From the NCBI GenBank assembly GCA_016187925.1, contig JACPIS010000004.1:1-64000 (forward strand): a stretch of DNA of 64,000 nt, written 5' to 3'. Positions 1-64,000 of this stretch are shown here, in pieces. The stretch's first letter is position 1. The number at the start of each line of letters is the position of its first letter. The position numbers and the translations under genes are program-made. A model generated the notes under the pieces. That model did not search any database and had not been told where the DNA came from. It was given only the letters and a program-made list of their open reading frames with translations. Source of the DNA: Opitutia bacterium (GTDB taxonomy: Bacteria; Verrucomicrobiota; Verrucomicrobiia; Opitutales; Opitutaceae).

Positions 1-358
<358 letters not shown>

Positions 359-370
359 AAATCAGAGAGT

Positions 371-487
371 CATGAATCCTAGTGATTCATGAACTACTTA
401 AAAATACAGGCCCTAGGGCCTGTATCAGTTCGACGCAGACCGAAGCCTGCGTCATTTTGGAATATGTTGATTGGGGGTCCCAATCAA
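371..487 (-). other. rRNA leader: four consecutive perfect hairpins
   Basis: Just upstream of 16S there are four inverted repeats in a row: 371-391 (8-bp stem, 5-nt loop), 404-425 (a perfect 22-bp palindrome), 432-453 (7-bp stem) and 467-487 (9-bp stem, 3-nt loop). They sit in the expected 5' leader of the rRNA operon transcript. Roles in rRNA processing or antitermination are inferences; none has a U-tract typical of a terminator toward 16S. Confidence 0.6.
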
Positions 488-1352
488 TCGCACAAAGTAA
501 ATTTCAAAGAACCGCTTCCTTTTAAGGGGAAAGGTTTCCAAGGAGACATTTTGTTTTTTCTCCGTCAATACTTTTCCCGTTTTTTTCGAAAAAAGTTTTT
601 GGAAAGAACCTGTCTTTTCTTGGCCCCTCGCGGACCATTGTCTTTTGCAGAGCAATCGACATCGCCTGAAGGGAGGAGCGAACATGCAAACCCGGTTTTT
701 TAAATCAAGGTCGATTTAGTGAAAATATCTAATGATTTCATAATTTATTGTTAAACAGCTAATAGCGGTTAATTAATTCGCCATAATGATCATGATCACC
801 AAGGTTTAGACGAGATGAGTTGCCGCATCAATTCGAGTTCGCCATACGTATTTTAATCACTGATACATCTCTACCGAATTCAAGCTTCCCTCAGCTTCGT
901 TAGCTTCGCTTCGGACGCCTTCTAAGGAAGCAGAAAAAGCCCGACCTAGGATAACTCCTCCACGCCTCCAGCGATAGAAGGGAGTGAGGCGATCTTTCGA
1001 CCGTTCTCCTAGAGCCCTACATGCTCACGCCCCACCGCCGGTCCCACGTCGTCGACGTCCACTTGCAGGCACCCGAGCGGAAAGTTCGTGGTAATATTGA
1101 TGTGTACGCCTAATCCTTATTGATATTGGTCACCGAAGCAGGGGAAATGGCCTTTGGATAGCTCCTTAAATGCGACCAGTTGAGAGCCCGACTAGCTACG
1201 TAATCAGTCAATAAATACCGCGTTTTACCATTTTTAGCACAATAGTGCCGACTACCTCATAGTTGAGTTGCTACGTTCCGTTAATTTTCTTTGAACGTGC
1301 TCCCGCATAACTGCACTAACACCAGCTGACCAAACTCAACCAAGGCCAAAAG
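488..1352. other. AT-rich non-coding stretch between rRNA leader and accB
   Basis: No convincing gene is seen here. Short open frames exist but have no recognisable product. The segment is clearly more AT-rich than the rest of the window and contains the self-complementary TTTTTTCGAAAAAA at 581-594. It presumably holds the rRNA promoter (minus strand) and the accBC promoter (plus strand). I see no tRNA and no known RNA motif in it. Confidence 0.5.
726..754 (-). promoter_or_regulatory. candidate sigma-70 promoter for the rRNA operon
   Basis: On the minus strand TTAACA (749-754) is followed after 17 nt by TAGATA (726-731). The -35 matches 5 of 6 consensus bases but the -10 only 3 of 6. It lies in the most AT-rich part of the leader region and would give a leader of about 360 nt that includes the four hairpins. 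It is a weak call made by eye. Confidence 0.25.
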
Positions 1353-1844
1353 TTGGATCTCAAGCAAATCAAGCAAATCATCGATTTAATGAAGCGCTCC
1401 GACCTCACTGAGTTCGAAGTCGAAGAGGAAGGCTTTAAAATCAAGATCAAGCGGGCGGCCGGTGACCAGCCAGTCATTACGTCCATACCGTCTACAATCC
1501 ATCCCTTTGGGAATCCCGCGCCGGTTGCAGAGGCGCCCAAAGCTGTGGCCGTCACCCCGGTCACTCCTACGGCCCCGGGGTTCCCCGCCGGAGAGGAGGC
1601 TGGATTTGCCTACGTGAAGTCGCCCATGGTGGGGACTTTCTATCGCAGTCCGTCGCCCGATAGCCCGGCATTTGCTGACGTGAGCACCAAGGTCGAGGAG
1701 AAGAGCGTGGTCTGCATCATCGAAGCCATGAAAATCATGAACGAGATTCAGGCTGAGATTAAGGGGACCGTGGTCGAGGTGCTGGTCGAAAACGGCCAAC
1801 CGGTTGAATACGGCCAACGTCTATTTAAGGTCAAATCAGCCTAA
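1353..1844 (+). CDS. accB: acetyl-CoA carboxylase biotin carboxyl carrier protein
   Basis: This 163-residue protein carries the biotin that shuttles CO2 between biotin carboxylase and carboxyltransferase in the first step of fatty-acid synthesis. The C-terminal biotinyl domain (about residues 85-162) contains the EAMKIMN motif, with K127 as the biotinylated lysine, preceded by a Pro/Ala-rich linker (about 45-80). Length is normal for BCCP. The start is a TTG codon: the translation from it ([17 protein letters not shown]) matches the usual BCCP N-terminus and no ATG fits. accC follows 60 nt downstream on the same strand, a standard pairing, but a terminator-like hairpin separates the two. Confidence 0.95.
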
Positions 1845-1862
1845 CCCACCTTCTATTCACCC

Positions 1863-1895
1863 GGCCGGGCAGAATCTCTGTCCGGCCTGATTTTT
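1863..1895 (+). terminator. terminator-like hairpin between accB and accC
   Basis: A 10-bp stem with one G-U pair (1863-1872 with 1878-1887) and a 5-nt loop AATCT is followed by TGATTTTT ending at 1895, only 9 nt before the accC start codon. It has the form of an intrinsic terminator. Because accB and accC are normally cotranscribed it may act as an attenuator or processing site that lowers accC relative to accB. Confidence 0.6.
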
Positions 1896-1904
1896 ATCAC
1901 TCTT

Positions 1905-3266
<1,362 letters not shown>

Positions 3267-3297
3267 GTCGCCAAAAAACACCCGTTTCCTCTCCCTT

Positions 3298-3329
3298 AAC
3301 CGCGTCCCAACCGACGCGGTTAATTTTTT
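3298..3329 (+). terminator. intrinsic terminator after accC
   Basis: A perfect 9-bp stem AACCGCGTC/GACGCGGTT with a 6-nt loop is followed by AATTTTTT. It ends 2 nt before the ATG of the next open frame, so that gene has no room for its own leader. Confidence 0.85.
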
Positions 3330-3331
3330 CC

Positions 3332-4248
3332 ATGCTCCGGCTCGCCTACTGGCTCTCCCTTCTGTTTTTCGCCGGCTTGGTTCTGGCCAAATTCTCTCCC
3401 GCGACCGGCTTCACGTCGCGCATCCGGTTCGACAGCACCTGGCAGGAGCACCAACACCCCGCCCTCCGCGCCCTGCCCGTGGCCATTGCGGCCGATTCCT
3501 CGGGCTACGACAGCCCGTTCTACGCCCAGCTGGCCCTCGCCTCCCTCTCTGCGCAATCCGGGCCTTGCCACAGCCCTCGACGCCCCCGCCTATCGCGCCC
3601 GCCGCATCCTCGCCCCGGCCACCGCCTACCTGCTGGGCTTCGGGCAGCCCGCTTGGATTCTCCAAGTCGACGCCCTGCTCAACATCGCCTGCTGGTTTGC
3701 CCCCGCCTGGCTGCTCCGCCGCGAGATCACCGGCTCGGATTGCACGGCATTCGCCCGGTGGTTTGGCTCCCTTTCCAGCATGGGAATGCTCGGGAGCGTG
3801 CGCCAATCACTCGTCGACCAGCTCGTCGCGCTCCTTTTGCTCCTGGCCATCCCTTTGTGGTGGGAAAACCGGCCTCGCCAACTTCCTCTGACCGCTCTTG
3901 GGGGCTTTCCTGCAATCCCTGTTCTCAACCCGCGAAATACTCCTCCGCGGCAATTTCGCCGGCCACCTCACCTTTGCCTCGCTCGCCATCACCGGCCTCG
4001 CCCTCCAAGCCGCGACCCTCTGGCGCCACCGGCAACCCGCCTCCGCTTGGTGGCGTATCGGCGCCGCCTACTCGCTCCTGCTGCTGTTTCTCGGACCCTG
4101 GGTCTGGTCGGGCTACTGGGCGGCCTGCCGGGCCGTGCTGCCGCTCACCATCGCCTTCAATCTCCTCCTGCCCGCCGGCCGCGCCTTCTGGCCGCTCTGG
4201 ATTCTGGGCAACCTGACCACGCTTCACGCTGTCTGGCGTTTCCTCTGA
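3332..4248 (+). pseudogene. polytopic membrane protein, interrupted by two frameshifts
   Basis: A continuous hydrophobic protein can be read only by changing frame twice. The first part (3332 to about 3540, starting MLRLAYWLSLLFFAG and including YDSPFYAQLAL) continues as PSLRNPGLATALDAPAYRAR after one surplus base within 3539-3542. The second break is in the five-G run at 3900-3904: removing one G joins LTALG to AFLQSLFSTREILL, which runs to the stop at 4246. The YDxxFYAQLAL...AYRARRI pattern recalls membrane proteins linked to cell-surface glycopolymer formation, recalled from memory and uncertain. Both shifts are single-base surpluses, one in a homopolymer, so assembly error is possible. 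The ATG directly abuts the accC terminator. Confidence 0.65.
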
Positions 4249-4249
4249 C

Positions 4250-4861
4250 ATGAAATCCGCCTCCTTCGCCCTGTTTTTCCTCCTGTCCGCCACCCGCGCC
4301 TTGGCCGGCGACACCCCCATGGAGCGCCTGACCAGCTTACTCGTCGGCTCGTTTTCCAGCGGCGACCAAGCCTACGCCGACCGCTCCTACCGCAACGCCA
4401 CCCTGCGCTGCGTCCGCATCTGGCCCGAGCGGACCGACGGCGCGTGGTTCTACGCCGAGCAGGCCCTGCAAAGCGCCCCGGAGCAGCCTTACCGCCAAGT
4501 CGTCTATCAACTCACGGCAACGTCCGAGGGCGCCTTGGAACTGCGCTCCTTCGCCCTGCCCGACCCGATCGCGCTGACCAACGCCTGGCGCGAGCCCGTC
4601 CGTTTCAATAAACTCGTCCCGTCCGACCTGCTCGCCCGCGAGGGCTGCACGCTCACGCTGCAGGTGCAACCCGACGGCTCATTCATGGGCACAACCACCG
4701 GCCAAGGCTGCTCCAGCGACCTGAACGGTGCCGCCTACGCCACGGCCGAGCTGACGATCGCACCCGACCGAATCGTTTCCTGGGACCGGGGCTACAACGC
4801 CGCCGGTCGGCAAGTCTGGGGGCCGCTCAACGGCGGCTACGTCTTCAAGCGGGTCGAGTGA
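4250..4861 (+). CDS. CpeT/CpcT-family (DUF1001-like) secreted protein
   Basis: This 203-residue protein has a cleavable signal peptide (hydrophobic residues about 5-18, ALAG processing site). The body follows the CpcT/CpeT pattern: MERLTSLLVGSFSSGDQA near the start, RIWPERTDGAWFYAEQA, YRQVVYQL, the conserved CTLTLQ region and GYVFKRVE at the end. CpcT/CpeT proteins attach bilins to phycobiliproteins in cyanobacteria, but homologues occur widely in organisms without phycobilisomes, where their role is unknown. Here it would work outside the cytoplasm. It follows the frameshifted gene by 1 nt. Its 3' end overlaps the convergent prmA by 17 nt. Confidence 0.8.
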   Translation: MKSASFALFFLLSATRALAGDTPMERLTSLLVGSFSSGDQAYADRSYRNATLRCVRIWPERTDGAWFYAEQALQSAPEQPYRQVVYQLTATSEGALELRSFALPDPIALTNAWREPVRFNKLVPSDLLAREGCTLTLQVQPDGSFMGTTTGQGCSSDLNGAAYATAELTIAPDRIVSWDRGYNAAGRQVWGPLNGGYVFKRVE

Positions 4862-5720
4862 GCGCGAGGTCGCTCCACTCACCCATATCGCGCGTCTCGA
4901 CCTTCCAACCGGGCGCGGCGGCGGCAAACGCCGCCCGCACCTCCGCCAGCTCGCGCGCGAGGATGCCGCTCAGCGCCAGCTGGCCGCCCGGCGCCACCGC
5001 GCCGAGCAATTGAGCGCTGAACCGCATCAGCACGTCGGACTGGATGTTGGCCAACACCAGCTCGGCCTGCCGACCGGCTAGGCCGGAGACCAGGTCGCCG
5101 ACGAAGAAATCCACCTTGCCGGCGAGCCCGTTCAGCCCGGCGTTCTCCTGGCTCACGTCGACCGAGAGCGCGTCGTTGTCGAACGCCACCACCTGCTTGA
5201 AGCCGAGTTTCACGGCCGACAGTGCAAGGATGCCCGAGCCGCAGCCGGCATCGATCAATCGCCCCGCCGCGCCGCGCTCGGTCGCGAACTTCACCAGCCG
5301 CTCGCAGCACAGCCGCGTCGTCTCGTGGTTGCCCGTGCCGAACGCCATGCCGGGATCCAGCCACAGCACCTGCCCGCCCGCGGGCAGCTGGAAAGTCTCA
5401 CGCTCCCACACCGGCACCCAGTGCAGCGGGCCGACGCTCCACGCCTTGAAGTGCGCCTTGTAACTCTCCTTCCAATCCGTGTCCGGCAGTTCGCGCAGCT
5501 CCGGCTCGGTCGCCAGCCACTCGGGATCGATGTACTCCGCCAGCCCGCGCAGCGCCTCGCGCGCGGCCAGTTCGGTCTCGAAATAACCCGTCAGCCACGC
5601 CCGGCCCGACGGTTTGTCCTCGAGCACCATCACGCGCTGTTCCTCGCGCTCGGCGAGCAAGTCCTCCAATGCAGGCACGGCGCTCAGCGCGACCTCGGCT
5701 TTGAATTCAAATACGGCCAT
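4845..5720 (-). CDS. prmA: ribosomal protein L11 methyltransferase
   Basis: This 291-residue SAM-dependent enzyme methylates ribosomal protein L11. The N-terminal half resembles the L11-recognition domain. The class I methyltransferase fold shows motif I DAGCGSGILALSAVKLG, the acidic residue in VVAFDNDALS and the LVLANIQSDVL motif that replaces the amino-methyltransferase NPPY. GMAFGTGNHETT is the typical PrmA signature. The start is the ATG at 5718-5720, 3 nt from the purN stop. It is the last gene of the minus-strand operon and overlaps the convergent CpeT-like gene tail to tail. Confidence 0.93.
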   Translation of the reverse strand: MAVFEFKAEVALSAVPALEDLLAEREEQRVMVLEDKPSGRAWLTGYFETELAAREALRGLAEYIDPEWLATEPELRELPDTDWKESYKAHFKAWSVGPLHWVPVWERETFQLPAGGQVLWLDPGMAFGTGNHETTRLCCERLVKFATERGAAGRLIDAGCGSGILALSAVKLGFKQVVAFDNDALSVDVSQENAGLNGLAGKVDFFVGDLVSGLAGRQAELVLANIQSDVLMRFSAQLLGAVAPGGQLALSGILARELAEVRAAFAAAAPGWKVETRDMGEWSDLALTRPA

Positions 5721-5723
5721 AAA

Positions 5724-6305
5724 TCACTTCGCTCCCTCGCTCAGCCGTGCGATCACCGCCGGCAGCAACGCATGTTCCGCCGCGTGCACCCGGGCCGTGA
5801 GCGATTCGAGCGTCTCGCCCGGCGCCAGCGGCACGCGGGCCTGCTCGATGATTTTCCCGGCATCCACCTCGATCGTCACATAGTGCACCGTGCAGCCGGT
5901 CTCTTTCACGCCGGCGCGGAACGCCTGCCCGATGCCGTCGAGCCCCGGGAACGCCGGCAGCAGGCTCGGGTGCAGATTGATGATCTTCCCGGCGAACGCC
6001 CCGAGGAACCCCGGCTTGATCACGCGCATGAAACCGGCCAGCACGACCAGATCGGGCGCGCAGGCCCGCACGGCCGCGATGAACCGCTCCTCGCCCGCGC
6101 CCTCGAGCTTGGTCTTGAACGGCGCTGGATCGATGAACTCCGCCGGCACGCCGAAGCGCGGTCCGAGCGCGAGGATGCCGGCATCCGGCTTGTCCGAGAA
6201 AATCTTCACCACCTGGGCACGACCAAGCCGGCCGGTCTGCTGGGCCTGCAGGATGGCCTCGGCGTTGCTGCCGCGGCCGGAACCTAGGATCACGACTCGC
6301 ATCAC
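5724..6305 (-). CDS. purN: phosphoribosylglycinamide formyltransferase
   Basis: This 193-residue enzyme transfers a formyl group from 10-formyl-THF to GAR in purine synthesis. It begins MMRVVILGSGRGSNAEAI, has the catalytic INLHPSLLPAFPG segment with Asn and His, and carries the later Asp in VTIEVDAGKII. VHYVT is the expected HFV-like strand. Length is normal. It is separated from hldE-like and prmA by 3 nt each, implying translational coupling. Confidence 0.95.
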   Translation of the reverse strand: MMRVVILGSGRGSNAEAILQAQQTGRLGRAQVVKIFSDKPDAGILALGPRFGVPAEFIDPAPFKTKLEGAGEERFIAAVRACAPDLVVLAGFMRVIKPGFLGAFAGKIINLHPSLLPAFPGLDGIGQAFRAGVKETGCTVHYVTIEVDAGKIIEQARVPLAPGETLESLTARVHAAEHALLPAVIARLSEGAK

Positions 6306-6308
6306 GGC

Positions 6309-6830
6309 TCAGATTTCCCCGGCCGCCGAGGCGGAGGCACTCGTTGCCGCTTTGATCTTGGCGATTAGATTCGTGGTGCTGAAGCCCGGCAAGAACGGCA
6401 TAAACTCGATTCGCGCGCCCACCTGCTGCAGCGCGCCGCGCTCGCCGGCGTCGAGCTTCCCCAGCGTGTAGTCGCCGGCCTTGGCGTAGACATCGGGCTG
6501 CAGGGCCAGGATCTCGTTGGTCAGGCGTTTCTCCGAAAAAATCACGATGCCGTCCACGCAGCTGAGCGCCGCCAAGGCGTAGGCGCGCTCGATCTCGCTC
6601 TGCACGGGACGCGTCGGACCCTTGAGCTGCTTCACGCTCGCGTCGGCGTTGAGTGCGATGAAGAGCGCGTCGCCCAGCGCGCGCGCCTGCTGCAGGTAAT
6701 AGAGGTGCCCCGTGTGCAGCAGGTCGAACACTCCGTTGGTGAGCACGACCCTCCGGCCGGCCCGCCGCAGCGCCTCGCGCGCCGCCACCGCCTGCGCGAG
6801 CGTCATCAGCTTGGGATTGTCGAGTTTCAT
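6309..6830 (-). CDS. hldE: D-glycero-beta-D-manno-heptose 1-phosphate adenylyltransferase (HldE C-domain type)
   Basis: This 173-residue nucleotidyltransferase forms ADP-heptose for LPS core synthesis. It has the HxGH motif in VFDLLHTGHLYYL, the N-A-D-A-S-V-K-x-L-K-G-P-x-R-P region, and the IFSEK / PDVYAKAGDYTL / PGFSTTNLIAKI blocks of RfaE domain II. The kinase domain of bifunctional HldE is absent, so this is the stand-alone adenylyltransferase form. The ATG at 6828-6830 was chosen because it gives the family N-terminus. It sits between dnaJ and purN in a compact operon. Confidence 0.92.
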   Translation of the reverse strand: MKLDNPKLMTLAQAVAAREALRRAGRRVVLTNGVFDLLHTGHLYYLQQARALGDALFIALNADASVKQLKGPTRPVQSEIERAYALAALSCVDGIVIFSEKRLTNEILALQPDVYAKAGDYTLGKLDAGERGALQQVGARIEFMPFLPGFSTTNLIAKIKAATSASASAAGEI

Positions 6831-6850
6831 GCGGTGGCGCGCCGGTCGGT

Positions 6851-8017
6851 TCAGAAGAATTTCTTGGCCTTCTCGAAAAAGCTCTTCGAGACGGGCTCGT
6901 CGGCGTCGCCGCAGGCCTGTGCGAAATCCTCGAGCTTCTTGCGCTGCTCGGTGGAGAGCGCGGTGGGCACCTCGACATGCACGCGGATCAGCTGGTCGCC
7001 GTGCGAGCCGCCGCGCAGGTGCGGCATGCCGCGGCCCTTGAGGCGGAACGTCGTGCCGGACTGCGTGCCCGCGGGGATCTTGAGCGTGGCCTTGCCCTGC
7101 AGCGTCGGCACCTGGATGGTGCCGCCGAGGGTCGCGAGCGTGAACTTGATCGGAATCTCCGTGAACAGGTCGTCGCCCTGCCGCTCGAAGACTTCGTGCT
7201 CCTTCACGTGGACGACGATGTAGAGGTCGCCCGCCTCGCCGCCCATGACGCCCGCTTCGCCGTTGCCGGAGGAGCGGAGCTTGGAGCCGGTGTCGACGCC
7301 GGGCGGGATGCGCACGTTGATCTTGGTGGTCTCCTGCACACGGCCTTCGCCGCTGCATTTCGCGCAAACCTTCTCGAAGCGCGAACCGGAGCCATGGCAA
7401 CTCGGGCAGACCTGCCGCACGTGGAAAAATCCGCGCGAGGTGGTCACTTGGCCGGCGCCGCGACAGGTCGGGCACGTGGTGCGCTTGGAGCCGGGTTCCG
7501 CGCCGGAGCCCGAGCAGTGCTTGCACTCGCCGAGCCGGCGGAACGAAATTTCCTTCTCCACGCCGTGCGCGGCTTCCTCGAGTGAAATCTCGATGTCGTA
7601 GCGCAGGTCGGAGCCACGGCCCGCGCCGCCACCGTTGCCGCCGCCGCCGAAAAACTCGTCGAAGATGCCGCCGCCCCCGCCGCCGCCCTGCTGGCCGAAG
7701 ACCTCGCGGAAAATGTCGAACGGATCGTGGAAGCCGCCCCCGCCGCCGCCGAAGCCGCCCGGTCCACGCGGACCGCCGCCGGCCTGCTGGAAGGCGGCGT
7801 GCCCGTAGCGGTCGTAAGCGGCGCGCTTCTCCGGATCCTTCAGCACCTCGTAGGCCTCGGAGACTTTCTTGAACATCTCTTCCGCCTCCTTGTTGCCGGG
7901 GTTCTTGTCCGGGTGATATTGCACGGCCTTCTTGCGGTAGGCCTTCTTCAGCTCCTCCTCGTTGGCGCCTTTCGCCACGCCGAGCAGTTCGTAGTAGTCT
8001 TCCTTTTTGGCGGACAT
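6851..8017 (-). CDS. dnaJ: chaperone DnaJ
   Basis: This 388-residue type I J-protein has a J domain (residues about 6-70) with the HPD motif in [12 protein letters not shown] very glycine/phenylalanine-rich linker (about 75-140) follows, then four zinc-binding CxxCxGxG repeats ([32 protein letters not shown]). The substrate-binding C-terminal domains complete it. It stimulates DnaK ATPase and binds unfolded clients. The ATG at 8015-8017 gives [14 protein letters not shown] and lies 2 nt after the grpE stop. DnaK itself is not in the window. Confidence 0.97.
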
Positions 8018-8019
8018 GG

Positions 8020-8604
8020 TCAGATCACGACCCCTTCCGCGGACTTGGCCGGACCGCTCGAAACGATCACCGACGCCGGACGCACGAGGCGGCCGTTGAG
8101 CGTGTAGCCGAGCCGCACGACCTGCATGACCTTCTCCTCCGCCACGTCGGCGCTCGGCTGGTGGGCGATGCACTCGTGCAAGTTGTGATCAAAGGCCTGG
8201 CCGGTCGGGTTGACCTCCTTGAGGCCGTGGCGGGCGAGCGTGCTCTTGAACTGCTCGAGCACCATCGTGACGCCGTCGATGATGGATTTGCCGTCGGCCT
8301 GCTGCTTGGCCGCGGCGACGCCGAGGCTCAGGTTGTCGAGGATGGGGATGATATCCTCGACCACGCTGCTCGCGGCGAACTGCCGCAGCTCGTCCTTCTC
8401 GCGAATGGTGCGCTTGCGGTAATTCTCCAGATCGGCGACCGCGCGCAGGTAGCGCTCGTGGCTGGCCGCGGCCTCTTTCTTGGCGGCGGCGATCTGCTCC
8501 TCCGGGGAGGGCGCGGGTGCCGGGTTGGCCGGGGCGGACGCCTCCGGTGCGCCTGACGCGGCGGCCGTGGTGTTTTTGGTTTCGGTCTGCGTATTGTCGC
8601 TCAT
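8020..8604 (-). CDS. grpE: nucleotide exchange factor GrpE
   Basis: This 194-residue protein releases ADP from DnaK. It has an acidic, Ala/Pro-rich N-terminus (1-40), a long coiled-coil (about 40-110, including [21 protein letters not shown]) and the C-terminal beta domain with the [15 protein letters not shown]-like segment and [15 protein letters not shown]. Spacing to dnaJ is 2 nt. Confidence 0.96.
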
Positions 8605-8625
8605 GCGAAGCGGAGGGAAATAAAC

Positions 8626-9402
8626 TCAGGGTTTCTTCTTTTCAAGCGATTGGATGAGGCTTTTCAGGGTTTCGCCCGTCTTCTTTCCGGCCTCCTGCAG
8701 GCCGCCGGTCAGCTCCTTGAGCACGTCGGGGCTGTCCTTGAACAGGCCGCCGAGGGCATTGGTCACAACACCGAGGGCCGCGCCGGTGAAGGGGCTGATG
8801 ATCTTCGTGACGCTGTCGACGTTGGTCAGGTCGCGGCTGAGGTTGAGGTCGTAGTTCTTCACCACAGGCCTGCGGCCCGAGTAGTCGGCGAAGACGAGCC
8901 GGTCGAACTTCAGCACGAGATGCCGGATGAGGAACTCCTGCTTCTTGCCGCCGCCCTTGGGCGCCTCCTGGCCCGGCTCCGCCTTGCCGGCGAGACCGTC
9001 CTTGAACGCCTCGGCGTTGAGCACGCCCGCCTTGTTCTTCACGAGCGTGAGCTGGGCGACGTCGACGACGACTTCGTCGGCCACGAAGCGGTTCGAGAGC
9101 AACGAGAGCAACTCGGCGTCGGCCGTGAATCGGCGGAGGTCGACGAAACCCGTCTCGGGCCAGCCCTCGGGGTTGTTGAGGACGAGGCCGCTGATCTGCA
9201 CGCTGGCCGTGAAGGGATTCACCGAGAGCTTGTCGACTTTGACGGCGAAGCCGGTCTTCGAGCGGATGGTCGAGGCGGCGATGCTGGGCAGCAGCACGAC
9301 CCACGCGATCGCGGCCAGGATGAACAGGCCGCCGAGAGCCAGCAGCAGCTTGAAAAGCAAGCCACCGCGCCGGGAGACGGGGATTGATGGGCTGGTTGGC
9401 AT
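8626..9402 (-). CDS. AsmA/DUF748-like membrane-anchored periplasmic protein
   Basis: This 258-residue protein has one N-terminal transmembrane segment (about 16-38, LLFKLLLALGGLFILAAIAWVV). The following region, TGFAVKVDKLSVNPFTASVQ and VLNNPEGWPET, resembles the start of AsmA/DUF748 proteins, which form bridge-like lipid-transfer structures or affect outer-membrane assembly. It is much shorter than full AsmA proteins. The ATG at 9400-9402 was preferred because earlier in-frame starts overlap manA. Its place between manA and grpE looks like simple operon packing. Function is unknown. Confidence 0.7.
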   Translation of the reverse strand: MPTSPSIPVSRRGGLLFKLLLALGGLFILAAIAWVVLLPSIAASTIRSKTGFAVKVDKLSVNPFTASVQISGLVLNNPEGWPETGFVDLRRFTADAELLSLLSNRFVADEVVVDVAQLTLVKNKAGVLNAEAFKDGLAGKAEPGQEAPKGGGKKQEFLIRHLVLKFDRLVFADYSGRRPVVKNYDLNLSRDLTNVDSVTKIISPFTGAALGVVTNALGGLFKDSPDVLKELTGGLQEAGKKTGETLKSLIQSLEKKKP

Positions 9403-9403
9403 G

Positions 9404-10381
9404 TCAGGCGTGATGAAAGCGGTCCGTGACGAGCACGGTGGTTTTTCCCGCGGCGGCAAAGGCCAGATCCGACGCGTACGGCAGCAGGATATTGTCGCCA
9501 CAACCTAGCGCGCTCCCCTCCGGATTGCCAGCGCCCGGATTCGCGAACCGCAGACTGCCCTCCACCACCGAGAGGATGCGCGGCTGCTCGCGGGCGGCAA
9601 AACGCAGCGTCTCTCCGTCGGCCAGTGGGCGCCGGGAGATGCGGAACTCCGGACACTCGGCCAGCACCGCCGCCTCGGCCGCAGCGCGCACCAGTTGGGG
9701 CGTCGGCGCCGTGTTGGCCGCGAGACAGGCGAGCGACTCGCGCACGTGCAGCGCGCGCGGCTTGCCATCCAATCCGGCGCGGCCCCAGTCGTAAACGCGG
9801 TAGGTCGTATCGGAGTTCTGCTGGATTTCGAGAATGACGTTGCCCGCCTCGATGGCGTGCATCACGCCGCTGCGGATGAACAGCGAGTCGCCCGCGCGGG
9901 TCGCGTGCCGGCACATGCATTGCTCGACGTCACCGTGCTCCAGCGCCTGCGCGAACTTTCGCGCGTCGACGCCCGGCTGCAGCCCCGCCAGCACCGCCGC
10001 GCCGGCATCGGCCTGAAAGAAATACCAATTCTCCGTCTTGGGCTCGCCCCCGAGCTCCGCCGCGACGGCGGCCGGCGGGTGGACCTGCAGGCTCAGCCGG
10101 TCGCGGCAATCGAGCCATTTGACCAGCACCGGAAACCGCCGCTCGCTCGCCCAGCCCGGCCCCATGAGCTCGGCTGCGCGGGTTTCGATCAACTGCCGCA
10201 GGGTTCGGCCGGCCAAGGGGCCGTCCGCCACGATGGATTGCGCCTCGGGCCGGTCGACGATTTCCCAGCTCTCGCCGATGGAACCGCCGGCGGGCAACGC
10301 CCGTCCCAGCGCCTGCTCCAAGCCGCGCCCACCCCAGACGCGCTGCTGGTAGAGCGGGGCAAATTTAAGAAATGATCTCAT
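9404..10381 (-). CDS. manA: class I mannose-6-phosphate isomerase
   Basis: This 325-residue zinc enzyme interconverts fructose-6-P and mannose-6-P. It shows LKFAPLYQQRVWGG at the N-terminus, the metal-site QVHPP segment, KTENWYF, the RSGVMHAIEAG histidine segment and EIQQNSDTTYRVYDWGR, all family signatures. It is the first gene of the minus-strand operon that runs through grpE and dnaJ to prmA and is divergent from ftsK across a 96-bp gap. Product use (GDP-mannose or heptose-containing polysaccharide) is inferred. Confidence 0.94.
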   Translation of the reverse strand: MRSFLKFAPLYQQRVWGGRGLEQALGRALPAGGSIGESWEIVDRPEAQSIVADGPLAGRTLRQLIETRAAELMGPGWASERRFPVLVKWLDCRDRLSLQVHPPAAVAAELGGEPKTENWYFFQADAGAAVLAGLQPGVDARKFAQALEHGDVEQCMCRHATRAGDSLFIRSGVMHAIEAGNVILEIQQNSDTTYRVYDWGRAGLDGKPRALHVRESLACLAANTAPTPQLVRAAAEAAVLAECPEFRISRRPLADGETLRFAAREQPRILSVVEGSLRFANPGAGNPEGSALGCGDNILLPYASDLAFAAAGKTTVLVTDRFHHA

Positions 10382-10477
10382 CTTTCAGGACAATGAATTT
10401 GGCGCGACACGGAACAGGGAATTTACATTGACCCCCTCTGCCGATAGACCAGCAATGCAAGAAGTTCACACACTGCA

Positions 10478-12943
10478 ATGGCCAAAGCGGAGAGTTCAAA
10501 CCCAAAGGACAAAGACCCCTCATTCGAGGGTCCGCGCTACCGTCCGCAATGGCTGGCCGGCTTCTCCTGCCTCGTGATCGGCGTGCTGTTGTTCGTCGCC
10601 CTGATCGACTTCATTCCGGAGCAAAGTTACCAGCACTCCTCCTCCCCGTCGGCCAAGAATCTCGTCGGCATCTTCGGCTCCGAGTTTTCCTGGTGGTCGT
10701 ATCACCTGCTCGGCGTTTCGACGTGGCTGATCCCGGTCTTCCTGTTCTGGATGACCTACATTTACCTGCGCAGCGCCCGCCGCCTCGCCGGCACGCGCTT
10801 CATCGCGATGGTCTGTTGCATCGCGTCGCTCTCCTCGTTGATGGCGATGCAATCGACGTTCTTCACCAACACGAGCACCTTCACGGCCGGCCCGGGCGGC
10901 GCGCTCGGCGCGCTCCTTTATGACGGCCTGCTGAAGGACAGCCTGGGGGTGTTCGGCTCCGCGCTCATCCTCGGCGGCCTCTACCTGGTCGGCATGCTGT
11001 TCATCTTCACGCGCGACATCGGCATGGAGTTCGAGAAGCTCGTGCACGGTTTCGCCGAATGGCGCAAGAAACGCGCCGCGCTCCGGGCCGCCCTTATCGA
11101 GGAACGCCGCAAGCGGCGCGAGCAGGCCGCCAACGAAAAAGCGGTCGCGGCCGCCGCCGCGGCCACCGCGGTCAAGCCCGGCCCGGCCCCGCAGCTGCTG
11201 ACCGTCGCGCCCAAGAGGATCGTCGTGCCCAAGAGCGAGGATCCGTTCGCCGAGGCGCCCAAGTCCGTCACGACACCTCCGCTCAAGCCGGCGCCCGAGC
11301 CCCTCGCCCCCGCCAGGACCGCCACCGACACGAAATCGCTCGCCGTCGCCGCGGCGGGCAAACTCGAGCTGAACATCGTCAAGCCCGAGGAGACCAAGAA
11401 GGCCAAGGTCACGCTCCCGCAAAGCGACGACAAGACCTACGAATTCCCGCCGCTCAAGCTGCTCAAGGAGCAGGTGAAACACTCCGCCGCCGACAGCGAG
11501 GAGGAGCACCGCGCCAACGCCGAGAACCTCCTGCGCATCCTCAGCGAGTTCGGTGTCGAGGTCTCGCTCGGCGAGATCCACGTCGGCCCGGTCATCACCC
11601 GCTACGAGGTCGTGCCCGCGCCGGGCGTCCGCGTCGAAAAAATCTCGGGCCTCGACAAGAACATCGCCCTCGGCATGCGCGCGCAGTCCGTCCGCATCCT
11701 CGCTCCCATCCCGGGCAAGGCCGCCGTCGGCGTCGAGGTGCCGAACCAGAAGCCCACGGCCGTCGGCATGCGCGAGATTCTCGAGAGCGAGGACTGGGCC
11801 GGCGCCAAGGCCGAGCTGCCCATCGCCCTCGGCAAGGACGTCTCCGGCAAGCCGCTCGTCTCCGACCTGACCAAGATGCCCCACCTGCTCATCGCCGGCG
11901 CCACCGGCTCGGGCAAGTCGGTCTGCATCAACTCCATTGTCGCCTCGATCCTCTACTCGAAGAGCCCGAAGGACGTGCGGCTCATCATGGTCGACCCGAA
12001 GGTCGTCGAGCTGAAGATTTTCAATTCGCTCCCGCACATGCTCATCCCGGTCGTCACCGAGCCGAAGAAGGTGCCGGCCGCGCTCAAGTGGCTGCTCGGC
12101 GAGATGGAGCAGCGCTACCAGATTTTCGCGAAGGTCAACGTCCGCAACATCACCGGCTTCAACAACCGCAAGAAGGAGAAGCCCGAGCCGCCCCCGCCCG
12201 AGCAGCAGGCCGAGCTGGCCGGCGTGGCGCCCGACGACATCGAGGTGCCCGAGCGCCTGCCCTACATCGTCGCCATCGTCGACGAGCTCGCCGACCTCAT
12301 GATGATCTCGCCCGCCGAGATCGAGACGAGCATCGCCCGCCTCGCGCAGCTCGCACGCGCCGCCGGCATCCACCTCATCATCGCCACGCAGCGCCCGTCG
12401 GTGAACGTCATCACCGGCGTCATCAAGGCCAACCTGCCCTCGCGCATCGCCTTCCAGGTCGCCTCGCAGGTCGACTCCCGCACCATCCTCGATGGCAAGG
12501 GCGCCGAGACGCTCATCGGCCGCGGCGACATGCTTTTCACCCCGCCCGGCACCTCGAAGGTCGTCCGCGCCCAGGGCGCCTTCGTCGCCGACGACGAGGT
12601 CCAGTCCATCGTCGACTTCCTCAAGCGCAACGGTCCGCCGCAATACGCCGCGGCCGTCCAGCAGCAGATCGACCGCGCCGCCCGCGAGGACGACGAGGAG
12701 GCCGACGGCGGCGGGGGGGAGGACGGCGACATGGGCGACGACGAGGATTTGTTCCGCCAGGCGCTCGACGTCCTCCGCTCCACCAAGCGCGCCTCGACCT
12801 CCATGATCCAGCGCCGCCTGCGCATCGGCTACAACCGCGCCGCCCGCATCATGGACCTCATGGAGGACAAGGGCGTCGTCGGCCCGGAGAACGGCTCCAG
12901 CCCGCGTGAAATCCTGGTCGATTTGGACACCTACCAGCCCTGA
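10478..12943 (+). CDS. ftsK: DNA translocase FtsK
   Basis: This 821-residue septal DNA pump segregates chromosome termini. About four N-terminal membrane helices (residues 25-185) are followed by a charged Ala/Pro-rich linker (195-320). The alpha and beta motor domains have Walker A GATGSGKS near residue 474 and the Walker B strand YIVAIVDELADLMM. The C-terminal winged-helix gamma domain (about 755-821, DLFRQALDVLRSTKRASTS) reads KOPS sites. The ATG follows a gap with no clear Shine-Dalgarno. An acidic Asp/Glu/Gly stretch precedes the gamma domain. Confidence 0.97.
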   Translation: MAKAESSNPKDKDPSFEGPRYRPQWLAGFSCLVIGVLLFVALIDFIPEQSYQHSSSPSAKNLVGIFGSEFSWWSYHLLGVSTWLIPVFLFWMTYIYLRSARRLAGTRFIAMVCCIASLSSLMAMQSTFFTNTSTFTAGPGGALGALLYDGLLKDSLGVFGSALILGGLYLVGMLFIFTRDIGMEFEKLVHGFAEWRKKRAALRAALIEERRKRREQAANEKAVAAAAAATAVKPGPAPQLLTVAPKRIVVPKSEDPFAEAPKSVTTPPLKPAPEPLAPARTATDTKSLAVAAAGKLELNIVKPEETKKAKVTLPQSDDKTYEFPPLKLLKEQVKHSAADSEEEHRANAENLLRILSEFGVEVSLGEIHVGPVITRYEVVPAPGVRVEKISGLDKNIALGMRAQSVRILAPIPGKAAVGVEVPNQKPTAVGMREILESEDWAGAKAELPIALGKDVSGKPLVSDLTKMPHLLIAGATGSGKSVCINSIVASILYSKSPKDVRLIMVDPKVVELKIFNSLPHMLIPVVTEPKKVPAALKWLLGEMEQRYQIFAKVNVRNITGFNNRKKEKPEPPPPEQQAELAGVAPDDIEVPERLPYIVAIVDELADLMMISPAEIETSIARLAQLARAAGIHLIIATQRPSVNVITGVIKANLPSRIAFQVASQVDSRTILDGKGAETLIGRGDMLFTPPGTSKVVRAQGAFVADDEVQSIVDFLKRNGPPQYAAAVQQQIDRAAREDDEEADGGGGEDGDMGDDEDLFRQALDVLRSTKRASTSMIQRRLRIGYNRAARIMDLMEDKGVVGPENGSSPREILVDLDTYQP

Positions 12944-12995
12944 GGCCCCTTTAGTCTTTCAACCCCGCAGCAAATCCACTTAACAGGACGGCAAC

Positions 12996-13730
12996 ATGCA
13001 GACCATCGGCGAACGACTGGAGGAGGCGCGCAAGCGCAAAGGCCTTTCCATCCGCGAGGCGGCAGAGGCGACCAAGATCCGCGGTGACTACCTGCAGAAG
13101 TTCGAGGCCAACTCCTTCGACCTCGATCTGCCTCCGCTTTATATCCGCGGCTTCGTCCGCAGCTACGCCCGCTACCTCGAGCTCGATCCCGAGCGTTTCC
13201 TCGCGGAATACGATTCCGTCGTGGCCTCCGAGGGCCGCGCCCCGCGGCGCGAGTCGCGCGAGGTGTACGGACGCGTGGAGTTCGGCGGCGAGGCCAAGGA
13301 AGGTGCGTCCACCGGCGGCAGCCAGGTCGACCAGGCTGTGATGCTCAAATACGGCGTGCTCGGCGGCGGCGCCCTCGTCGTCATCGTCGTCGTCATCGTG
13401 CTTATCAATGTGCTCTCTTCGCACAGCAGCCCGAAGCCCGCCACCACCGCCGCCCAACCGGCCACCACCCAGCAGCCGGCCGACGCGGGTGCGCAGACGC
13501 TCACTTTCACCGCTGCCGACGCCACGCGTCTCAAGATCGTCAGCGAAACCACCGGTGCCGTGATCTTCAACGACGGCCTCGCCCGTGGCGAAACCAAGTC
13601 CTTCCGCAAGACCGGCACGTTCCTCATCACCGTCGAGGACCGCACCAAGCTCCGCATGGAGGTCAACGGCCGCGCCACGGACATCCCGCAGTTCGCCGCC
13701 GGCAATTACGGCCGCTTCCGGCTCGACTGA
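12996..13730 (+). CDS. RodZ-like protein: Cro/C1-type HTH, one TM, DUF4115
   Basis: This 244-residue protein has an N-terminal helix-turn-helix (about 3-65, MQTIGERLEEARKRKGLSIR) of the HTH_25 type. A single transmembrane segment follows (about 115-135, VLGGGALVVIVVVIVLINVL), then a periplasmic DUF4115-like beta domain (about 165-244). This is the RodZ architecture, a partner of MreB in cell-shape control. It follows ftsK by 52 nt, consistent with a cell-division/shape cluster. One of the few starts here with an AGGA-like ribosome site (ACAGGACGGCAAC before ATG). Confidence 0.85.
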   Translation: MQTIGERLEEARKRKGLSIREAAEATKIRGDYLQKFEANSFDLDLPPLYIRGFVRSYARYLELDPERFLAEYDSVVASEGRAPRRESREVYGRVEFGGEAKEGASTGGSQVDQAVMLKYGVLGGGALVVIVVVIVLINVLSSHSSPKPATTAAQPATTQQPADAGAQTLTFTAADATRLKIVSETTGAVIFNDGLARGETKSFRKTGTFLITVEDRTKLRMEVNGRATDIPQFAAGNYGRFRLD

Positions 13731-13757
13731 GCGAACGCGCTTCCCGCTGGAAAAACC

Positions 13758-13783
13758 AAAGGCCGGCTTGCGCCGGCCTTTTC
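13758..13783 (+). terminator. intrinsic terminator after the RodZ-like gene
   Basis: A perfect stem AAAGGCCGGC / GCCGGCCTTT with loop TTGC is followed by TTCC. It sits between convergent genes and could work in both directions. Confidence 0.7.
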
Positions 13784-13794
13784 CGTTGGCGCGT

Positions 13795-14415
13795 TCAGCG
13801 CAGCGCCACGGGCGGACCGAGCACCTCGCGCAGGATGAACGCGCGCCGCAGCGCGGCGGGATCGCGCAGATCGTCGAGCACCACGCCGCGGGTCTGCGTG
13901 CGCAGTTTATCCTGCTTGTCGGAGATCGCCTCTTCGAAGGCCACGCGCCGCTGCGCCGCCGCCTTCATCTGCTCAGCTTCCTGCAGTTGCTCCATCAACG
14001 CGGCCTGCCGTTCGATCTCCTCCGCCTCCCGCCGCAACTCACCCCGGGCTGGGACGGACGGCTCGACGGCCGCGCGCGGCTGCATGACCTCGCGGATCAG
14101 TTCCGGCAGCCCCATTATCACCGGCGGCGTGGCCTCGGGCGAACGATCCTGCGGCGCGAGGCGCGGCTGCTCCGGCAGCGGCTCGGGCGGGCGCGTGTGC
14201 TGGCCGCGGCGCTCCTCGATCTTGCGCCGGATGTCCTCGCGGATCTTCCGGGTGCGCTCCGCGAGCTCCGTGTCATCGAATTCAAATTCCTTTGCCGGCG
14301 GCGGCTCCTCCTGGCCGGCCGCGCCCCGCGTGCCGCGATTCAGCGCCTTCAGCAGCTGCGCCACGAGGCCGGCGATGACGACCACGACCCAAGGATTTTC
14401 GAGCAGCCATTTCAT
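13795..14415 (-). CDS. hypothetical membrane-anchored charged protein
   Basis: This 206-residue protein starts with one transmembrane segment (about 8-23, PWVVVVIAGLVAQLLK). A highly charged, Arg/Glu-rich, probably helical or coiled-coil cytoplasmic part follows (about 45-185). I do not recognise a family. It is the last gene in the NfeD-FloA gene series, about 70 nt downstream of floA on the same strand, so a role at the same membrane domains is possible but unproven. Confidence 0.7.
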   Translation of the reverse strand: MKWLLENPWVVVVIAGLVAQLLKALNRGTRGAAGQEEPPPAKEFEFDDTELAERTRKIREDIRRKIEERRGQHTRPPEPLPEQPRLAPQDRSPEATPPVIMGLPELIREVMQPRAAVEPSVPARGELRREAEEIERQAALMEQLQEAEQMKAAAQRRVAFEEAISDKQDKLRTQTRGVVLDDLRDPAALRRAFILREVLGPPVALR

Positions 14416-14485
14416 GGGAATGGACGGTGGCAGGGCGAATCATCCGGCTGAGCCGCAGCTCGACGGAACGTCTCGCCCGGCCGGT

Positions 14486-15487
14486 TTACTTCTTCCCCTC
14501 CGGGTGCGCGATGGAGCCGCGCATGGCGGTGTCGGACTGGATGTTTTCCATCCGGTAGTAATCCATGACGCCCAGCTTGCCGGTGCGGAACGCCTCGGCC
14601 ATCGCCAGCGGCACCTGTGCCTGCGCCTCGACGACCTTCGCCTGCATCTCCTGCACGCGGGCCTTCATCTCCTGCTCGACGGCGACGGCGGCCGCGCGGC
14701 GGATTTCGGCCTGCGCTTGTGCGATGCTCTTGTTCGCCTCGGCCTGCGCCTCCTGCAGCTTCGCGCCGACGTTCTCGCCCACATCCACATCGGCGATGTC
14801 GATGGAGAGAATCTCGAACGCCGAACCGACGTCGAGGCCGCGGGCGAGCACGGTTTTGGAAATGCTGTCGGGGGACTCGAGCACCTGCTTGTAGCTCTCG
14901 GCCGAGCCGATGGTGGAAACAATGCCCTCGCCCACGCGGGCGATGATGGTGTCCTCCTTGGCGCCGCCGACGAAGCGGTCGAGGTGCGTGCGCACGGTGA
15001 CGCGCGCCTTCACCTTCACCTGGATGCCGTCCTTGGCGACGCCGTCGATGGTGGTGCGGCCCTGCGCGGGATTCGGACAATCGATGACCTTCGGGTCGAC
15101 GGAGGTGCGCACGGCCTCGACCACGCTCTTGCCCGAGCCCTTGGTCGCGAGGTCGATGGCGCAGGCGCGGTCCCAATCGAGGACGATGCCGGCCTTCTGC
15201 GCCGCCACGAGCGCCTGCACGGTCGGGACGACGTTGCCGCCCGCGAGGTAATGCGCCGCAATCTTGTCGGTGGAGACCTCGATGCCGGCCTTCACGGCGG
15301 TGATGCGGGCCTCGACGACGAGATTGTACGGCACGCCACCGAGCCGCATGCCGATGAGGTTCAGCCAGCCGACCGGCGCGCCGTTCAGCAATGCCTTCAG
15401 CCAGGTGCTGAAGAACGACAGCGCAATGAACACGACAATCAGCGCCGGGACGCCGATCAGCACGAAGAGGAACAGGGAGGAGTTCAT
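14486..15487 (-). CDS. floA: flotillin-like protein FloA
   Basis: This 333-residue protein matches the FloA/YqfA (UPF0365) family. It has an N-terminal hydrophobic hairpin (about 5-30), then the SPFH-like domain starting near [22 protein letters not shown] long Ala/Glu/Gln-rich coiled coil (about 245-305) with repeated EAQA/EMQAK follows. Such proteins organise ordered membrane microdomains. The ATG at 15485-15487 was chosen over an earlier in-frame start because it gives [10 protein letters not shown] and avoids overlap with nfeD. It lies directly downstream of two nfeD genes, the usual arrangement. Confidence 0.94.
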
Positions 15488-15497
15488 AAGGGAAGGA

Positions 15498-15965
15498 TCA
15501 GGGTTTGGTAACAATCAGACGGAAATTATCGAGCCCGACGACGCGCAGGCTGGCGCCCTTGGTCGCATGGCCGTTCTGGCAAAACGCCTCGTAGCGCTTG
15601 CCGTCGACGACCACGTAGCCGCTCGGCGCGAGCGTGGTGACGGCCTCGGCGGTCTTGCCCACCACCAAGCTCGGCTCGGCCAGCGGCGGCTGGCTCGTGG
15701 CGTCGCTCGCGGATTGCACGACCAGTTTCTTGCCGACGCGGGATTTGGGCAGCCAGACCAGTTCGATGTAGAGTGTCAGGCCCAGCAGCGCGAGGGCGAT
15801 GCCGGTCGCGAGCGCGCCACCCGCCGGGCCGAACTGCTGGAAGGAAATGATGCAGCCCGCGAGCATCGCCGCCCCTCCGATGAAGCCGAGCACGGCGCCC
15901 GGGACGAAAACTTCGCCGGCGAGCAACAGCACCCCGAGCAAAAAAAGCAGGAGGATGGTGTTCAC
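15498..15965 (-). CDS. short NfeD family protein
   Basis: This 155-residue protein has three to four membrane helices (about 3-75) and a C-terminal OB-fold NfeD domain (about 95-155, [26 protein letters not shown]). It lacks the protease domain of its neighbour, so it is the NfeD1a-like short form. Its start overlaps the stop of the long NfeD gene by 4 nt and it is followed by floA after 10 nt, so the three are almost certainly one operon. Confidence 0.9.
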
Positions 15966-17392
15966 GGGTCGCTCCTTTCCACGATCAGCCCGAAATCATT
16001 CCGGCCGCGCACGATGACCGGAGTGCCCGCGTCGAGCGCACCGACCTCGACCTTCGCCTCGTAACGCCGGCCGTCGATCTCCACCTGGCCGGACGGCCGC
16101 AGCGCCGTGGCGGCGGTCGCGCGACGACCGATGAGGGAATACACTCCGCCCGCGACTTCCGGGGCGAGGCCCGAGGTTTGCGCCGCCACATCGACGGCGG
16201 TCGCGAGCACGAGTCTGTCCCAAACCCAGCCCTTCGGCAGATAGCGCAAGAGTACCGCCGCGGCCACCACCGCGAGTCCCAGCCCGAGGGCCAGGCTGCC
16301 GAGCGGCTGCACGAAGGCGTCGCCGGAAACGGCCAGCGGCTGGTTCGGCCAGAGGTCGGCCATCGCCCAGAGCAGCGAGCCCAGCATCAAGAGGACTCCG
16401 CTCGCCGCCAGCACGAACACGCCCGGGAAGAAGAATATCTCGACGGCGAGCAACACCAGGCCGAGCGCAAAGACCAGCACCGGCTCATGGCCGGAAAGGC
16501 CAGCGATGTGATGTCCGAAGAACACCAGCGCGAGGAGCAACACCCCGAGGCCGCCGATCCAGCCGTGCCCGGGCATCTTGAACTCGATGAACAGCGCCAA
16601 CAGACCTAGGCCGAGCAACACCGGCGCGATGGCCGTGAGGTATTGGGCGGCGCCCTCGGACCACGTAATCTCGAAGCGGCGGATCGTGTAGTTGTCGGCG
16701 CCGAATTTTTTCGCGAGGAGCGCATCGATATCCTTCGCAATTCCGGCCGCCAGCAAGGCGTGCGGCGGCTCGCCATAGGTCTTGCTGGCCTCGGAGGCGG
16801 TCAGCGAGAGCAGCTCACCCTTCGGCTTGATGACGGTGTCGCCGATCTTCAGCTCGTAGTCGGCGTCGATCATGGCGGAGATGACCTGCCCGCGGAAGCC
16901 CTTGCCTTCGGAGATCGCGCGGATGCGGGCCTTGAGGTAGCTGACCACCTTTTGCTTCATCGTGGCATCGATATCCGTGCCGCTGGACGAAACGGGTGCC
17001 GCCGCGCCGATGACCCCATCGGGGGTAAAATAGATTTCGCCGGTCGTCGCCGAGATGAAAGCTCCGGCCGACATCGCCTCCTTGTTGACGTAGGTGATGG
17101 TCTCGCCGGGAAACTTCCCGAGCGCCTCCATGATGTCGAACGTCACGTCGAGCGCGCCGCCCGGCGTGCTCATGTCGAGCACCACGGCGTCGGCCTTCTG
17201 TTCAATGGCCTCCTTCAAACCGCGCCGCAGGATGTAGAGGACGGGCTTGGCGATCTCGCCCTTCACCGGGATGATGTAGACGCTCTTCTTCGCCGCCGCC
17301 ACGCCGGTCGCCCCAAGGGCGGCGGGCTCCGCCCCGGCGAGAGCGACCGCGGACAGAAAAAGCAGCAGGAAAGTGCCGGCGCGCTTGAACAT
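15962..17392 (-). CDS. long NfeD protein with ClpP-class serine protease domain
   Basis: This 476-residue protein has a signal peptide (1-20). A ClpP-like Ser/Lys protease domain follows (about 35-215) with the NKEAMSAGAFIS segment that should hold the catalytic serine. Several membrane helices (about 245-390) precede a C-terminal NfeD OB domain (about 400-476). This is the NfeD1b/STOPP layout whose partner is a stomatin or flotillin, here floA. The ATG at 17390-17392 places the signal peptide correctly. First gene of the microdomain operon. Confidence 0.92.
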   Translation of the reverse strand: MFKRAGTFLLLFLSAVALAGAEPAALGATGVAAAKKSVYIIPVKGEIAKPVLYILRRGLKEAIEQKADAVVLDMSTPGGALDVTFDIMEALGKFPGETITYVNKEAMSAGAFISATTGEIYFTPDGVIGAAAPVSSSGTDIDATMKQKVVSYLKARIRAISEGKGFRGQVISAMIDADYELKIGDTVIKPKGELLSLTASEASKTYGEPPHALLAAGIAKDIDALLAKKFGADNYTIRRFEITWSEGAAQYLTAIAPVLLGLGLLALFIEFKMPGHGWIGGLGVLLLALVFFGHHIAGLSGHEPVLVFALGLVLLAVEIFFFPGVFVLAASGVLLMLGSLLWAMADLWPNQPLAVSGDAFVQPLGSLALGLGLAVVAAAVLLRYLPKGWVWDRLVLATAVDVAAQTSGLAPEVAGGVYSLIGRRATAATALRPSGQVEIDGRRYEAKVEVGALDAGTPVIVRGRNDFGLIVERSDP

Positions 17393-17541
17393 CGTTCCCC
17401 CAAGATAGGGTTGCCTCCGGGACAAGCAAGCATCGCGCAGCTACAAAGCGGGCAGGTGTTTCAAGCCCAACCGGGTGTAACGTTAATTTAACCGCCAGTT
17501 TGGATTGGTGTGGCGGGGATAAATTTGCTTACCACTCATCC

Positions 17542-18462
17542 ATGGAACGCATCCCGTATCTCGGGCAAACGATTCTCCGCTGGCAGGTGGGCGCCTCGTC
17601 CTTCCTCGCCCTGCCCGAAAAAGGCGCGCGGCTGATGAACTGGAATGTCACGCTCGGCGACGGCTCGGTGCGCGACATCATCTACTGGCCCGAGGTCAGC
17701 TCGCTTGACAACTTCCACCGCATCCGCGGCGGCAATCCCATCCTGTTTCCGTTCGCCGGTCGCACCTACGACCGGAGCGAGATGAACCACTGGCGCGCCG
17801 ACGACAGCCAGCGCCGCCCGATGCCGCAGCACGGCTTCGCCCGGCAGGGCGATTTCCGCATCACGCGGCTCGACGAACGCGGTTTCTCCGCGCTGCTCGT
17901 GCCGGGCGACGAGGCGAAGGCCGCCTACCCCTACGACTACGAGTTCACTGTCAGCTACCGCTTCGAGCCGGCCGGGCTCTATGTCGAATTCGAACTGACC
18001 AACCACGGCGCGGCGCCCATCCCGTGGTCGGCCGGCCATCATTTCTATTTCACCCTCCCGTGGACGAGCGGCCTCACGCGCCGCGATTACGTCTTCGAGG
18101 CGCCCGCCACCAAGACGCTCAAGCACATCGAAAGCGGGCGGCTGGTCGACGGACCGCGACTCGCGCCGCGCGAGACCTTGGACAACCCGGCGCTCGTCGA
18201 CACGATCCACACCGGCCTGCGCGGGCACGCGTTCGCCGTGACCGAGCGCGGCAGCGGGCAGCGCCTGCGGTTCAACACCGGCTTCACCAACACGCTGGCG
18301 CGCGACGCGGCCATCGTCACCTGGACGCAGGACGAGAAGGCGCCTTTCTACTGCATCGAGCCGTGGATGGGGCCGCCCAACAGCCCCGAGAACAAGACCG
18401 GCCTGCATCACGTCGGTCCCGGCCAGACGCAGAAATTCCTCGTCGAGATCACGCTCGAATGA
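17542..18462 (+). CDS. aldose 1-epimerase family protein
   Basis: This 306-residue protein belongs to the galactose-mutarotase-like superfamily. It shows GGNPILFPFAGRT, the QHGFAR histidine segment and SAGHHFYFTLPW, followed by a conserved late acidic residue in FYCIEPWMG. It probably interconverts sugar anomers; the substrate cannot be read from sequence. The ATG at 17542 is chosen because upstream in-frame codons look non-coding. Its TGA overlaps the ATG of the multicopper oxidase gene. Confidence 0.85.
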   Translation: MERIPYLGQTILRWQVGASSFLALPEKGARLMNWNVTLGDGSVRDIIYWPEVSSLDNFHRIRGGNPILFPFAGRTYDRSEMNHWRADDSQRRPMPQHGFARQGDFRITRLDERGFSALLVPGDEAKAAYPYDYEFTVSYRFEPAGLYVEFELTNHGAAPIPWSAGHHFYFTLPWTSGLTRRDYVFEAPATKTLKHIESGRLVDGPRLAPRETLDNPALVDTIHTGLRGHAFAVTERGSGQRLRFNTGFTNTLARDAAIVTWTQDEKAPFYCIEPWMGPPNSPENKTGLHHVGPGQTQKFLVEITLE

Positions 18463-19556
18463 ACCGTCTGCTCCTCGCGCTGGGCCTGCTGACGCTGGCG
18501 CTGTCCATCCGCGCCGAGCCTGCCGCCGCCGCGCCGGAGCCCGAACCGCTGACCGGCGAGGTGCGCCAGTATTTTCTCGCCGCCGATGTGGTGGAGTGGA
18601 ATTACGCCCCGTCGGGCAACGTCCTCGCGGAGATGGAGTGCTGCGGAGACGATTCGACGTGGCTGAAACGCGGCCCCGACGCACGTCCGCCCATTTTCAA
18701 GAAAGCCCTCTGGCGCGAGTACACCGACGACACCTTCACGGAGTTGAAACCCCGCGCTCCCGAGTGGGAACACGCCGGTATCCTCGGGCCGATCCTTCGC
18801 GCCGAGGTGGGTGACCGCATGGAAGTCACCGTCAAAAACAACACCCGCTTCACCGTCAGTCTGCACGCGCACGGCGTGCACTACCTCAAGCCCTACGAGG
18901 GCGCCGGCTACCCCGATGGCACGCACGGCTCCGACAAGAGCGACGACTACATCGCCCCCGGCGTCAGCTACACTTACCGCTGGCAAGTGCCCGTGCGCTC
19001 CGGCCCCGGTCCGGGCGATCCCAGCTCGGTCGTGTGGCTTTATCACGCCCATGTGAACAGCCCGGCCGACGTCAACACCGGCCTCGTCGGCGCGCTCATC
19101 GTCACGCGGCATGGCGCGGCGCGCCCCGACGGTTCGCCACGCGACGTCGACCGCGAGTTCGTCACGCTGTTCATGAATTTCAACGAAGCCGGGAGCCGCT
19201 TCGCCAAGGACAACGCCGCGCTGCTCGCGCCCGGCGGCCCCCGGGCGGAGTCGAACCGGTTTCACGCCATCAACGGCTACGTCTTCGGCAACCTGCCCCT
19301 GCTGCGCATGAAGGCCGGCGAGCGCGTGCGCTGGTATCTGGTGGCCTTGGGCGACGACTCCGACCTGCATACGCCGCATTGGCACGGCAACACCGTCCTG
19401 CACGAGGGCCACCGCACCGACGTGATCGAGCTCTTCCCGGCCAGCATGAAGGTGGCCGACATGCGCGCCGACAATCCCGGCATCTGGCTCTACCACTGCC
19501 ACGTCAACGACCACGTGAAGGCCGGCATGGCGGCGCGCTACGAAATCGTGAAGTAA
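18459..19556 (+). CDS. two-domain multicopper oxidase
   Basis: This 365-residue protein has a Sec-type signal peptide (1-20, no twin arginine) and two cupredoxin domains. All copper motifs are present in order: HAHG, YHAHV, HTPHWHGN and HCHVNDHVKAGM, giving type 1 and trinuclear sites. The first domain's extended ligand region and FTELKPRAPEWEHAGILGP wording resemble ceruloplasmin-type oxidases. Likely an exported oxidase of metal ions or phenolics; the substrate is unknown. ATGA overlap with the upstream epimerase shows translational coupling. Confidence 0.88.
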   Translation: MNRLLLALGLLTLALSIRAEPAAAAPEPEPLTGEVRQYFLAADVVEWNYAPSGNVLAEMECCGDDSTWLKRGPDARPPIFKKALWREYTDDTFTELKPRAPEWEHAGILGPILRAEVGDRMEVTVKNNTRFTVSLHAHGVHYLKPYEGAGYPDGTHGSDKSDDYIAPGVSYTYRWQVPVRSGPGPGDPSSVVWLYHAHVNSPADVNTGLVGALIVTRHGAARPDGSPRDVDREFVTLFMNFNEAGSRFAKDNAALLAPGGPRAESNRFHAINGYVFGNLPLLRMKAGERVRWYLVALGDDSDLHTPHWHGNTVLHEGHRTDVIELFPASMKVADMRADNPGIWLYHCHVNDHVKAGMAARYEIVK

Positions 19557-19618
19557 AAACCCGCCCGCGTCCGGTTTTTCTCCGTTACTTTTCCACCCGA
19601 AAAGGGTCATATCGCGCC

Positions 19619-19969
19619 ATGATTTCCACGTGCGCCTTCATCGAAGGCATCGGCGGCCCCGAGCTGATGATGATCCTTTTCATCATCCTGCTGCTCTTCG
19701 GCGCGAACAAGCTGCCCGAACTGGCGCGGGGGCTGGGCAAATCCATCAAGGAATTCAAGCGGGCCGCCAGCGGCGTCGAAGAACAGTTCAAGGATGCGTT
19801 GGAGGAAAAGCACGAGACGCCCGAGTCGAAGCGCTTCGCCCCCGTGCCCCCGAAGCCGCCGACCACTTTCCCGCCCTACCCGCCCGGCAGCGGCCCCGCC
19901 CAGCCTTCCGGCACGGTGAGCCAGCAGCCGCCCGACGAGAAAACTCCGCCCGACGCGCCGGCGCAGTGA
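19619..19969 (+). CDS. tatA: Sec-independent translocase protein TatA/E
   Basis: This 116-residue protein has the Tat_A core: the short membrane helix GPELMMILFIILLLFG, the hinge and LPELARGLGKSIKEFKRAASG amphipathic helix. A long Pro-rich tail (about 65-116) follows. It would multimerise into the pore of the twin-arginine translocase. No tatB or tatC is present in the window. It stands 62 nt downstream of the oxidase gene, whose signal peptide is not of Tat type. Confidence 0.9.
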   Translation: MISTCAFIEGIGGPELMMILFIILLLFGANKLPELARGLGKSIKEFKRAASGVEEQFKDALEEKHETPESKRFAPVPPKPPTTFPPYPPGSGPAQPSGTVSQQPPDEKTPPDAPAQ

Positions 19970-19984
19970 GCCCGGCGGACGCGC

Positions 19985-21316
19985 TCAGTCGAAGATCTGG
20001 CCGCGGTTGAAGCGCCAGATGGCCACGGTCATCACGACCGCCGTGATGCCGGCGAGGATGCCGAGGGTCGGGAGGAGCTCGGCGAACGACGCGTTGGCCC
20101 ACAGCACCTGATCGAAGCCCTCCATCGACCAGTAGACCAGCGTGCACTTGCTGATGCGCTGGATGAACTCCGGCATGAAGCTGACCGGGAACCACGCGCC
20201 GCCCACCGCGCTCATCAGCAGGATCAGGAGCGTGGCCAGGCCGCGCGCCGCCTCCTGGCTCGGCACGATGGCCGCCAGCAGCATGCCGAACGAGGCGCAG
20301 GCCGCTGCCGCGAAGGTGCAGACGAGCACGAGAAACCCCAGGTGGTGCTCCACGTCGATGCCGTAGAGAAAGCGGCCGGCGACGAACAGCACGAGCAGCT
20401 GGACCAAGCCGACACCGACGCCGTGGAGAAACTTGCTCCAGAGCACATGCGCCCGCGTGGCGGGCGTCGAAAGCAGGCGCTGGAAAAGCCCCCGCTCCTT
20501 TTCGTGGAAAAGCGCCACCGCGGAAGCGCTGAGGGCAAACAGCAGGAACTGCATCGCCCAGCCGCCGACGATCCGCGTGGCCACGGGCGACTTCACCTCG
20601 CGGCCGACGACCTGCTCGTTTTCGAGGCGCACGATTTTGGCAAGAAAATCATCCGCGCTCCCGGAGCCTCCCGTAACGGCCGGTTCGTCGAGCCCGAAGT
20701 TGCCCTTCTCCATGTCGCGCTGGATCGTCGCGGCGTCGCCCCCGAACGTCCGGGACACGGCGTCCGCGATCGAGTGGTTGAACCGCTCGAACCGGGCGGC
20801 GCCCAGAAACTTCTTCGCCCGCGCCTGCAACGACTGGCCGAGGAGCTGAGGCACGTGGGTGAAGATCGTCTTTTGCAGGATGCCGTTGACGGTCTGCGTC
20901 TCGATCTCGTTGCGCGGATTGGAGAGGATTTTCAGATGCAGACCGAGCTCGTCCTCGCTCACCACGTCGCGCGGGATGACGAGCGCGAAGCGAAACTCGT
21001 TCGCCCGCATCAACGGGCGCAGATCCGCCTCGGCCAGCGGTCGGATGGATTTGTCGGGATGGTTGAACTGCGTGATCACCCGGAACGCTTTCTCGGCCTT
21101 CAGGGCATCGACGAGGCTGGTCGCGGCGGGATTGCCGCTCTCGTCGACCACGGCGAGCGGAATGCCGCTCGGGCCCTGCTCCTGGCGGTTGACGCCGAAG
21201 ACCTGCCCGAAAAGGTAGATGAGTGCCAGCGGCACGAAAAACGTGAGCAGGAGTGCGGGCTTGTCGCGGAGGAGGCGCGCGAAATCCTTGCGGAGGAGGA
21301 CGAGGACGGGGTGCAT
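19985..21316 (-). CDS. ABC-2 type transporter permease
   Basis: This 443-residue permease has an N-terminal helix (about 22-42), a long extracytoplasmic region (about 45-255) and a cluster of five or six helices at the C-terminus (about 260-440) with the ATRAHVLWSKFLHGVG and RGLATLLILLMSAVGGAWFPVSFMP segments typical of ABC-2/YhgE-like exporters. Its ATPase is encoded 8 nt upstream on the same strand. Substrate is unknown. Confidence 0.88.
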   Translation of the reverse strand: MHPVLVLLRKDFARLLRDKPALLLTFFVPLALIYLFGQVFGVNRQEQGPSGIPLAVVDESGNPAATSLVDALKAEKAFRVITQFNHPDKSIRPLAEADLRPLMRANEFRFALVIPRDVVSEDELGLHLKILSNPRNEIETQTVNGILQKTIFTHVPQLLGQSLQARAKKFLGAARFERFNHSIADAVSRTFGGDAATIQRDMEKGNFGLDEPAVTGGSGSADDFLAKIVRLENEQVVGREVKSPVATRIVGGWAMQFLLFALSASAVALFHEKERGLFQRLLSTPATRAHVLWSKFLHGVGVGLVQLLVLFVAGRFLYGIDVEHHLGFLVLVCTFAAAACASFGMLLAAIVPSQEAARGLATLLILLMSAVGGAWFPVSFMPEFIQRISKCTLVYWSMEGFDQVLWANASFAELLPTLGILAGITAVVMTVAIWRFNRGQIFD

Positions 21317-21324
21317 GGTGAAGA

Positions 21325-22242
21325 TTATTCGCGGAGGTTACGGCCGGTGAGGTGGAGGAAGAGCGCCTCGAGCGTCGGGCGCTGGCTCGTGAAGAGCCGC
21401 GGCGGCAGGCCGAGCGACTCGGTGAGGGCAAAGAAGGCCGAGAGCCTGGTGTCCGCCCGGGGGCGGAAGCGCAAGGTGCCGTCGACGGCGGTCAGCCCGC
21501 CCTGCCCGCGCAACCGCTCGCCGAGGACGGCAGTTCCCGGCGTCGCCGGAAAGCGGATCTCTTCCTCGAACGGCAACGGCGTGAGCAGTTCGTCCAGCGT
21601 ACCGAGCGAGAGGATCTTGCCGTGGTCGATGATGCCGATGCGGGAGCAAAGCCGCGTGGCTTCCTCCATGTAATGCGTGGAGTAGATCACGGTCAGGCCC
21701 TCGCGCGCGCGCGCCGACAGGAAATCGAAGATGGCGTTGCGCGACTGCGGATCGACGCCGACGGTCGGCTCGTCGCACAGGAGCAGCTTCGGCCGGTGCA
21801 GCAGGGCCGCGACGAGGTTGAGCCGGCGCTGCATGCCGCCGGAGAAAGTCTTCACAAGGTCGCGCCGTCGATCCGCGAGTTGCACGGCCTCGAGCGCCTC
21901 GGCGACCCGCGCACGCAGCTCCGCGCCGCGCAATCCGTAGAGTTCGCCGAATATCCGGAGGTTCTGCTCCGCGCTCAGGTCGTCGTAGAGCGCGATGGAC
22001 TGCGGCACGAGCCCGAGCGCCGTGCGCGCCGCGGAATTCGCCGCGGTCAGGGGACGCCCATCCAGCAGGATGGCTCCGGCGTCAGGCGCGCGCAGGCCGG
22101 CCACGAGCGACATCAGCGTGGACTTGCCGGCACCGTTGGGTCCGAGCAGGCCGAAGAATTCGCCCCGGCCGATGCGGAGCGAGACGCCGTCGAGCGCGGT
22201 GAGCGTCGCGTAGCGTTTGGTGAGGTGGTCGAGTTGCAGCAT
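21325..22242 (-). CDS. ABC transporter ATP-binding protein (exporter, NatA/CcmA type)
   Basis: This 305-residue ATPase has Walker A GPNGAGKST, signature FSGGMQRRLNL, Walker B LLLCDEPTVGVD and the switch histidine in STHYMEE. A C-terminal extension of about 90 residues (215-305) is common in drug or polysaccharide ABC-2 exporters. It precedes its permease with 8 nt between them. Confidence 0.92.
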   Translation of the reverse strand: MLQLDHLTKRYATLTALDGVSLRIGRGEFFGLLGPNGAGKSTLMSLVAGLRAPDAGAILLDGRPLTAANSAARTALGLVPQSIALYDDLSAEQNLRIFGELYGLRGAELRARVAEALEAVQLADRRRDLVKTFSGGMQRRLNLVAALLHRPKLLLCDEPTVGVDPQSRNAIFDFLSARAREGLTVIYSTHYMEEATRLCSRIGIIDHGKILSLGTLDELLTPLPFEEEIRFPATPGTAVLGERLRGQGGLTAVDGTLRFRPRADTRLSAFFALTESLGLPPRLFTSQRPTLEALFLHLTGRNLRE

Positions 22243-22318
22243 GGGAGGCGGGTTGACGCGGCCGATTGCAACGCCGAGCGCCGGGCGCTTCGACGCGATT
22301 AGGCCGGCTGAAGGTCAT

Positions 22319-22332
22319 GGTCATGCATGACC
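22319..22332. promoter_or_regulatory. perfect 14-bp palindrome, candidate activator site
   Basis: GGTCATGCATGACC is a perfect dyad about 150-160 bp upstream of the sigma-54 promoter at 22468-22482. That distance suits an enhancer-binding protein. The assignment is inference from position only. Confidence 0.3.
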
Positions 22333-22467
22333 GGCGGCCGGTGTCCCATTCGCGGGAACCGGCAATACCGTCGCCGTGACATGTTCGTGATCCGGCGGCC
22401 CGGCCGAAAAGAGGAGAGAAAATTTCTAGCGCATGTCGTGACGTGAGTTACGCACGCGGCTGCAACT

Positions 22468-22482
22468 TGGCACATCGCTTGC
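22468..22482 (+). promoter_or_regulatory. sigma-54 (RpoN) -24/-12 promoter
   Basis: TGGCACATCGCTTGC matches the sigma-54 consensus TGGCAC-N5-TTGC at every fixed base, with GG and GC exactly 10 nt apart. Transcription should start near 22494, 18 nt before the ATG of the small secreted protein gene at 22512. Confidence 0.75.
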
Positions 22483-22511
22483 GTGTATGGCAGGTAGAAC
22501 AACTCAAGATC

Positions 22512-22823
22512 ATGAAAAAGAATTTCCTCCTCCTCTCCCTCGTGAGCCTCAGCCTCACCGTCGTGGCGGCCAAAGCGGCCTCCACGCAGAACGACACCCG
22601 CATCGTCAACCTGCCCGCGTATCGCGTCGTGGTTCCGCGCCTCACCTCCGGCGAACGCCAGATCGAGCGCAATCTCGCCGAGCTGCGCGCCGAGGCCCGC
22701 ACGCCGATGGCCGTGCCGGTCGAGCTGCCGGCGCTGGCGACGAAAGCCGCCGTGCCGGAGCACGTCGCCGAACAGGGCCTGGCAGCCAAACACCTGCCGA
22801 TGCTGGTGCTCGCGAAGAACTGA
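22512..22823 (+). CDS. small secreted protein of unknown function under sigma-54 promoter
   Basis: This 103-residue protein starts MKKNFLLLSLVSLSLTV, a typical signal peptide with cleavage near AKAAS (about residue 21). The mature part of about 80 residues is soluble and charged, without cysteines or known motifs: NLPAYRVVVPRLTSGE, then a helical ERNLAELRAEA. I do not recognise it. The ATG at 22512 is fixed by the signal peptide and by the sigma-54 promoter 30 nt upstream. It is a single-gene unit closed by a terminator at 22849-22880. A (GT)7 tract lies at 22833-22846 in its 3' UTR. Confidence 0.75.
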   Translation: MKKNFLLLSLVSLSLTVVAAKAASTQNDTRIVNLPAYRVVVPRLTSGERQIERNLAELRAEARTPMAVPVELPALATKAAVPEHVAEQGLAAKHLPMLVLAKN

Positions 22824-22848
22824 TTTTTGCCAGTGTGTGTGTGTGTCC

Positions 22849-22880
22849 AAACCCGCCCCGCAGGGGGCGGGTTTTCTTTT
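22849..22880 (+). terminator. intrinsic terminator
   Basis: An 11-bp stem AAACCCGCCCC/GGGGCGGGTTT with a 4-nt loop is followed by TCTTTT. It closes the small secreted-protein gene. Confidence 0.85.
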
Positions 22881-22912
22881 GGCAACACGCGCCGGCGCGC
22901 TAGGGTGCCGTC

Positions 22913-23209
22913 ATGAGTAGCGAAACCGAAGGCGAGCCGGTGCGCATCCCCATCACGGGCGAGCTCGATCTGCACACCTTCCGGCCGCAGGAAATCTCCG
23001 GCCTGCTCGAGGCCTACCTCGCCGAATGCGCGCGGCTCGGCCGGCGCGAGGTGCGGGTCGTCCACGGCAAGGGCACGGGCACGCTGCGCGAGACGGTGCA
23101 CGCCTGGCTGCGGCGTTCGCCGCGGGTCGCATCTTTCCGGCTCGGCGACGAGCACTCCGGCGGCTGGGGCGCGACGCTCGTTACACTCAAGCCTTTAGAT
23201 TCAAGATGA
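22913..23209 (+). CDS. stand-alone Smr domain protein
   Basis: This 98-residue protein is essentially one Smr (MutS2 C-terminal-like) domain. It has the [11 protein letters not shown] start (the DLH motif), [10 protein letters not shown] (the HGKG motif) and a final GGWGATLV strand. Smr domains are nicking endonucleases or RNA cleavage factors, in several cases acting on stalled ribosomes. It starts after the preceding terminator and lies 46 nt before the AIM24 gene. Confidence 0.9.
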
Positions 23210-23255
23210 GCCGGTGCGACTTTTCTGCGACCATGCGGGTGATTCTCCCACCACT

Positions 23256-24056
23256 ATGAATTCAATGCACGTGATTGACTACCGCATCAGCGGCGACGAC
23301 ATGCAGTTCGTCGAAATCGAACTCGACCCGCAGGAGGCCGTGCTGGCCGAAGCGGGCGCCATGATGTTCATGGAAGACGGCATCGCCCTGGAGACGATCT
23401 TCGGCGACGGCTCGGCGCAGAACAGCGGCCTGATGGGCGCGCTGCTCGGCGCGGGCAAACGCATCCTCACCGGCGAGTCGCTGTTCATGACCGTTTATCA
23501 AAACCAGTCCGGCACGAAACGCCGGGTGGCATTCGGCGCGCCCTACCCCGGCAAGATCATGCCGGTGAACCTCGGTGAGATGGGCGGCGAGCTCATCGCG
23601 CAGAAGAACGCCTTCCTCTGCGCCGCGAAGGGCGTGAGCATCGGCATCGCTTTCCAAAAGCGGCTCGGCGCCGGCCTGTTCGGCGGCGAGGGCTTCATCA
23701 TGGAGCGGCTGCAGGGCGACGGCCTGGCCTTCGTGCATGCCTGCGGCACGCTTTACGAGCGCGTGCTCGCCCCCGGCGAGTCGTTGCGCGTCGACACCGG
23801 CTGCCTCGTGGCGCTGCAGCCTACGGTCGACTACGACATCGAGTACGTCGGCGGCATCAAGAGCGCGCTCTTCGGCGGCGAAGGCCTGTTCTTCGCCCGG
23901 CTGCGCGGTCCCGGCAAAGTCTGGCTGCAATCGCTGCCCTTCTCCCGGCTGGCCACTCGCATCGTCGCGGCGGCCCCGCAGACCGGCCGCGCCGGCCGCG
24001 AGGAGGGCTCTTTGCTCGGCGGCCTCGGCCGCGTGCTCGACGGCGACAACCGCTAA
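23256..24056 (+). CDS. AIM24 / TIGR00266 family protein
   Basis: This 266-residue protein follows the AIM24 pattern: [21 protein letters not shown] near the N-terminus, [29 protein letters not shown] and [19 protein letters not shown]24 proteins form trimeric beta-prism structures; in bacteria the role is not settled. The ATG at 23256 was preferred since it begins the conserved region. Confidence 0.85.
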
Positions 24057-24130
24057 GCCGCTCATCCCGGCCAGCCGCCGCCCGTCAATGCGGGATTGTC
24101 CGGCGCCCTTGCGCCGGGCAGTGTTCTCCC

Positions 24131-24658
24131 ATGGGCACAAAATTCACCTACGCACTCATCCTGACAGCGATCGGCGCTGCCTTCCGGCTCCTGCTATTTT
24201 TCACCGGCTTCGAAACCGAGAAACTCGCCACCGGGCAATACTTCCAGTGGGCCCTGCTGCCGGTTGTCTTCGTCGTGTATTGGCTGGCCTTGAAGGCGGT
24301 CCGCGAGGAACGCCCACACCAAGCCCTCAGCTATGGCCAAGGTGTCGGTACCGGCGCCGTGATTTCGCTGATGTCGGGGGCGATGTCCGCCGTCTACACC
24401 TTCATCCACCTCAAGTTCATCAACACCAGCTTCGTCGACTACCAGCTGGAGATCATCCGCGCGCAATGGGCCAAAAGCGGCATGAGTGACACCCAGATGG
24501 AACAGGCGGAAAAATTCACCCGGATGCTGATGTCGCCCGGCATCTCGTCGGGCATCGCGCTTTTCCTCGGCTTCCTCTTCGGGCTGATCGTGGTGTTGAT
24601 CGTCGCGGCATTTGTGAAGCGTGCGGCCCCGGCCGTCCCCGGCGGCGTAACCGCGTAG
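24131..24658 (+). CDS. DUF4199-type membrane protein
   Basis: This 175-residue protein has four predicted membrane helices (about 7-27, 37-56, 72-95 and 140-165) with a charged, partly helical segment between the third and fourth (KFINTSFVDYQLEIIRAQWAK). The layout matches DUF4199, a family without known function. Single gene, 74 nt after AIM24 on the same strand. Confidence 0.75.
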   Translation: MGTKFTYALILTAIGAAFRLLLFFTGFETEKLATGQYFQWALLPVVFVVYWLALKAVREERPHQALSYGQGVGTGAVISLMSGAMSAVYTFIHLKFINTSFVDYQLEIIRAQWAKSGMSDTQMEQAEKFTRMLMSPGISSGIALFLGFLFGLIVVLIVAAFVKRAAPAVPGGVTA

Positions 24659-24693
24659 AAAAATCGGCCGCCCGGCGTTGCCACCGGGCGGCC
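24659..24693 (-). terminator. terminator for the minus-strand PDZ operon
   Basis: A 10-bp perfect GGCCGCCCGG/CCGGGCGGCC stem with an 8-nt loop. On the minus strand it is followed by GATTTTT, so it ends the transcript of the PDZ gene; it may also slow the plus-strand gene. Confidence 0.7.
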
Positions 24694-24742
24694 TTGAGCT
24701 GACTGCACACACCGGCGTGACCCTGCGGTCGCGCCAAATTGT

Positions 24743-25753
24743 TTAAAGGGAGCGGTGCGGACGCCCCTGATCCCGCTCGATGGAATGGCGGATCTTGGTC
24801 GTCTTGGTCGATGGCTCGACGGCGGCCCCTTCCTGTTCGAAGTCCTCGCCCGGCTGAAAGTCGACGTCGATCTTCTCGATCTTGTTCAGGCGGGCCACCA
24901 CCTCGGGCGGCAGCTTCTTGCGGTCGGCCTCATCGTTGATGGCGCCCTTGAAGGTCACTTCTCCCTTGGGATTCTTGATCGTGAGCTCCCGCTTGCCGTC
25001 CTTGGCGTTCACCTCGACGGAGCCCTCCTCGTCGGAATAAACGAGATTGCCCTGGGCCATATCGAGCATGGTCGAGCCCCGGCCGCCCTCGCGGTTGAAG
25101 ACGTGGACGCGCGGCCGGCCGAACCAGTTGCCGTGCTCGCCGCCGAGCAGGCGGAGCGCATTGTTCACGTCCTCGCGCGCCATGCCCGGCAGTTCGCGCA
25201 GATCCATGAGGCCGGGCAGGTCCCGGCCGTTGAAAAAGCGGATGTTGGCATCGGGACCGAACTCCATGCCGGCCAGGCGCGGGATGTCGCGCTTGCCCAG
25301 CTTGGCCTTCACGATGGTTTCCTTACCGCCGCGGATGACGGTGAGGCCGATCTCCTCGCCCTCCTTTTTGCTGCGGATGAGAATGCTGAACTGGCGCGAG
25401 TCGACCAGCAGCTGATCGTCGAGCTTGGTGAGGATATCGTCTTCCTTCAGCACGGCGGCGGCCGGGCTGTTTTCCGCGATGCGCGTGACGACGAGGCCCA
25501 TGTCCCGGGCGAGGCCGAGCTGCCGGGCCAGGGTGCGGCCGACCGGAGACGTCTCGACGCCGAGGAAGGCGACGGTCTCCTTGGCGTCAGGCTTGTCGGT
25601 GTTGACGGCGCCTGAATCACCGATGCGAATGGTGTGCCGCGTGACAGGCTGCCCGATGTGTCGGACAACGGTGGTGGTGTCCGCGGCGTGAACCGCCGTG
25701 GCGAACACGCCGCCGAGCAGCGCGGGCATAAGATAACGAATGGAGTTTTTCAT
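24743..25753 (-). CDS. secreted PDZ-domain protein
   Basis: This 336-residue protein has a signal peptide (1-23, cleavage after VHA). A PDZ domain follows (about 58-150, FLGVETSPVGRTLARQLGL through VVTRIAENSPAAAVLKEDDI). There is no serine-protease domain, so it is not a DegP. The C-terminal half has an acidic repeat-poor beta region and ends in a charged tail. It is the last gene in a minus-strand series with an ECF sigma factor and a putative anti-sigma factor, so a periplasmic sensing role is possible but inferred. Confidence 0.8.
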   Translation of the reverse strand: MKNSIRYLMPALLGGVFATAVHAADTTTVVRHIGQPVTRHTIRIGDSGAVNTDKPDAKETVAFLGVETSPVGRTLARQLGLARDMGLVVTRIAENSPAAAVLKEDDILTKLDDQLLVDSRQFSILIRSKKEGEEIGLTVIRGGKETIVKAKLGKRDIPRLAGMEFGPDANIRFFNGRDLPGLMDLRELPGMAREDVNNALRLLGGEHGNWFGRPRVHVFNREGGRGSTMLDMAQGNLVYSDEEGSVEVNAKDGKRELTIKNPKGEVTFKGAINDEADRKKLPPEVVARLNKIEKIDVDFQPGEDFEQEGAAVEPSTKTTKIRHSIERDQGRPHRSL

Positions 25754-25829
25754 GGGAGTGGGTTGAGTTGGAACGGCGGACCGGCTTGCAAACCGAGACC
25801 GGCCCGCCGCCCAGGTTGGGTTTGCAAAA

Positions 25830-26387
25830 TCAATGGAGGCTGGCGGGGATCACGCGGACTTCCTCGCGAGGCACGCTCCACTTGAGCGAAGCGTTCGACG
25901 CGGGGGTTTTCCAGGTATACGTGTCGACGTAACGGTAGCGCATCCGGCGCGCCGGGGTGTTGTCGGCGAGGTAGGCCGGCCCTTCGTCCTTCATGTCGTA
26001 GAGCACGTTGGTGGCGCCGACCGGGCGGTAGCGCTGGGCCGAGGCCGGGGCGACCGACGGCTCCGGCCGGATGATGGCCGGAGACTGGCGGGCTACGACC
26101 GTAGGCGAAACGGCTTGGTCCAGCGGCGTGTCGCCGGGCGCACTGCTTTGAGAGCGCCAGACCCCGAGCGAAACGAGCAGGGCGACGGCCGCAGCGGTCG
26201 CCAGCCGCCAGCCAGCCCACTTCCACGAACGGAAGGTGGTCGCGGCCGTGTAGCGCGGCGCGGCCGCCGCAGTGGCGGGAGCCGGGGCGGCGAGCTCGCG
26301 TTCAATCCGGGCCTGCAACCCCGCGGACGGAGCGCGCGGGTGGAGCGCTTTCAGCTCGTTCTCGAGTTCGGTAAGAGTGTCATCCAT
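25830..26387 (-). CDS. putative anti-sigma factor (single-TM protein)
   Basis: This 185-residue protein has a short cytoplasmic N-terminus (MDDTLTELENELKALHPRAPS), one transmembrane helix (about 57-77, ATAAAVALLVSLGVW) and a periplasmic part with no known domain. No ZAS zinc motif is present. Its ATG overlaps the end of the ECF sigma gene by 8 nt, the usual placement of a cognate anti-sigma factor. The function is inferred from that context. Confidence 0.6.
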   Translation of the reverse strand: MDDTLTELENELKALHPRAPSAGLQARIERELAAPAPATAAAAPRYTAATTFRSWKWAGWRLATAAAVALLVSLGVWRSQSSAPGDTPLDQAVSPTVVARQSPAIIRPEPSVAPASAQRYRPVGATNVLYDMKDEGPAYLADNTPARRMRYRYVDTYTWKTPASNASLKWSVPREEVRVIPASLH

Positions 26388-26931
26388 GGCAAAGCGGTTC
26401 TAGTTGTTCACGGAGTGCGGCCAGCGCGTAGCGATAGCGCGAAGCCGCGGTATTGGGCGAGATGCCGAGCGTCTCGCCGATCTGCTCGAAGGTGAGCTCC
26501 TGCCAGATTTTGAGCGAAAGCACCTCGCGTTGCTCGGGAGAGAGACGGCGGAGGGCGACCTCGATCTCGGCGCGCCGCTCGTCGCCTTCGCAGGGAATCC
26601 TTTCAAAATACGCCTCCCGCTCCTCGAGACCGCCGTCGGCTTTCTCCTCGCGGACGGCGCGCCGGCCTTCGCGGCGGGCGAGATCCAGGGCCGCGCGGCG
26701 GACGGAAGTGATGAGGAGAGCCTGCGGATCGCCCGGCAGATGGCGCTGGTGGCGCCAGTAGCGGACGAACGCCTCTTGGACGACGTCCTCGGCATCGGCG
26801 AGCGAACGAGTCCATTGGCGCGCACAGAACAGGAGTTTCGGCCCATAGGCCTCGAACCAGTCTCTCCAGTCGGCGGTTTCATGCGCTGCCTCCATTGTCT
26901 GCGGTAGGGATGTTTTCCTAAAGAGCGTCAT
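26380..26931 (-). CDS. ECF-type RNA polymerase sigma factor
   Basis: This 183-residue protein has sigma region 2 (about 20-85, DAEDVVQEAFVRYWRHQ) and region 4 (about 125-175, LSPEQREVLSLKIWQELTFE and IGETLGISPNTAASRYRYAL). Regions 1 and 3 are absent, as in ECF factors. Three in-frame starts are possible; the ATG at 26929-26931 (MTLFRK) is used here, while 26895 (MEAAHE) would also cover all domains. First gene of a sigma - anti-sigma - PDZ series. Confidence 0.88.
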   Translation of the reverse strand: MTLFRKTSLPQTMEAAHETADWRDWFEAYGPKLLFCARQWTRSLADAEDVVQEAFVRYWRHQRHLPGDPQALLITSVRRAALDLARREGRRAVREEKADGGLEEREAYFERIPCEGDERRAEIEVALRRLSPEQREVLSLKIWQELTFEQIGETLGISPNTAASRYRYALAALREQLEPLCHG

Positions 26932-26990
26932 GGAGGCCGGCGTTTGTCTGGCCGGCGCCATTTTTCGGGCGGAGCGGCCCGATTGCAGAC

Positions 26991-27022
26991 AAAAAAAGAG
27001 GCCGGGGGTTCACCCCGGCCTC
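26991..27022 (-). terminator. intrinsic terminator for the 27051-27233 gene
   Basis: A perfect 10-bp stem GAGGCCGGGG/CCCCGGCCTC with a 5-nt loop is followed on the minus strand by seven T. It lies 29 nt past the small gene's stop codon. Confidence 0.88.
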
Positions 27023-27050
27023 CTCGTGCCATTGCTTTAACAAATTCTGC

Positions 27051-27233
27051 TTACGATCGGCGCTTGGCCTCGGACGGATTGTCCAGGGCGGCCATGGCCA
27101 TCAGGGCCGCGACCACACCGTAGCTGACCGCCACGGGCAGGAAGTTCTCCGTGTGGCGGGTCAAACCGATGAGGGCCAGACCGCCGAGGGTGAGCGCTGC
27201 GAAAGTAAGCTTGATGACGTTTTGCGTGTTCAT
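27051..27233 (-). CDS. small two-helix membrane protein
   Basis: This 60-residue protein has two hydrophobic helices (about 7-23, KLTFAALTLGGLALIGL, and 31-48, LPVAVSYGVVAALMAMAAL) and a charged tail. I recognise no family. It is divergent from the OxyR-like LysR gene across a 104-bp AT-rich gap and has its own terminator. LysR regulators often control the divergent neighbour, so it may be the target. The ATG at 27231-27233 avoids an unlikely extension into the promoter region. Confidence 0.6.
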   Translation of the reverse strand: MNTQNVIKLTFAALTLGGLALIGLTRHTENFLPVAVSYGVVAALMAMAALDNPSEAKRRS

Positions 27234-27337
27234 GTTTGGATTTTGTTGCGCCGCCCAGATGAGCGACTGGCGACAGTATACGGCAGTTTTAGAATAGCCA
27301 AAATACTTAGATTCTATATCTATCATAACTAAATCCT
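27234..27337. promoter_or_regulatory. divergent promoter region with partial OxyR-like spacing
   Basis: This gap is strikingly AT-rich. At 27294-27330 four tetramers at 11-nt spacing read ATAG, ACTT, ATAT, AACT; the OxyR pattern would be ATAG, CTAT, ATAG, CTAT. Only the first is a full match, so this is a weak operator candidate. Further CTAT copies occur at 27314, 27320 and 27336. Confidence 0.3.
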
Positions 27338-28282
27338 ATGGAAATCTACCAACTCCGCTACTTCATCGCCGTAGCTGAAACGGGCAATTTTACGAAGGCA
27401 GCCTCGGAGTGCCACATATCTCAACCATCTCTAAGTCAGCAAATAATAAACCTTGAAGAGGAGTTCGACCAGAAACTTTTCCATCGCTTGGGTCGCCGGG
27501 TTGCCCTGACGCCGGCGGGGCAACTCCTGCTGGAGCGGGCCCGCCAGATTGTTGCCGAAGCTGACGATACTCTCCGGGAATTAAAGGAAGACCCCGGCCT
27601 GGGCTACCGGGTGTCGGTGGGGGCGATCCCCACGGTCGCCCACTTTTTCATCCCGGCCGTAGTGGCCTACTGCCGGGCCAACGACATCAAGATCAAGCTC
27701 CGCAGCCGCGAGGAGTTCCGCACCGCCGTCATCAACATGGTGGTGGAAGGCGAGGTCGATTGGGGGCTGGTTTCCCTGCCGCTGCCCGACCCTCGCCTGC
27801 AGGTCCGTTCGCTCTTCACGGAACCTCTGCTGCTGGCCGTGAGCGCTGGACACCCTCTGGCTACCGCCGCGGAAATCAGCGTCGGCGACCTGAAGGAGCA
27901 CAACTTCATCATGCTGGGCGAGGCGTCCTCGCTGACCGCCCAAGTCCTCCAGCGCGCGAGTGGCGAATACGATTTTCAGCCCAATATCACCCACCGCTGC
28001 TCCCAGCTGGCCACCGTCAAATCCCTGACGGCCATGGGGCTCGGCATCAGTATCCTGCCGCGCAGCGCACGCAGCGCAGCCGACCCCGCCGGCCTCGTCT
28101 ATCGCAAGCTGGCCGGCCCGCCGCTGACTCGCGAGATCGCCCTGATCCACCACCATCTCCGTCACCTGAGCAAGGGCGCCAAGCTTTTCGAGGACGCCGC
28201 CCGCGCCGTGGTCGGACCGCTGCAAGTCTCACCGCCGTCGCTGCCGCCCTTCACCGCGGGCAGCCCGCCGCCCACAACCTGA
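27338..28282 (+). CDS. LysR-family regulator, OxyR-like without the redox cysteines
   Basis: This 314-residue protein has an N-terminal winged HTH (about 1-60, FIAVAETGNFTKAASECHIS) and a LysR substrate-binding domain (about 90-295). The overall wording (CHISQPSLSQQI, NFIMLGEASSL, LATVKSLTAMGLGISILP) is close to OxyR. In E. coli OxyR the segment after the MLxxGH turn has Cys199 and Cys208; here the equivalent MLGEASSLTAQVLQRAS has none. It may therefore sense something other than peroxide, or differently. Divergent from a small membrane protein gene and followed by an MFS carrier 39 nt downstream. Confidence 0.88.
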   Translation: MEIYQLRYFIAVAETGNFTKAASECHISQPSLSQQIINLEEEFDQKLFHRLGRRVALTPAGQLLLERARQIVAEADDTLRELKEDPGLGYRVSVGAIPTVAHFFIPAVVAYCRANDIKIKLRSREEFRTAVINMVVEGEVDWGLVSLPLPDPRLQVRSLFTEPLLLAVSAGHPLATAAEISVGDLKEHNFIMLGEASSLTAQVLQRASGEYDFQPNITHRCSQLATVKSLTAMGLGISILPRSARSAADPAGLVYRKLAGPPLTREIALIHHHLRHLSKGAKLFEDAARAVVGPLQVSPPSLPPFTAGSPPPTT

Positions 28283-28321
28283 ATTTGCTCCCGCCGGTAA
28301 TTTGTGAATGGTTGCCCGCTT

Positions 28322-29581
28322 ATGTCCACGTCCGGCGCGCCCAAGCCTCTCAACGAACGCCTGCTGCTCTACACGTTGGCGGCGGTGCAGTTCACGCACA
28401 TCATGGATTTTATGATCATGATGCCGCTCGGGCCGCAGTTCATGCGCGCCTTCGGCATCACGCCCACGCAGTTCGGTTTCCTCGTCTCGGTCTACTCCTT
28501 CAGCGCGGGTCTCATGGGTTTTGCCGCGGGGTTCTTCATGGACAAGTTCGACCGCAAGCGCGCCCTGCTCGTCCTCTACAGCGGCTTCGTGCTCGGCACG
28601 CTCTGCTGCGCGCTGGCGCCCAACTACTCCACCCTGCTGCTGGCCCGCGTCGTGGCCGGCGGCTTCGGCGGGGTGGCGGCCTCGGTGGTGCTGGCCATCG
28701 TGGGCGACGCCATCCCTTACGAACGCCGGGGCGTCGCCATGGGCGTGATCATGACGTCGTTCTCGCTCGCCTCGATCCTGGGTCTGCCCGTGGGGCTCCT
28801 GTTCGACGGCTGGTTTGGCTGGCACGCGCCGTTTCTGCTGCTGGTCGGCCTGGGGGTCGCCATCCTGATCGCGGCCGCGCGCACGCTGCCCGCGCTGCCT
28901 CCGCACGGGCACGCGACCACGCACGACGCCTGGGAGCAGATGCGCACCATCCTCACGCACACGAACCACCATCGCGCCTTCGCCCTCATCGCGGTGCTCA
29001 CCGGGGCGAGCGCCTTGATTTATCCCTACCTGACGCCGTCGATGGTGTCCAACGCCGGCCTGCCCGAGTCGTTGATGTCGCTCATCTACATTTTCGGTGG
29101 CGGCGCCACGCTGCTGACTTCGCCGTATTTCGGGAAAATGGCCGACCGGCTCGGCAAGCTTCCGGTGTTCACCTGGCTCGTGCTGCTGTCAGCGCTTCCC
29201 ACCATTGCCATCGCGAATCTCGTGCCGGTGCCGGTCTGGGTCATCCTGCTGATCACGACCAGCTACATGGTCTTTACTTCGGGGCGCTTCGTGCCCGCCA
29301 TGGCCATGATCACCGCCAGCGTCGAACCGCGCTATCGCGGCGGCTTCATGAGCGTGAATTCCGCCGTGCAGCAAATCGCCGCCGGCGTGGCGACTTCCGT
29401 GGCCGCGCTTCTGGTCAGCAGCGACGCCCACGGCCGGATCACGGGTTTCCCGCGCGCCGGCTGGCTTTCGCTGATCCTGATCGTCGCGTCCGTTTTCATC
29501 ATCCGCTACCTGCGCGTCGCGGGCGCACCGGCCCCCGCGGTCGTCGCGGAAACCGAACCGGCCGTGGAATCCGTCGGCTGA
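28322..29581 (+). CDS. MFS transporter (drug/sugar efflux type)
   Basis: This 419-residue carrier has about twelve membrane helices. The loop 2-3 signature reads GFFMDKFDRKRALL and TM4-5 carries GGFGGVAASVVLAIVGDAIP with YERRGVAMG. It resembles arabinose/drug efflux permeases of the DHA group. Substrate unknown. The ATG at 28322 gives a short soluble N-terminus before helix 1. Same strand and close to the LysR gene, so it may be co-regulated. Confidence 0.88.
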   Translation: MSTSGAPKPLNERLLLYTLAAVQFTHIMDFMIMMPLGPQFMRAFGITPTQFGFLVSVYSFSAGLMGFAAGFFMDKFDRKRALLVLYSGFVLGTLCCALAPNYSTLLLARVVAGGFGGVAASVVLAIVGDAIPYERRGVAMGVIMTSFSLASILGLPVGLLFDGWFGWHAPFLLLVGLGVAILIAAARTLPALPPHGHATTHDAWEQMRTILTHTNHHRAFALIAVLTGASALIYPYLTPSMVSNAGLPESLMSLIYIFGGGATLLTSPYFGKMADRLGKLPVFTWLVLLSALPTIAIANLVPVPVWVILLITTSYMVFTSGRFVPAMAMITASVEPRYRGGFMSVNSAVQQIAAGVATSVAALLVSSDAHGRITGFPRAGWLSLILIVASVFIIRYLRVAGAPAPAVVAETEPAVESVG

Positions 29582-29624
29582 CATCGCCATTGCGCGCCGC
29601 GCCGCCCGGCTGTCTATTCTCCCC

Positions 29625-32315
29625 ATGCCGGCCGTCTCGCCCCATCCCGCCCAACTCGCCTCCGCCCCCGCGGTGACGCGCCCCGAGCTGCTGGCGCCCG
29701 CGGGTGATTGGGAATGCGCCAAGGCCGCGATCGAGAACGGCGCCGACGCGATCTACTTCGGTCTCGAACGTTTCAACGCCCGCATGCGCGCCCACAACTT
29801 CACCGTGGCGGATTTGCCGCGGCTGATGGAGTTCCTGCACCGCCGGGGCGTGCGCGGCTACGTGACCTTCAACACGCTCATCTTCGCCCACGAGCTGGCC
29901 GACGCCGAGAGCTACCTGCGCAGCATCATCGCCGCCGGCGTCGACGCCGCCATCGTGCAGGACGTCGGCATCTGCCGGCTCATCCGCGCGCTCTCGCCCG
30001 ACTTTCCCATCCACACCTCCACGCAGATGACGGTCACCAGCGCGGCCGGAGTGGACTTCGCCCGCGAACTCGGCGCCCAGCTGGTCGTGCTCGCGCGCGA
30101 GAATTCCCTCAAGGACATCGCCGCCATCCGCGACGCGCAGCAATCCGCTCCCGTCCGGCTGCCGCTGGAGGTGTTCGTCCACGGCGCACTCTGCGTCGCC
30201 TACTCCGGCCAGTGCCTCACCAGCGAATCCCTCGGCGGTCGTTCCGCCAACCGCGGCGAGTGCGCGCAGGCCTGCCGCATGCCTTACGAACTTGTCGCGG
30301 ACGGCCAGACGGTCGACCTCGGTGACCGCCGCTACCTGCTCAGCCCGCAGGATCTTTCCGGCCTCGACGTGCTGCCCGACCTCGTGCGCGCCGGCGTCGC
30401 CTCCCTGAAGATCGAAGGCCGCCTCAAGAGCCCCGAATACGTCGCCAACATCACCCGCGTCTACCGCCGGGCGCTGGACAAGGTCATGCACGACATCTTC
30501 GGTCCGCAGCCGCAGACGGAAGCCGAAGTCATGCGCGAAGTCAGCGCCACCTCGCGCTACGATCTCGAGATGGGTTTCTCCCGCGGCCTCTACACCGGCT
30601 GGTTCCGCGGCATCAACAACCAGGAACTCGCCCACGCCCGCTTCGGCACCAAGCGCGGCGTCTACCTCGGCACCGTCACGCGCCTCAGCGGCGAATCGGT
30701 CGCGCTCAAGCCCGAGGCCCCGCTCAAACCCGGCGACGGCCTCGTCTTCGATGCCGGCCGCCCCGACGAGAAGGAGGAAGGCGGCCGCGTCTACCAGGTG
30801 CAGACGAAGGCCGGCGGCGCGGAAACCGTGCTGCGCTTCGGCCATGGCGACATCGATTTCTCACGCCTCCATGTCGGCGACCGCGTCTGGAAAACCAACG
30901 ACCCCGAGCTCGACCGCCGCCTGCGCCAGTCGTTCGAGGGCGATCAGATCCGCTTCCGCCGCCCCGTCCACCTGGAGGTCCACGGTCACACCGGCGTCCC
31001 GCTCACGCTGATCGCCCGCGATGACGAGGGTCACGTCGCCCGCGCCGATTCGGCGGCCCCGCTCGCGCAGGCCGAGAAGCAGCCGCTGACCACCGAGCGG
31101 CTGCGTGACCAGCTCGGCCGGCTCGGCGGCACGCCGTTCGAGCTCGGACAACTGACGAACCAACTCGAAGGCGCGGTCATCATTCCCATCAGCGAACTCA
31201 ACGAGCTGCGCCGCCGCGTCGTCGCCGAACTCGACGCCCAGCGCGCCGCGCCGAAACGGTGGCAACTGAATCCCGTCGGGCAATTCACTCTCTCCAGTCA
31301 TTCTGAGCGGAGCGAAGAATCCATCCATGCAACCGCCAGCACGGGAGCCGTTGGATCCTTCGCTCCGCTCAGGATGACAGGTAACGAACGCTCCACCCCT
31401 GCCGAGCCCGAGCTGATCGTCGTCATCCGCCACTTGCACCAGCTGGAAGCCGCCTGGACCGCCGGTGCGCGCACGATCTACGCCGAGTTCGAGGACCCGA
31501 AGCGTTACCGCGAGGCCGTCGTGCGCTTTCGCGAACTGCGCGCCGCCGAACCGGCGTCCGGCACTTCGCCCTCCGCGCTCAGTTCCCCGCCGCCCTCATT
31601 CTGGGTCGCCGCGCCGCGCGTCTTCAAGCCCGGCGAGGAGTGGATCCTGAAACAGGTGCTCTCCTGCGAAGCCGACGGCTATTTGGTGCGCAATTACGAG
31701 CACCTGCAGTGGTTCAAGGACCAGCGCCGCCGCGGCGACTTCTCCCTCAACGTCGCCAATCCGCTCACCGCCGATTACTACATCAACCGCTACGGGCTCG
31801 AGCGCGTCACGGCTTCCTACGACCTGAACGTCGCCCAGCTTGAAGCCCTGTTGCAAGCCGCGCCGCCGGCGTGGTTCGACATCACGCTGCACCAGCACAT
31901 GCCGATGTTTCACATGGAGCATTGCGTGTTCTGCGCCTTCCTCTCGGACGGCACCGACTACCGCAACTGCGGCCGACCCTGCGAGAAACACGCGGTCAGC
32001 CTGCGCGACCGCATCGGCGCCGAGCATCCGCTCAAGGCCGACGCGGGCTGCCGCAACACCGTCTACAACTCCCGGGCCCAGACCGGCGCGGAGTTCGCCC
32101 AGAAGCTCGTCGCGCTCGGCGCCCGGTCGTTCCGCATCGAGTTCCTCAACGAGCCCGCCGACGAGCTGCAACGCACCGTCGGCCGCTACCGGCAGCTGTT
32201 GCGCGGCGAGATTTCCGGCGCGGAACTCTGGCGGGAATTCAAGTTCATCAACCAGCTCGGCGTCACCCGCGGCCAGCTGGAGGCCACTCCACAGGTCATA
32301 CGCCGAAAAGCGTAA
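29625..32315 (+). CDS. peptidase U32 family protein with an in-frame palindromic insert
   Basis: This 896-residue protein belongs to U32 (collagenase-like, YhbU/RlhA type). It starts with RPELLAPAGDWECAKAAIENGAD and has the U32 signature in EVFVHGALCVAYSGQC followed by SANRGECAQACRMPYEL. Several characterised U32 proteins modify tRNA or rRNA rather than degrade collagen. A C-terminal U32-associated region (about 600-890) holds further cysteines (HCVFCAFLSDGTDYRNCGRPC) that could bind an iron-sulfur cluster. Residues about 558-585 are encoded by a palindromic repeat inserted in frame. Confidence 0.9.
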   Translation: MPAVSPHPAQLASAPAVTRPELLAPAGDWECAKAAIENGADAIYFGLERFNARMRAHNFTVADLPRLMEFLHRRGVRGYVTFNTLIFAHELADAESYLRSIIAAGVDAAIVQDVGICRLIRALSPDFPIHTSTQMTVTSAAGVDFARELGAQLVVLARENSLKDIAAIRDAQQSAPVRLPLEVFVHGALCVAYSGQCLTSESLGGRSANRGECAQACRMPYELVADGQTVDLGDRRYLLSPQDLSGLDVLPDLVRAGVASLKIEGRLKSPEYVANITRVYRRALDKVMHDIFGPQPQTEAEVMREVSATSRYDLEMGFSRGLYTGWFRGINNQELAHARFGTKRGVYLGTVTRLSGESVALKPEAPLKPGDGLVFDAGRPDEKEEGGRVYQVQTKAGGAETVLRFGHGDIDFSRLHVGDRVWKTNDPELDRRLRQSFEGDQIRFRRPVHLEVHGHTGVPLTLIARDDEGHVARADSAAPLAQAEKQPLTTERLRDQLGRLGGTPFELGQLTNQLEGAVIIPISELNELRRRVVAELDAQRAAPKRWQLNPVGQFTLSSHSERSEESIHATASTGAVGSFAPLRMTGNERSTPAEPELIVVIRHLHQLEAAWTAGARTIYAEFEDPKRYREAVVRFRELRAAEPASGTSPSALSSPPPSFWVAAPRVFKPGEEWILKQVLSCEADGYLVRNYEHLQWFKDQRRRGDFSLNVANPLTADYYINRYGLERVTASYDLNVAQLEALLQAAPPAWFDITLHQHMPMFHMEHCVFCAFLSDGTDYRNCGRPCEKHAVSLRDRIGAEHPLKADAGCRNTVYNSRAQTGAEFAQKLVALGARSFRIEFLNEPADELQRTVGRYRQLLRGEISGAELWREFKFINQLGVTRGQLEATPQVIRRKA
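31297..31378. repeat. palindromic repeat inserted in the U32 coding sequence
   Basis: Two 26-nt arms (31297-31322 and 31353-31378) are inverted copies with 24 of 26 positions equal. The arm core is TCTGAGCGGAGCGAAGAATC. The spacer is 30 nt. This is the widespread type of interspersed repeat whose translation gives HSERSEES and SFAPLRMTG. Its reading frame stays open in both directions. Confidence 0.85.
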
Positions 32316-32424
32316 TCAGCCCGGGGGATCCGCCGCCGCCCGAGCGGGCCGGGCGAGAATTTCCCCAGCCCGTCAATTTGGTTCGCCACGCACGCGCGGG
32401 CTTACCTACGCTCCGTCTCGCAGC

Positions 32425-33666
32425 ATGACCCCTACCCCGCCCAAGCCCGCCCCCTCCGGCCCGGCCGATGCACCTGCCGCCGCCAAGCCCGCCGCCGTCA
32501 CCCCCGACCTCGAGATCAAGGACGCCTCGGTGATCTTCGATCCCCTGTGGGTCGACCTCGAGGAGGAATACGGCCGAGAGAAACTGCGTTTCCCGAAGGA
32601 GCTCATCCTCCTCGGCGGCGCGCCCGGCGCCGGCAAGGGCACGAACACGGCGTTCATCTCCAATGCCCGCGGCCTCACCTGCGCGCCGATCGTCATGAGT
32701 TCGCTGCTCGACACGCCGGAGATGAAGAGACTCAAGGACGCCGGTCAGATGATCGGCGACCGCGAGGTGCTCTCCGTGCTGCTCCGCCAGCTGCTCAAGC
32801 CCGAGTATCGCGACGGCGTCGTGCTCGACGGCTTCCCGCGCACCAACGTGCAGGTCGAGTGCCTGAAGATGCTTTACGAAAAAATGATCCAGCTCTGGCG
32901 TGAGTTTCACGGCACGCCGCTGGCGATCCATTTCCGGCAGCCGATCTTCCACATCGTCGTCCTCTTCATCGACGAGACCGAGAGCATCGTCCGCCAACTC
33001 AAGCGCGGCCGCGAGATCAAGACGCACAACGAGAAAGTCCGCGCCACCGGCCGGGGCGAGATGCTCGAGGAGCGGGTCACGGACTTCGACGAGGCGCTGG
33101 CCGCCCGCCGCTACCGCGTGTTCAAGGAGCAGACCTGGGACGCCCTGCTCTCCCTCAAGGACATCTTCCATTACCACCTCATCAACGCACAGGGCACCTT
33201 CGCCGAGGTGGAAGCGAACATCATCCGGGAGCTCGAGTACCAGAGCTCGCTCGAACTCGACCCGCGCACCTACGACCGCCTGCGCACGCTGCCGCTCGCC
33301 AGCGAGATCGTCGTGCACGCCCGGCAGGAGCTGGTGAAGCGGCTGGACAATTACGCCCTGACCTACCCCGAGATTTTCGGCCGCGTCGTCACGCTCATCG
33401 AAAAGAAGATCATGCCGATCGTCGTGCGGCACGCCATCTCCGGCCACTCGCACGTCAACAGCGAGGATCCGCTGCTCAACGAACCCGAGGCGCTGGCCAT
33501 GCTCATCGACATCTTCTCCGAGCGCGGCTACCACGCCGTCGTCGACATCATCCGCGTCGACGTGCCCGACTGTTTCGATGTCGCCACGGGCAAGATCACC
33601 TGCCGGCAGAAAAAGGTCTACCGCATCATCATCAAGTTCCGCGGCTCCGAACTGCGCCGCGGCTGA
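32425..33666 (+). CDS. adenylate-kinase-like nucleoside monophosphate kinase with long extensions
   Basis: This 413-residue protein has a P-loop GGAPGAGKGT (residues 64-73), then a DGFPRTNVQVE motif near residue 138 as in adenylate kinases. It is about twice the usual length (about 215). A Pro/Ala-rich N-terminus (1-30) precedes the kinase core, and residues about 225-413 form an extra domain with no family I recognise (DRLRTLPLASEIVVHARQEL, EKKIMPIVVRHAISGHSH). It may phosphorylate nucleotides, but the normal adenylate kinase could be elsewhere. The ATG at 32425 is preferred since upstream frame is overlapped by the U32 gene. Confidence 0.78.
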   Translation: MTPTPPKPAPSGPADAPAAAKPAAVTPDLEIKDASVIFDPLWVDLEEEYGREKLRFPKELILLGGAPGAGKGTNTAFISNARGLTCAPIVMSSLLDTPEMKRLKDAGQMIGDREVLSVLLRQLLKPEYRDGVVLDGFPRTNVQVECLKMLYEKMIQLWREFHGTPLAIHFRQPIFHIVVLFIDETESIVRQLKRGREIKTHNEKVRATGRGEMLEERVTDFDEALAARRYRVFKEQTWDALLSLKDIFHYHLINAQGTFAEVEANIIRELEYQSSLELDPRTYDRLRTLPLASEIVVHARQELVKRLDNYALTYPEIFGRVVTLIEKKIMPIVVRHAISGHSHVNSEDPLLNEPEALAMLIDIFSERGYHAVVDIIRVDVPDCFDVATGKITCRQKKVYRIIIKFRGSELRRG

Positions 33667-33721
33667 GCGGCGCGCCGGCTGGCGCCGCCGCCGGCGGCGA
33701 ACCGAAACACCGGCCGGCCGG

Positions 33722-34960
33722 CTACTCGAAGCGCAGCGCCTCGATGGGATCGAGCGAGGAGGCCTTCCACGCCGGGTAGAAGCCGAACCCGATGCCGATG
33801 CCCGCGCAGACGATCAGGCCGATGGCCGCCCAGTTCCACGGGAATACGACCGACGCGCTGAGCATGAGCGCGATGCCGTTGCCGCCCGCGACACCCAGGC
33901 CGATGCCGAGCAGGCCGCCGGCCAGAGAGATGGCGACCGCTTCGATGAGAAATTGCGTCAGGATGTTCTTTTTGCGCGCGCCGATCGATTTGCGGATGCC
34001 AATCTCCTTCGTGCGCTCGGTCACCGAGACAAGCATGATGTTCATGATGCCGACGCCGGCGGCCAGCAGCGCGATGCCACTGATGATAAACGAGCCCGCG
34101 GCGATCATGTCCGCCACGCGGGCAAAGATCGAAAGCAGCGAATCGTTGGAGTAGGTTTCAAAATCGTTTTCGTCCTCCGGCCGGAGCCCGCGCACGATGC
34201 GCATCGCGGTGACCGCCTTGTCGATCGTCTCGTTGTAGACCTCCTGACTGAGCGCCTGCGTGGCGATGTTGATGCTGCGGTTCTGCGCCCCGAAATCGGC
34301 GAGGAAACGCGTGATGGGGATCATCGCGATATCGTCGCCACTGTTGCCGAAGGACTGCCCCTTCTCGGCGAAGACGCCCACGACGATGTAGGTCCGCTCC
34401 TTCACCTTGATGGTTTTGCCCAGTGGATTCTCGGCGGGGAAAAGCCGCTTCACGATGCCCTGCCCGACCAGAATGACGGGGCGGGCGAGATCGACGTCGT
34501 CCAGCGTGATGTTCCGGCCCACCTCGATGCTGTATTGGTTGGCCGTGAGAAAATGCTCGTTGGAGCCGCCGAGGGTGAGGCCCGGCGTGGTCTTGCGGCC
34601 GTTGTAGACCGCCTGCGCGTTGCCGGTCTGGTCAAAGGTCTTCAGGCAAACCGTGTCCGAGACGCCCTCCATGAGATGCTTGTAGCGCATGGCCTGGTCG
34701 AGGGTGATGTCGCGCCGGAGTTCGAAGCGCCGCCGGCCGCCCTCGGGGCCGCCGGTGAGGGGAAACTTGGCGAACTGGAAGATATTCGACCCGAGGAAGC
34801 TCAGGCCGGTCTCGATCGACGAGCGCAGCGCGGAGACAGCCGTCATGACGCTGATGACCGAGAACACGCCGATGGTGATGCCGAGCATGGTCAGCGCCGA
34901 GCGGAGCTTGTTCACGCCCAGCGAGCCGAGGGCCATCGAGAGAATTTCAGAAAGACGCAT
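33722..34960 (-). CDS. MacB-like ABC transporter permease (FtsX fold), second copy
   Basis: This 412-residue permease has an N-terminal helix (about 20-42, LTMLGITIGVFSVISVMTAV), a long MacB periplasmic core domain (about 45-275) and three helices (about 285-405) with the FtsX motif VTERTKEIGIRKSIGARK. It is paralogous to the next gene upstream (34970-36220), 9 nt away. Two permeases may form a heterodimer with the ATPase 36317-37054. Confidence 0.9.
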   Translation of the reverse strand: MRLSEILSMALGSLGVNKLRSALTMLGITIGVFSVISVMTAVSALRSSIETGLSFLGSNIFQFAKFPLTGGPEGGRRRFELRRDITLDQAMRYKHLMEGVSDTVCLKTFDQTGNAQAVYNGRKTTPGLTLGGSNEHFLTANQYSIEVGRNITLDDVDLARPVILVGQGIVKRLFPAENPLGKTIKVKERTYIVVGVFAEKGQSFGNSGDDIAMIPITRFLADFGAQNRSINIATQALSQEVYNETIDKAVTAMRIVRGLRPEDENDFETYSNDSLLSIFARVADMIAAGSFIISGIALLAAGVGIMNIMLVSVTERTKEIGIRKSIGARKKNILTQFLIEAVAISLAGGLLGIGLGVAGGNGIALMLSASVVFPWNWAAIGLIVCAGIGIGFGFYPAWKASSLDPIEALRFE

Positions 34961-34969
34961 GACAGAGGA

Positions 34970-36220
34970 TTACTCGTAACGCAGGGCGACCACGGGATCG
35001 AGACGCGATGCGCCGAAGGCCGGGGCAAAGCCGGAGACGATGCCCGTGATCACGGAGACCAGCATGCTGACCAGCACGAGGTCGGGGGAAAACTCGACGG
35101 GAAAATTCGGCGCCGCCTGGCGGACACCGAGGAACATCGTGAACGAAATGACCATGCCCACGGCCCCGCCGATGAGGCAGATGGAGACCGCCTCGATGAG
35201 GAACTGCAGCAGGATGCTGCGACGGCGCGCGCCGAGGGCCTTGCGCGTGCCGATCTCCTTGGTGCGCTCCTTCACGCTCACAAACGTGATGTTCATGATG
35301 CCGATGGCGCCGACGAAGAGCGAGAGCCCGGTGATGAAAAGACCGGCTAGGGCGATGCCCTGCTTCACGGGATCGAGCTGGGCCTTGAAGGCCTGCTGCT
35401 CGTTGATGGAGAAGTTGTCCCGCTCGCCCGGCAGCTGGCCGCGCACGCGGCGCATGGCGCCAACGAGTTCGTCCTTGGCCTCCTCGAGGCGGCTCTTGTC
35501 GGCGATCTTCACGCGCAACTCGGCGCCACGCCGGATGGAAAAATACTTCTGAAAGGCCGTGATCGGGATGATCACCTGATTGTCGAAGCTGAACAGGCCG
35601 AGGAACTCGCCCTGCTTGGCGAAGACGCCGATCACCTCGAACGGATGGCCGCTGATGATCACCGTCTGGCCGACGGGAGAGCGGGCCGGAAAGAGCGCCT
35701 CGGCCACGTCGTGACCCAGCGTGACCACCTCGCGTCCCGCCGCGGCCTCGGCCTCGTTGAAGAGGCGGCCCTCGAAATACTCGGCCCCGCTGATCTGCGC
35801 GTATTCGGCCTGCGTGCCGATGGTGAACACGCTGTTGGCCTTGGCGTCGCCGTACTTGACCGAGCTGGAGCGGGCGACCACGGGCACGGCGAACTTGAGC
35901 AGCGAGTTCTGCGTGGAATTGATGATGCGGTTGAGCGTCTCGGCGTCCTGCGGACGGACGTTCGGGCGGTTGTTGTAGTTCCACCAGTCCTCCACCGGCC
36001 CCCACGGCCATTTCTGGACGTAGAGCACGTCGTCGCCGAGCATGGCGAGGCTGCTCTGGAAGCCGGTGTCGATGCCGCGGATGGCGGTACCCATGAGGGT
36101 GACCGCCACGATGCCGATGATGACGCCGAGGGCCGTGAGCACCGAGCGCATCTTGTTCGCGCGGATCTGGGCCCAGGCGATGCGGAAGGATTCCGTGAAT
36201 TCGTAGAGCAGGCGTTTCAT
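34970..36220 (-). CDS. MacB-like ABC transporter permease (FtsX fold), first copy
   Basis: This 416-residue protein has the same layout as the following gene: N-terminal helix (about 22-45, SVLTALGVIIGIVAVTLMGTA), periplasmic core and three C-terminal helices with VKERTKEIGTRKALGARR. It lies 96 nt downstream of the ATPase gene. MacB normally fuses ATPase and permease; here they are separate, as in LolCDE-like or peptide-export systems. Confidence 0.9.
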   Translation of the reverse strand: MKRLLYEFTESFRIAWAQIRANKMRSVLTALGVIIGIVAVTLMGTAIRGIDTGFQSSLAMLGDDVLYVQKWPWGPVEDWWNYNNRPNVRPQDAETLNRIINSTQNSLLKFAVPVVARSSSVKYGDAKANSVFTIGTQAEYAQISGAEYFEGRLFNEAEAAAGREVVTLGHDVAEALFPARSPVGQTVIISGHPFEVIGVFAKQGEFLGLFSFDNQVIIPITAFQKYFSIRRGAELRVKIADKSRLEEAKDELVGAMRRVRGQLPGERDNFSINEQQAFKAQLDPVKQGIALAGLFITGLSLFVGAIGIMNITFVSVKERTKEIGTRKALGARRRSILLQFLIEAVSICLIGGAVGMVISFTMFLGVRQAAPNFPVEFSPDLVLVSMLVSVITGIVSGFAPAFGASRLDPVVALRYE

Positions 36221-36316
36221 GGCGGGGAGGATAGCGCGGTGGGGCGGAGCGGACGAGCCAGAGGGGATGAGCGGCTGCCGGGATGAGGCGGAGGGCGGAA
36301 AAACCGCGCCGTAATG

Positions 36317-37054
36317 TCAGGCTTGCTGCAGGTCGGATTCGATGAGGCCGTCGCGCAGGCGGACGATGCGGCGGGCGTGCCGGGCGATGTCCTCCTCGTG
36401 CGTGACGACGATGATGGTGTTGCCCTGCGCATACAGTTCCTCGAAGAGCAGCATGATCTCTTCGCCCGTCCGGGAGTCGAGGTTGCCGGTCGGCTCGTCG
36501 GCGAGGATGATGGAGGGATTGTTCACGAGGGCGCGGGCGATGGCGACGCGCTGGCGCTGGCCGCCGGAGAGTTCGTTGGGTTTGTGGCTCATGCGCTCGC
36601 CGAGGCCGACGTTGTGCAGGGCCTGCTTGGCCTTCTCGCGGCGTTCGCCGGGCGAGATGCCGGCATAGACGAGCGGCAGTTCGACATTGGCGAGTGAAGT
36701 CGAGCGCGGGAGCAGGTTGAAGGTCTGAAAGACGAAGCCGATCTCGCGGTTGCGGATGTCGGCGAGTTCGTCGTCGTCCATGTGGGAGACGTTCTTGCCG
36801 CTGAAGAAATATTTTCCGCCGGTGGGGGTGTCGAGGCAGCCGAGCATGTTCATCAGGGTGGATTTGCCGGAACCGGACGGACCCATGATGGCGAGATACT
36901 CGTTGCGATGGACCTTGAGATTGACGCCGCAGAGGGCGTGCACGGTCTCGTCGCCCATGTGATAGAGTTTCGTGACGCCCTCGATCTCGATGACGAGGGC
37001 GCCGGGCGGGCGGGAAATGCGCGGGGCGTGGGCGCTGGCGGGAGCGGTGCTCAT
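36317..37054 (-). CDS. ABC transporter ATP-binding protein (MacB/LolD type)
   Basis: This 245-residue ATPase has Walker [11 protein letters not shown]-loop [10 protein letters not shown], signature [16 protein letters not shown], Walker [13 protein letters not shown] and the H-loop VVTHEEDIA. It follows the adaptor gene and precedes the two permeases. The ATG at 37052-37054 (MSTAP) is used; an alternative 15 nt upstream is possible. Confidence 0.93.
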
Positions 37055-37074
37055 GGAGGGGCCGGGCACGGCGC

Positions 37075-38466
37075 TCAGGACTTGGTTTCCTTCTTGGGCT
37101 TCTCGAGCATCACGCGGCTGCCGTCCTTGAGCTTGCGGCTGATGGCCGCATAGCTGCCGGAGACGACCTCCTCGCCGACCTTCACACCGCTCTTGATCTC
37201 GATGTGGGTGTTGTCCGCGATGCCGGTCTCGACCTTGCGCTGCTCGACCTTGTCGCCCTTGCGGATGTAGACGACGCGTGCGAGGCGTTCCAGGTCGCGC
37301 TTGGCATCCTGCTTCTCCTTCACGACCTCGAGTTCGTTGCCGGAGCGCTCCTTGGCCTCCTTGGCCTTCTGCTGCTGGAGTTCCTCGGTGGTCTTGCCGC
37401 CCTCGGCGCGGACCGTGACACTCTGCACGGGGATGGCGATGACGTCGGCGACCGTCTGCGTCTCGATGTCGACCGTGGCGCTCATGCCCGGGCGGAGCCG
37501 GGCGGCGCGGTCGGTAATGGAAATCTTGACGAGGAAGTTGGTGACCTCGTCGGAGGCCGAGGCGGCCAACGCCGCCTGGTTGGTGCTGGCGCCGGTCAGC
37601 GAGGACAGGGCCGAGCTGCTGATCTCGCGCACGGTGCCGTCGAATTTGCGGCCGGGATAGGCGTCGACCGCGACGATGGTGTGGTCGCCGACCTTGACGT
37701 TGATGATGTCGTTCTCGTTGACCTTCACGCGGACCTCCATGTTGGCGAGGTCGGCGATGCGCATGACCTCGGTGCCGGCGAACTGGCCGGTGCCGACCAC
37801 GCGCTCGCCCACCTCGCTCGTCAGCGAGCTGATGGTGCCGTCCATCGGCGCGTAGATGGTGGTCTTGTTGAGCTGGTCGCGGAACTGGCTGAGCAAACCC
37901 TCGGTCCGGCGGATCTGGGCGACGGACGAATCAAAGTCGGCGCGAGCGACATCGTAATTGGTCTTCGCCGCGGTGTACTCGGCGTCGGAGACGAGCTTCT
38001 TCGCGTAGAGCTCCTGCGACTGCTTGAAATCCTGGTCGGCCTTCGTGAGGCGGGCCTGGCTGAGCACGCTGGTGGCCTTGGCGGAAGCCAGCGCGGCCTC
38101 CTGCTGCTCGACCTGAGCCTGGTAATTGTCGGGCTTGATCCGCACGAGCAGGTCGCCCTTTTTGACCGTCTGGCCTTCCTTGACGGGAATGTCGATCAAC
38201 TCGCCCGAGACCTCGGGCGAAATCTTGACCTCGGTCTCCGGCTGGACCTTGCCGGTCGCCGTGACGAGGTGGGTGATCGTCTTGATAATGGCCTTGTCGG
38301 TCGTGACCTGGATCGGCTTTTCCTCCTGTCCGCCCTTGCGGATGGCCAAGGCGATCAGGATACCGAGCCCCACCACCGCTCCGAGGATAAGGTAGAGGCG
38401 CTTGCGGGATTTCTTTTTCGCACCCACGGCGGGGGTGGCGACTGGCTGGGAAGCGGCAGAGGACAT
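37075..38466 (-). CDS. MacA-like periplasmic adaptor (membrane fusion) subunit
   Basis: This 463-residue protein has a short cytoplasmic N-terminus and one membrane helix (about 23-42, [20 protein letters not shown]). A biotinyl-lipoyl-like domain follows (about 75-105, [20 protein letters not shown]), then a coiled-coil hairpin (about 110-200, [20 protein letters not shown]) and beta-barrel/MP domains. It would link the ABC transporter to an outer-membrane channel. No TolC gene is present in the window. First gene of the export operon; its start lies inside a possible leader structure. Confidence 0.92.
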
Positions 38467-38621
38467 AGTTATCAGTTATCGAGGGTTGGATAGTCTGAAG
38501 CGGAAAAACGGGGAGCTGGCAACAGCCTGTAACAGCGCCGCGTCATTCTCCTGGTCGCGACGGCTCCCCGAAAAACACAGAGGGGCCCCGGAGGACCCCT
38601 CTGCAACACAACTGATAACTA
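38466..38621 (-). promoter_or_regulatory. possible leader RNA that masks the adaptor start codon
   Basis: On the minus-strand transcript UAGUUAUCAGUU (38621-38610) is fully complementary to AACUGAUAACUA (38477-38466), whose last base is the A of the adaptor's start codon. Between them lies a strong terminator-like hairpin (38578-38603). Pairing would hide the start. There is no clear Shine-Dalgarno. The 442-bp gap 38467-38908 holds no other feature apart from the TonB receptor terminator. Confidence 0.35.
38571..38603 (-). terminator. terminator-like hairpin in the adaptor leader
   Basis: On the minus strand CAGAGGGGTCC and GGGCCCCTCTG form an 11-bp stem (one G-T pair, loop TCCG) followed by TGTTTTTC. 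The preceding TonB-receptor gene already has its own terminator at 38847-38877, so this one may be a second safeguard or an attenuator for the export operon. Confidence 0.6.
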
Positions 38622-38846
38622 CGAACGTGGGCAGAAATAAGGGTCCCGGACGGAAGGAAAACGGCATTGCGATGAAAGCCTCGAACTATGCGGCCAAACG
38701 ACCAAACGGACGGCCTAAAGTTCGCGGCAACAGACAGGCCAAAGAACTGCCCCAATACACACCGTAAACCCCTGAAGTCGCAGTCGGTTTTGGGATAAGC
38801 GGCCAGCCGCCGGGATGGGTGGAAACCATGCGCACCCCGCAGAGAC

Positions 38847-38877
38847 AAAAAACGCGCCGCCCGGGCGGGCGGCGCGT
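38847..38877 (-). terminator. intrinsic terminator of the first TonB receptor gene
   Basis: An 11-bp perfect stem ACGCGCCGCCC/GGGCGGCGCGT with a 4-nt loop is followed on the minus strand by a run of T. It lies about 30 nt past the receptor stop codon. Confidence 0.88.
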
Positions 38878-38908
38878 GGAGCCAACGTGCAACGAAACGG
38901 GCGGCGAA

Positions 38909-41587
38909 CTACCAGTCCTTGGACCAGCGCACATACCAGAAGGCCGGCTCGACCCAGTTGGTATTCTCGTTCACGAGCTTGCTGTCCGAGAGATCGATGG
39001 GCGGATCCTGGTTGAGGATGTTGCGCACGCCGACGGTGATGGTGCTGTTGAACCAGCCCTTGTAGGCCACCTGCGGACTGTAGATCGTCTGCGACTTGAT
39101 ACGTGCGATCTGGAACGCGTCCATGTAATGGCCGATATGGGTGACGAAGAGCGACGCCGCCCAGTCGCCCTTGTTCCACGCAAACGTGGCGGTGCCGCGG
39201 AACTGGGGCGAAGAGTATTCGCCGTCGACGTCGACCAAGGCACCGGTCGCGGTGGTGAATTCCTGGCTATCGATGTAAGTACCCGACAACTCGGCGCGGA
39301 TCTGGCCGTAGCTGCGGCGCGGAAGCACCCAGCGGACGTTGAAGTCGTAGCCCTCGTACTTGCCGACACTCAGGTTCTGCCAGGTGGTGAGCACGCCGCT
39401 GATGGTGCCGATGGTGTCGCCAGGGGTGGGTGCATTGCGAACCACGAGGTGGGTGAACGCCGGGTTGGTGAGGATCTGCGACGCGGTGAGGCGGCTGATC
39501 AGGTTTTCCTGGTCGAACTTGAAATAGTCGACACCGAAGGAGAGCTCGCGGAAAATACTGTCCTTGTTCCGGATGAACGGCTGGAGCACGATGCCGCCGT
39601 ATACGACCTTGGTCTCTTCCGGCTGGAGGCCGGGATTGCCGCCGCCGAACTGGCGGATTTGCACGCGCGGATCCTGGGGACGGAGCGGATCGGCGAGCGT
39701 GTTGGCGGTGAAGCTCGTGCTGACGGTCGTGTAGAGATACGCCAGGTTGGGCGCGAGGAACGACTCGCCGTAGGAACCACGGATCAACACCTCGGGAATC
39801 GGGCGGAAGACGGCCGCCAGCTTCGGCTTCGTCGTGTTGCCGAAGTCGCTGTATTGCTCGTGACGGGCGGCCGCCTGGAGCTCGAGCGACATGTCATTGT
39901 GTTTGAAAACCGGGATGCTCAGCTCGGCGTAATACGAGTAGAGCCGGCGGTCGCCATAGGTGTCGGAACCGGCCGAGCCGCCGACGATCTGGCTGTCGCG
40001 GTTGAGCTGGGTGCCGATGTTTTCCATGCGCTCGGTGCGGACCTCGGCGCCGATCGCCATGTTCAGGTCGCCGGCGGGCAGCTTGAAGATGGGACCGGTG
40101 GCGCTGATGTCGGCGGAGCGGACCTCGAACTCGTCGTGATTGGGGTTGATGATGCGGAGATAGTTGATGATGTCGGGATCGTTCGGGCCGAAGGGATTGG
40201 CATATTTGACGACACCGTTCAGACGCACGCCATTGAAAGCGTTCTGCACGAGCCGGTCGGAGGTGGCGTTGCGGGCGAGCTGCTCGATGGTGTTCTTCGA
40301 GTAGAGCAGCGCCCCGCTCCAAGACCATTCGCTGTCGGGCAGCCGGCCTTCGAGACCGGCGACCAAGCGAGGTGAATCCGCAGTGATGTCCTGAATGCGG
40401 CGGCCGAGTTCGGAGATGCGCCAGCGCAGATCGAGGATGTTTTGCCCGAACGGATTGAAGGGGTTCGACGCGGGGAAGATGCCCGCACCCGCGGGCGAAT
40501 CTCCCAGCTCCTGCGAGGTAACGTAGGGTGTCGGAGCGGCGGAGATGTCGACTTCGGAGCGACGGAAGGAGGCGTCGAGGAAACCCGTGATGTAGTCGTT
40601 GAATTCGTACACCGCACGCGTGTAGAAGCCAAAGGAGCGGGTGTCGGGGGTGAAGCCCACGTTCTCCTGGAAGTTGTACAGTGGAGTGATGTTCGCCGCG
40701 TTGGCCAGCGTGGGAGCGGTTTGCGGGGTGGTGAAACCGGCGCGACCGTTGGGAAACTGCGCGAGGCCCGTGAGGCCGCGCACGGCGGCGATGGGGCCGG
40801 AGGTGCTGCGCTGGTCGAGACCGCCGTAGGGCGTGCCGTCTGACTCGTCGGACCAGGCGAGATCGGCGCCGTCGATCGAGGCGCGCTGCTGGTAATCGAA
40901 CGTGGTGATGAGCGAAACTTTGCCGGCCTTCGTGCCGAAGATGAAGAAGGCGCTCTTCTCGGCCGAGTCCGTGCCGGACGTGTTGCCGAAGGACAGTTCG
41001 GAGGTGAATCCGGTGTAGTTTTTCTTCAGGTTGACGTTGATGACACCAGCGACGGCATCCGAGCCGTAGATGGCGGAGGCACCGTCCTTCAGGACCTCGA
41101 GCGACTCGATGGCTGCAGTCGGGATGCTGTTGAAATCGAACACCGTCTGGAAGCCATTGAAGCCCGCTGAGGCGTAGGGCGCGGCGCGGCGGCCGTTGAT
41201 GAGGACGAGCGTGTTGTTGTTGCCCAGGCCGCGAAGGTTGAACGAGCTGACACCGGGCGTGAAGCTGGTGCCGCCGTCCGTGGAGACGAGGGATTGGCCG
41301 GCGATGGCGGGCATCGCGCGGATGGCGTCACCCAGGGTGGTGAAACCCGTGGCCTTGAAATCGCTCTCGGTGATCCGCACGACCGGCTGCGGCGTTTCAG
41401 AATCGATGCGGCGGATGCGCGAGCCTGTGATGGAGAAAGCCTCGAGTTTTTGCGGCTCCTCCTCCTTGTTGCCGGCCCCGGAGGCCTGGGCGAATGCCGC
41501 CGGCAGACCAGGCGACAGCGAGAGGACCAGGCCGAACGCAGCAATGCGCGGCAAGGCCCCGTAACTACGGACAGGGTAGTTCTTCAT
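38909..41587 (-). CDS. TonB-dependent outer-membrane receptor
   Basis: This 892-residue protein has a signal peptide (about 1-34, ending AFAQ). A plug domain follows (about 55-180, FSITGSRIRRIDSETPQPV, SFNLRGLGNNNTLVLINGRR, LKDGASAIYGSDAVAGVINV) and then a 22-strand-type barrel to the C-terminal aromatic residue W892. The last segment ITVGVRNILNQDPP is typical. The plug is of the Opitutaceae/Xanthomonas TBDT type with NTLVLINGRR and YGSDAVAGV. No SusD partner is seen. It is downstream of a second receptor (41817-44777). Ligand unknown. Confidence 0.94.
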   Translation of the reverse strand: MKNYPVRSYGALPRIAAFGLVLSLSPGLPAAFAQASGAGNKEEEPQKLEAFSITGSRIRRIDSETPQPVVRITESDFKATGFTTLGDAIRAMPAIAGQSLVSTDGGTSFTPGVSSFNLRGLGNNNTLVLINGRRAAPYASAGFNGFQTVFDFNSIPTAAIESLEVLKDGASAIYGSDAVAGVINVNLKKNYTGFTSELSFGNTSGTDSAEKSAFFIFGTKAGKVSLITTFDYQQRASIDGADLAWSDESDGTPYGGLDQRSTSGPIAAVRGLTGLAQFPNGRAGFTTPQTAPTLANAANITPLYNFQENVGFTPDTRSFGFYTRAVYEFNDYITGFLDASFRRSEVDISAAPTPYVTSQELGDSPAGAGIFPASNPFNPFGQNILDLRWRISELGRRIQDITADSPRLVAGLEGRLPDSEWSWSGALLYSKNTIEQLARNATSDRLVQNAFNGVRLNGVVKYANPFGPNDPDIINYLRIINPNHDEFEVRSADISATGPIFKLPAGDLNMAIGAEVRTERMENIGTQLNRDSQIVGGSAGSDTYGDRRLYSYYAELSIPVFKHNDMSLELQAAARHEQYSDFGNTTKPKLAAVFRPIPEVLIRGSYGESFLAPNLAYLYTTVSTSFTANTLADPLRPQDPRVQIRQFGGGNPGLQPEETKVVYGGIVLQPFIRNKDSIFRELSFGVDYFKFDQENLISRLTASQILTNPAFTHLVVRNAPTPGDTIGTISGVLTTWQNLSVGKYEGYDFNVRWVLPRRSYGQIRAELSGTYIDSQEFTTATGALVDVDGEYSSPQFRGTATFAWNKGDWAASLFVTHIGHYMDAFQIARIKSQTIYSPQVAYKGWFNSTITVGVRNILNQDPPIDLSDSKLVNENTNWVEPAFWYVRWSKDW

Positions 41588-41755
41588 TTTATATGCAGGG
41601 TTGGGTGTGATGCAGGTGCGCGTCCGTTACCGGACTCACGTGCAACGCGAGAGATTGGCACGCCGCTGGCAGTCACAACTGCGATGCGACAGGCTGCCAT
41701 CGGGCTGCGCCGAACCGACGGTTGCTTGCGACCGTTGTCGACGCCCCACCCGCCC

Positions 41756-41789
41756 AAAGAAAAGGCGCGCAGCTGCCGCTGCGCGCCTT
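41756..41789 (-). terminator. intrinsic terminator of the second TonB receptor gene
   Basis: A 12-bp perfect stem AAGGCGCGCAGC/GCTGCGCGCCTT with loop TGCC is followed on the minus strand by TTCTTT. It lies 28 nt past the stop codon, so the two receptor genes are probably separate transcripts. Confidence 0.85.
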
Positions 41790-41816
41790 GAGAGTTATGA
41801 CAGGGTTGGGTCCGGC

Positions 41817-44777
41817 TCAGAGTTTCTTCTCGATGCCGACGTAGACGAAGCGGCCCACGTCGGTGTAGATGAAGCCGGGATAGCCGTTCGAGTTGCCACC
41901 CTCGCCGAAGGCCTGCGGAGGATCCTTGTCGAACAGATTGTTGCAGCCGGCAGTCAGCTTGAGGTCCGACCACCAGTTACGATCGTCGGCGCTCTTCGAG
42001 GGGAAGAGCTTGTAGGAGACCTGCAGATCCCAGACTGTGGTGGCTTGCACGCGCCGCGGATTGCTGTCCAGATCGAGGTCCTGGAAACCGTGGGTGTAGG
42101 TGCCGGTCAGACGGCTCGACAGACCCTTCCAGGCCCAGCCGAGGTAGGTCTGGCTCTTCCACTTGAGGTAGGCATCGTCGGACGGCGAGCCCGGGACGGG
42201 CTGGTCAACCAGCTCAACCAAACCTGCGCCAGACGTGCTGGCGTTGCGGTACGAGTGCAGCCAAGTGGCGGTGACACCCGCCTCGAAGCGGCCCCAATCG
42301 TTGGTGGTCCACAGGTAGCTCGCGGAGAAGTCCGCACCATCGGCGATGGTCTGGCCGAGATTGCGGAAGACGCCGTTGATCTGGACGAGATTGCCCGCGA
42401 AGTCCCGGACGACGCTCTCGCCCGGGAGCAGGCCGCCGGGTGCGACACCCGCGGCGCGGTCAATCACATCCTGCGAGTTGGTGGCCACCTGGCCGGTGCT
42501 CTCGATGCGCCAGAAATCGGTCGAGAAGGTAAACCCGTCCAGCGCGCCCTTGGGCGACCAGACGAGGCCGATGTTGTAAGACTTGGAATCCTCGGCCTCG
42601 AGTCGGGAATTGCCGGCGGTGGTGATGCTCTGCTCGGGCTCGAACACGCCGGTGACCGGATCGGTAATGGGCGTCAGCGCGGCGACCGGCGGCGAGTAGA
42701 GCTGGAAGAGCGATGGCTCCTTGAAGCCCTTGCCGTAGCTGCCACGGAGCACCAGCGTGCCATCCTGCCGCGGCTCCCAGCGGATGCCGACCTTCGGGAC
42801 GAAGGCGGTGCGCTTGGAGGTGAAGAACTTCTCGTAGCGGCCGGCGAAATTCAGCGAGAGACGGTGCGCGAAGTCCTTGCTGTTTTTCTCGGAGATGAGC
42901 GGGATTTCCACTTCCGAGAACACGGCTCCGATCTTGCGCTGGCGCTGGATGGGCGAGCTCGGCGAGGAACCGAGGATGTCGCCAGACTGGAGGGCCGAAT
43001 CGGGTGACTGCTGCGTGGCCTCGCGGTAGATCTCACCGCCGATGGCGAAGCCAACGTCACCGCCGGGGATAGCGAAGAGACTGCCGGTATTCAGGGTCGC
43101 GCCGGCATCCCAGAGTGAGGACTGGTTCTCGTCGCGCTGGTAGTGCGTGGCGAAAGCGACCGGAATGCGGTTGGAGGCGATCTCATTCCGGAAGTAGCCG
43201 AACGGATTGTAGGGCTGAGTCGTGCCGATATAGTTCGAACTGGCCGGATTGAAGATCGAGTCGGCCGCGTTCAAGGCACGCAGGAAGCGCGAGGTCGAGA
43301 TCAACCGGGCGTTCAGGTTGTTCGTGATCGTGCTGTGGCGGACACTCGTATCGAGGTTGAACTTGTCCGCGATGTTCTCGAAGCGCAGGCCGCCGGTGAA
43401 GGCCACCGCCGTATTGCGGTTGTGATAGATGCGGTTGCCGAACTCGGCGAGGCGGATGCGCGAGGAACCCGAGATATCCTGGTTGAAGGGATTGAACGGG
43501 TTGAAGGCGCCGGCCGCCGCGGTGCGGACGCCGCCGGCGGCGATTTCCGCCGGGGTCAGGATGGGGTTCGGCGTGCGCGAAGGGATGACGATGGTCGTCA
43601 CGCCGGGTGTCACGAAATTGCCCGTGGCGAAGGGCGCCAGCTCGTCGATCTGGTGGACCTGCGAGAAAAACGCGTCGCCGTAAGCGGTCACGTTTTCGGC
43701 CAGCTTGCGCTCCCAGGAGACGAAGACGCCGCTGCGCGTGGCCTCGGGGAAGGAGCCCGAAAACTCGTTGTAATTGAAGAACGAGCTGCGGCCCGTGGAG
43801 AAGTAATAGGAACTGGCGGGCAGCAGGCCGTTGTTGTTGGCGTTCTGGTTGCCGGGCAGCGGGGCCAGCGTGGCGGGATCGGCGCGGCCGGTCGTGGCGA
43901 AGAACACATTGGTCGTCGTGTTGGCCGCGCCGTTGATGCTGATGGCGCTGCCGGGGGCGAGGCCGAGCGCCTGTTCGACCGCGGCGCGCGATACCTGGAA
44001 ATTCGGCGGCGAGGCGTTGGTGCTCAGGAACGGCGGGAGCGCGGAGTAGCTCCGGTCACGGTTGAAGATGGCCTGGCGGTTCTGGAAGTTGAACCCGACC
44101 GTGATGCTGCCCTTCTCGCCGGTCACCCCATAGACGAGGTTCGCCGTGGTCTCGGACGAATCCTTGTCGGTGGTGTTGCCGTACGTGAGGGACGCGACCG
44201 CGCCGTTGTAGTCGCGGCGCATGATGATGTTCACCACGCCGGCGACGGCATCCGCGCCGTACACGGCGGAGGCGCCGTCCTTGAGGATCTCGACGCGCTC
44301 GATCGCCTGCAGCGGGATGGAGTTGATGTCGACGAAGGCCGAGGTGCCGCCGCTGCCGATCGGGTAGGTCGCCATGCGGCGGCCGTTGACCAGCACGAGC
44401 GTGTAGTCGGGTCCGAAGCCGCGGAGCGACAGCGACGTGCCGCCGGGCGTGAAGCCCGTGGCGTTGTTGGTGAACGGCACGCTGCCGCCGTTCGAGAGGG
44501 AAATCTTCTGCAGCAGCTCGGTCGTGTTGAAGAGACCGCTCTGTTCGATGAGGCGCCGGTCGATGGTCTGCACCGGGAAGGTACGGGCCTCGTAGGCGTT
44601 CTCGGTCGAGGGGATGTTCGAGCCGGTGACGGTGAACTTTTCGAGCTTCACCACTTTGTCATCGGCGTTGCCGGCGGCCTGCTGGGCCAGACCGGACGCC
44701 GCGAGGGAAAATCCGGCGCCCGCCAGCACGGCAGCACGCAGAATCTTCCCGAACGTATCGGGGAGGGTTTGGTTCAT
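41817..44777 (-). CDS. TonB-dependent outer-membrane receptor (second)
   Basis: This 986-residue receptor has a signal peptide (about 1-33). A plug domain follows (about 45-175, KFTVTGSNIPSTENAYEART, SLSLRGFGPDYTLVLVNGRR, LKDGASAVYGADAVAGVVNI) and a large barrel; the last barrel strand ends VYVGIEKKL. It is a distant paralogue of the receptor at 38909-41587. The ATG at 44775-44777 fits the signal peptide. It lies directly downstream (about 310 nt) of the LytTR/LytS pair, which may regulate it; this is inference from position. Confidence 0.94.
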   Translation of the reverse strand: MNQTLPDTFGKILRAAVLAGAGFSLAASGLAQQAAGNADDKVVKLEKFTVTGSNIPSTENAYEARTFPVQTIDRRLIEQSGLFNTTELLQKISLSNGGSVPFTNNATGFTPGGTSLSLRGFGPDYTLVLVNGRRMATYPIGSGGTSAFVDINSIPLQAIERVEILKDGASAVYGADAVAGVVNIIMRRDYNGAVASLTYGNTTDKDSSETTANLVYGVTGEKGSITVGFNFQNRQAIFNRDRSYSALPPFLSTNASPPNFQVSRAAVEQALGLAPGSAISINGAANTTTNVFFATTGRADPATLAPLPGNQNANNNGLLPASSYYFSTGRSSFFNYNEFSGSFPEATRSGVFVSWERKLAENVTAYGDAFFSQVHQIDELAPFATGNFVTPGVTTIVIPSRTPNPILTPAEIAAGGVRTAAAGAFNPFNPFNQDISGSSRIRLAEFGNRIYHNRNTAVAFTGGLRFENIADKFNLDTSVRHSTITNNLNARLISTSRFLRALNAADSIFNPASSNYIGTTQPYNPFGYFRNEIASNRIPVAFATHYQRDENQSSLWDAGATLNTGSLFAIPGGDVGFAIGGEIYREATQQSPDSALQSGDILGSSPSSPIQRQRKIGAVFSEVEIPLISEKNSKDFAHRLSLNFAGRYEKFFTSKRTAFVPKVGIRWEPRQDGTLVLRGSYGKGFKEPSLFQLYSPPVAALTPITDPVTGVFEPEQSITTAGNSRLEAEDSKSYNIGLVWSPKGALDGFTFSTDFWRIESTGQVATNSQDVIDRAAGVAPGGLLPGESVVRDFAGNLVQINGVFRNLGQTIADGADFSASYLWTTNDWGRFEAGVTATWLHSYRNASTSGAGLVELVDQPVPGSPSDDAYLKWKSQTYLGWAWKGLSSRLTGTYTHGFQDLDLDSNPRRVQATTVWDLQVSYKLFPSKSADDRNWWSDLKLTAGCNNLFDKDPPQAFGEGGNSNGYPGFIYTDVGRFVYVGIEKKL

Positions 44778-44938
44778 GGATTTGCTAGGGTTGAGAGAGG
44801 CGGGACGCGTCCCGTCTCCCTGCGGCAACCCAAAGCGCCGCCCCGGACCAACCCAACCGGGATGCGACCGGCCTCCGGCGAATCGCGCCGGATCACCGGC
44901 GGTTTGCGACGGATTTCGTCGCGCCCGACGGCCGCTTC

Positions 44939-45087
44939 AGAACCTATCCGAAAAACCGAACATGCGGCGATGCGTCCTGGGGAGGGCGAGGCGTTCCCGC
45001 CGAACCGCGGCTCGGCGGGATGGCGACAAGTGCGTCAGCCTTGGCGGTTCGCCCTGCCAATCGGCAGGCGATATCCGGATAGGCTCT
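44939..45087. mobile_element. MITE-like element with 12-bp terminal inverted repeats
   Basis: AGAACCTATCCG at 44939-44950 is inverted as CGGATAGGCTCT at 45076-45087, 11 of 12 positions matching. The 149-bp segment encodes nothing visible. Its right end runs into the stop codon of the LytTR gene (TAA at 45087-45089). I see no target-site duplication. It could be a MITE or the remains of an insertion sequence. The rest of the gap 44778-45086 shows no gene. Confidence 0.45.
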
Positions 45088-45911
45088 TAGAGCGCGCCCT
45101 TCATCAGTTCCTGCAGGCGCTCGTGGTAGCTGCGGCTGAGGCGCAGCTTGGTGCCATCGGCGAGGATCACCGCGTACTCGCCGGCGAAGGACGGGCTGAG
45201 TTTCTTCACGCGGTCGAGATTCACGATGGTGGAGCGGTGGATGCGGACGAAGCGCTTGGGATCGAGCTTCTCCTCGAGCCGGCCCATGGTCTCGCGCAGG
45301 AGGTGCGTGCGGCCGCCGGCGTGGAATTTCATGTAGTCGCCCTCGGCCTCGATCCAGTCGATCTCGTCGGCCTTGAGGAAGAAAATCTCGCCGCCGGTCT
45401 TGAGCAGGATGCGCTCGCGGGTGATCGCTTCCTGCTCACCGGCGCCGGAAGCCGGCGAGCCGGCCCCGCGCGACGCCGCGGTCTGCAGGTAGTCGAGCAG
45501 GTGGCCGAGCTTCTCGCCCAGCGAGTCCGTCTGCCGGCGCTGGAACTCGGATTTGGCGCGACGGACCGCCGCCCAGAAGCGCTCGTCGTCGAAGGGCTTC
45601 AGGAGATAATCGACCGCGTTCACCTCGAAGGCCTGGAGCGCGTGCCGGTCGTAGGCGGTGACGAAGACCACCACGGGGCTGTGCTTCGCAACCACGTTTT
45701 CGAGGACCTTGAAGCCGTCCATCTCCGGCATCTGCACGTCGAGGAACACGAGGTCGGGCCGTTCATCGACGATCTTCCGCGCCGCCTCCGGGCCGGAGGC
45801 CGCCTCGCCGATCACCTGCATGTCGGGATCGCGCTCGAGGAGCATGCGCACCCCGCGCCGGGCGGCGGGTTCGTCATCGACAATGAGGGCTCGGATTTTG
45901 GGATAGCTCAT
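45087..45911 (-). CDS. LytTR-type response regulator
   Basis: This 274-residue protein has a CheY-like receiver (about 6-120) with the DDE acidic pair, the phospho-acceptor Asp in DLVFLDVQMPEMDG and the Lys in YLLKPFD. A LytTR DNA-binding domain follows (about 165-270, EIDWIEAEGDYMKFHAGGR, FVRIHRSTIVNLDRV). It overlaps its sensor kinase gene by 4 nt (ATGA). The last stop codon falls in the inverted repeat of an adjacent MITE-like element, so the C-terminal end may have been altered by it. Confidence 0.93.
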   Translation of the reverse strand: MSYPKIRALIVDDEPAARRGVRMLLERDPDMQVIGEAASGPEAARKIVDERPDLVFLDVQMPEMDGFKVLENVVAKHSPVVVFVTAYDRHALQAFEVNAVDYLLKPFDDERFWAAVRRAKSEFQRRQTDSLGEKLGHLLDYLQTAASRGAGSPASGAGEQEAITRERILLKTGGEIFFLKADEIDWIEAEGDYMKFHAGGRTHLLRETMGRLEEKLDPKRFVRIHRSTIVNLDRVKKLSPSFAGEYAVILADGTKLRLSRSYHERLQELMKGAL

Positions 45912-47002
45912 GAGTGGGCGGGCGGGTTGGTTTGAAAGGGCAGGACGAGGCTCACGGTCACACCGCGGCCGCGTTCGCTTTTGACGACCATCTGGTACTC
46001 CTTGCCGTAGTGCCGGTCGAGCCGGACGCGCGTGTTGGTGAGGCCGATGCCTTCGTCGCCGGCGCTGTCCGCGGTGATCTCGAAGCCCGGGCCGTCGTCG
46101 CGCACTTCCAGCTCCAGCCGGCCGCTCCGGACCCGCCCGGTGATTTCCACGATCCCGGGTTCGGTCTTCTGCGCGATGCCGTGCAGGATGGCGTTCTCGA
46201 CGCTGGGCTGTAGGATGAGGTTGGGAATGACGGCATCGAGCGCCGTCGGCTCGATATCGGCGCGGAACTTCAGCTTGTCGCCGAAGCGCGCCGTCTGGAT
46301 CTCGAGGTAGCGGGTGAGGAAATCCAGCTCCTGCCGCAGTGTCACGGTCTGCACGCGGGTGTTGTCGAGCGACATCCGCAGGAGCGCGCTGAGCCGGGCG
46401 ATCAGCCGCACCGCGTCGTCGTTGCGCTGCTCGCGCACGAGCACCGAGATGGTGTTCATCGTGTTGAAAAGGAAGTGCGGGTTCAGCTGGTGCTTCAGCG
46501 CCTTCAGCTCGGTCTCGATGAGCTTGGACTCGAGCTGGGCCGAGCGGAGCGACTCGCGCTGGTAGCTCTCGCGCACGCGCAGGGCGTAGGCCACGCCGAT
46601 GACGGCCCAGTAGAAGGCCATGTCGATCAGGTTGCGGCCGTAGAAGCTCGCGCGGGCGCTGGCCCAGAACTCCGCCAACGGCTCGCCCATCGACAGGGTG
46701 ACGAGGAAAATGCGCAACAGGTAGTACGCCGCCATCAGCGATAAGCTCATCAGCAGGTGGAAGGCCACGCCCCCGAACCAGTGCCCAACCTGCAGGGGGA
46801 CCGCCCGCCGGAGCAGGACCACCAGCGGCACCAGCACCGCCCAGAACGCCGCCCGGTAGAACTGGAGTTCGGCCACCTCCCAGAATCTCACCGACGGGTT
46901 GGAGACGCGGAGGTTGAAATACACCTCGAGGCTCAGGAGCATGCCGATGGCAAACCACAGCGCGACGATGCCCACCCAGTGGATTGCCCGTAGCTTGGTC
47001 AT
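45908..47002 (-). CDS. LytS/AlgZ-type sensor histidine kinase
   Basis: This 364-residue kinase has four membrane helices (about 10-130), then a His_kinase domain with the phospho-acceptor histidine in LKHQLNPHFLFNTMNT. A C-terminal ATPase domain follows (N box NLILQPSVENAILHG, G boxes VRDDGPGF and EGIGLTN). It lacks a large periplasmic sensor domain, so the helices may sense the signal themselves. Encoded with a LytTR regulator in one operon. Confidence 0.92.
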   Translation of the reverse strand: MTKLRAIHWVGIVALWFAIGMLLSLEVYFNLRVSNPSVRFWEVAELQFYRAAFWAVLVPLVVLLRRAVPLQVGHWFGGVAFHLLMSLSLMAAYYLLRIFLVTLSMGEPLAEFWASARASFYGRNLIDMAFYWAVIGVAYALRVRESYQRESLRSAQLESKLIETELKALKHQLNPHFLFNTMNTISVLVREQRNDDAVRLIARLSALLRMSLDNTRVQTVTLRQELDFLTRYLEIQTARFGDKLKFRADIEPTALDAVIPNLILQPSVENAILHGIAQKTEPGIVEITGRVRSGRLELEVRDDGPGFEITADSAGDEGIGLTNTRVRLDRHYGKEYQMVVKSERGRGVTVSLVLPFQTNPPAHS

Positions 47003-47142
47003 GACAGCCTCGCCTTGTGCGGACGAAGCCCACGCGATTCAAGCGGATAAATTTTCCCATTCCCGGGAAACACCCGGGAGAACCTCCGCCGGCAGCGCTC
47101 GTCCGCGGCCGCGGATTCGCGCCGCGCCGGCGGCCGGGCAGG

Positions 47143-47877
47143 TCAGGAAGCACCCGCCGCCAGAGCCGCGCCGACGATGCCGGCGTCGTTGTTCATGCGC
47201 GCCGGCACGATCTCCGCATCGGTCCGCAGGTAACGCAGCCATGTCTCGCACTCCGCGCTGACGCCGCCGCCGATGATGATGAGATCCGGCGACACGAGTC
47301 GCTCCACGACGCGCAGGTAGACGTTGACGCGCTTGCACCAGCTCGGCCACGAGAGCCTGCCGCGGGTTTTTGCCGCCGCGGACGCGTAACGCTCGATCGG
47401 TTCGCCGTACCACGGGATATGGCCGAACTCGACATTGGGGAAAAGCTGACCGCGATGAAACACCGCCGAGCCGATGCCGGTGCCGAACGTCAGCATCAAC
47501 ACCGCGTCCTGCCGGCCGCGTCCGGCCCCGAACCGCATCTCCGCCAGGCCCGCCGCGTCGGCGTCGTTGACCAGATAACTTTTGCAGCCCGTTGCCCGCC
47601 GGAAAAGCGCGGCGCCGTTCTTGTTTTCCCAGCCGTGGCCGAGATTGCCGACCGCACCGATCTGTCCGTCGCGCACGATGCCGGGAAATCCGATGCCGAC
47701 CGGCCCGCGCCAAGCAAAATGCCGCGCGATCTCACGCGCCGCAGCCAATCCGGTGGCGACCGGGCACGGCGACGTGATCGCGACCCGGTGCGGCTCGGCC
47801 AGCAGCCGGCCGGTCTTGGTGTCCACAGGCGCGCCCTTGAAGGCCGAACCGCCGATATCGATGCCGAGAACTCTCAT
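47143..47877 (-). CDS. ROK family / polyphosphate glucokinase-like protein
   Basis: This 244-residue kinase starts MRVLGIDIGGSAFKGAPVDT with the ATP phosphate-1 motif and has GIGFPGIV, the catalytic-Asp segment NDADAAGLAEMRFG and the phosphate-2 motif MLTFGTGIGSAVF. Length and the EFGHIPWYG segment match polyphosphate/ATP glucokinases of actinobacterial type, which phosphorylate glucose. The donor cannot be told from sequence. The ATG at 47875-47877 is chosen because it begins the ATP motif. Confidence 0.88.
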   Translation of the reverse strand: MRVLGIDIGGSAFKGAPVDTKTGRLLAEPHRVAITSPCPVATGLAAAREIARHFAWRGPVGIGFPGIVRDGQIGAVGNLGHGWENKNGAALFRRATGCKSYLVNDADAAGLAEMRFGAGRGRQDAVLMLTFGTGIGSAVFHRGQLFPNVEFGHIPWYGEPIERYASAAAKTRGRLSWPSWCKRVNVYLRVVERLVSPDLIIIGGGVSAECETWLRYLRTDAEIVPARMNNDAGIVGAALAAGAS

Positions 47878-47924
47878 GGGGAAAAAGCCAACGTAGGAAA
47901 CGGGGCGCGCCCTTGGCAATACCT

Positions 47925-48380
47925 TCAACCCGCCGGCTGCGACATACGCCGCTCCTCCGGTGTCGCGGGGCGGACCGCCACCAATTCCACGTCGAAGTGC
48001 AGGGGCTGGCCCGCCAGCGGGTGGTTCGCGTCGAGCAGCACCTCGTCGCCCTCGATGGCCATCACTGTCACGACCGGCGCATGCCGGTCGGGCCCGGTCT
48101 GAAATTGGTCGCCGACCTTGACCGCATCGACCGGCAGCTGCGCCCGCGGCAATTTTTGCACCAACGCCGCCTCGCGCCGGCCGTAGCCGCGCTCCGGCGG
48201 CACCACGACCTGGCGCGACTCGCCCGGCTGCATCATCCGCAGTTCGGATTCCAGTCCGTCGATGATCATCCCCCCACCCTCCACGCAGCCCATCGGCTCG
48301 GCGCCGCGCGAGGTGTCGAGCATCCGGCCCTGCGCATCGCGCAGCGTATAGTGGAAAAGCAGGTAACGGGGGGTCGTCAT
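47925..48380 (-). CDS. FKBP-type peptidyl-prolyl isomerase (SlyD-like)
   Basis: This 151-residue protein has the FKBP start YTLRDAQGRMLDTSRG, then GMIIDGLESELRMMQPGESR and VPPERGYGRRE, an IF (insert-in-flap) domain (about 75-125) and a final strand LHFDVELVAVR. It is a cytoplasmic SlyD/SlpA-type isomerase without the His-rich tail of E. coli SlyD. Confidence 0.9.
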   Translation of the reverse strand: MTTPRYLLFHYTLRDAQGRMLDTSRGAEPMGCVEGGGMIIDGLESELRMMQPGESRQVVVPPERGYGRREAALVQKLPRAQLPVDAVKVGDQFQTGPDRHAPVVTVMAIEGDEVLLDANHPLAGQPLHFDVELVAVRPATPEERRMSQPAG

Positions 48381-48429
48381 GCGATCCGAATGGATTGCCG
48401 GCCCGCCCGCCCCGGGCAACGCCAAATCC

Positions 48430-50949
48430 CTACGTCTCCTGCCGCAGCACCTCGAGCGGCGGATGGCCGCTCACCCCGCGGTTGGCGAGCAACCCGGTGA
48501 CGATGGTCAGCGCCGTCACCGCCGCGACCGTCGCCAGCAGCCACGAACCCGGCGGCACCGCGGAGACCTTGAAGAGGAATTTTGCCAGCAGGCCGTTCGC
48601 CGCTACGGCGAGTCCCCCGCCCGTCGCCGCCGCGAGCAGGCCGAGCACCGCGTATTCCGCGAGCATGATCTGCCGCAACTGCCGGCGCTGCGCGCCGAGC
48701 GTGCGCAGCAACACCGCCTCGCGCACCCGCTGGTGCCGGCCCATCAGCACCGCGCTCGCCAGCACGACCACGCCGGTGATGACCGTGAAGCTGGCCAGAA
48801 ACGAGATCGCCCACGCGATCTTCGTGAAAATCCCGTCCAGCAGCCGCACGACGAAGCCGAGGTCGATGGCCGAGATGTTCGGCATCTCCTTCGCCACCGC
48901 GCGCTGCAGCCGCGCCGCTTCGTCCGCGCTCCGGGCCCGCGCCGCGGCCGCGAACGTCGCCGGCGCCGCGTCGAGCGGGCCCTGCGGGAACACGAAGAAG
49001 AAATTCGTCTGCATGCGCTGCCACTCGACCTGCCGGATGCTTCCGACGAACGCCTTGACGGTCACGCCCTGCACGTTGAATTCCAGTTCGTCGCCGAGTT
49101 TCACCTGGAGATCCTTCGCGAGGCTGCTCTCGATCGACACCGGCACGCGCTCCGCGCCGGCGGGCATCGTGCCCCCGAAGCGGCCCTCGGTCACCTTCTC
49201 GGCGTCGTCGAGGATGGCGCGGTAGGTCGAGCGATACTCGCGCAGCAGCGCCCACGCCGGCAGCGGGTTGTCCTTGTCCGCCGCGAGCTCCTCCGCCGTG
49301 CGCCCTTTCAGTGCGCTGAGTCGCATCGTGATGATGGGCGACGTCTTGGCCAGCGGCACACCCTCGCGCCGCGCGATGGCGTCGAGCCGGTCGATCTGGT
49401 CCGCCTGCACATCGAAGAACATCAGGTTGGGCCGGTCGCCCTCGCCCATGCCCTGGATTTTTTCCAGCAGCGACGCGCGCGTCAGCGCCAGCGTGAGGAG
49501 CATGAAGGTGCCGAGGCCGAGCGACATCATGAGCAGCAGTGTGCGGTTGTTCGGCCGGTGGACGTTCGCCACCCCTTGCCGCCACGTGTAGGGCAGCCAG
49601 TCCGTCCGCGTGCGCCGCGCCAGCCAGATGATGGCCTCCGCGACGCCCGCGAGCACCGCGAAGCTGGCCACCATCGCGAGGCTGAAGGCGAGGCCCAGCC
49701 GCCAGCTGGACATCTGCAACGTGCCGATGCCCCACATCGCCACGCCGATGGCGCCGTAGATGGCGTAGCGCAACGGATCGGGCTTGCTGTCGCCCTCGTC
49801 GAAGCCCGAGCGCAGCACGTTCAGCGGCGCCACCCGGCGGATTTCCAGCAGCGGCAGGAGCGTGAACAGCACGCAAATCCCCAGACCCGCACCGAGACCG
49901 GTCAGAATGGCCGGCCACGAAACGGCGAAACCCAGGTTATACGGCACATAATCCCGCAGCACAACCGGCAGCAACACCTGCAGCAGCAATCCGAGCCCGA
50001 CACCGAGGACGCTGCCCGCCAAGCCGAGGCCCAACCCTTGCGCCAGATAGATGGCGAAACTCGTCCGCGCGCTGGCCCCGAGGCAACGCAGCACCGCCAC
50101 GGTGGCGAGCCGCTGGCGGATGAACACGTGCATCGCGCTCGCCACGCCGACGGCTCCAAGAAAAAGCGCCAGAAACCCGACGAGGCTGATGAACGAAAAC
50201 AGGTTCTTCATCGCGTCGCCCAGCTGCTCCTTGCGCTCGTCGGCCGTGGTGAAGCGCAGCCGCTCGCTGCGCAACTCCGCACTCAGCGTCTTCTCCACCG
50301 CGCGCGCATCGGTGCCCGCCGGCAGTTTCAGGTAGGCGCTGTGCTGCGAGAGGCTGCCCTTCCGCAGCAGGCCCGTCGCCTGCAGCGCCGCCATCGACAC
50401 CTGCACGCGCGGCGCGAACAGCGAGGTGAAAGGAGATTGGCCCGGATATTGTTTCAGCGCGCCGATCACGGTGAACTTCGACGAACCGAGCGTGATCTCG
50501 CTCCCGACGGCCAGGCCGGCCTGGGTCAGCGCCGCCTCCTCCACGATTGCCGTGTTGGGTTCGGCGAGGCGGGCAAACGCATCGGCGGGGGCGGTCTCGA
50601 CCTCGCCGTAAAAGGGAAAGCCGCCCTCCACGGCCGTGAGCTGCACGAGCCGGCGCGGGTCGCCGCCGAACGTCGCCATGGTGCTGGTGGCGGTGCCCAG
50701 CGCCAGCTCGCCGCCGGTGGCGCGCAGCCGGGCAAGTGCCTTTTCGGAGAACGTCTGCCGGGCCGTCGCGCTCAGATCGGCACCGAGCAGGCCCTTGGCC
50801 TGGCTGTCGATGGCGCCGCGCAGGTTGTCGCCCAGCGCACCGATGCCCGTGAGCGCGGCCACGCCGAGCACGATGGACAGCGAGTAGAGCAGCAGCCGGC
50901 GCCGGCTCGCCCGCGTATCCCGCCACGCCATTTTCAGGATGAAACTCAT
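48430..50949 (-). CDS. ybbP: YbbP-like ABC transporter permease (two FtsX domains)
   Basis: This 839-residue permease has about ten membrane helices in two halves with large extracytoplasmic domains. It starts MSFILKMAWRDTRASRRRLLLY. The FtsX motifs appear near VFIRQRLATVAVLRCLGASA and RHQRVREAVLLRTLGAQRR. The layout matches E. coli YbbP, partner of the YbbA ATPase. That ATPase gene is encoded just upstream on the same strand (51438-52124), but a GxxExxY gene with inverted repeats is inserted between them, only 12 nt before this ATG. Confidence 0.9.
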   Translation of the reverse strand: MSFILKMAWRDTRASRRRLLLYSLSIVLGVAALTGIGALGDNLRGAIDSQAKGLLGADLSATARQTFSEKALARLRATGGELALGTATSTMATFGGDPRRLVQLTAVEGGFPFYGEVETAPADAFARLAEPNTAIVEEAALTQAGLAVGSEITLGSSKFTVIGALKQYPGQSPFTSLFAPRVQVSMAALQATGLLRKGSLSQHSAYLKLPAGTDARAVEKTLSAELRSERLRFTTADERKEQLGDAMKNLFSFISLVGFLALFLGAVGVASAMHVFIRQRLATVAVLRCLGASARTSFAIYLAQGLGLGLAGSVLGVGLGLLLQVLLPVVLRDYVPYNLGFAVSWPAILTGLGAGLGICVLFTLLPLLEIRRVAPLNVLRSGFDEGDSKPDPLRYAIYGAIGVAMWGIGTLQMSSWRLGLAFSLAMVASFAVLAGVAEAIIWLARRTRTDWLPYTWRQGVANVHRPNNRTLLLMMSLGLGTFMLLTLALTRASLLEKIQGMGEGDRPNLMFFDVQADQIDRLDAIARREGVPLAKTSPIITMRLSALKGRTAEELAADKDNPLPAWALLREYRSTYRAILDDAEKVTEGRFGGTMPAGAERVPVSIESSLAKDLQVKLGDELEFNVQGVTVKAFVGSIRQVEWQRMQTNFFFVFPQGPLDAAPATFAAAARARSADEAARLQRAVAKEMPNISAIDLGFVVRLLDGIFTKIAWAISFLASFTVITGVVVLASAVLMGRHQRVREAVLLRTLGAQRRQLRQIMLAEYAVLGLLAAATGGGLAVAANGLLAKFLFKVSAVPPGSWLLATVAAVTALTIVTGLLANRGVSGHPPLEVLRQET

Positions 50950-50961
50950 GAGGGAGTATCG

Positions 50962-51404
50962 CCCACGAAACACACGAAAGGACACGAAAGCGGGGCGTTC
51001 ATCGCACGATCCTTTCCCATTCGAGCTTCGGATGATGTCCGAAGTTCACCAGCAGCGCCAGGCGATGCCCCGATGCCGCGAGGTAGTTCAGCACCTGGGC
51101 GCGGTGTTCATCCACCAGTGCAGAGACTGCCTTGATCTCCAGAATAATCCCTCCGTAGCAGACAAAATCGGCTTTGTACGTCTGCTTGAGCGAGCGCCCC
51201 TTGTAGGACAATGGAAGCGGTTTTTGGCCCTCGAAAGGTATGCCCTGCAGGGCCAGCTCCAGTTCCAGACACTCCTGAAATACCGCTTCTAAAAACCCGC
51301 ACCCCTTGTCCCGGTAGACCTCGAAGCACGCCCCGACGATCTTGTAGCACTCCTCGGCATAAACCACGTCTTTCATTTTCGTGTCCTTTCGTGTGGTTCG
51401 TGGG
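50962..51404 (-). mobile_element. 443-bp GxxExxY unit bounded by 28-bp inverted repeats
   Basis: The arms 50962-50989 and 51377-51404 are inverted copies with 27 of 28 positions equal; the core is ACACGAAAGGACACGAAA. Between them is just one gene (50999-51376). The right arm touches its start codon and the left arm begins 9 nt past its stop. A further related tract, GTGGTTTCGTGTATTTCGTG, lies outside the right arm at about 51409-51428. No target duplication is seen. The insert separates ybbA from ybbP. It is visibly more AT-rich than both neighbours. Confidence 0.7.
50999..51376 (-). CDS. GxxExxY protein (PD-(D/E)XK nuclease-like)
   Basis: This 125-residue protein has the signature GCGFLEAVFQECLELEL and the nuclease-like core YKADFVCYGGIILEIKAV, where Asp, Glu and Lys are placed as in the PD-(D/E)XK fold (PF13366-type). 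Its function is not established. The ATG at 51374-51376 is directly preceded by the inverted repeat, so its ribosome site would lie inside the repeat. The gene interrupts a conserved ybbA-ybbP operon on the same strand. Confidence 0.88.
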   Translation of the reverse strand: MKDVVYAEECYKIVGACFEVYRDKGCGFLEAVFQECLELELALQGIPFEGQKPLPLSYKGRSLKQTYKADFVCYGGIILEIKAVSALVDEHRAQVLNYLAASGHRLALLVNFGHHPKLEWERIVR

Positions 51405-51437
51405 CCCGTGGTTTCGTGTATTTCGTGGTGACCAAAA

Positions 51438-52124
51438 TCAGGTGCGCTCGTCGGCGACGACGGCGCCGGTGCGCAGGCGGATGATGCGCTGCGTGCGGCG
51501 CGCGAGCTCGAGGTCGTGCGTCACGAGCACGAGCGTGGTGCCGCGCTCGCGGTTGAGGCCGAAGATGAGGTCCACCATCGCGTGCGCCGTGTCGCCGTCG
51601 AGGTTGCCGGTCGGCTCGTCGCAGAAGAGGATGCGGGGGCGGTTGATGAAGGCGCGGGCCAGCGCCACGCGCTGCTGCTCGCCGCCGGAGAGCTTGACGG
51701 GATAATGGTCGAGCCGGTTGCCGAGGCCGACGCGCTCCAACAGCGCCCGTGCCTCGGGCTCCCGGCCGGTCTCGCCGCGGAGTTCGAGCGGCACGAGCAC
51801 GTTTTCGAGCGCGGTCAGCGTGGGCACGAGCTGGAAGTTCTGAAAAACGAAGCCGACCGACTCGTTGCGCACGCGGGCGCGGCCGTCCTCGTCGAGTCCG
51901 CCGATCTCGCGTCCGGCGAGCTGCACGGTGCCGCCGCTGGGCCGGTCGAGGCCGGCACAGAGGCCGAGCAGCGTCGTCTTGCCGCTGCCGGACGGGCCCA
52001 CGATGGCGCAGGTCGCACCGGCTTCGACGGCGAAGGTCACCTCGTGCAGGACGGTCAGCGGCCCGGCCGCCGTGGCATATGTCTTGGTCAGGCGCTCGAC
52101 TTTTAGGATGGCTTCGACAGACAT
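51438..52124 (-). CDS. ybbA: YbbA-like ABC transporter ATP-binding protein
   Basis: This 228-residue ATPase has Walker A GPSGSGKTT, Q-loop FVFQNFQLVP, signature LSGGEQQRVALARAFI, Walker [13 protein letters not shown] and H-loop VLVTHDLELA. As in E. coli, it is divergent from tesA and should pair with the YbbP-like permease. The ATG at 52122-52124 gives MSVEAILKVERLTKTY; earlier in-frame starts overlap the tesA promoter. Confidence 0.92.
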   Translation of the reverse strand: MSVEAILKVERLTKTYATAAGPLTVLHEVTFAVEAGATCAIVGPSGSGKTTLLGLCAGLDRPSGGTVQLAGREIGGLDEDGRARVRNESVGFVFQNFQLVPTLTALENVLVPLELRGETGREPEARALLERVGLGNRLDHYPVKLSGGEQQRVALARAFINRPRILFCDEPTGNLDGDTAHAMVDLIFGLNRERGTTLVLVTHDLELARRTQRIIRLRTGAVVADERT

Positions 52125-52209
52125 GAGGGAAGGTTTAAAATGCAGACCGGGTTGATTAAGAACCAATTTCACTCGAACGGCAAAGAACATCGCTGAACGG
52201 CCCGACCCC

Positions 52210-52815
52210 ATGATGCGCGCGCTTCTCCTTTTTTGTCTGCTGGCCCTCACTTCCGGGGCGGCCGAGCGGCGCACGCTCGTGTTTTTCGGCGACAGCCTGA
52301 CCGCCGGCTATGGTCTCGATCCGGACGACGCCTTTCCGGCCGTGATCCGGCGGAAGATCGACGCGTCCGGGAAACCGTGGCGCGTGGTCAACGCCGGCCT
52401 CAGCGGAGAGACCACCGCCGGCGGCCGGCGCCGCATCGATTGGATCCTGCGGCAGCACGTCGACCTGCTCGTCCTCGAACTGGGCGCCAACGACGGCTTG
52501 CGCGGCATCCCCCTGACCGAGACGCGCGCCAACCTCCAGGCGATGATCGACCGCATCCACGCGGCCAACCCGGGCGTAACCATCGTGCTCGCCGGCATGC
52601 AAATCCCCACCAACATGGGCCCCGACTACACGCGGGACTTCTCCCGGATATTCCCCGAGCTGGCGGAGCTGAATCACCTGCCGCTGATCCCGTTCCTGCT
52701 CGACGGCGTCGGCGGCGTCCCCGAGTTGAATCAGGCCGACGGCATTCATCCCACGGTTGAAGGACACCGGGTCGTAGCCGATAATGTGTGGAAGGTACTG
52801 TCGCCCCTTCTATGA
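52210..52815 (+). CDS. tesA: TesA-type SGNH arylesterase / lysophospholipase
   Basis: This 201-residue enzyme has a signal peptide (about 1-18). The SGNH blocks are all present: block I FFGDSLTAGYG with nucleophile S29, the Gly of NAGLSGETTAGG, block III GANDG, and block V DGIHP with D177 and H180. It hydrolyses thioesters, esters or lysophospholipids in the periplasm. Divergent from ybbA across 85 bp, as in E. coli. Its stop overlaps the next gene's ATG. Confidence 0.94.
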   Translation: MMRALLLFCLLALTSGAAERRTLVFFGDSLTAGYGLDPDDAFPAVIRRKIDASGKPWRVVNAGLSGETTAGGRRRIDWILRQHVDLLVLELGANDGLRGIPLTETRANLQAMIDRIHAANPGVTIVLAGMQIPTNMGPDYTRDFSRIFPELAELNHLPLIPFLLDGVGGVPELNQADGIHPTVEGHRVVADNVWKVLSPLL

Positions 52816-53693
52816 GGCTGTTCCCCTGCCATTTCGTTTTCGCCTTGGGCCTCATGGCCTCGCCCCTGGCCTTGCCTGCGCTGGAGGTGAGCGCCCAGGC
52901 CGGAGTCGGCTGGACAGACAATCTCAGCCGCACTTCCGCCCTCCCTTACCGCAAGGACGCCGCGACCTACGCCGCGTCGGTCAGCGTCAGGCAAGGCCGG
53001 CAGATCACCCGCGACTGGCAGCTCTTTGCCGCCGGTGAAGCGGGCGTCGAAACGGTACCGAAGTTCAACTCGCTCGACGCCACCCATGGCGGCCTGACAC
53101 TGCAGCTGCGGCGGAAGTTTGGCCTCGGCGCCTTCGTCCCGGTGCTCGATCTCAACGCGGGCGCGACCTATTTCTCCTTTCACGAGAGCGGCCGCAGCGG
53201 CTGGAAGACTGAACTCGGCCTCACGCTCAGCCAGCGTCTGACGGAGACTTGGCGTGTGTCGGCCAGCGGCGGCTGGCAGGAATACTACGCCCAGCGGCAC
53301 ACCTACGACTTGCGCAGCCATCAGCTGGCCATCGAGACCAGCTGGGATGCCACCGAACGCTGGCGGCTGAGCGCCGGTGCCCAGCGCCTGTGGGGCGAAT
53401 TGACCGCCAACACCGAATGGGATGTCTACGGGGGCGCCCTCGCCGGCGTCTACGGCCCGCGCATCGCCCACTATTACAGCCATATCCCTTGGGCGGTCAC
53501 TAACACGTTCGGCCCGGGTTGGACCGCCTACCGCGTGGACTGTGTCGCTGACTTCTGGTGGCTCCAAGCCTCCTTCGCCATCGATGCGAACACCTCCATC
53601 CCGATCCGCTACGAGGCCGTCAGGGTCGTCAACCGGGCCGACGTACGCTACGACACGGCCGTCTGGTCGCTCGGCATCGCCCACCGCTTCTAA
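52812..53693 (+). CDS. outer-membrane beta-barrel protein
   Basis: This 293-residue protein has a signal peptide (about 1-24, ending PALA). Alternating polar/hydrophobic strands rich in Trp and Tyr follow, and it ends in F (IAHRF), the classical outer-membrane insertion signature. No known family is recognised. It is translationally coupled to tesA (ATGA overlap) and precedes a cupredoxin gene by 12 nt and an adenylate cyclase gene, so the four may form one operon. Confidence 0.75.
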   Translation: MRLFPCHFVFALGLMASPLALPALEVSAQAGVGWTDNLSRTSALPYRKDAATYAASVSVRQGRQITRDWQLFAAGEAGVETVPKFNSLDATHGGLTLQLRRKFGLGAFVPVLDLNAGATYFSFHESGRSGWKTELGLTLSQRLTETWRVSASGGWQEYYAQRHTYDLRSHQLAIETSWDATERWRLSAGAQRLWGELTANTEWDVYGGALAGVYGPRIAHYYSHIPWAVTNTFGPGWTAYRVDCVADFWWLQASFAIDANTSIPIRYEAVRVVNRADVRYDTAVWSLGIAHRF

Positions 53694-53705
53694 ACTCCCC
53701 CGCTC

Positions 53706-54347
53706 ATGCTCCGTCGCCCCTTCTGCCTATCCGCCCTGTTGTTGCTCGCAGCGTCAGCTTTCAGCGCCGAGCTGCGCGTGAAGGTGATGGACACCAAGGG
53801 CAAGCCGGTGGAGGACGCCGTCGTGTCGCTGCTCCGCGCCGACGGCATCCCGCCGAGCACGACGCCGCTGCCAGCGATCGAGATCACGCAAAACGACCAG
53901 GAGTTCATGCCCTACGTCACCGTCGTCACGACGGGCACGGCGGTGAAGTTTCCCAACAAGGACACCGTGCAGCATCACGTCTATTCGCTGTCGCGTCCGA
54001 AAAAATTCGAGCTGCCGCTCTACGATCCCGGCAAGGCCGAGACGATCGTGTTCGACCAGCCGGGCATCGTCACCCTCGGCTGCAACATCCACGATTGGAT
54101 GCTCGCGTACCTCGTCGTGCTCGATACGCCCTACTTCGCCAAGACCGATGCGCAGGGCGCCGCCACGCTCACGGCCCCGGCGGGCCAATATCGCTTCGAG
54201 CTCTGGCACCCGCGCCTGACCGGCAGCATCCCCCGCCCCCTGACGCTCGCCGACGGCGGGACCGAGCCGGTAAATTTCTCCGTGCATCTGAAGCCCGACC
54301 GCCGGCTGCGCCGCGCGCCCGACGGCAAGTCCACCGGCTACGAATGA
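53706..54347 (+). CDS. secreted cupredoxin-like protein (methylamine-utilization type)
   Basis: This 213-residue protein has a signal peptide (1-20). A type 1 copper site can be seen in full: His in TVQHHVYS and Cys, His, Met in the C-N-I-H-D-W-M stretch (residues about 124-130). The fold around PYVTVVTTGTAVKFPNKD resembles plastocyanin-like proteins. Residues about 150-200 form a separate beta segment. It lies between the beta-barrel and the adenylate cyclase genes, suggesting a copper-dependent redox or sensing role, which is inference. Confidence 0.82.
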   Translation: MLRRPFCLSALLLLAASAFSAELRVKVMDTKGKPVEDAVVSLLRADGIPPSTTPLPAIEITQNDQEFMPYVTVVTTGTAVKFPNKDTVQHHVYSLSRPKKFELPLYDPGKAETIVFDQPGIVTLGCNIHDWMLAYLVVLDTPYFAKTDAQGAATLTAPAGQYRFELWHPRLTGSIPRPLTLADGGTEPVNFSVHLKPDRRLRRAPDGKSTGYE

Positions 54348-54354
54348 GCCTCCC

Positions 54355-56079
54355 GTGAGCCTGCTCCGCTTCCGCCGTTTCAGCACCCGCGTGCTGCTGC
54401 TCATCGCCGGCCTGGTCGCCGTCTCCCTGCTCACCGTCTACGGGCTGGTCGCCCGCGCCAACCGCCTCAACGCCGTCCGGCACATCGAGCAGAACCTCGA
54501 GCGCGGCGCCCGCCTCTACCGCGAGGCCGTCTCCGTCCGCATCGAGATCCTCGCCCGCAGCGGCAGCCAGATGGCCAACGACTACGCCTTCCGGCAGATG
54601 CTGCTCCGCGAACACATGGAGCCGCGCACCATCCGCTCCGCCCTGCTCAATTCCTCCGAGCGCATCGGCGCGCCGGTCATCGCGCTCTTCACCCCCTCCG
54701 GCGACCTCATCGCCAACACCCGGGAGGAGCTTTCCGCCGAACATTGCGGACCGTTCCGCTACCTCATCCAAAAGGCCACGGAGACGGATACCGTCCTGGT
54801 CGACGGCCGCTACGCCAGCGACTTCGCGTATCTCGACGGCCGTCTGCACGTGCTGGTCATCGTGCCGCTCTACGCCCCGTCGCCGGAGATCGTGAACTGG
54901 TTCGGCTTCGCGTTCCCGATCGACGACGACTTTGCCTCGCGGATCAAATCGCTCGCGAACCTCGATGTCACCTTCACCTCCGCGATGGGACACGACCGCG
55001 CCCGGGTGCTGGCCACCACGCTCAACTCCGGCATGGCGGCGGACGTGGCGACCCACCACGAAGTCCCCGGTTCGGCGACCTCCATCATCAACCTGGCCGG
55101 CGAGCCGTACGTCACCTCGCTCCTGTCTTTGCCGCTGCTCGGCGACGATCCCGCCCACATCATCCTGCAGCGCTCCCTCAACGAGGAACTCGCCTTCGCC
55201 CGCGACCTTGAGGGCCTTGTCCTGAAAATCGCGCTCACCGCGCTCGCCGCGACCATGCTGGCCGCGCTGGCCATCGCCCGCGGCGTCAGCCAGCCCGTGC
55301 AGGCGCTCGCCGCGCATATCCGCCACGTCGCCGCCGGCGACTACACCAAGCGCATCGAGCTGCGCCGCGAGGACGAGCTCGGCCAGCTCGCCACCGCCTT
55401 CAACCAGATGACCGTCGGCCTCGCCGAGCGCGACCGCACGCGCGACCTGCTCGGCAAGGTCGTCTCGCCCGAGATCGCCGCGCAGCTGCTGCGCTCCGAC
55501 CTGCAGCTCGGCGGCGAGGAGCGCGAGGTCACGATCCTCTTTGCCGACCTGCGCAACTTCACCACGCTCAGCGAGCCGCTGCCGCCGGCCGAGGTGCTGG
55601 CGTTGCTCAACCGTTTCCTCGACCGCATGAGCACCGTGGTGGAAAAGCACGGCGGCGTGATCGACAAATACATCGGCGACTCGATCATGGCGCTCTTCGG
55701 CGCGCCCGTGGCCGACCCCGAGGCCGCCGACCGGGCGGTCGCCGCCGCCCGCGCCATGCTCGCCACGCTCGCGGAGCTGAACTGGGAACTCGTCGCCGAG
55801 GGCAAGCCGGCGCTGGTGCTCGGCATCGGCATCAACACCGCCCGCGTCGTCGCGGGCAACATCGGCTCGCAGACGCGCCTGAACTACACCGTCATCGGCG
55901 ACGGCGTGAACATCGCCTCCCGGCTCGAATCGCTGACCAAGGAGCCCTCCTACGGCACGCACATCATCGTCAGCGAAGCCACCGCCAAAGCCGCCAAGCG
56001 CGCCCAGCCCCTTCGGCCACTCGGAGAAGTCACCGTCAAGGGCAAGAGCGCCGCGGTGCAGATCTACGCCGCGGACTGA
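54355..56079 (+). CDS. membrane-bound class III adenylate/guanylate cyclase with HAMP domain
   Basis: This 574-residue receptor has TM1 (about 12-34), an extracytoplasmic sensor (about 35-285) and TM2 (about 288-308). A HAMP domain follows (about 310-360, RGVSQPVQALAAHIRHVAAG). The class III cyclase domain (about 390-570) has metal-binding Asp in ILFADLRNFT and IDKYIGDSIMALF and the VIGDGVNIASRLE motif. It starts with GTG at 54355, 7 nt after the cupredoxin stop. It would convert a periplasmic signal into cAMP or cGMP. Substrate preference is not decided. Confidence 0.92.
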   Translation: MSLLRFRRFSTRVLLLIAGLVAVSLLTVYGLVARANRLNAVRHIEQNLERGARLYREAVSVRIEILARSGSQMANDYAFRQMLLREHMEPRTIRSALLNSSERIGAPVIALFTPSGDLIANTREELSAEHCGPFRYLIQKATETDTVLVDGRYASDFAYLDGRLHVLVIVPLYAPSPEIVNWFGFAFPIDDDFASRIKSLANLDVTFTSAMGHDRARVLATTLNSGMAADVATHHEVPGSATSIINLAGEPYVTSLLSLPLLGDDPAHIILQRSLNEELAFARDLEGLVLKIALTALAATMLAALAIARGVSQPVQALAAHIRHVAAGDYTKRIELRREDELGQLATAFNQMTVGLAERDRTRDLLGKVVSPEIAAQLLRSDLQLGGEEREVTILFADLRNFTTLSEPLPPAEVLALLNRFLDRMSTVVEKHGGVIDKYIGDSIMALFGAPVADPEAADRAVAAARAMLATLAELNWELVAEGKPALVLGIGINTARVVAGNIGSQTRLNYTVIGDGVNIASRLESLTKEPSYGTHIIVSEATAKAAKRAQPLRPLGEVTVKGKSAAVQIYAAD

Positions 56080-56179
56080 GGGCGGCGGATGGGACCGTGA
56101 GGCCTCACCGGGTGTGAATCGGTTTGAGCCGTTGGAAACCCGTACTTGCGAGCCAACTTGGGGAACGTATTCTACCGAT

Positions 56180-56503
56180 ATGGTCTCCAAACTAGGGCAT
56201 ATTGAACTGCCTTTCCCGATCGATGTAGATCGGATTGCAGAGTATTGCCGTGCGAGGGGGATCCGTCGACTGAGCTTGTTCGGCTCCGTATTGCGCGATG
56301 ATTTCGATCCGTCACGCAGTGATGTTGATGTATTGGCTGAATTCGAACCAGGAGCGTTGGACAATATCGGCTTTCACTACTTCGGCTATGGTGAAGCTCT
56401 GGCCGCAATTCTCGGCCGTCGGGTTGATTTTTGTTCACGCCTCAATCCGCACATCGAGGCAACTGTCAGACGGGAGGCATTGCCCATCTATGAGCGTGCA
56501 TGA
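56180..56503 (+). CDS. MNT-domain nucleotidyltransferase (antitoxin of a HepT/MNT module)
   Basis: This 107-residue protein has the minimal nucleotidyltransferase motif LFGSVLRDDFDPSRSDVDVL with the two catalytic Asp and a third Asp in RRVDFCS. MNT proteins of this type AMPylate and silence their HepT toxin partner. The downstream frame is a HepT gene carrying a premature stop and overlapping this one by 14 nt. The ATG at 56180 gives the family N-terminus. The pair is more AT-rich than its surroundings. Confidence 0.88.
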   Translation: MVSKLGHIELPFPIDVDRIAEYCRARGIRRLSLFGSVLRDDFDPSRSDVDVLAEFEPGALDNIGFHYFGYGEALAAILGRRVDFCSRLNPHIEATVRREALPIYERA

Positions 56504-56849
56504 CCCGCGGGTGACTCTTCGGCAAATTCAGGATGCCGCCCGTCGGCTGCAGCAGATTTGCGCAAATAGAACCTTGGATCAGTTGCTGGCCGACTGACAG
56601 GCAACAGCCGCACTTGAGCGTTTCATGGAAGTCACCGGTGAAGCGGTGAAACGCGTACCGATTGAGCTTCGGGCCCGCCATCCTAACGTCCCTTGGAAGA
56701 ATATAGCCGGAACGCGTGACCATCTGAGCCACGGCTACGATAACATGGACCATCGGATTCTCTGGAACGCCGTGCAATATGATGTGCCGGTGCTTCTCGC
56801 GACTGTGGAAATCATGCTGCGGGACTTGGAATCCCAATCCGGCAAATAA
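56490..56849 (+). pseudogene. HepT-like toxin gene with in-frame TGA
   Basis: The reading frame encodes a HepT-like helical protein but is broken by TGA at 56595-56597 after residue 35 (RTLDQLLAD). Downstream it continues in the same frame with QATAALERFMEVTGEAVKRV and the RNase motif R-D-H-L-S-H-G-Y (the R-x4-H pattern), stopping at 56847. A single change TGG to TGA (Trp) would explain the break. The upstream MNT partner is intact. As it stands the toxin is probably not made, unless the stop is read through. Confidence 0.85.
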
Positions 56850-56917
56850 AGCCGGCGCTGATCGCCGTACAGGTCTGCGCGTTGGACCGAGCGCCACGAT
56901 GCGCTGGCCCATTGGCA

Positions 56918-57349
56918 TTACTGGAGCGCGGCCGCGGGCGCTTCGTGGAATTTGGCGCGGATCTCGGCGGGGATGGGCTGGGCCGTCATGCCGCCCTCGG
57001 CGCCGCCCCGGGCGTGAACCGCGGTCAGTTCGCCCTTCGCCACCAACTCGCCGGACCGGCGAAACTGGAAGGCGTAGGTGATGGAACTGGTGCCGATCTT
57101 CCGGACCAGCAGCCGCACTTCCACGGTGTCGCCGAACCTCAGAGGCGCGCGGTATTCGCAACCCACGTTCACCCGCGGCCACCCGGCGACCTGCCCCGGC
57201 GTGAAGGTGAGCAGCGGCAGGCCGAGCGAGCGGCAGAACGCCGTCTCGCACGCCTCCATCCAGCGAAAGTAATTCGAAAAATGCATGATGCCGGCCATGT
57301 CGGTCTCGGCAAACTCCACGGTGCGCGTGATCGTGAACTCGGAGGACAT
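56918..57349 (-). CDS. YbgC-like acyl-CoA thioesterase (hotdog fold)
   Basis: This 143-residue protein has the 4HBT pattern: VEFAETDMAGIMHFSNYFRW with the catalytic Asp (D17), then CEYRAPLRFGDTVEV and FQFRRSGELVAKGELTAV. It hydrolyses acyl-CoA thioesters; the chain length is not known. The ATG at 57347-57349 fits the family start. It is divergent from nothing nearby and is followed by a membrane-protein gene on the same strand upstream. Confidence 0.87.
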   Translation of the reverse strand: MSSEFTITRTVEFAETDMAGIMHFSNYFRWMEACETAFCRSLGLPLLTFTPGQVAGWPRVNVGCEYRAPLRFGDTVEVRLLVRKIGTSSITYAFQFRRSGELVAKGELTAVHARGGAEGGMTAQPIPAEIRAKFHEAPAAALQ

Positions 57350-57396
57350 GGGGCGAGAATTCCGCGGACCGCGGACCGGCGCAACGCTGTTTCCTT

Positions 57397-58203
57397 TCAA
57401 GCCAGCAGCAGAGGCAGCACGGCGCCCGTCAGCCCCAGCACCCCGAGCGGCAGGCCGTAGTTCTCCCCACGATTACGCAGGATGGGAAAGCCACCGAACA
57501 GGATCAAACCGACCGCGGCCAGCGCGATGCTCAATTGCTGCGACCCAAGCCAGGGACGTAGCCCGTCCACGGGCAGGAGCGCGAGGTTCAGCGCCGCGAT
57601 CACCACTCCGCAGAGCATGGTGAAGGGCAGGATCGCGACCTGCAGGTCCGTCGTCGCACCGGCAAGGTAGCGCGCCAGCGCCGCCAGCCGTTCGGATTCA
57701 CCCGATTCTACCAGCACGATGTCCCGGAATACGACCGTGGCCGAGAGCTGGTTGCGACCGGACGCACGGCGCACGACGAGTTCGCCGTCAAACGCGTGAT
57801 CGACAAACCGGACAACCTTCTCGGCCTTGGGTTTGGTGAAGAGGATCCGCGCCCCGTCGGGGCTTTCTTCCGCCAGGTGGACGGTGAAGCCGAGGGCATC
57901 GAGCCGTTGCCGGGCGGTCTGTCCGATCTTGTCCAGCGGCTCGTCCGTCCATTCCTCGATGGTGCGGGCCGGATGCTTGATCCAGAATACCCGCTTCCCG
58001 GATCCGCTCATGAGCATCCGCACCGGCAGGAAAAGCAGCACGGTGGTGGGCATGCTCAACAGCATGGCTGTGATGAACACCGTGCGGTTGAACGCCAGCA
58101 GACGATACCCGGCGGAGAAATCGGCCACGCTGTTCCGAATGGCAAACCACCCCGCGGCCAGCAACAGCAGGGCGAACATCGAGCGATAGAGCGCGCGTTC
58201 CAC
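57397..58203 (-). CDS. hypothetical membrane protein
   Basis: This 268-residue protein has two helices at the N-terminus (about 7-25 and 42-66) and three near the C-terminus (about 192-213, 222-240 and 248-267), with a soluble domain between (about 70-185, PARTIEEWTDEPLDKIG, LAEESPDGARILFTKPKAEK). I recognise no family. It sits 47 nt upstream of the thioesterase gene and could be cotranscribed. Confidence 0.7.
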   Translation of the reverse strand: MERALYRSMFALLLLAAGWFAIRNSVADFSAGYRLLAFNRTVFITAMLLSMPTTVLLFLPVRMLMSGSGKRVFWIKHPARTIEEWTDEPLDKIGQTARQRLDALGFTVHLAEESPDGARILFTKPKAEKVVRFVDHAFDGELVVRRASGRNQLSATVVFRDIVLVESGESERLAALARYLAGATTDLQVAILPFTMLCGVVIAALNLALLPVDGLRPWLGSQQLSIALAAVGLILFGGFPILRNRGENYGLPLGVLGLTGAVLPLLLA

Positions 58204-58344
58204 GGGAGTTTTCTATCGCCGGGCTTCCACGCCACAAGCCCGATCCGATGAGCGGGGCGAACGTCTGCGATGGCCGCCGGTCCACCCTGGGGAACCGCCA
58301 GTGCCGGCTTGTGCCGCTCCGCGCAACTGCTAGCCTTCCGCGCC

Positions 58345-59064
58345 ATGAAACCGCTCCACCGTCTCACCATTCTCGGCGCGCTGCTCCTCGCCACCGTCGC
58401 GTCAGCCGCCGGTTCGTTCGAAGGGAAAATCGACCTCGCCATGACCAGCGGCAAGGGTCAGGCGCAAGCCCTGACCTACGCCATCATGGGCCAGTCCATG
58501 CGCATCGACATGCACGGCGCGCCCGTCAGCACCATCATGGACATGGGCAAGCACGAGATGCTGATGCTCATGCACGAACAGCGCATGTACATGAGCCGGC
58601 CCATCCCGCAGGCCGACCAAGCCAAGCGCGAGGAGGGAGGGAAACCGGAGCACCTGCCGGACATCGAGGAGACCGGCAAGACGGAGGTCATTTGCGGCTA
58701 TACCTGCCGCCAGTTCCTGGTGAAGGACGGCAAGCGCGTCACCGAAATGTGGCTGGCCGAAGGGCTCGCGCCCTTCATGGGTCTCGGTGGCAACGGCATG
58801 GGCGGCGGAGGTGGTGGCGGCTTCATGGGCCGGAAGAAGGCCAACAGCGAAGCGGCCCAGAAGTGGGAGCAGGCCCTCAAGGGCAAGGGCGGCTTTCCGT
58901 TGCGCGTGATCACCCGCGACGAGGCCGGCAAAGAGAGCTTCAAGATGGAGGCGACCAAGGTGGAGAAAGGCGGCGTCAGCGCCGCAGACTTCGCCGTGCC
59001 GGAAGGCTATCAGAAATTCCAGATGCCCGACCTCGGCGGGCTGAATCCCTTCAAGCGGAACTGA
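58345..59064 (+). CDS. DUF4412-type secreted protein with Met/His-rich stretch
   Basis: This 239-residue protein has a signal peptide (1-20, ASAAG). A DUF4412-like beta domain follows, IDLAMTSGKGQAQALTYAIM, with a Met/His-rich stretch (MDMGKHEMLMLMHEQRMYM). CGYTCRQF contributes two cysteines four residues apart. Residues about 150-165 are a glycine run (GGGGGGGFMG). Function is unknown. It converges with the cytochrome c gene; two hairpins lie between. Confidence 0.75.
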   Translation: MKPLHRLTILGALLLATVASAAGSFEGKIDLAMTSGKGQAQALTYAIMGQSMRIDMHGAPVSTIMDMGKHEMLMLMHEQRMYMSRPIPQADQAKREEGGKPEHLPDIEETGKTEVICGYTCRQFLVKDGKRVTEMWLAEGLAPFMGLGGNGMGGGGGGGFMGRKKANSEAAQKWEQALKGKGGFPLRVITRDEAGKESFKMEATKVEKGGVSAADFAVPEGYQKFQMPDLGGLNPFKRN

Positions 59065-59084
59065 GCAACTCTGCTCCGCGTGGC

Positions 59085-59142
59085 GCGCCCGGCCAAGCCG
59101 GGCGCACTCAACGAAAAGGCCGGGCTGTGCGCCCGGCCTTTG
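59085..59142. terminator. two tandem hairpins between convergent genes
   Basis: The first is GCGCCCGGC/GCCGGGCGC (59085-59105, 3-nt loop). The second is AAGGCCGGGC/GCCCGGCCTT (59116-59140) with flanking A and T runs, so it can end transcription from both sides (DUF4412 gene and the cytochrome operon). Confidence 0.75.
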
Positions 59143-59168
59143 TCATGAAGGGAAGTCGGAAGCTCCGC

Positions 59169-59816
59169 TTACTTGGCGTAGGGCTGGAGCTCGGTGGCGG
59201 TCCAGGCCTGCGTGCGGGTGGCGGTCTCGGCGCGGATGCGGGCGACAGTCTCGGCGCTGACGGCCGGGGCGTTATTGCCCCACTCCGCGCGGACGTAGGT
59301 CAGCACGTTGGCCACCTGGTCGTCTTTCAGCACGGCGCCCAGCGGGGCCATGGCGTTGTTGAAATCCTTGCCGGCGACGTTGACGGGGCCGTTGAGGCCG
59401 TGGAGCACGATGCGGATGATGCGCTCTTCGCTGCCCGAGGCCCACTCCGAGCCGGCGAGCGGCGGATAGACACCGGGGACACCCTGGCCGCTGGCCTGGT
59501 GGCAGGCGATGCAGGTGTTGTTGAAGACGCGCTTGCCGAGCATGGCGGGAGTGATGGTGGCCACCTGCGCCGGACCCTTGCTGGGCTTCTGGTGCTCGTT
59601 GTAGATCATCGGGTCGAAGTGCGCCGAGTAGTGCGCGAGATAGATCGAGCCGAAGAAGATGGCCGTGCACATGATGCCGAGGAGCACGAGCGGGAACTTC
59701 GCGTAGCCGTGGGGCTGCTCGGGTTTCTTCGCCTGGGCGTGCGCGTGCACCTGCTGGATGCTCTCGTCGGACGCACCGGACTGCTCGACGTAAGTGTGGT
59801 TGTGATCGGAGCTCAT
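59169..59816 (-). CDS. membrane-anchored monohaem cytochrome c
   Basis: This 215-residue protein has an N-terminal soluble part rich in His and Gln, one membrane helix (about 41-60) and a class I cytochrome c domain with C102-I-A-C105-H106 and axial Met in NNAMAPLG. It is the last gene of the alternative complex III operon, 1 nt after the CcoO-like gene. It may carry electrons from the complex to a terminal oxidase. Confidence 0.9.
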   Translation of the reverse strand: MSSDHNHTYVEQSGASDESIQQVHAHAQAKKPEQPHGYAKFPLVLLGIMCTAIFFGSIYLAHYSAHFDPMIYNEHQKPSKGPAQVATITPAMLGKRVFNNTCIACHQASGQGVPGVYPPLAGSEWASGSEERIIRIVLHGLNGPVNVAGKDFNNAMAPLGAVLKDDQVANVLTYVRAEWGNNAPAVSAETVARIRAETATRTQAWTATELQPYAK

Positions 59817-59817
59817 C

Positions 59818-60453
59818 TTAGTGGCCTCCCTCTTTCTGGGCGGGGGCCTCGACAAAGGGCTTGGCCTCGGGATACTCGTAGGTGTCCTTCAGGCTCATCA
59901 GGTAGGCAACGAGGGCCTCGGCGCGGCGCGTCGGGACGATCTCGTAGCCGGCGGGCGCGCCGAGCTTCAGCGCCTTGGCGGACGGCTGGCCGGGGACGGC
60001 CTGGCGCGTCTCGAACAGGAACTGGTAGGCGGGCTTGCCGGGCGCGATGGCGGCCGGCGAGTAGAGCAGCTTGTAGAAATACTCCGGCTCGGTGATGCGG
60101 GCGCCGACGTTGCGCAGGTCGGGGCCGTAGCGGTGGGAACCGATCAGCACGGTCTGCTCGCGGATGTAGTCGCGGGCGACGCTCTGGCGGGAGCCCCACC
60201 CGCGGGCGACATCGGCTCCGAAGCCGTCCCGGCGCACCTGCTGGGTGTGGCACTGCACGCAGCCGAGATCCTGATAGACGCGGCGGCCTTGGTTGGCCAA
60301 GCCGGTCAGCGGCTGCGGATACAGGGTCTCCTCGACGGGATCCTTGTATTGCGTGAGGCTGCCGTACTGCCTGTGGGCGGTGAGCACGACCGCGCCCCAC
60401 GAGAGGGCGAGCGTGGCGAAGGCGCCGGCGAAGAGGGCGAGACCGTTTTTCAT
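59818..60453 (-). CDS. CcoO/FixO-like membrane cytochrome c without the usual axial Met
   Basis: This 211-residue protein has one N-terminal helix (about 5-25) and a CcoO-type haem motif C65-V-Q-C68-H69 followed by T-Q-Q-V-R. It continues like CcoO (GSHRYGPDLRNVG, PAYQFLFETR). In CcoO the sixth ligand Met lies in a PxSIMP-like turn; here the corresponding segment reads APGKPAYQF with no Met. The only Met besides the start is M186. Translation is coupled to the CcoN-like gene (4-nt overlap). It may be a haem protein with another ligand or a structural subunit. Confidence 0.82.
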   Translation of the reverse strand: MKNGLALFAGAFATLALSWGAVVLTAHRQYGSLTQYKDPVEETLYPQPLTGLANQGRRVYQDLGCVQCHTQQVRRDGFGADVARGWGSRQSVARDYIREQTVLIGSHRYGPDLRNVGARITEPEYFYKLLYSPAAIAPGKPAYQFLFETRQAVPGQPSAKALKLGAPAGYEIVPTRRAEALVAYLMSLKDTYEYPEAKPFVEAPAQKEGGH

Positions 60454-61889
60454 GCCTGCTGTCCCTCCATGGCGGGCGGGTTCTGGATGACCGCGGCAGG
60501 AGTGGACTGCGAGTTCACCGGGCAGGCGATCCAGACGAAGTTGATGAGGAAGGCGGCGTGGCCGATGGTGAGGAGCATGAAGGCGACGGAGCGGAAGGCG
60601 TACCAGGCCGTCATGGCCTTGGTGACCTCGGCGAAGGGCAGTGTGGCGGTGTTGAGCAGCCCGCCTTGGTGCCAGCCCGCGTAGGCCAGGCCGACGAGCA
60701 GCGCGACGACGCCGAGCGCGGTGGCCAAGTAGTGGGCCTTGATGAGCGCGGTGGAGCGCCAGACCTTGCCGGTGACGCGCGGCAGATAGAAGTAGGCGGC
60801 GCCGAACATCGCGGTCGAGAAGCACGCGTAGAGCAGCGTCCAGTCGCGCAGCTCGGGGAGCAGAGTGAACTGCGCCACGGCCACGATGTCGCGGAACGAG
60901 AGGAGCAGGTTCAGCACGGAGGCGGCGAAGAAGCCGAGGATGCTCAGCAGCACGAAGCGCAGCGTAAGGCTCTTGTTGGCCTCGCTGAAGCGGCCGGAGA
61001 GCGTGCCGAGGAAATTCACGGCGATCATGACGACCGCGGGCACGGCGAGGAAGTTGGCCACGACGCCGAGGGTGCCGACCCAGGCGGGCACCGGGCCGCC
61101 GATGAGGCGCGAGCCGGCGGCCAGCGAGGTGGTGACGGCGAGCCACCAGAACGCGATGATCGCGATGTAGTAGTCGTAGACCGGCTTGCCGAGGATCTTC
61201 GGCAGGAAGTAATAGGCGGCGGCGAGCGCGAGCGGCACGAACCAGAGGTTGTAGAGGCCGTTCACGTACCAGGCGTTGGTGATGGACTGGACCGTGCCGT
61301 TGACCGGAGTCTCGAAGAGCATCCGCAGCGCGGCGAGGAACAGCCAGGGGAACCAGAACGCGGCGCCGAGGATGTACCACTGCGAGGCGTACACGTTCTC
61401 GGTGTTGCGCACGCTGTAGGTCGTCACCGCCCAGACGCCGATGAGCAGGTAGGCGCCGAGCAGGAGCAGCGTGACGAAGCGCGGCATCTCCAGCAGTTCG
61501 TAGGAGGTGGAGGCGCCGGTGAGGATGCCGATGACGCCGAGCGCGACGCCGATGTTCCAGAACTTGGCGGCGACGAGCAGCCAGCCGCCGGAGCGGAGGG
61601 CGGAGGCAGAGAGGCGGGCCATCAGCCAGAGGGCGAAGGCGAAGCCGGCGTTGAAGCCCCAGCCGTAGACGAGCGCGTTCTGCGCGGCGGGCGCGACGCG
61701 ACCGTGGGTGAACCACTCGCAGTCGGCCAGGAACGTGGGCGTGTGCAGCTGGATCGAGGCGATCAGCTGGAGCGCGCCGCCGGCCAGCAACCAGACGAGC
61801 GCCGAGCCGAAGAAGGCGAGCACCGGCCACTTGGCGGAGGCGTCGATCCCCTGCTGCTCGGAGCGGGCGTTGTTGTCGGGTGAATTCAT
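60450..61889 (-). CDS. CcoN-like membrane subunit lacking haem and copper ligands
   Basis: This 479-residue protein has about 12 membrane helices and is alignable with cbb3 oxidase subunit I (landmarks GRVAPAAQNAL, WYVNGLYNLWF, YYFLPK, LIGGPVPAWVGTLG, RDWTLLY). The positions of the six conserved metal-ligand histidines are occupied by A69, N210, S260, R261, Y354 and C356. Only five histidines occur in the whole protein (49, 62, 386, 407, 444), none at those sites. It cannot reduce oxygen by the known mechanism. The ATG at 61887-61889 is used; a TTG two codons upstream is an alternative. Confidence 0.82.
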   Translation of the reverse strand: MNSPDNNARSEQQGIDASAKWPVLAFFGSALVWLLAGGALQLIASIQLHTPTFLADCEWFTHGRVAPAAQNALVYGWGFNAGFAFALWLMARLSASALRSGGWLLVAAKFWNIGVALGVIGILTGASTSYELLEMPRFVTLLLLGAYLLIGVWAVTTYSVRNTENVYASQWYILGAAFWFPWLFLAALRMLFETPVNGTVQSITNAWYVNGLYNLWFVPLALAAAYYFLPKILGKPVYDYYIAIIAFWWLAVTTSLAAGSRLIGGPVPAWVGTLGVVANFLAVPAVVMIAVNFLGTLSGRFSEANKSLTLRFVLLSILGFFAASVLNLLLSFRDIVAVAQFTLLPELRDWTLLYACFSTAMFGAAYFYLPRVTGKVWRSTALIKAHYLATALGVVALLVGLAYAGWHQGGLLNTATLPFAEVTKAMTAWYAFRSVAFMLLTIGHAAFLINFVWIACPVNSQSTPAAVIQNPPAMEGQQA

Positions 61890-61898
61890 CGGCAAAGG

Positions 61899-62240
61899 TT
61901 ACTTCTGGGCGTGGTCGCGCACGGTGAGCTCGATGGCGCGGTCGATCGGGAGGCGGGCGATGCCGGCCTGCTGGTCGACCCAGCCGTAGGTGTTGATCTG
62001 CGTCTGCTCCCTGGCGTGGAGGTCGGCCAGCGCCTTGGCGCGGCCCTCGGGAGTCATCTTCCAGCGCTGGTCCTCGGCGAAGTCGGCCGGGTTGGCGTTG
62101 CCGCGCGGATCGACCGCCGGGGCGGCGTGGTAAGTGCGGTTGATGAACCAGCCGAACAGCAGGATGCCGGCGATCACGACCACGGCCGTGAAGACGGGCG
62201 TGCGCTGCGGGAAGGCGAAGGATGACGGATTCTCACTCAT
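61899..62240 (-). CDS. small single-TM protein of the ACIII operon
   Basis: This 113-residue protein has one membrane helix (about 15-36, VFTAVVVIAGILLFGWFI) and a soluble C-terminus with DQRWKMTPEGRAKALADLHA and INTYGWVDQQAGIARLPIDR. No family is recognised, but its place between actF and the CcoN-like gene, overlapping actF by 4 nt, suggests a subunit or assembly partner of the complex. Confidence 0.75.
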   Translation of the reverse strand: MSENPSSFAFPQRTPVFTAVVVIAGILLFGWFINRTYHAAPAVDPRGNANPADFAEDQRWKMTPEGRAKALADLHAREQTQINTYGWVDQQAGIARLPIDRAIELTVRDHAQK

Positions 62241-63523
62241 GGCGCGGAGGCCTCATGGTGCGTCAGCGACTCGACAATGCGCGGGTCGCGGATCGGGATG
62301 AGTTTGGCGGTGGGGAAGCTCTTCAGATAGGCCCAGACGCAGACGCCGCCCACGCCCACCACGGAGCTGAGCACCCAGAGCAGGTTGAGCGAGAGGAACG
62401 GCAGCGGGTCGCCGTGCTCGTTCTTCAGGGCCGGGAGGATGTTGTAGCAGAGGTCGATCAGGATCGTCGCGACGATGCACCAGCTGATGCGGCGCAGGCC
62501 GGCGGCGGTGCTCTTGAGCTTGTAGGACAGAAGATAGAGGAACGGCAGGAAGAAGTGGCCGAAGAGAATCACCATGCCGATCCAACCCCACTGGTTGAAC
62601 TGGCCGTCGCTGTTGTTGATCTCGCGGATGTTGTACCAGAACGTTTCCTCGGGCACGTTGGCGTTCCAGATCAGGAAGTATTGGGAGAAGGTCACGTACG
62701 CCCAGAAGATCACGAAGGCGTGCGACAGCGTGCCGACGCAGTGCCAGTGATTGAGGTTGAGCACGCCCTTGTAGTCGCCGCGACCGTAGAGCCAGAGCAT
62801 GATGAAGACCGTGCAGGCCAGCGCGCCGCGGATGCAGTTCGCGAAGAACCACACGCCGTACATCGTGGAGAACCAGTGGTACTCGAGGCTCTTCATCCAG
62901 TAGATGGCCGCGAAGGTCAGCGACAGCGCGGTGAGCGGGATGCCCATGGCGGCGGTGACGCGGTTCTTGTAGGTCCACTTGAGGTCGCCGTCGGCGTCCT
63001 GGGCGAACGAGGCCTGACGCAGGCGGGCCGACAGCCACACCCAGACCACGAAGAAGCCGACCGTCATGCCGGTGAACATCTTCAGGCTGAGGAAGCCCGA
63101 CTTCTTCACGTAGAGCACATCGGTGCCGACCGTGCCGTGGCCACCGGGCAGATGGGCGCCGGCATCCATCCACGACCAGACGAGGCCGGGCTTGACCCAG
63201 GCGGAAATCAGCAGCGGGAGGAACAGGACGCCGAGCCACACGAAGGCGGAGAGTCCGTGCTCGAGCTGGCGGCGCAGAACCGTCGACCAGCCGGCGTCGA
63301 AGATGTGGTGGATCATCACCAGCAGCAGCATGCCGACGGCGATGGCGGTCCAAAAGGAGATGCCGACGAGATAGGAGAGCGCGACGAACTGCGGCGGCGC
63401 AACGAAGAGGCCGACTGCAGTGAGCGCGAGGCCGGCGACGCCGGCGGCGAGGAACTTGCCCGCCGGAGTGGCGGAGGCAGCCGGGGCCGCAGCGTGGGAG
63501 ACAGTGGCGGTGGTGGCGCTCAT
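62237..63523 (-). CDS. actF: alternative complex III, quinol-binding subunit ActF
   Basis: This 428-residue protein has about ten membrane helices and matches ActF, the NrfD/PsrC-like second quinone-binding subunit of alternative complex III. Landmarks are FWTAIAVGMLLLVMIHHIFD, YHWFSTMYGVWFFAN, LNHWHCVGTLSHAFVIFWAY and QWGWIGMVILFGHFFLPF. The complex oxidises quinol and reduces cytochrome c. The gene follows actE by 1 nt. Confidence 0.9.
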   Translation of the reverse strand: MSATTATVSHAAAPAASATPAGKFLAAGVAGLALTAVGLFVAPPQFVALSYLVGISFWTAIAVGMLLLVMIHHIFDAGWSTVLRRQLEHGLSAFVWLGVLFLPLLISAWVKPGLVWSWMDAGAHLPGGHGTVGTDVLYVKKSGFLSLKMFTGMTVGFFVVWVWLSARLRQASFAQDADGDLKWTYKNRVTAAMGIPLTALSLTFAAIYWMKSLEYHWFSTMYGVWFFANCIRGALACTVFIMLWLYGRGDYKGVLNLNHWHCVGTLSHAFVIFWAYVTFSQYFLIWNANVPEETFWYNIREINNSDGQFNQWGWIGMVILFGHFFLPFLYLLSYKLKSTAAGLRRISWCIVATILIDLCYNILPALKNEHGDPLPFLSLNLLWVLSSVVGVGGVCVWAYLKSFPTAKLIPIRDPRIVESLTHHEASAP

Positions 63524-63524
63524 G

Positions 63525-64000
63525 TTACTTCAGCTCCCCCCGGTGTTCGGCCGGCACATCGTCGATGGAGGCATGATGGGCGCGCTGGAGGGCGCGGACG
63601 TAGGCAATCACCGCCCAGCGCTCGTCGGGCGAAAGCTTGTCGCCGTAGGACTGCATGGTGTTTTTGCCGTTGGTGATGGTGTTGAAGATCTCGCCCTCGG
63701 CCACCTGACGCAGACGGTCGTCGTGATAGGTCGGCGTGGCCACCATGCCGTATTGCTTGGTGATGCCGTTGCCGTCGCCCAAGGCGCCGTGGCAGGGCTG
63801 GCAATAGATTTCGTAGCGGTTTTGGCCGTGACGGACGAGCGCCGCGGTGACCTCGACCGGGAAACCGCGGGCAAAGGAGCCGTCGGCGGCCTTGCCGGCG
63901 TAGCGGAAGTCGTCGGCGCGGAGGAAGGCCGGATCGGCCTGCTCGGCGGAGCGGCCGAAAGGCACGGTGCCGGCGACCGGCGGGCGGTCGGCGCGGCCGT
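63525..64000 (-). CDS. actE: alternative complex III, monohaem cytochrome c subunit ActE (partial)
   Basis: The open frame runs off the right edge of the window, so the N-terminus is missing. The visible part has the haem motif C-Q-P-C-H with GALGDGNGITKQYGM after it, and the upstream RPPVAGTVPFG segment typical of ActE before its cytochrome domain. A GTG at 63963-63965 is not taken as the start because coding continues upstream. It is directly followed by actF. Confidence 0.85.
   Translation of the reverse strand, partial: GRADRPPVAGTVPFGRSAEQADPAFLRADDFRYAGKAADGSFARGFPVEVTAALVRHGQNRYEIYCQPCHGALGDGNGITKQYGMVATPTYHDDRLRQVAEGEIFNTITNGKNTMQSYGDKLSPDERWAVIAYVRALQRAHHASIDDVPAEHRGELK

Follow-up and report, generated by a model that had tools for sequence, protein, structure and literature searches.

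A GxxExxY gene between inverted triple-box arms in an Opitutia bacterium, and the hairpins of related make-up scattered through genomes that carry such genes

The locus, its protein and its junction

The window is the whole stretch of DNA that was analysed, 64,000 nucleotides from an Opitutia bacterium. Within it, one GxxExxY gene lies between two transporter genes and has an inverted arm on either side. The neighbours carry FtsX/MacB and ABC-transporter domains by profile search; the names ybbP and ybbA are taken over from a first-pass annotation. The features, in order of coordinates, are as follows.

48430..50949, minus strand: ybbP-like FtsX/MacB permease gene, downstream neighbour
50961..50989, plus strand: distal arm, 3′ of the gene, with three CACGAAA boxes (50964-50970, 50973-50979, 50983-50989)
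50999..51376, minus strand: GxxExxY gene for a predicted nuclease of 125 amino acids (TIGR04256 / PF13366 PDDEXK_3)
51377..51405, minus strand: proximal arm, 5′ of the gene, with three boxes (51377-51383, 51387-51393, 51396-51402, the last of which is CACGAAC)
51406..51427, minus strand: outer extension of the proximal arm, with two more CACGAAA boxes (51412-51418, 51421-51427)
51428..51437, minus strand: TTTTGGTCAC, between the ybbA stop and the outer boxes
51438..52274, minus strand: ybbA-like ABC ATPase gene, upstream neighbour (open reading frame as listed; the start is possibly further in)

The arms are 29 nucleotides each, inverted and identical at 28 of 29 positions, so that the near-perfect repeats first recorded at 27 of 28 positions are borne out. 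Each arm is made of three CACGAAA-type boxes with spacers of 2-3 nucleotides, and an 18-mer core of the arms occurs twice in the window against 0.02 occurrences expected. The box triplets, and the two further boxes outside the right arm (51412-51427), go beyond the first-pass annotation. Its placement of the arms holds: the proximal arm directly adjoins the ATG of the gene (51376), and a gap of 9 nucleotides separates the stop codon from the distal arm. The proximal arm includes AAGGA, which could act as the ribosome-binding site of the gene. The gene was also correctly described as richer in AT than its neighbours, with a GC content of 56.3% against 68.9% and 68.7% in the flanking kilobases; a value as low is found in 4.0% of 378-nucleotide windows.

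A YYGGTCAC motif is present 5′ of the arm at nine GxxExxY genes that belong to the window's genus and occupy several junctions (51428-51437 in the window, and L010, L012, L026, L053, L060, L061, L076 and L078). A tenth match, L049, falls in a coding start. The motif was found downstream of the gene in none of 113 loci.

The assignment of the protein to the GxxExxY family is confirmed by TIGR04256 (E 1.3e-40, 138.4 bits against a cut-off of 35) and PF13366 (E 4.7e-40, 137 bits against 22). By its AlphaFold2 model (pLDDT 92.6, pTM 0.85), the protein is a minimal PD-(D/E)XK core and a predicted nuclease, with a predicted active site of E30, D70, E80 and K82, plus Q94/Y98. Among 121 family members, E30 and D70 are each kept in 120, E/D80, K82 and Q94 in all 121, and Y98 in 114. 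The active site looks to be under selection, since the catalytic residues are kept in 120-121 of the 121 proteins.

Sequence search against solved structures gave no match at E 1. By fold, the best match is 4ic1, SSO0001 (E 1.5e-4, Z 10.2, 100 residues, rmsd 4.3), which we take to be a Cas4. The remaining fold matches are middling (Z of at most 7.6) and include RecB-family nucleases and Hjc resolvases, with MGME1 at 7.1 and AddAB at 6.7. The likeness to SSO0001, MGME1 and AddAB extends to the fold, the E-D-ExK active site and the QxxxY motif, which presumably marks the Cas4/RecB nuclease group. The GxxExxY protein differs in being much smaller and in lying between its own arms. Cas4 proteins have four conserved cysteines for an Fe-S cluster, whereas this cluster is not conserved in 42 GxxExxY sequences, where C36 is the sole nearly invariant cysteine column.

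A search with the start of ybbP matched 44 of 57 genomes, and the best 30 junctions, the window's included, were read. The two neighbours had been described as normally adjacent, and in seven of the 30 they do meet in a 4-nucleotide ATGA overlap with no insert; one of the seven is G010, which belongs to the window's genus and whose YbbP is nearest to that of the window. An intact GxxExxY gene occupies the junction in 14 of the 30, the window among them. The first-pass annotation had named genes at this site without repeats as a result that would speak against its reading; box arms were seen on both sides in 14/14 intact loci (by eye). At the other junctions, G001 has a truncated GxxExxY gene, G005 and G028 keep the arms with gene remnants, in G017 two arms of a different class stand without a gene, G029 has one remnant, and G018, G024, G040 and G056 short or unrelated spacers. 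In G001 (L303), a deletion appears to span the gene into the right arm, and a short identical stretch is common to both. The arm code at the junction differs by species (CACGAAA, CACGGAA or CGCGAAT), both arms having changed together. As a sequence pattern, the junction fits long retention of the GxxExxY gene.

Box grammar and protein clade

The arms follow a simple grammar: three copies of a 7-mer, C-R-C-N-R-A-N, at a spacing fixed by class. The window's own genome has four GxxExxY genes and four arm types, CACGAAA, CACAGAG/CACGGAG (irregular, L010), CACTAAT and CGCGGAT. The flanks of 113 gene loci of the window's order, in which the genes detected outnumber these 113, were read. In 85 of the 113, the inverted alignment of the two flanks scores higher than the 99% level of shuffled flanks, against 6% of mismatched pairs, which upholds the idea that the arms go with the gene. 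A further 81 loci, including a single viral one, came from scanning other phyla and viral contigs; the cross-phylum scan started from G-class proteins alone, with the best 80 of its 586 matches kept. Of these 81, 53 exceed the shuffle level, yet 19% of mismatched pairs also do so because one class dominates.

Chains of at least three C-R-C-N-R-A-N boxes stand on both sides of the gene in 76 of 194 loci and in 0/194 shuffled ones. Where each side has at least two boxes (117 loci), the two arms of a locus agree at the four variable positions at 0.88, against 0.51 with permuted partners and 0.65 when partners are permuted within the position-7 class. Two GxxExxY genes of G086 (L415, L417) are flanked instead by ACAGGAT repeats (ATCCTGTTAATCCTGTC-like on the other strand), outside this grammar. 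Repeated arm copies at spacings of ~112 and 174 nucleotides lie beside GxxExxY genes at G039:C73:118563-120206 and G056:C6:58214-59101, respectively.

The box code was placed on a tree of 121 proteins from loci with at least four recognised boxes, a tree of few columns and many open forks. Left off it are 73 of the 194 loci, in which at most three boxes were recognised; other arm types, e.g., CCAGGAA or ACAGGAGGNAACGGAG, are seen in several of these. Box position 7 changes 5 times on this tree against a shuffled mean of 38. Positions 2, 4, 5 and the spacer change 19, 22, 18 and 24 times against 31, 45, 31 and 53.5; in each case 0/200 shuffles were as low. Code and spacing follow the protein clade, with positions 2, 4, 5 and the spacer varying more than position 7. 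The G class spans Chloroflexota, Acidobacteriota, Bacteroidota, Pseudomonadota, Planctomycetota, Cyanobacteriota and others, while the A and T classes on the tree come from the window's order only, the scan being G-class-seeded.

Because the pairing of gene and arms has been long conserved and the code matches the clade, the GxxExxY protein very probably recognises the boxes physically. The code-clade match alone would be no proof of binding, since gene and element are co-inherited. Residues 21-22, before the GxxExxY motif, fit box base 7 in 117 of the 121 proteins: H21 goes with G in 79/81, N22 with T in 26/26, and Y-R/K with A in 12/12. The exceptions are L058 (HK, T), L118 (HY, A), L099 (AR, T) and L119 (LH, T). 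This residue code is kept as a prediction only, as it involves just 2-3 independent switches, which cannot reach significance.

One reading of a nuclease with a code would be defence or self-marking, in which the code would guide the enzyme's cutting of DNA, with the arms serving as self sites or decoys. The fold nearest to SSO0001 and the presence of several codes per genome point that way. The gene stands alone between two transporter genes, however, and no family of PADLOC-DB 2.0.0 matches the protein at E 0.01. This makes a defence role highly improbable.

Scattered arms and the turnover of their sites

Arms also occur away from any gene. A strict arm pattern, AAC followed by three boxes, occurs 1518 times in 57 genomes, while a reversed control pattern occurs 0 to 2 times per genome. 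Such arms are found in 40/40 gene-bearing and 2/17 gene-free genomes (Fisher 6e-12; Spearman 0.77; kinship ignored). In a phylum set of 145 genomes, which has 11 in common with the first, they are found in 58/69 gene-bearing and 8/76 gene-free genomes (Fisher 4e-20; kinship ignored), with G129, one of the 69, scoring below the family cut-off. Only 51 of the 1611 arms in this set lie in gene-free genomes. The number per genome ranges from 0 to 250; the strict pattern is missing from 11 of the 69 gene-bearing genomes, and G163 and G188 have 26 and 13 arms without a detected GxxExxY gene. Scatter independent of such genes was the outcome that the first-pass annotation had set against its own reading. 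The repeat is indeed scattered, but mostly in genomes that bear the gene, G163 and G188 being the exceptions.

Of 46 cases of neighbouring arms less than 300 nucleotides apart, 43 are inverted pairs with AAC on the outer side (11 genomes, gene-flanking pairs excluded, by eye). In eight such hairpin pairs of G001, the loops are 18-112 nucleotides long and apparently unrelated to each other. Spacing goes with the box in the scattered arms as well: it is 3,3 in 92/92 CACGAAT and 18/18 CACTAAT arms, and 2,2 in 25/27 CACGAAA and 38/45 CACGGAT arms.

Scattered arms tend to carry the code of a resident gene. Box and spacer match exactly in 115 of 267 arms against a shuffled mean of 60.8, with 3/5000 shuffles as high. 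The effect is weaker with one mismatch allowed (157 against 123.6; 211/5000 as high). This test covers nine genomes with gene-flanking arms removed, gene types set by hand, unknown-type genes omitted and kinship ignored; G004 gave 22 of its 26 arms, and G009 and G012 were left out. In three genomes with a gene of the CACGAAT code, arms of that code make up 26/43, 11/18 and 32/53, against 8/25, 5/14, 1/23, 0/22, 1/58 and 8/11 in six genomes without such a gene. Three of these six, G008, G002 and G010, go against a strict code rule, with 8, 5 and 8 CACGAAT arms and no detected matching gene in genomes that are 79, 73 and 86% complete.

Two CACGAAA hairpins of the window's own genome (L002, C10:71044-71200; L008, C41:81536-81774) enclose a second palindrome, TGTCATTCTGAGCGAAGCG..., of a different repeat family. 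GIY-YIG genes were considered as possible owners of the TGTCATTCTGAGCG hairpin, for which the own genome gives no support (0/4 genes).

Eight hairpin sites of G001 were set beside their counterparts in relatives, between one and six per site and 31 stretches in total. Arms are absent from site L319 in G003, G006 and G008, where the genes abut, and from site L331 in G003, G008 and G012. The same code is present at site L320 in G001, G003 and G007, and another code may be found at the same place: CACAGAT in G005 at L320, and CACTAAT in G000 and G003 at L322. Unrelated hairpins occupy some of the compared sites in other species. A gene-bearing site (L096-type) is filled in G001, G003 and G007 (474-475 nucleotides), whereas G008 has 25 armless nucleotides there and G006 a box hairpin nested in a period-7 hairpin. 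Between G001 and G007, across eight sites chosen for intact boxes in G001 and not in G007, boxes differ at 6/329 positions (1.8%), spacers at 5/141, loops at 43/259 (16.6%) and flanks at 166/1642; all six box differences lie in L319 and L329. Turnover is mainly in geneless arm pairs, and the boxes are meanwhile conserved. The sequences give no sign that a whole donor hairpin was copied, as no target duplications were seen and the loops within one genome are unrelated.

Other repeats are met at such sites. L343 (G005:C131:6080-6400) has a REP-like palindrome, CTGTAGGAGCGGCTTTACGCCGCG, at the intergenic site of a G001 CACGAAT hairpin. At L369 (G006:C1:227500-230700), a CRC-box hairpin lies in the loop of a period-7 TTGGAGC hairpin, and sister species have a GxxExxY element there.

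Most of the scattered hairpins sampled lie within runs of genes on one strand: among 20 in G001, 18 are between co-directional genes, 1 is convergent and 1 divergent, gene orientation here being a guess based on open frames and on GC at third positions. This makes transcription terminators unlikely, and so does the position of the arms between genes that overlap by 4 nucleotides in relatives. The main competing view is a host-useful regulatory or processing system in operons. The hairpins would act in RNA or DNA between co-transcribed genes (processing, stability, coupling) and the GxxExxY protein would bind or cut them, with little or no mobility. The co-directional settings suit such a role, as do the strong conservation of the boxes, the intact catalytic residues and the keeping of the gene at a junction whose genes overlap in relatives. 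It fits poorly with sister species that lack the arms or have a different code at the same sites, with genes that decay while arms remain (G001, G005, G028), with a box hairpin nested in an unrelated one, and with arm numbers that run from none to 250 per genome. On balance, the regulatory view is rather unlikely.

S23 genes of the window's order (TIGR02436, L177-L206) also lie between inverted arms, mostly tandem period-7 repeats of GTAGCGA, GTTGAGA, TAGGCTG and CAGGAGT types. The arm scores of 17 of the 30 S23 loci are above 15.5, the 95% level of mismatched pairs (hand count; two loci end at contig ends). As owners of the CRC boxes, the S23 four-helix genes are unsupported, their own arms being mostly period-7 and of other sequence.

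The hairpins might instead be spread by other machinery, such as a Y1/RAYT-type transposase or replication slippage, with the GxxExxY genes as passengers between arms. Period-7 arms and the REP-like palindrome do occupy the same intergenic sites, and box arms also surround other inserts. Against this, the arm code tracks both the clade and the presence of GxxExxY genes. The S23 family, the other multicopy family examined, is a poorer match to the arms. There are 86 arms in G016 and 35 in G055, neither of which has an S23 gene, and none in G052 despite its two S23 genes, though G033 (one S23 gene, no GxxExxY gene) has 2 arms. A passenger role is very unlikely.

Mobility, known systems and a proposed mechanism

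In the first-pass annotation, the gene with its arms was seen as a minimal mobile or homing unit capable of moving on its own. The element has an IS-like outline, sites exist with and without the gene-bearing form, many phyla have it, and G043 has two near-identical neighbouring GxxExxY genes ~2.3 kb apart. With MITEs, minimal insertion sequences and free-standing homing endonucleases, GxxExxY elements have in common terminal inverted repeats, geneless derivatives and sites without the element. They differ in that their arms are internally repetitive and class-coded, that no target duplication was seen, and that no recent copies were among those compared except the one neighbouring pair.

The comparison of copies took in 20 gene loci (8/11 of G169, 6/12 of G086, 5/9 of G133 and 1/9 of G017). 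None of these is a recent copy, the longest match within a genome being 74% over 362 nucleotides. Inspection by eye of the ybbA-ybbP junction, the L096-type site and the compared hairpin sites showed no target duplication, although species divergence limits the view there, and no transposition event or intermediate was seen in the compared loci and sites. At E 1e-5, relatives of the window protein were detected on 8 plasmids out of 72,556, and none turned up among 50,697 phage records. A one-gene transposon, which was the first reading, loses standing because the intact gene recurs at a single junction (14 of the 30 read), the paralogs compared are diverged and target duplications were not seen. 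The claim of self-movement is weakly supported overall, and an autonomous unit is quite unlikely.

The closest functional parallel is the system of RAYT (TnpA-REP) genes with REP/REPIN sequences, as presented in excerpts of PMC3116915 and PMC2817692. In both, inverted repeats flank the gene and are also scattered as hairpin doublets, and the classes of gene correspond to those of the repeats. The enzyme there is a tyrosine transposase of the IS200/IS605 group, and here a PD-(D/E)XK protein. Each REP has a GT(A/G)G-type head and a palindrome in the excerpts of PMC2817692, whereas the arms have AAC and three C-R-C-N-R-A-N boxes. The GxxExxY system also has up to 12 genes per genome, four codes in the window's own genome, and many phyla. 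By analogy, it would work like RAYT-REPIN without being a member, as enzyme and repeats are unrelated.

The 23S rRNA intervening sequences offer a looser comparison. In excerpts of PMC4990558, these sit in rRNA and are excised by RNase III, and the Coxiella S23 ORF has tandem heptamers (GACAGAT) upstream. One small gene in a short element is common to both systems, and the Coxiella heptamers, as far as those excerpts go, are comparable to the period-7 S23 arms seen here. However, the S23 protein is a helical bundle, its boxes have period 7 and another sequence, and the window element lies between transporter genes and encodes a GxxExxY protein.

The explanation considered best, given about an even chance of being right, is that of a Cas4/RecB-like nuclease with its own population of triple-box arms, a convergent analogue of RAYT-REPIN. 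It builds on what can be read in the sequences, namely the arms, their grammar, the code-clade match, the co-occurrence, the sites with and without arms, the conservation of the boxes and the intact active site. The GxxExxY protein would be a small PD-(D/E)XK nuclease able to recognise triple-box arms of its own class. The gene would be a long-kept "master" between two arms, and the geneless hairpins a dispersed population dependent on the nuclease in trans for spread or upkeep. In the enzymatic step, the nuclease would cut hairpin or cruciform arms, and repair from another arm would then seed or rewrite hairpins elsewhere. Whether this step takes place is judged to be evenly balanced. Of the conceivable routes, such cutting and repair is the most economical, and it would also explain why both arms change together. 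The S23 parallel suggests a point against the enzymatic part of this explanation: since S23 genes, which do not encode nucleases, have parallel arms, nuclease activity may not drive the arm architecture.

A wider proposal is more tentative and, taken as a whole, somewhat doubtful. It holds that residues 21-22 specify base 7, that the nuclease seeds or rewrites intergenic hairpins by cutting and templated repair with arms changing code in concert, that this forms a cross-phylum class of nuclease and repeat, and that S23 with its period-7 arms is a second, independent branch.

In the open-licence PMC literature, no paper on the role of GxxExxY proteins was found. The repeat strings tried are in no paper searched in that literature, which does not imply their absence from print. 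The evidence points to an undescribed partnership of an enzyme with its own genomic hairpin family. GxxExxY proteins are widespread, and the link to the arms gives them a partner and a testable code, in which the box may be predictable from the nuclease sequence. If the explanation is true, hairpin populations with a dedicated enzyme would have at least two origins, one in a transposase and one in a Cas4/RecB-like nuclease. A small family of DNA-reading enzymes with many natural codes would then be open to study.
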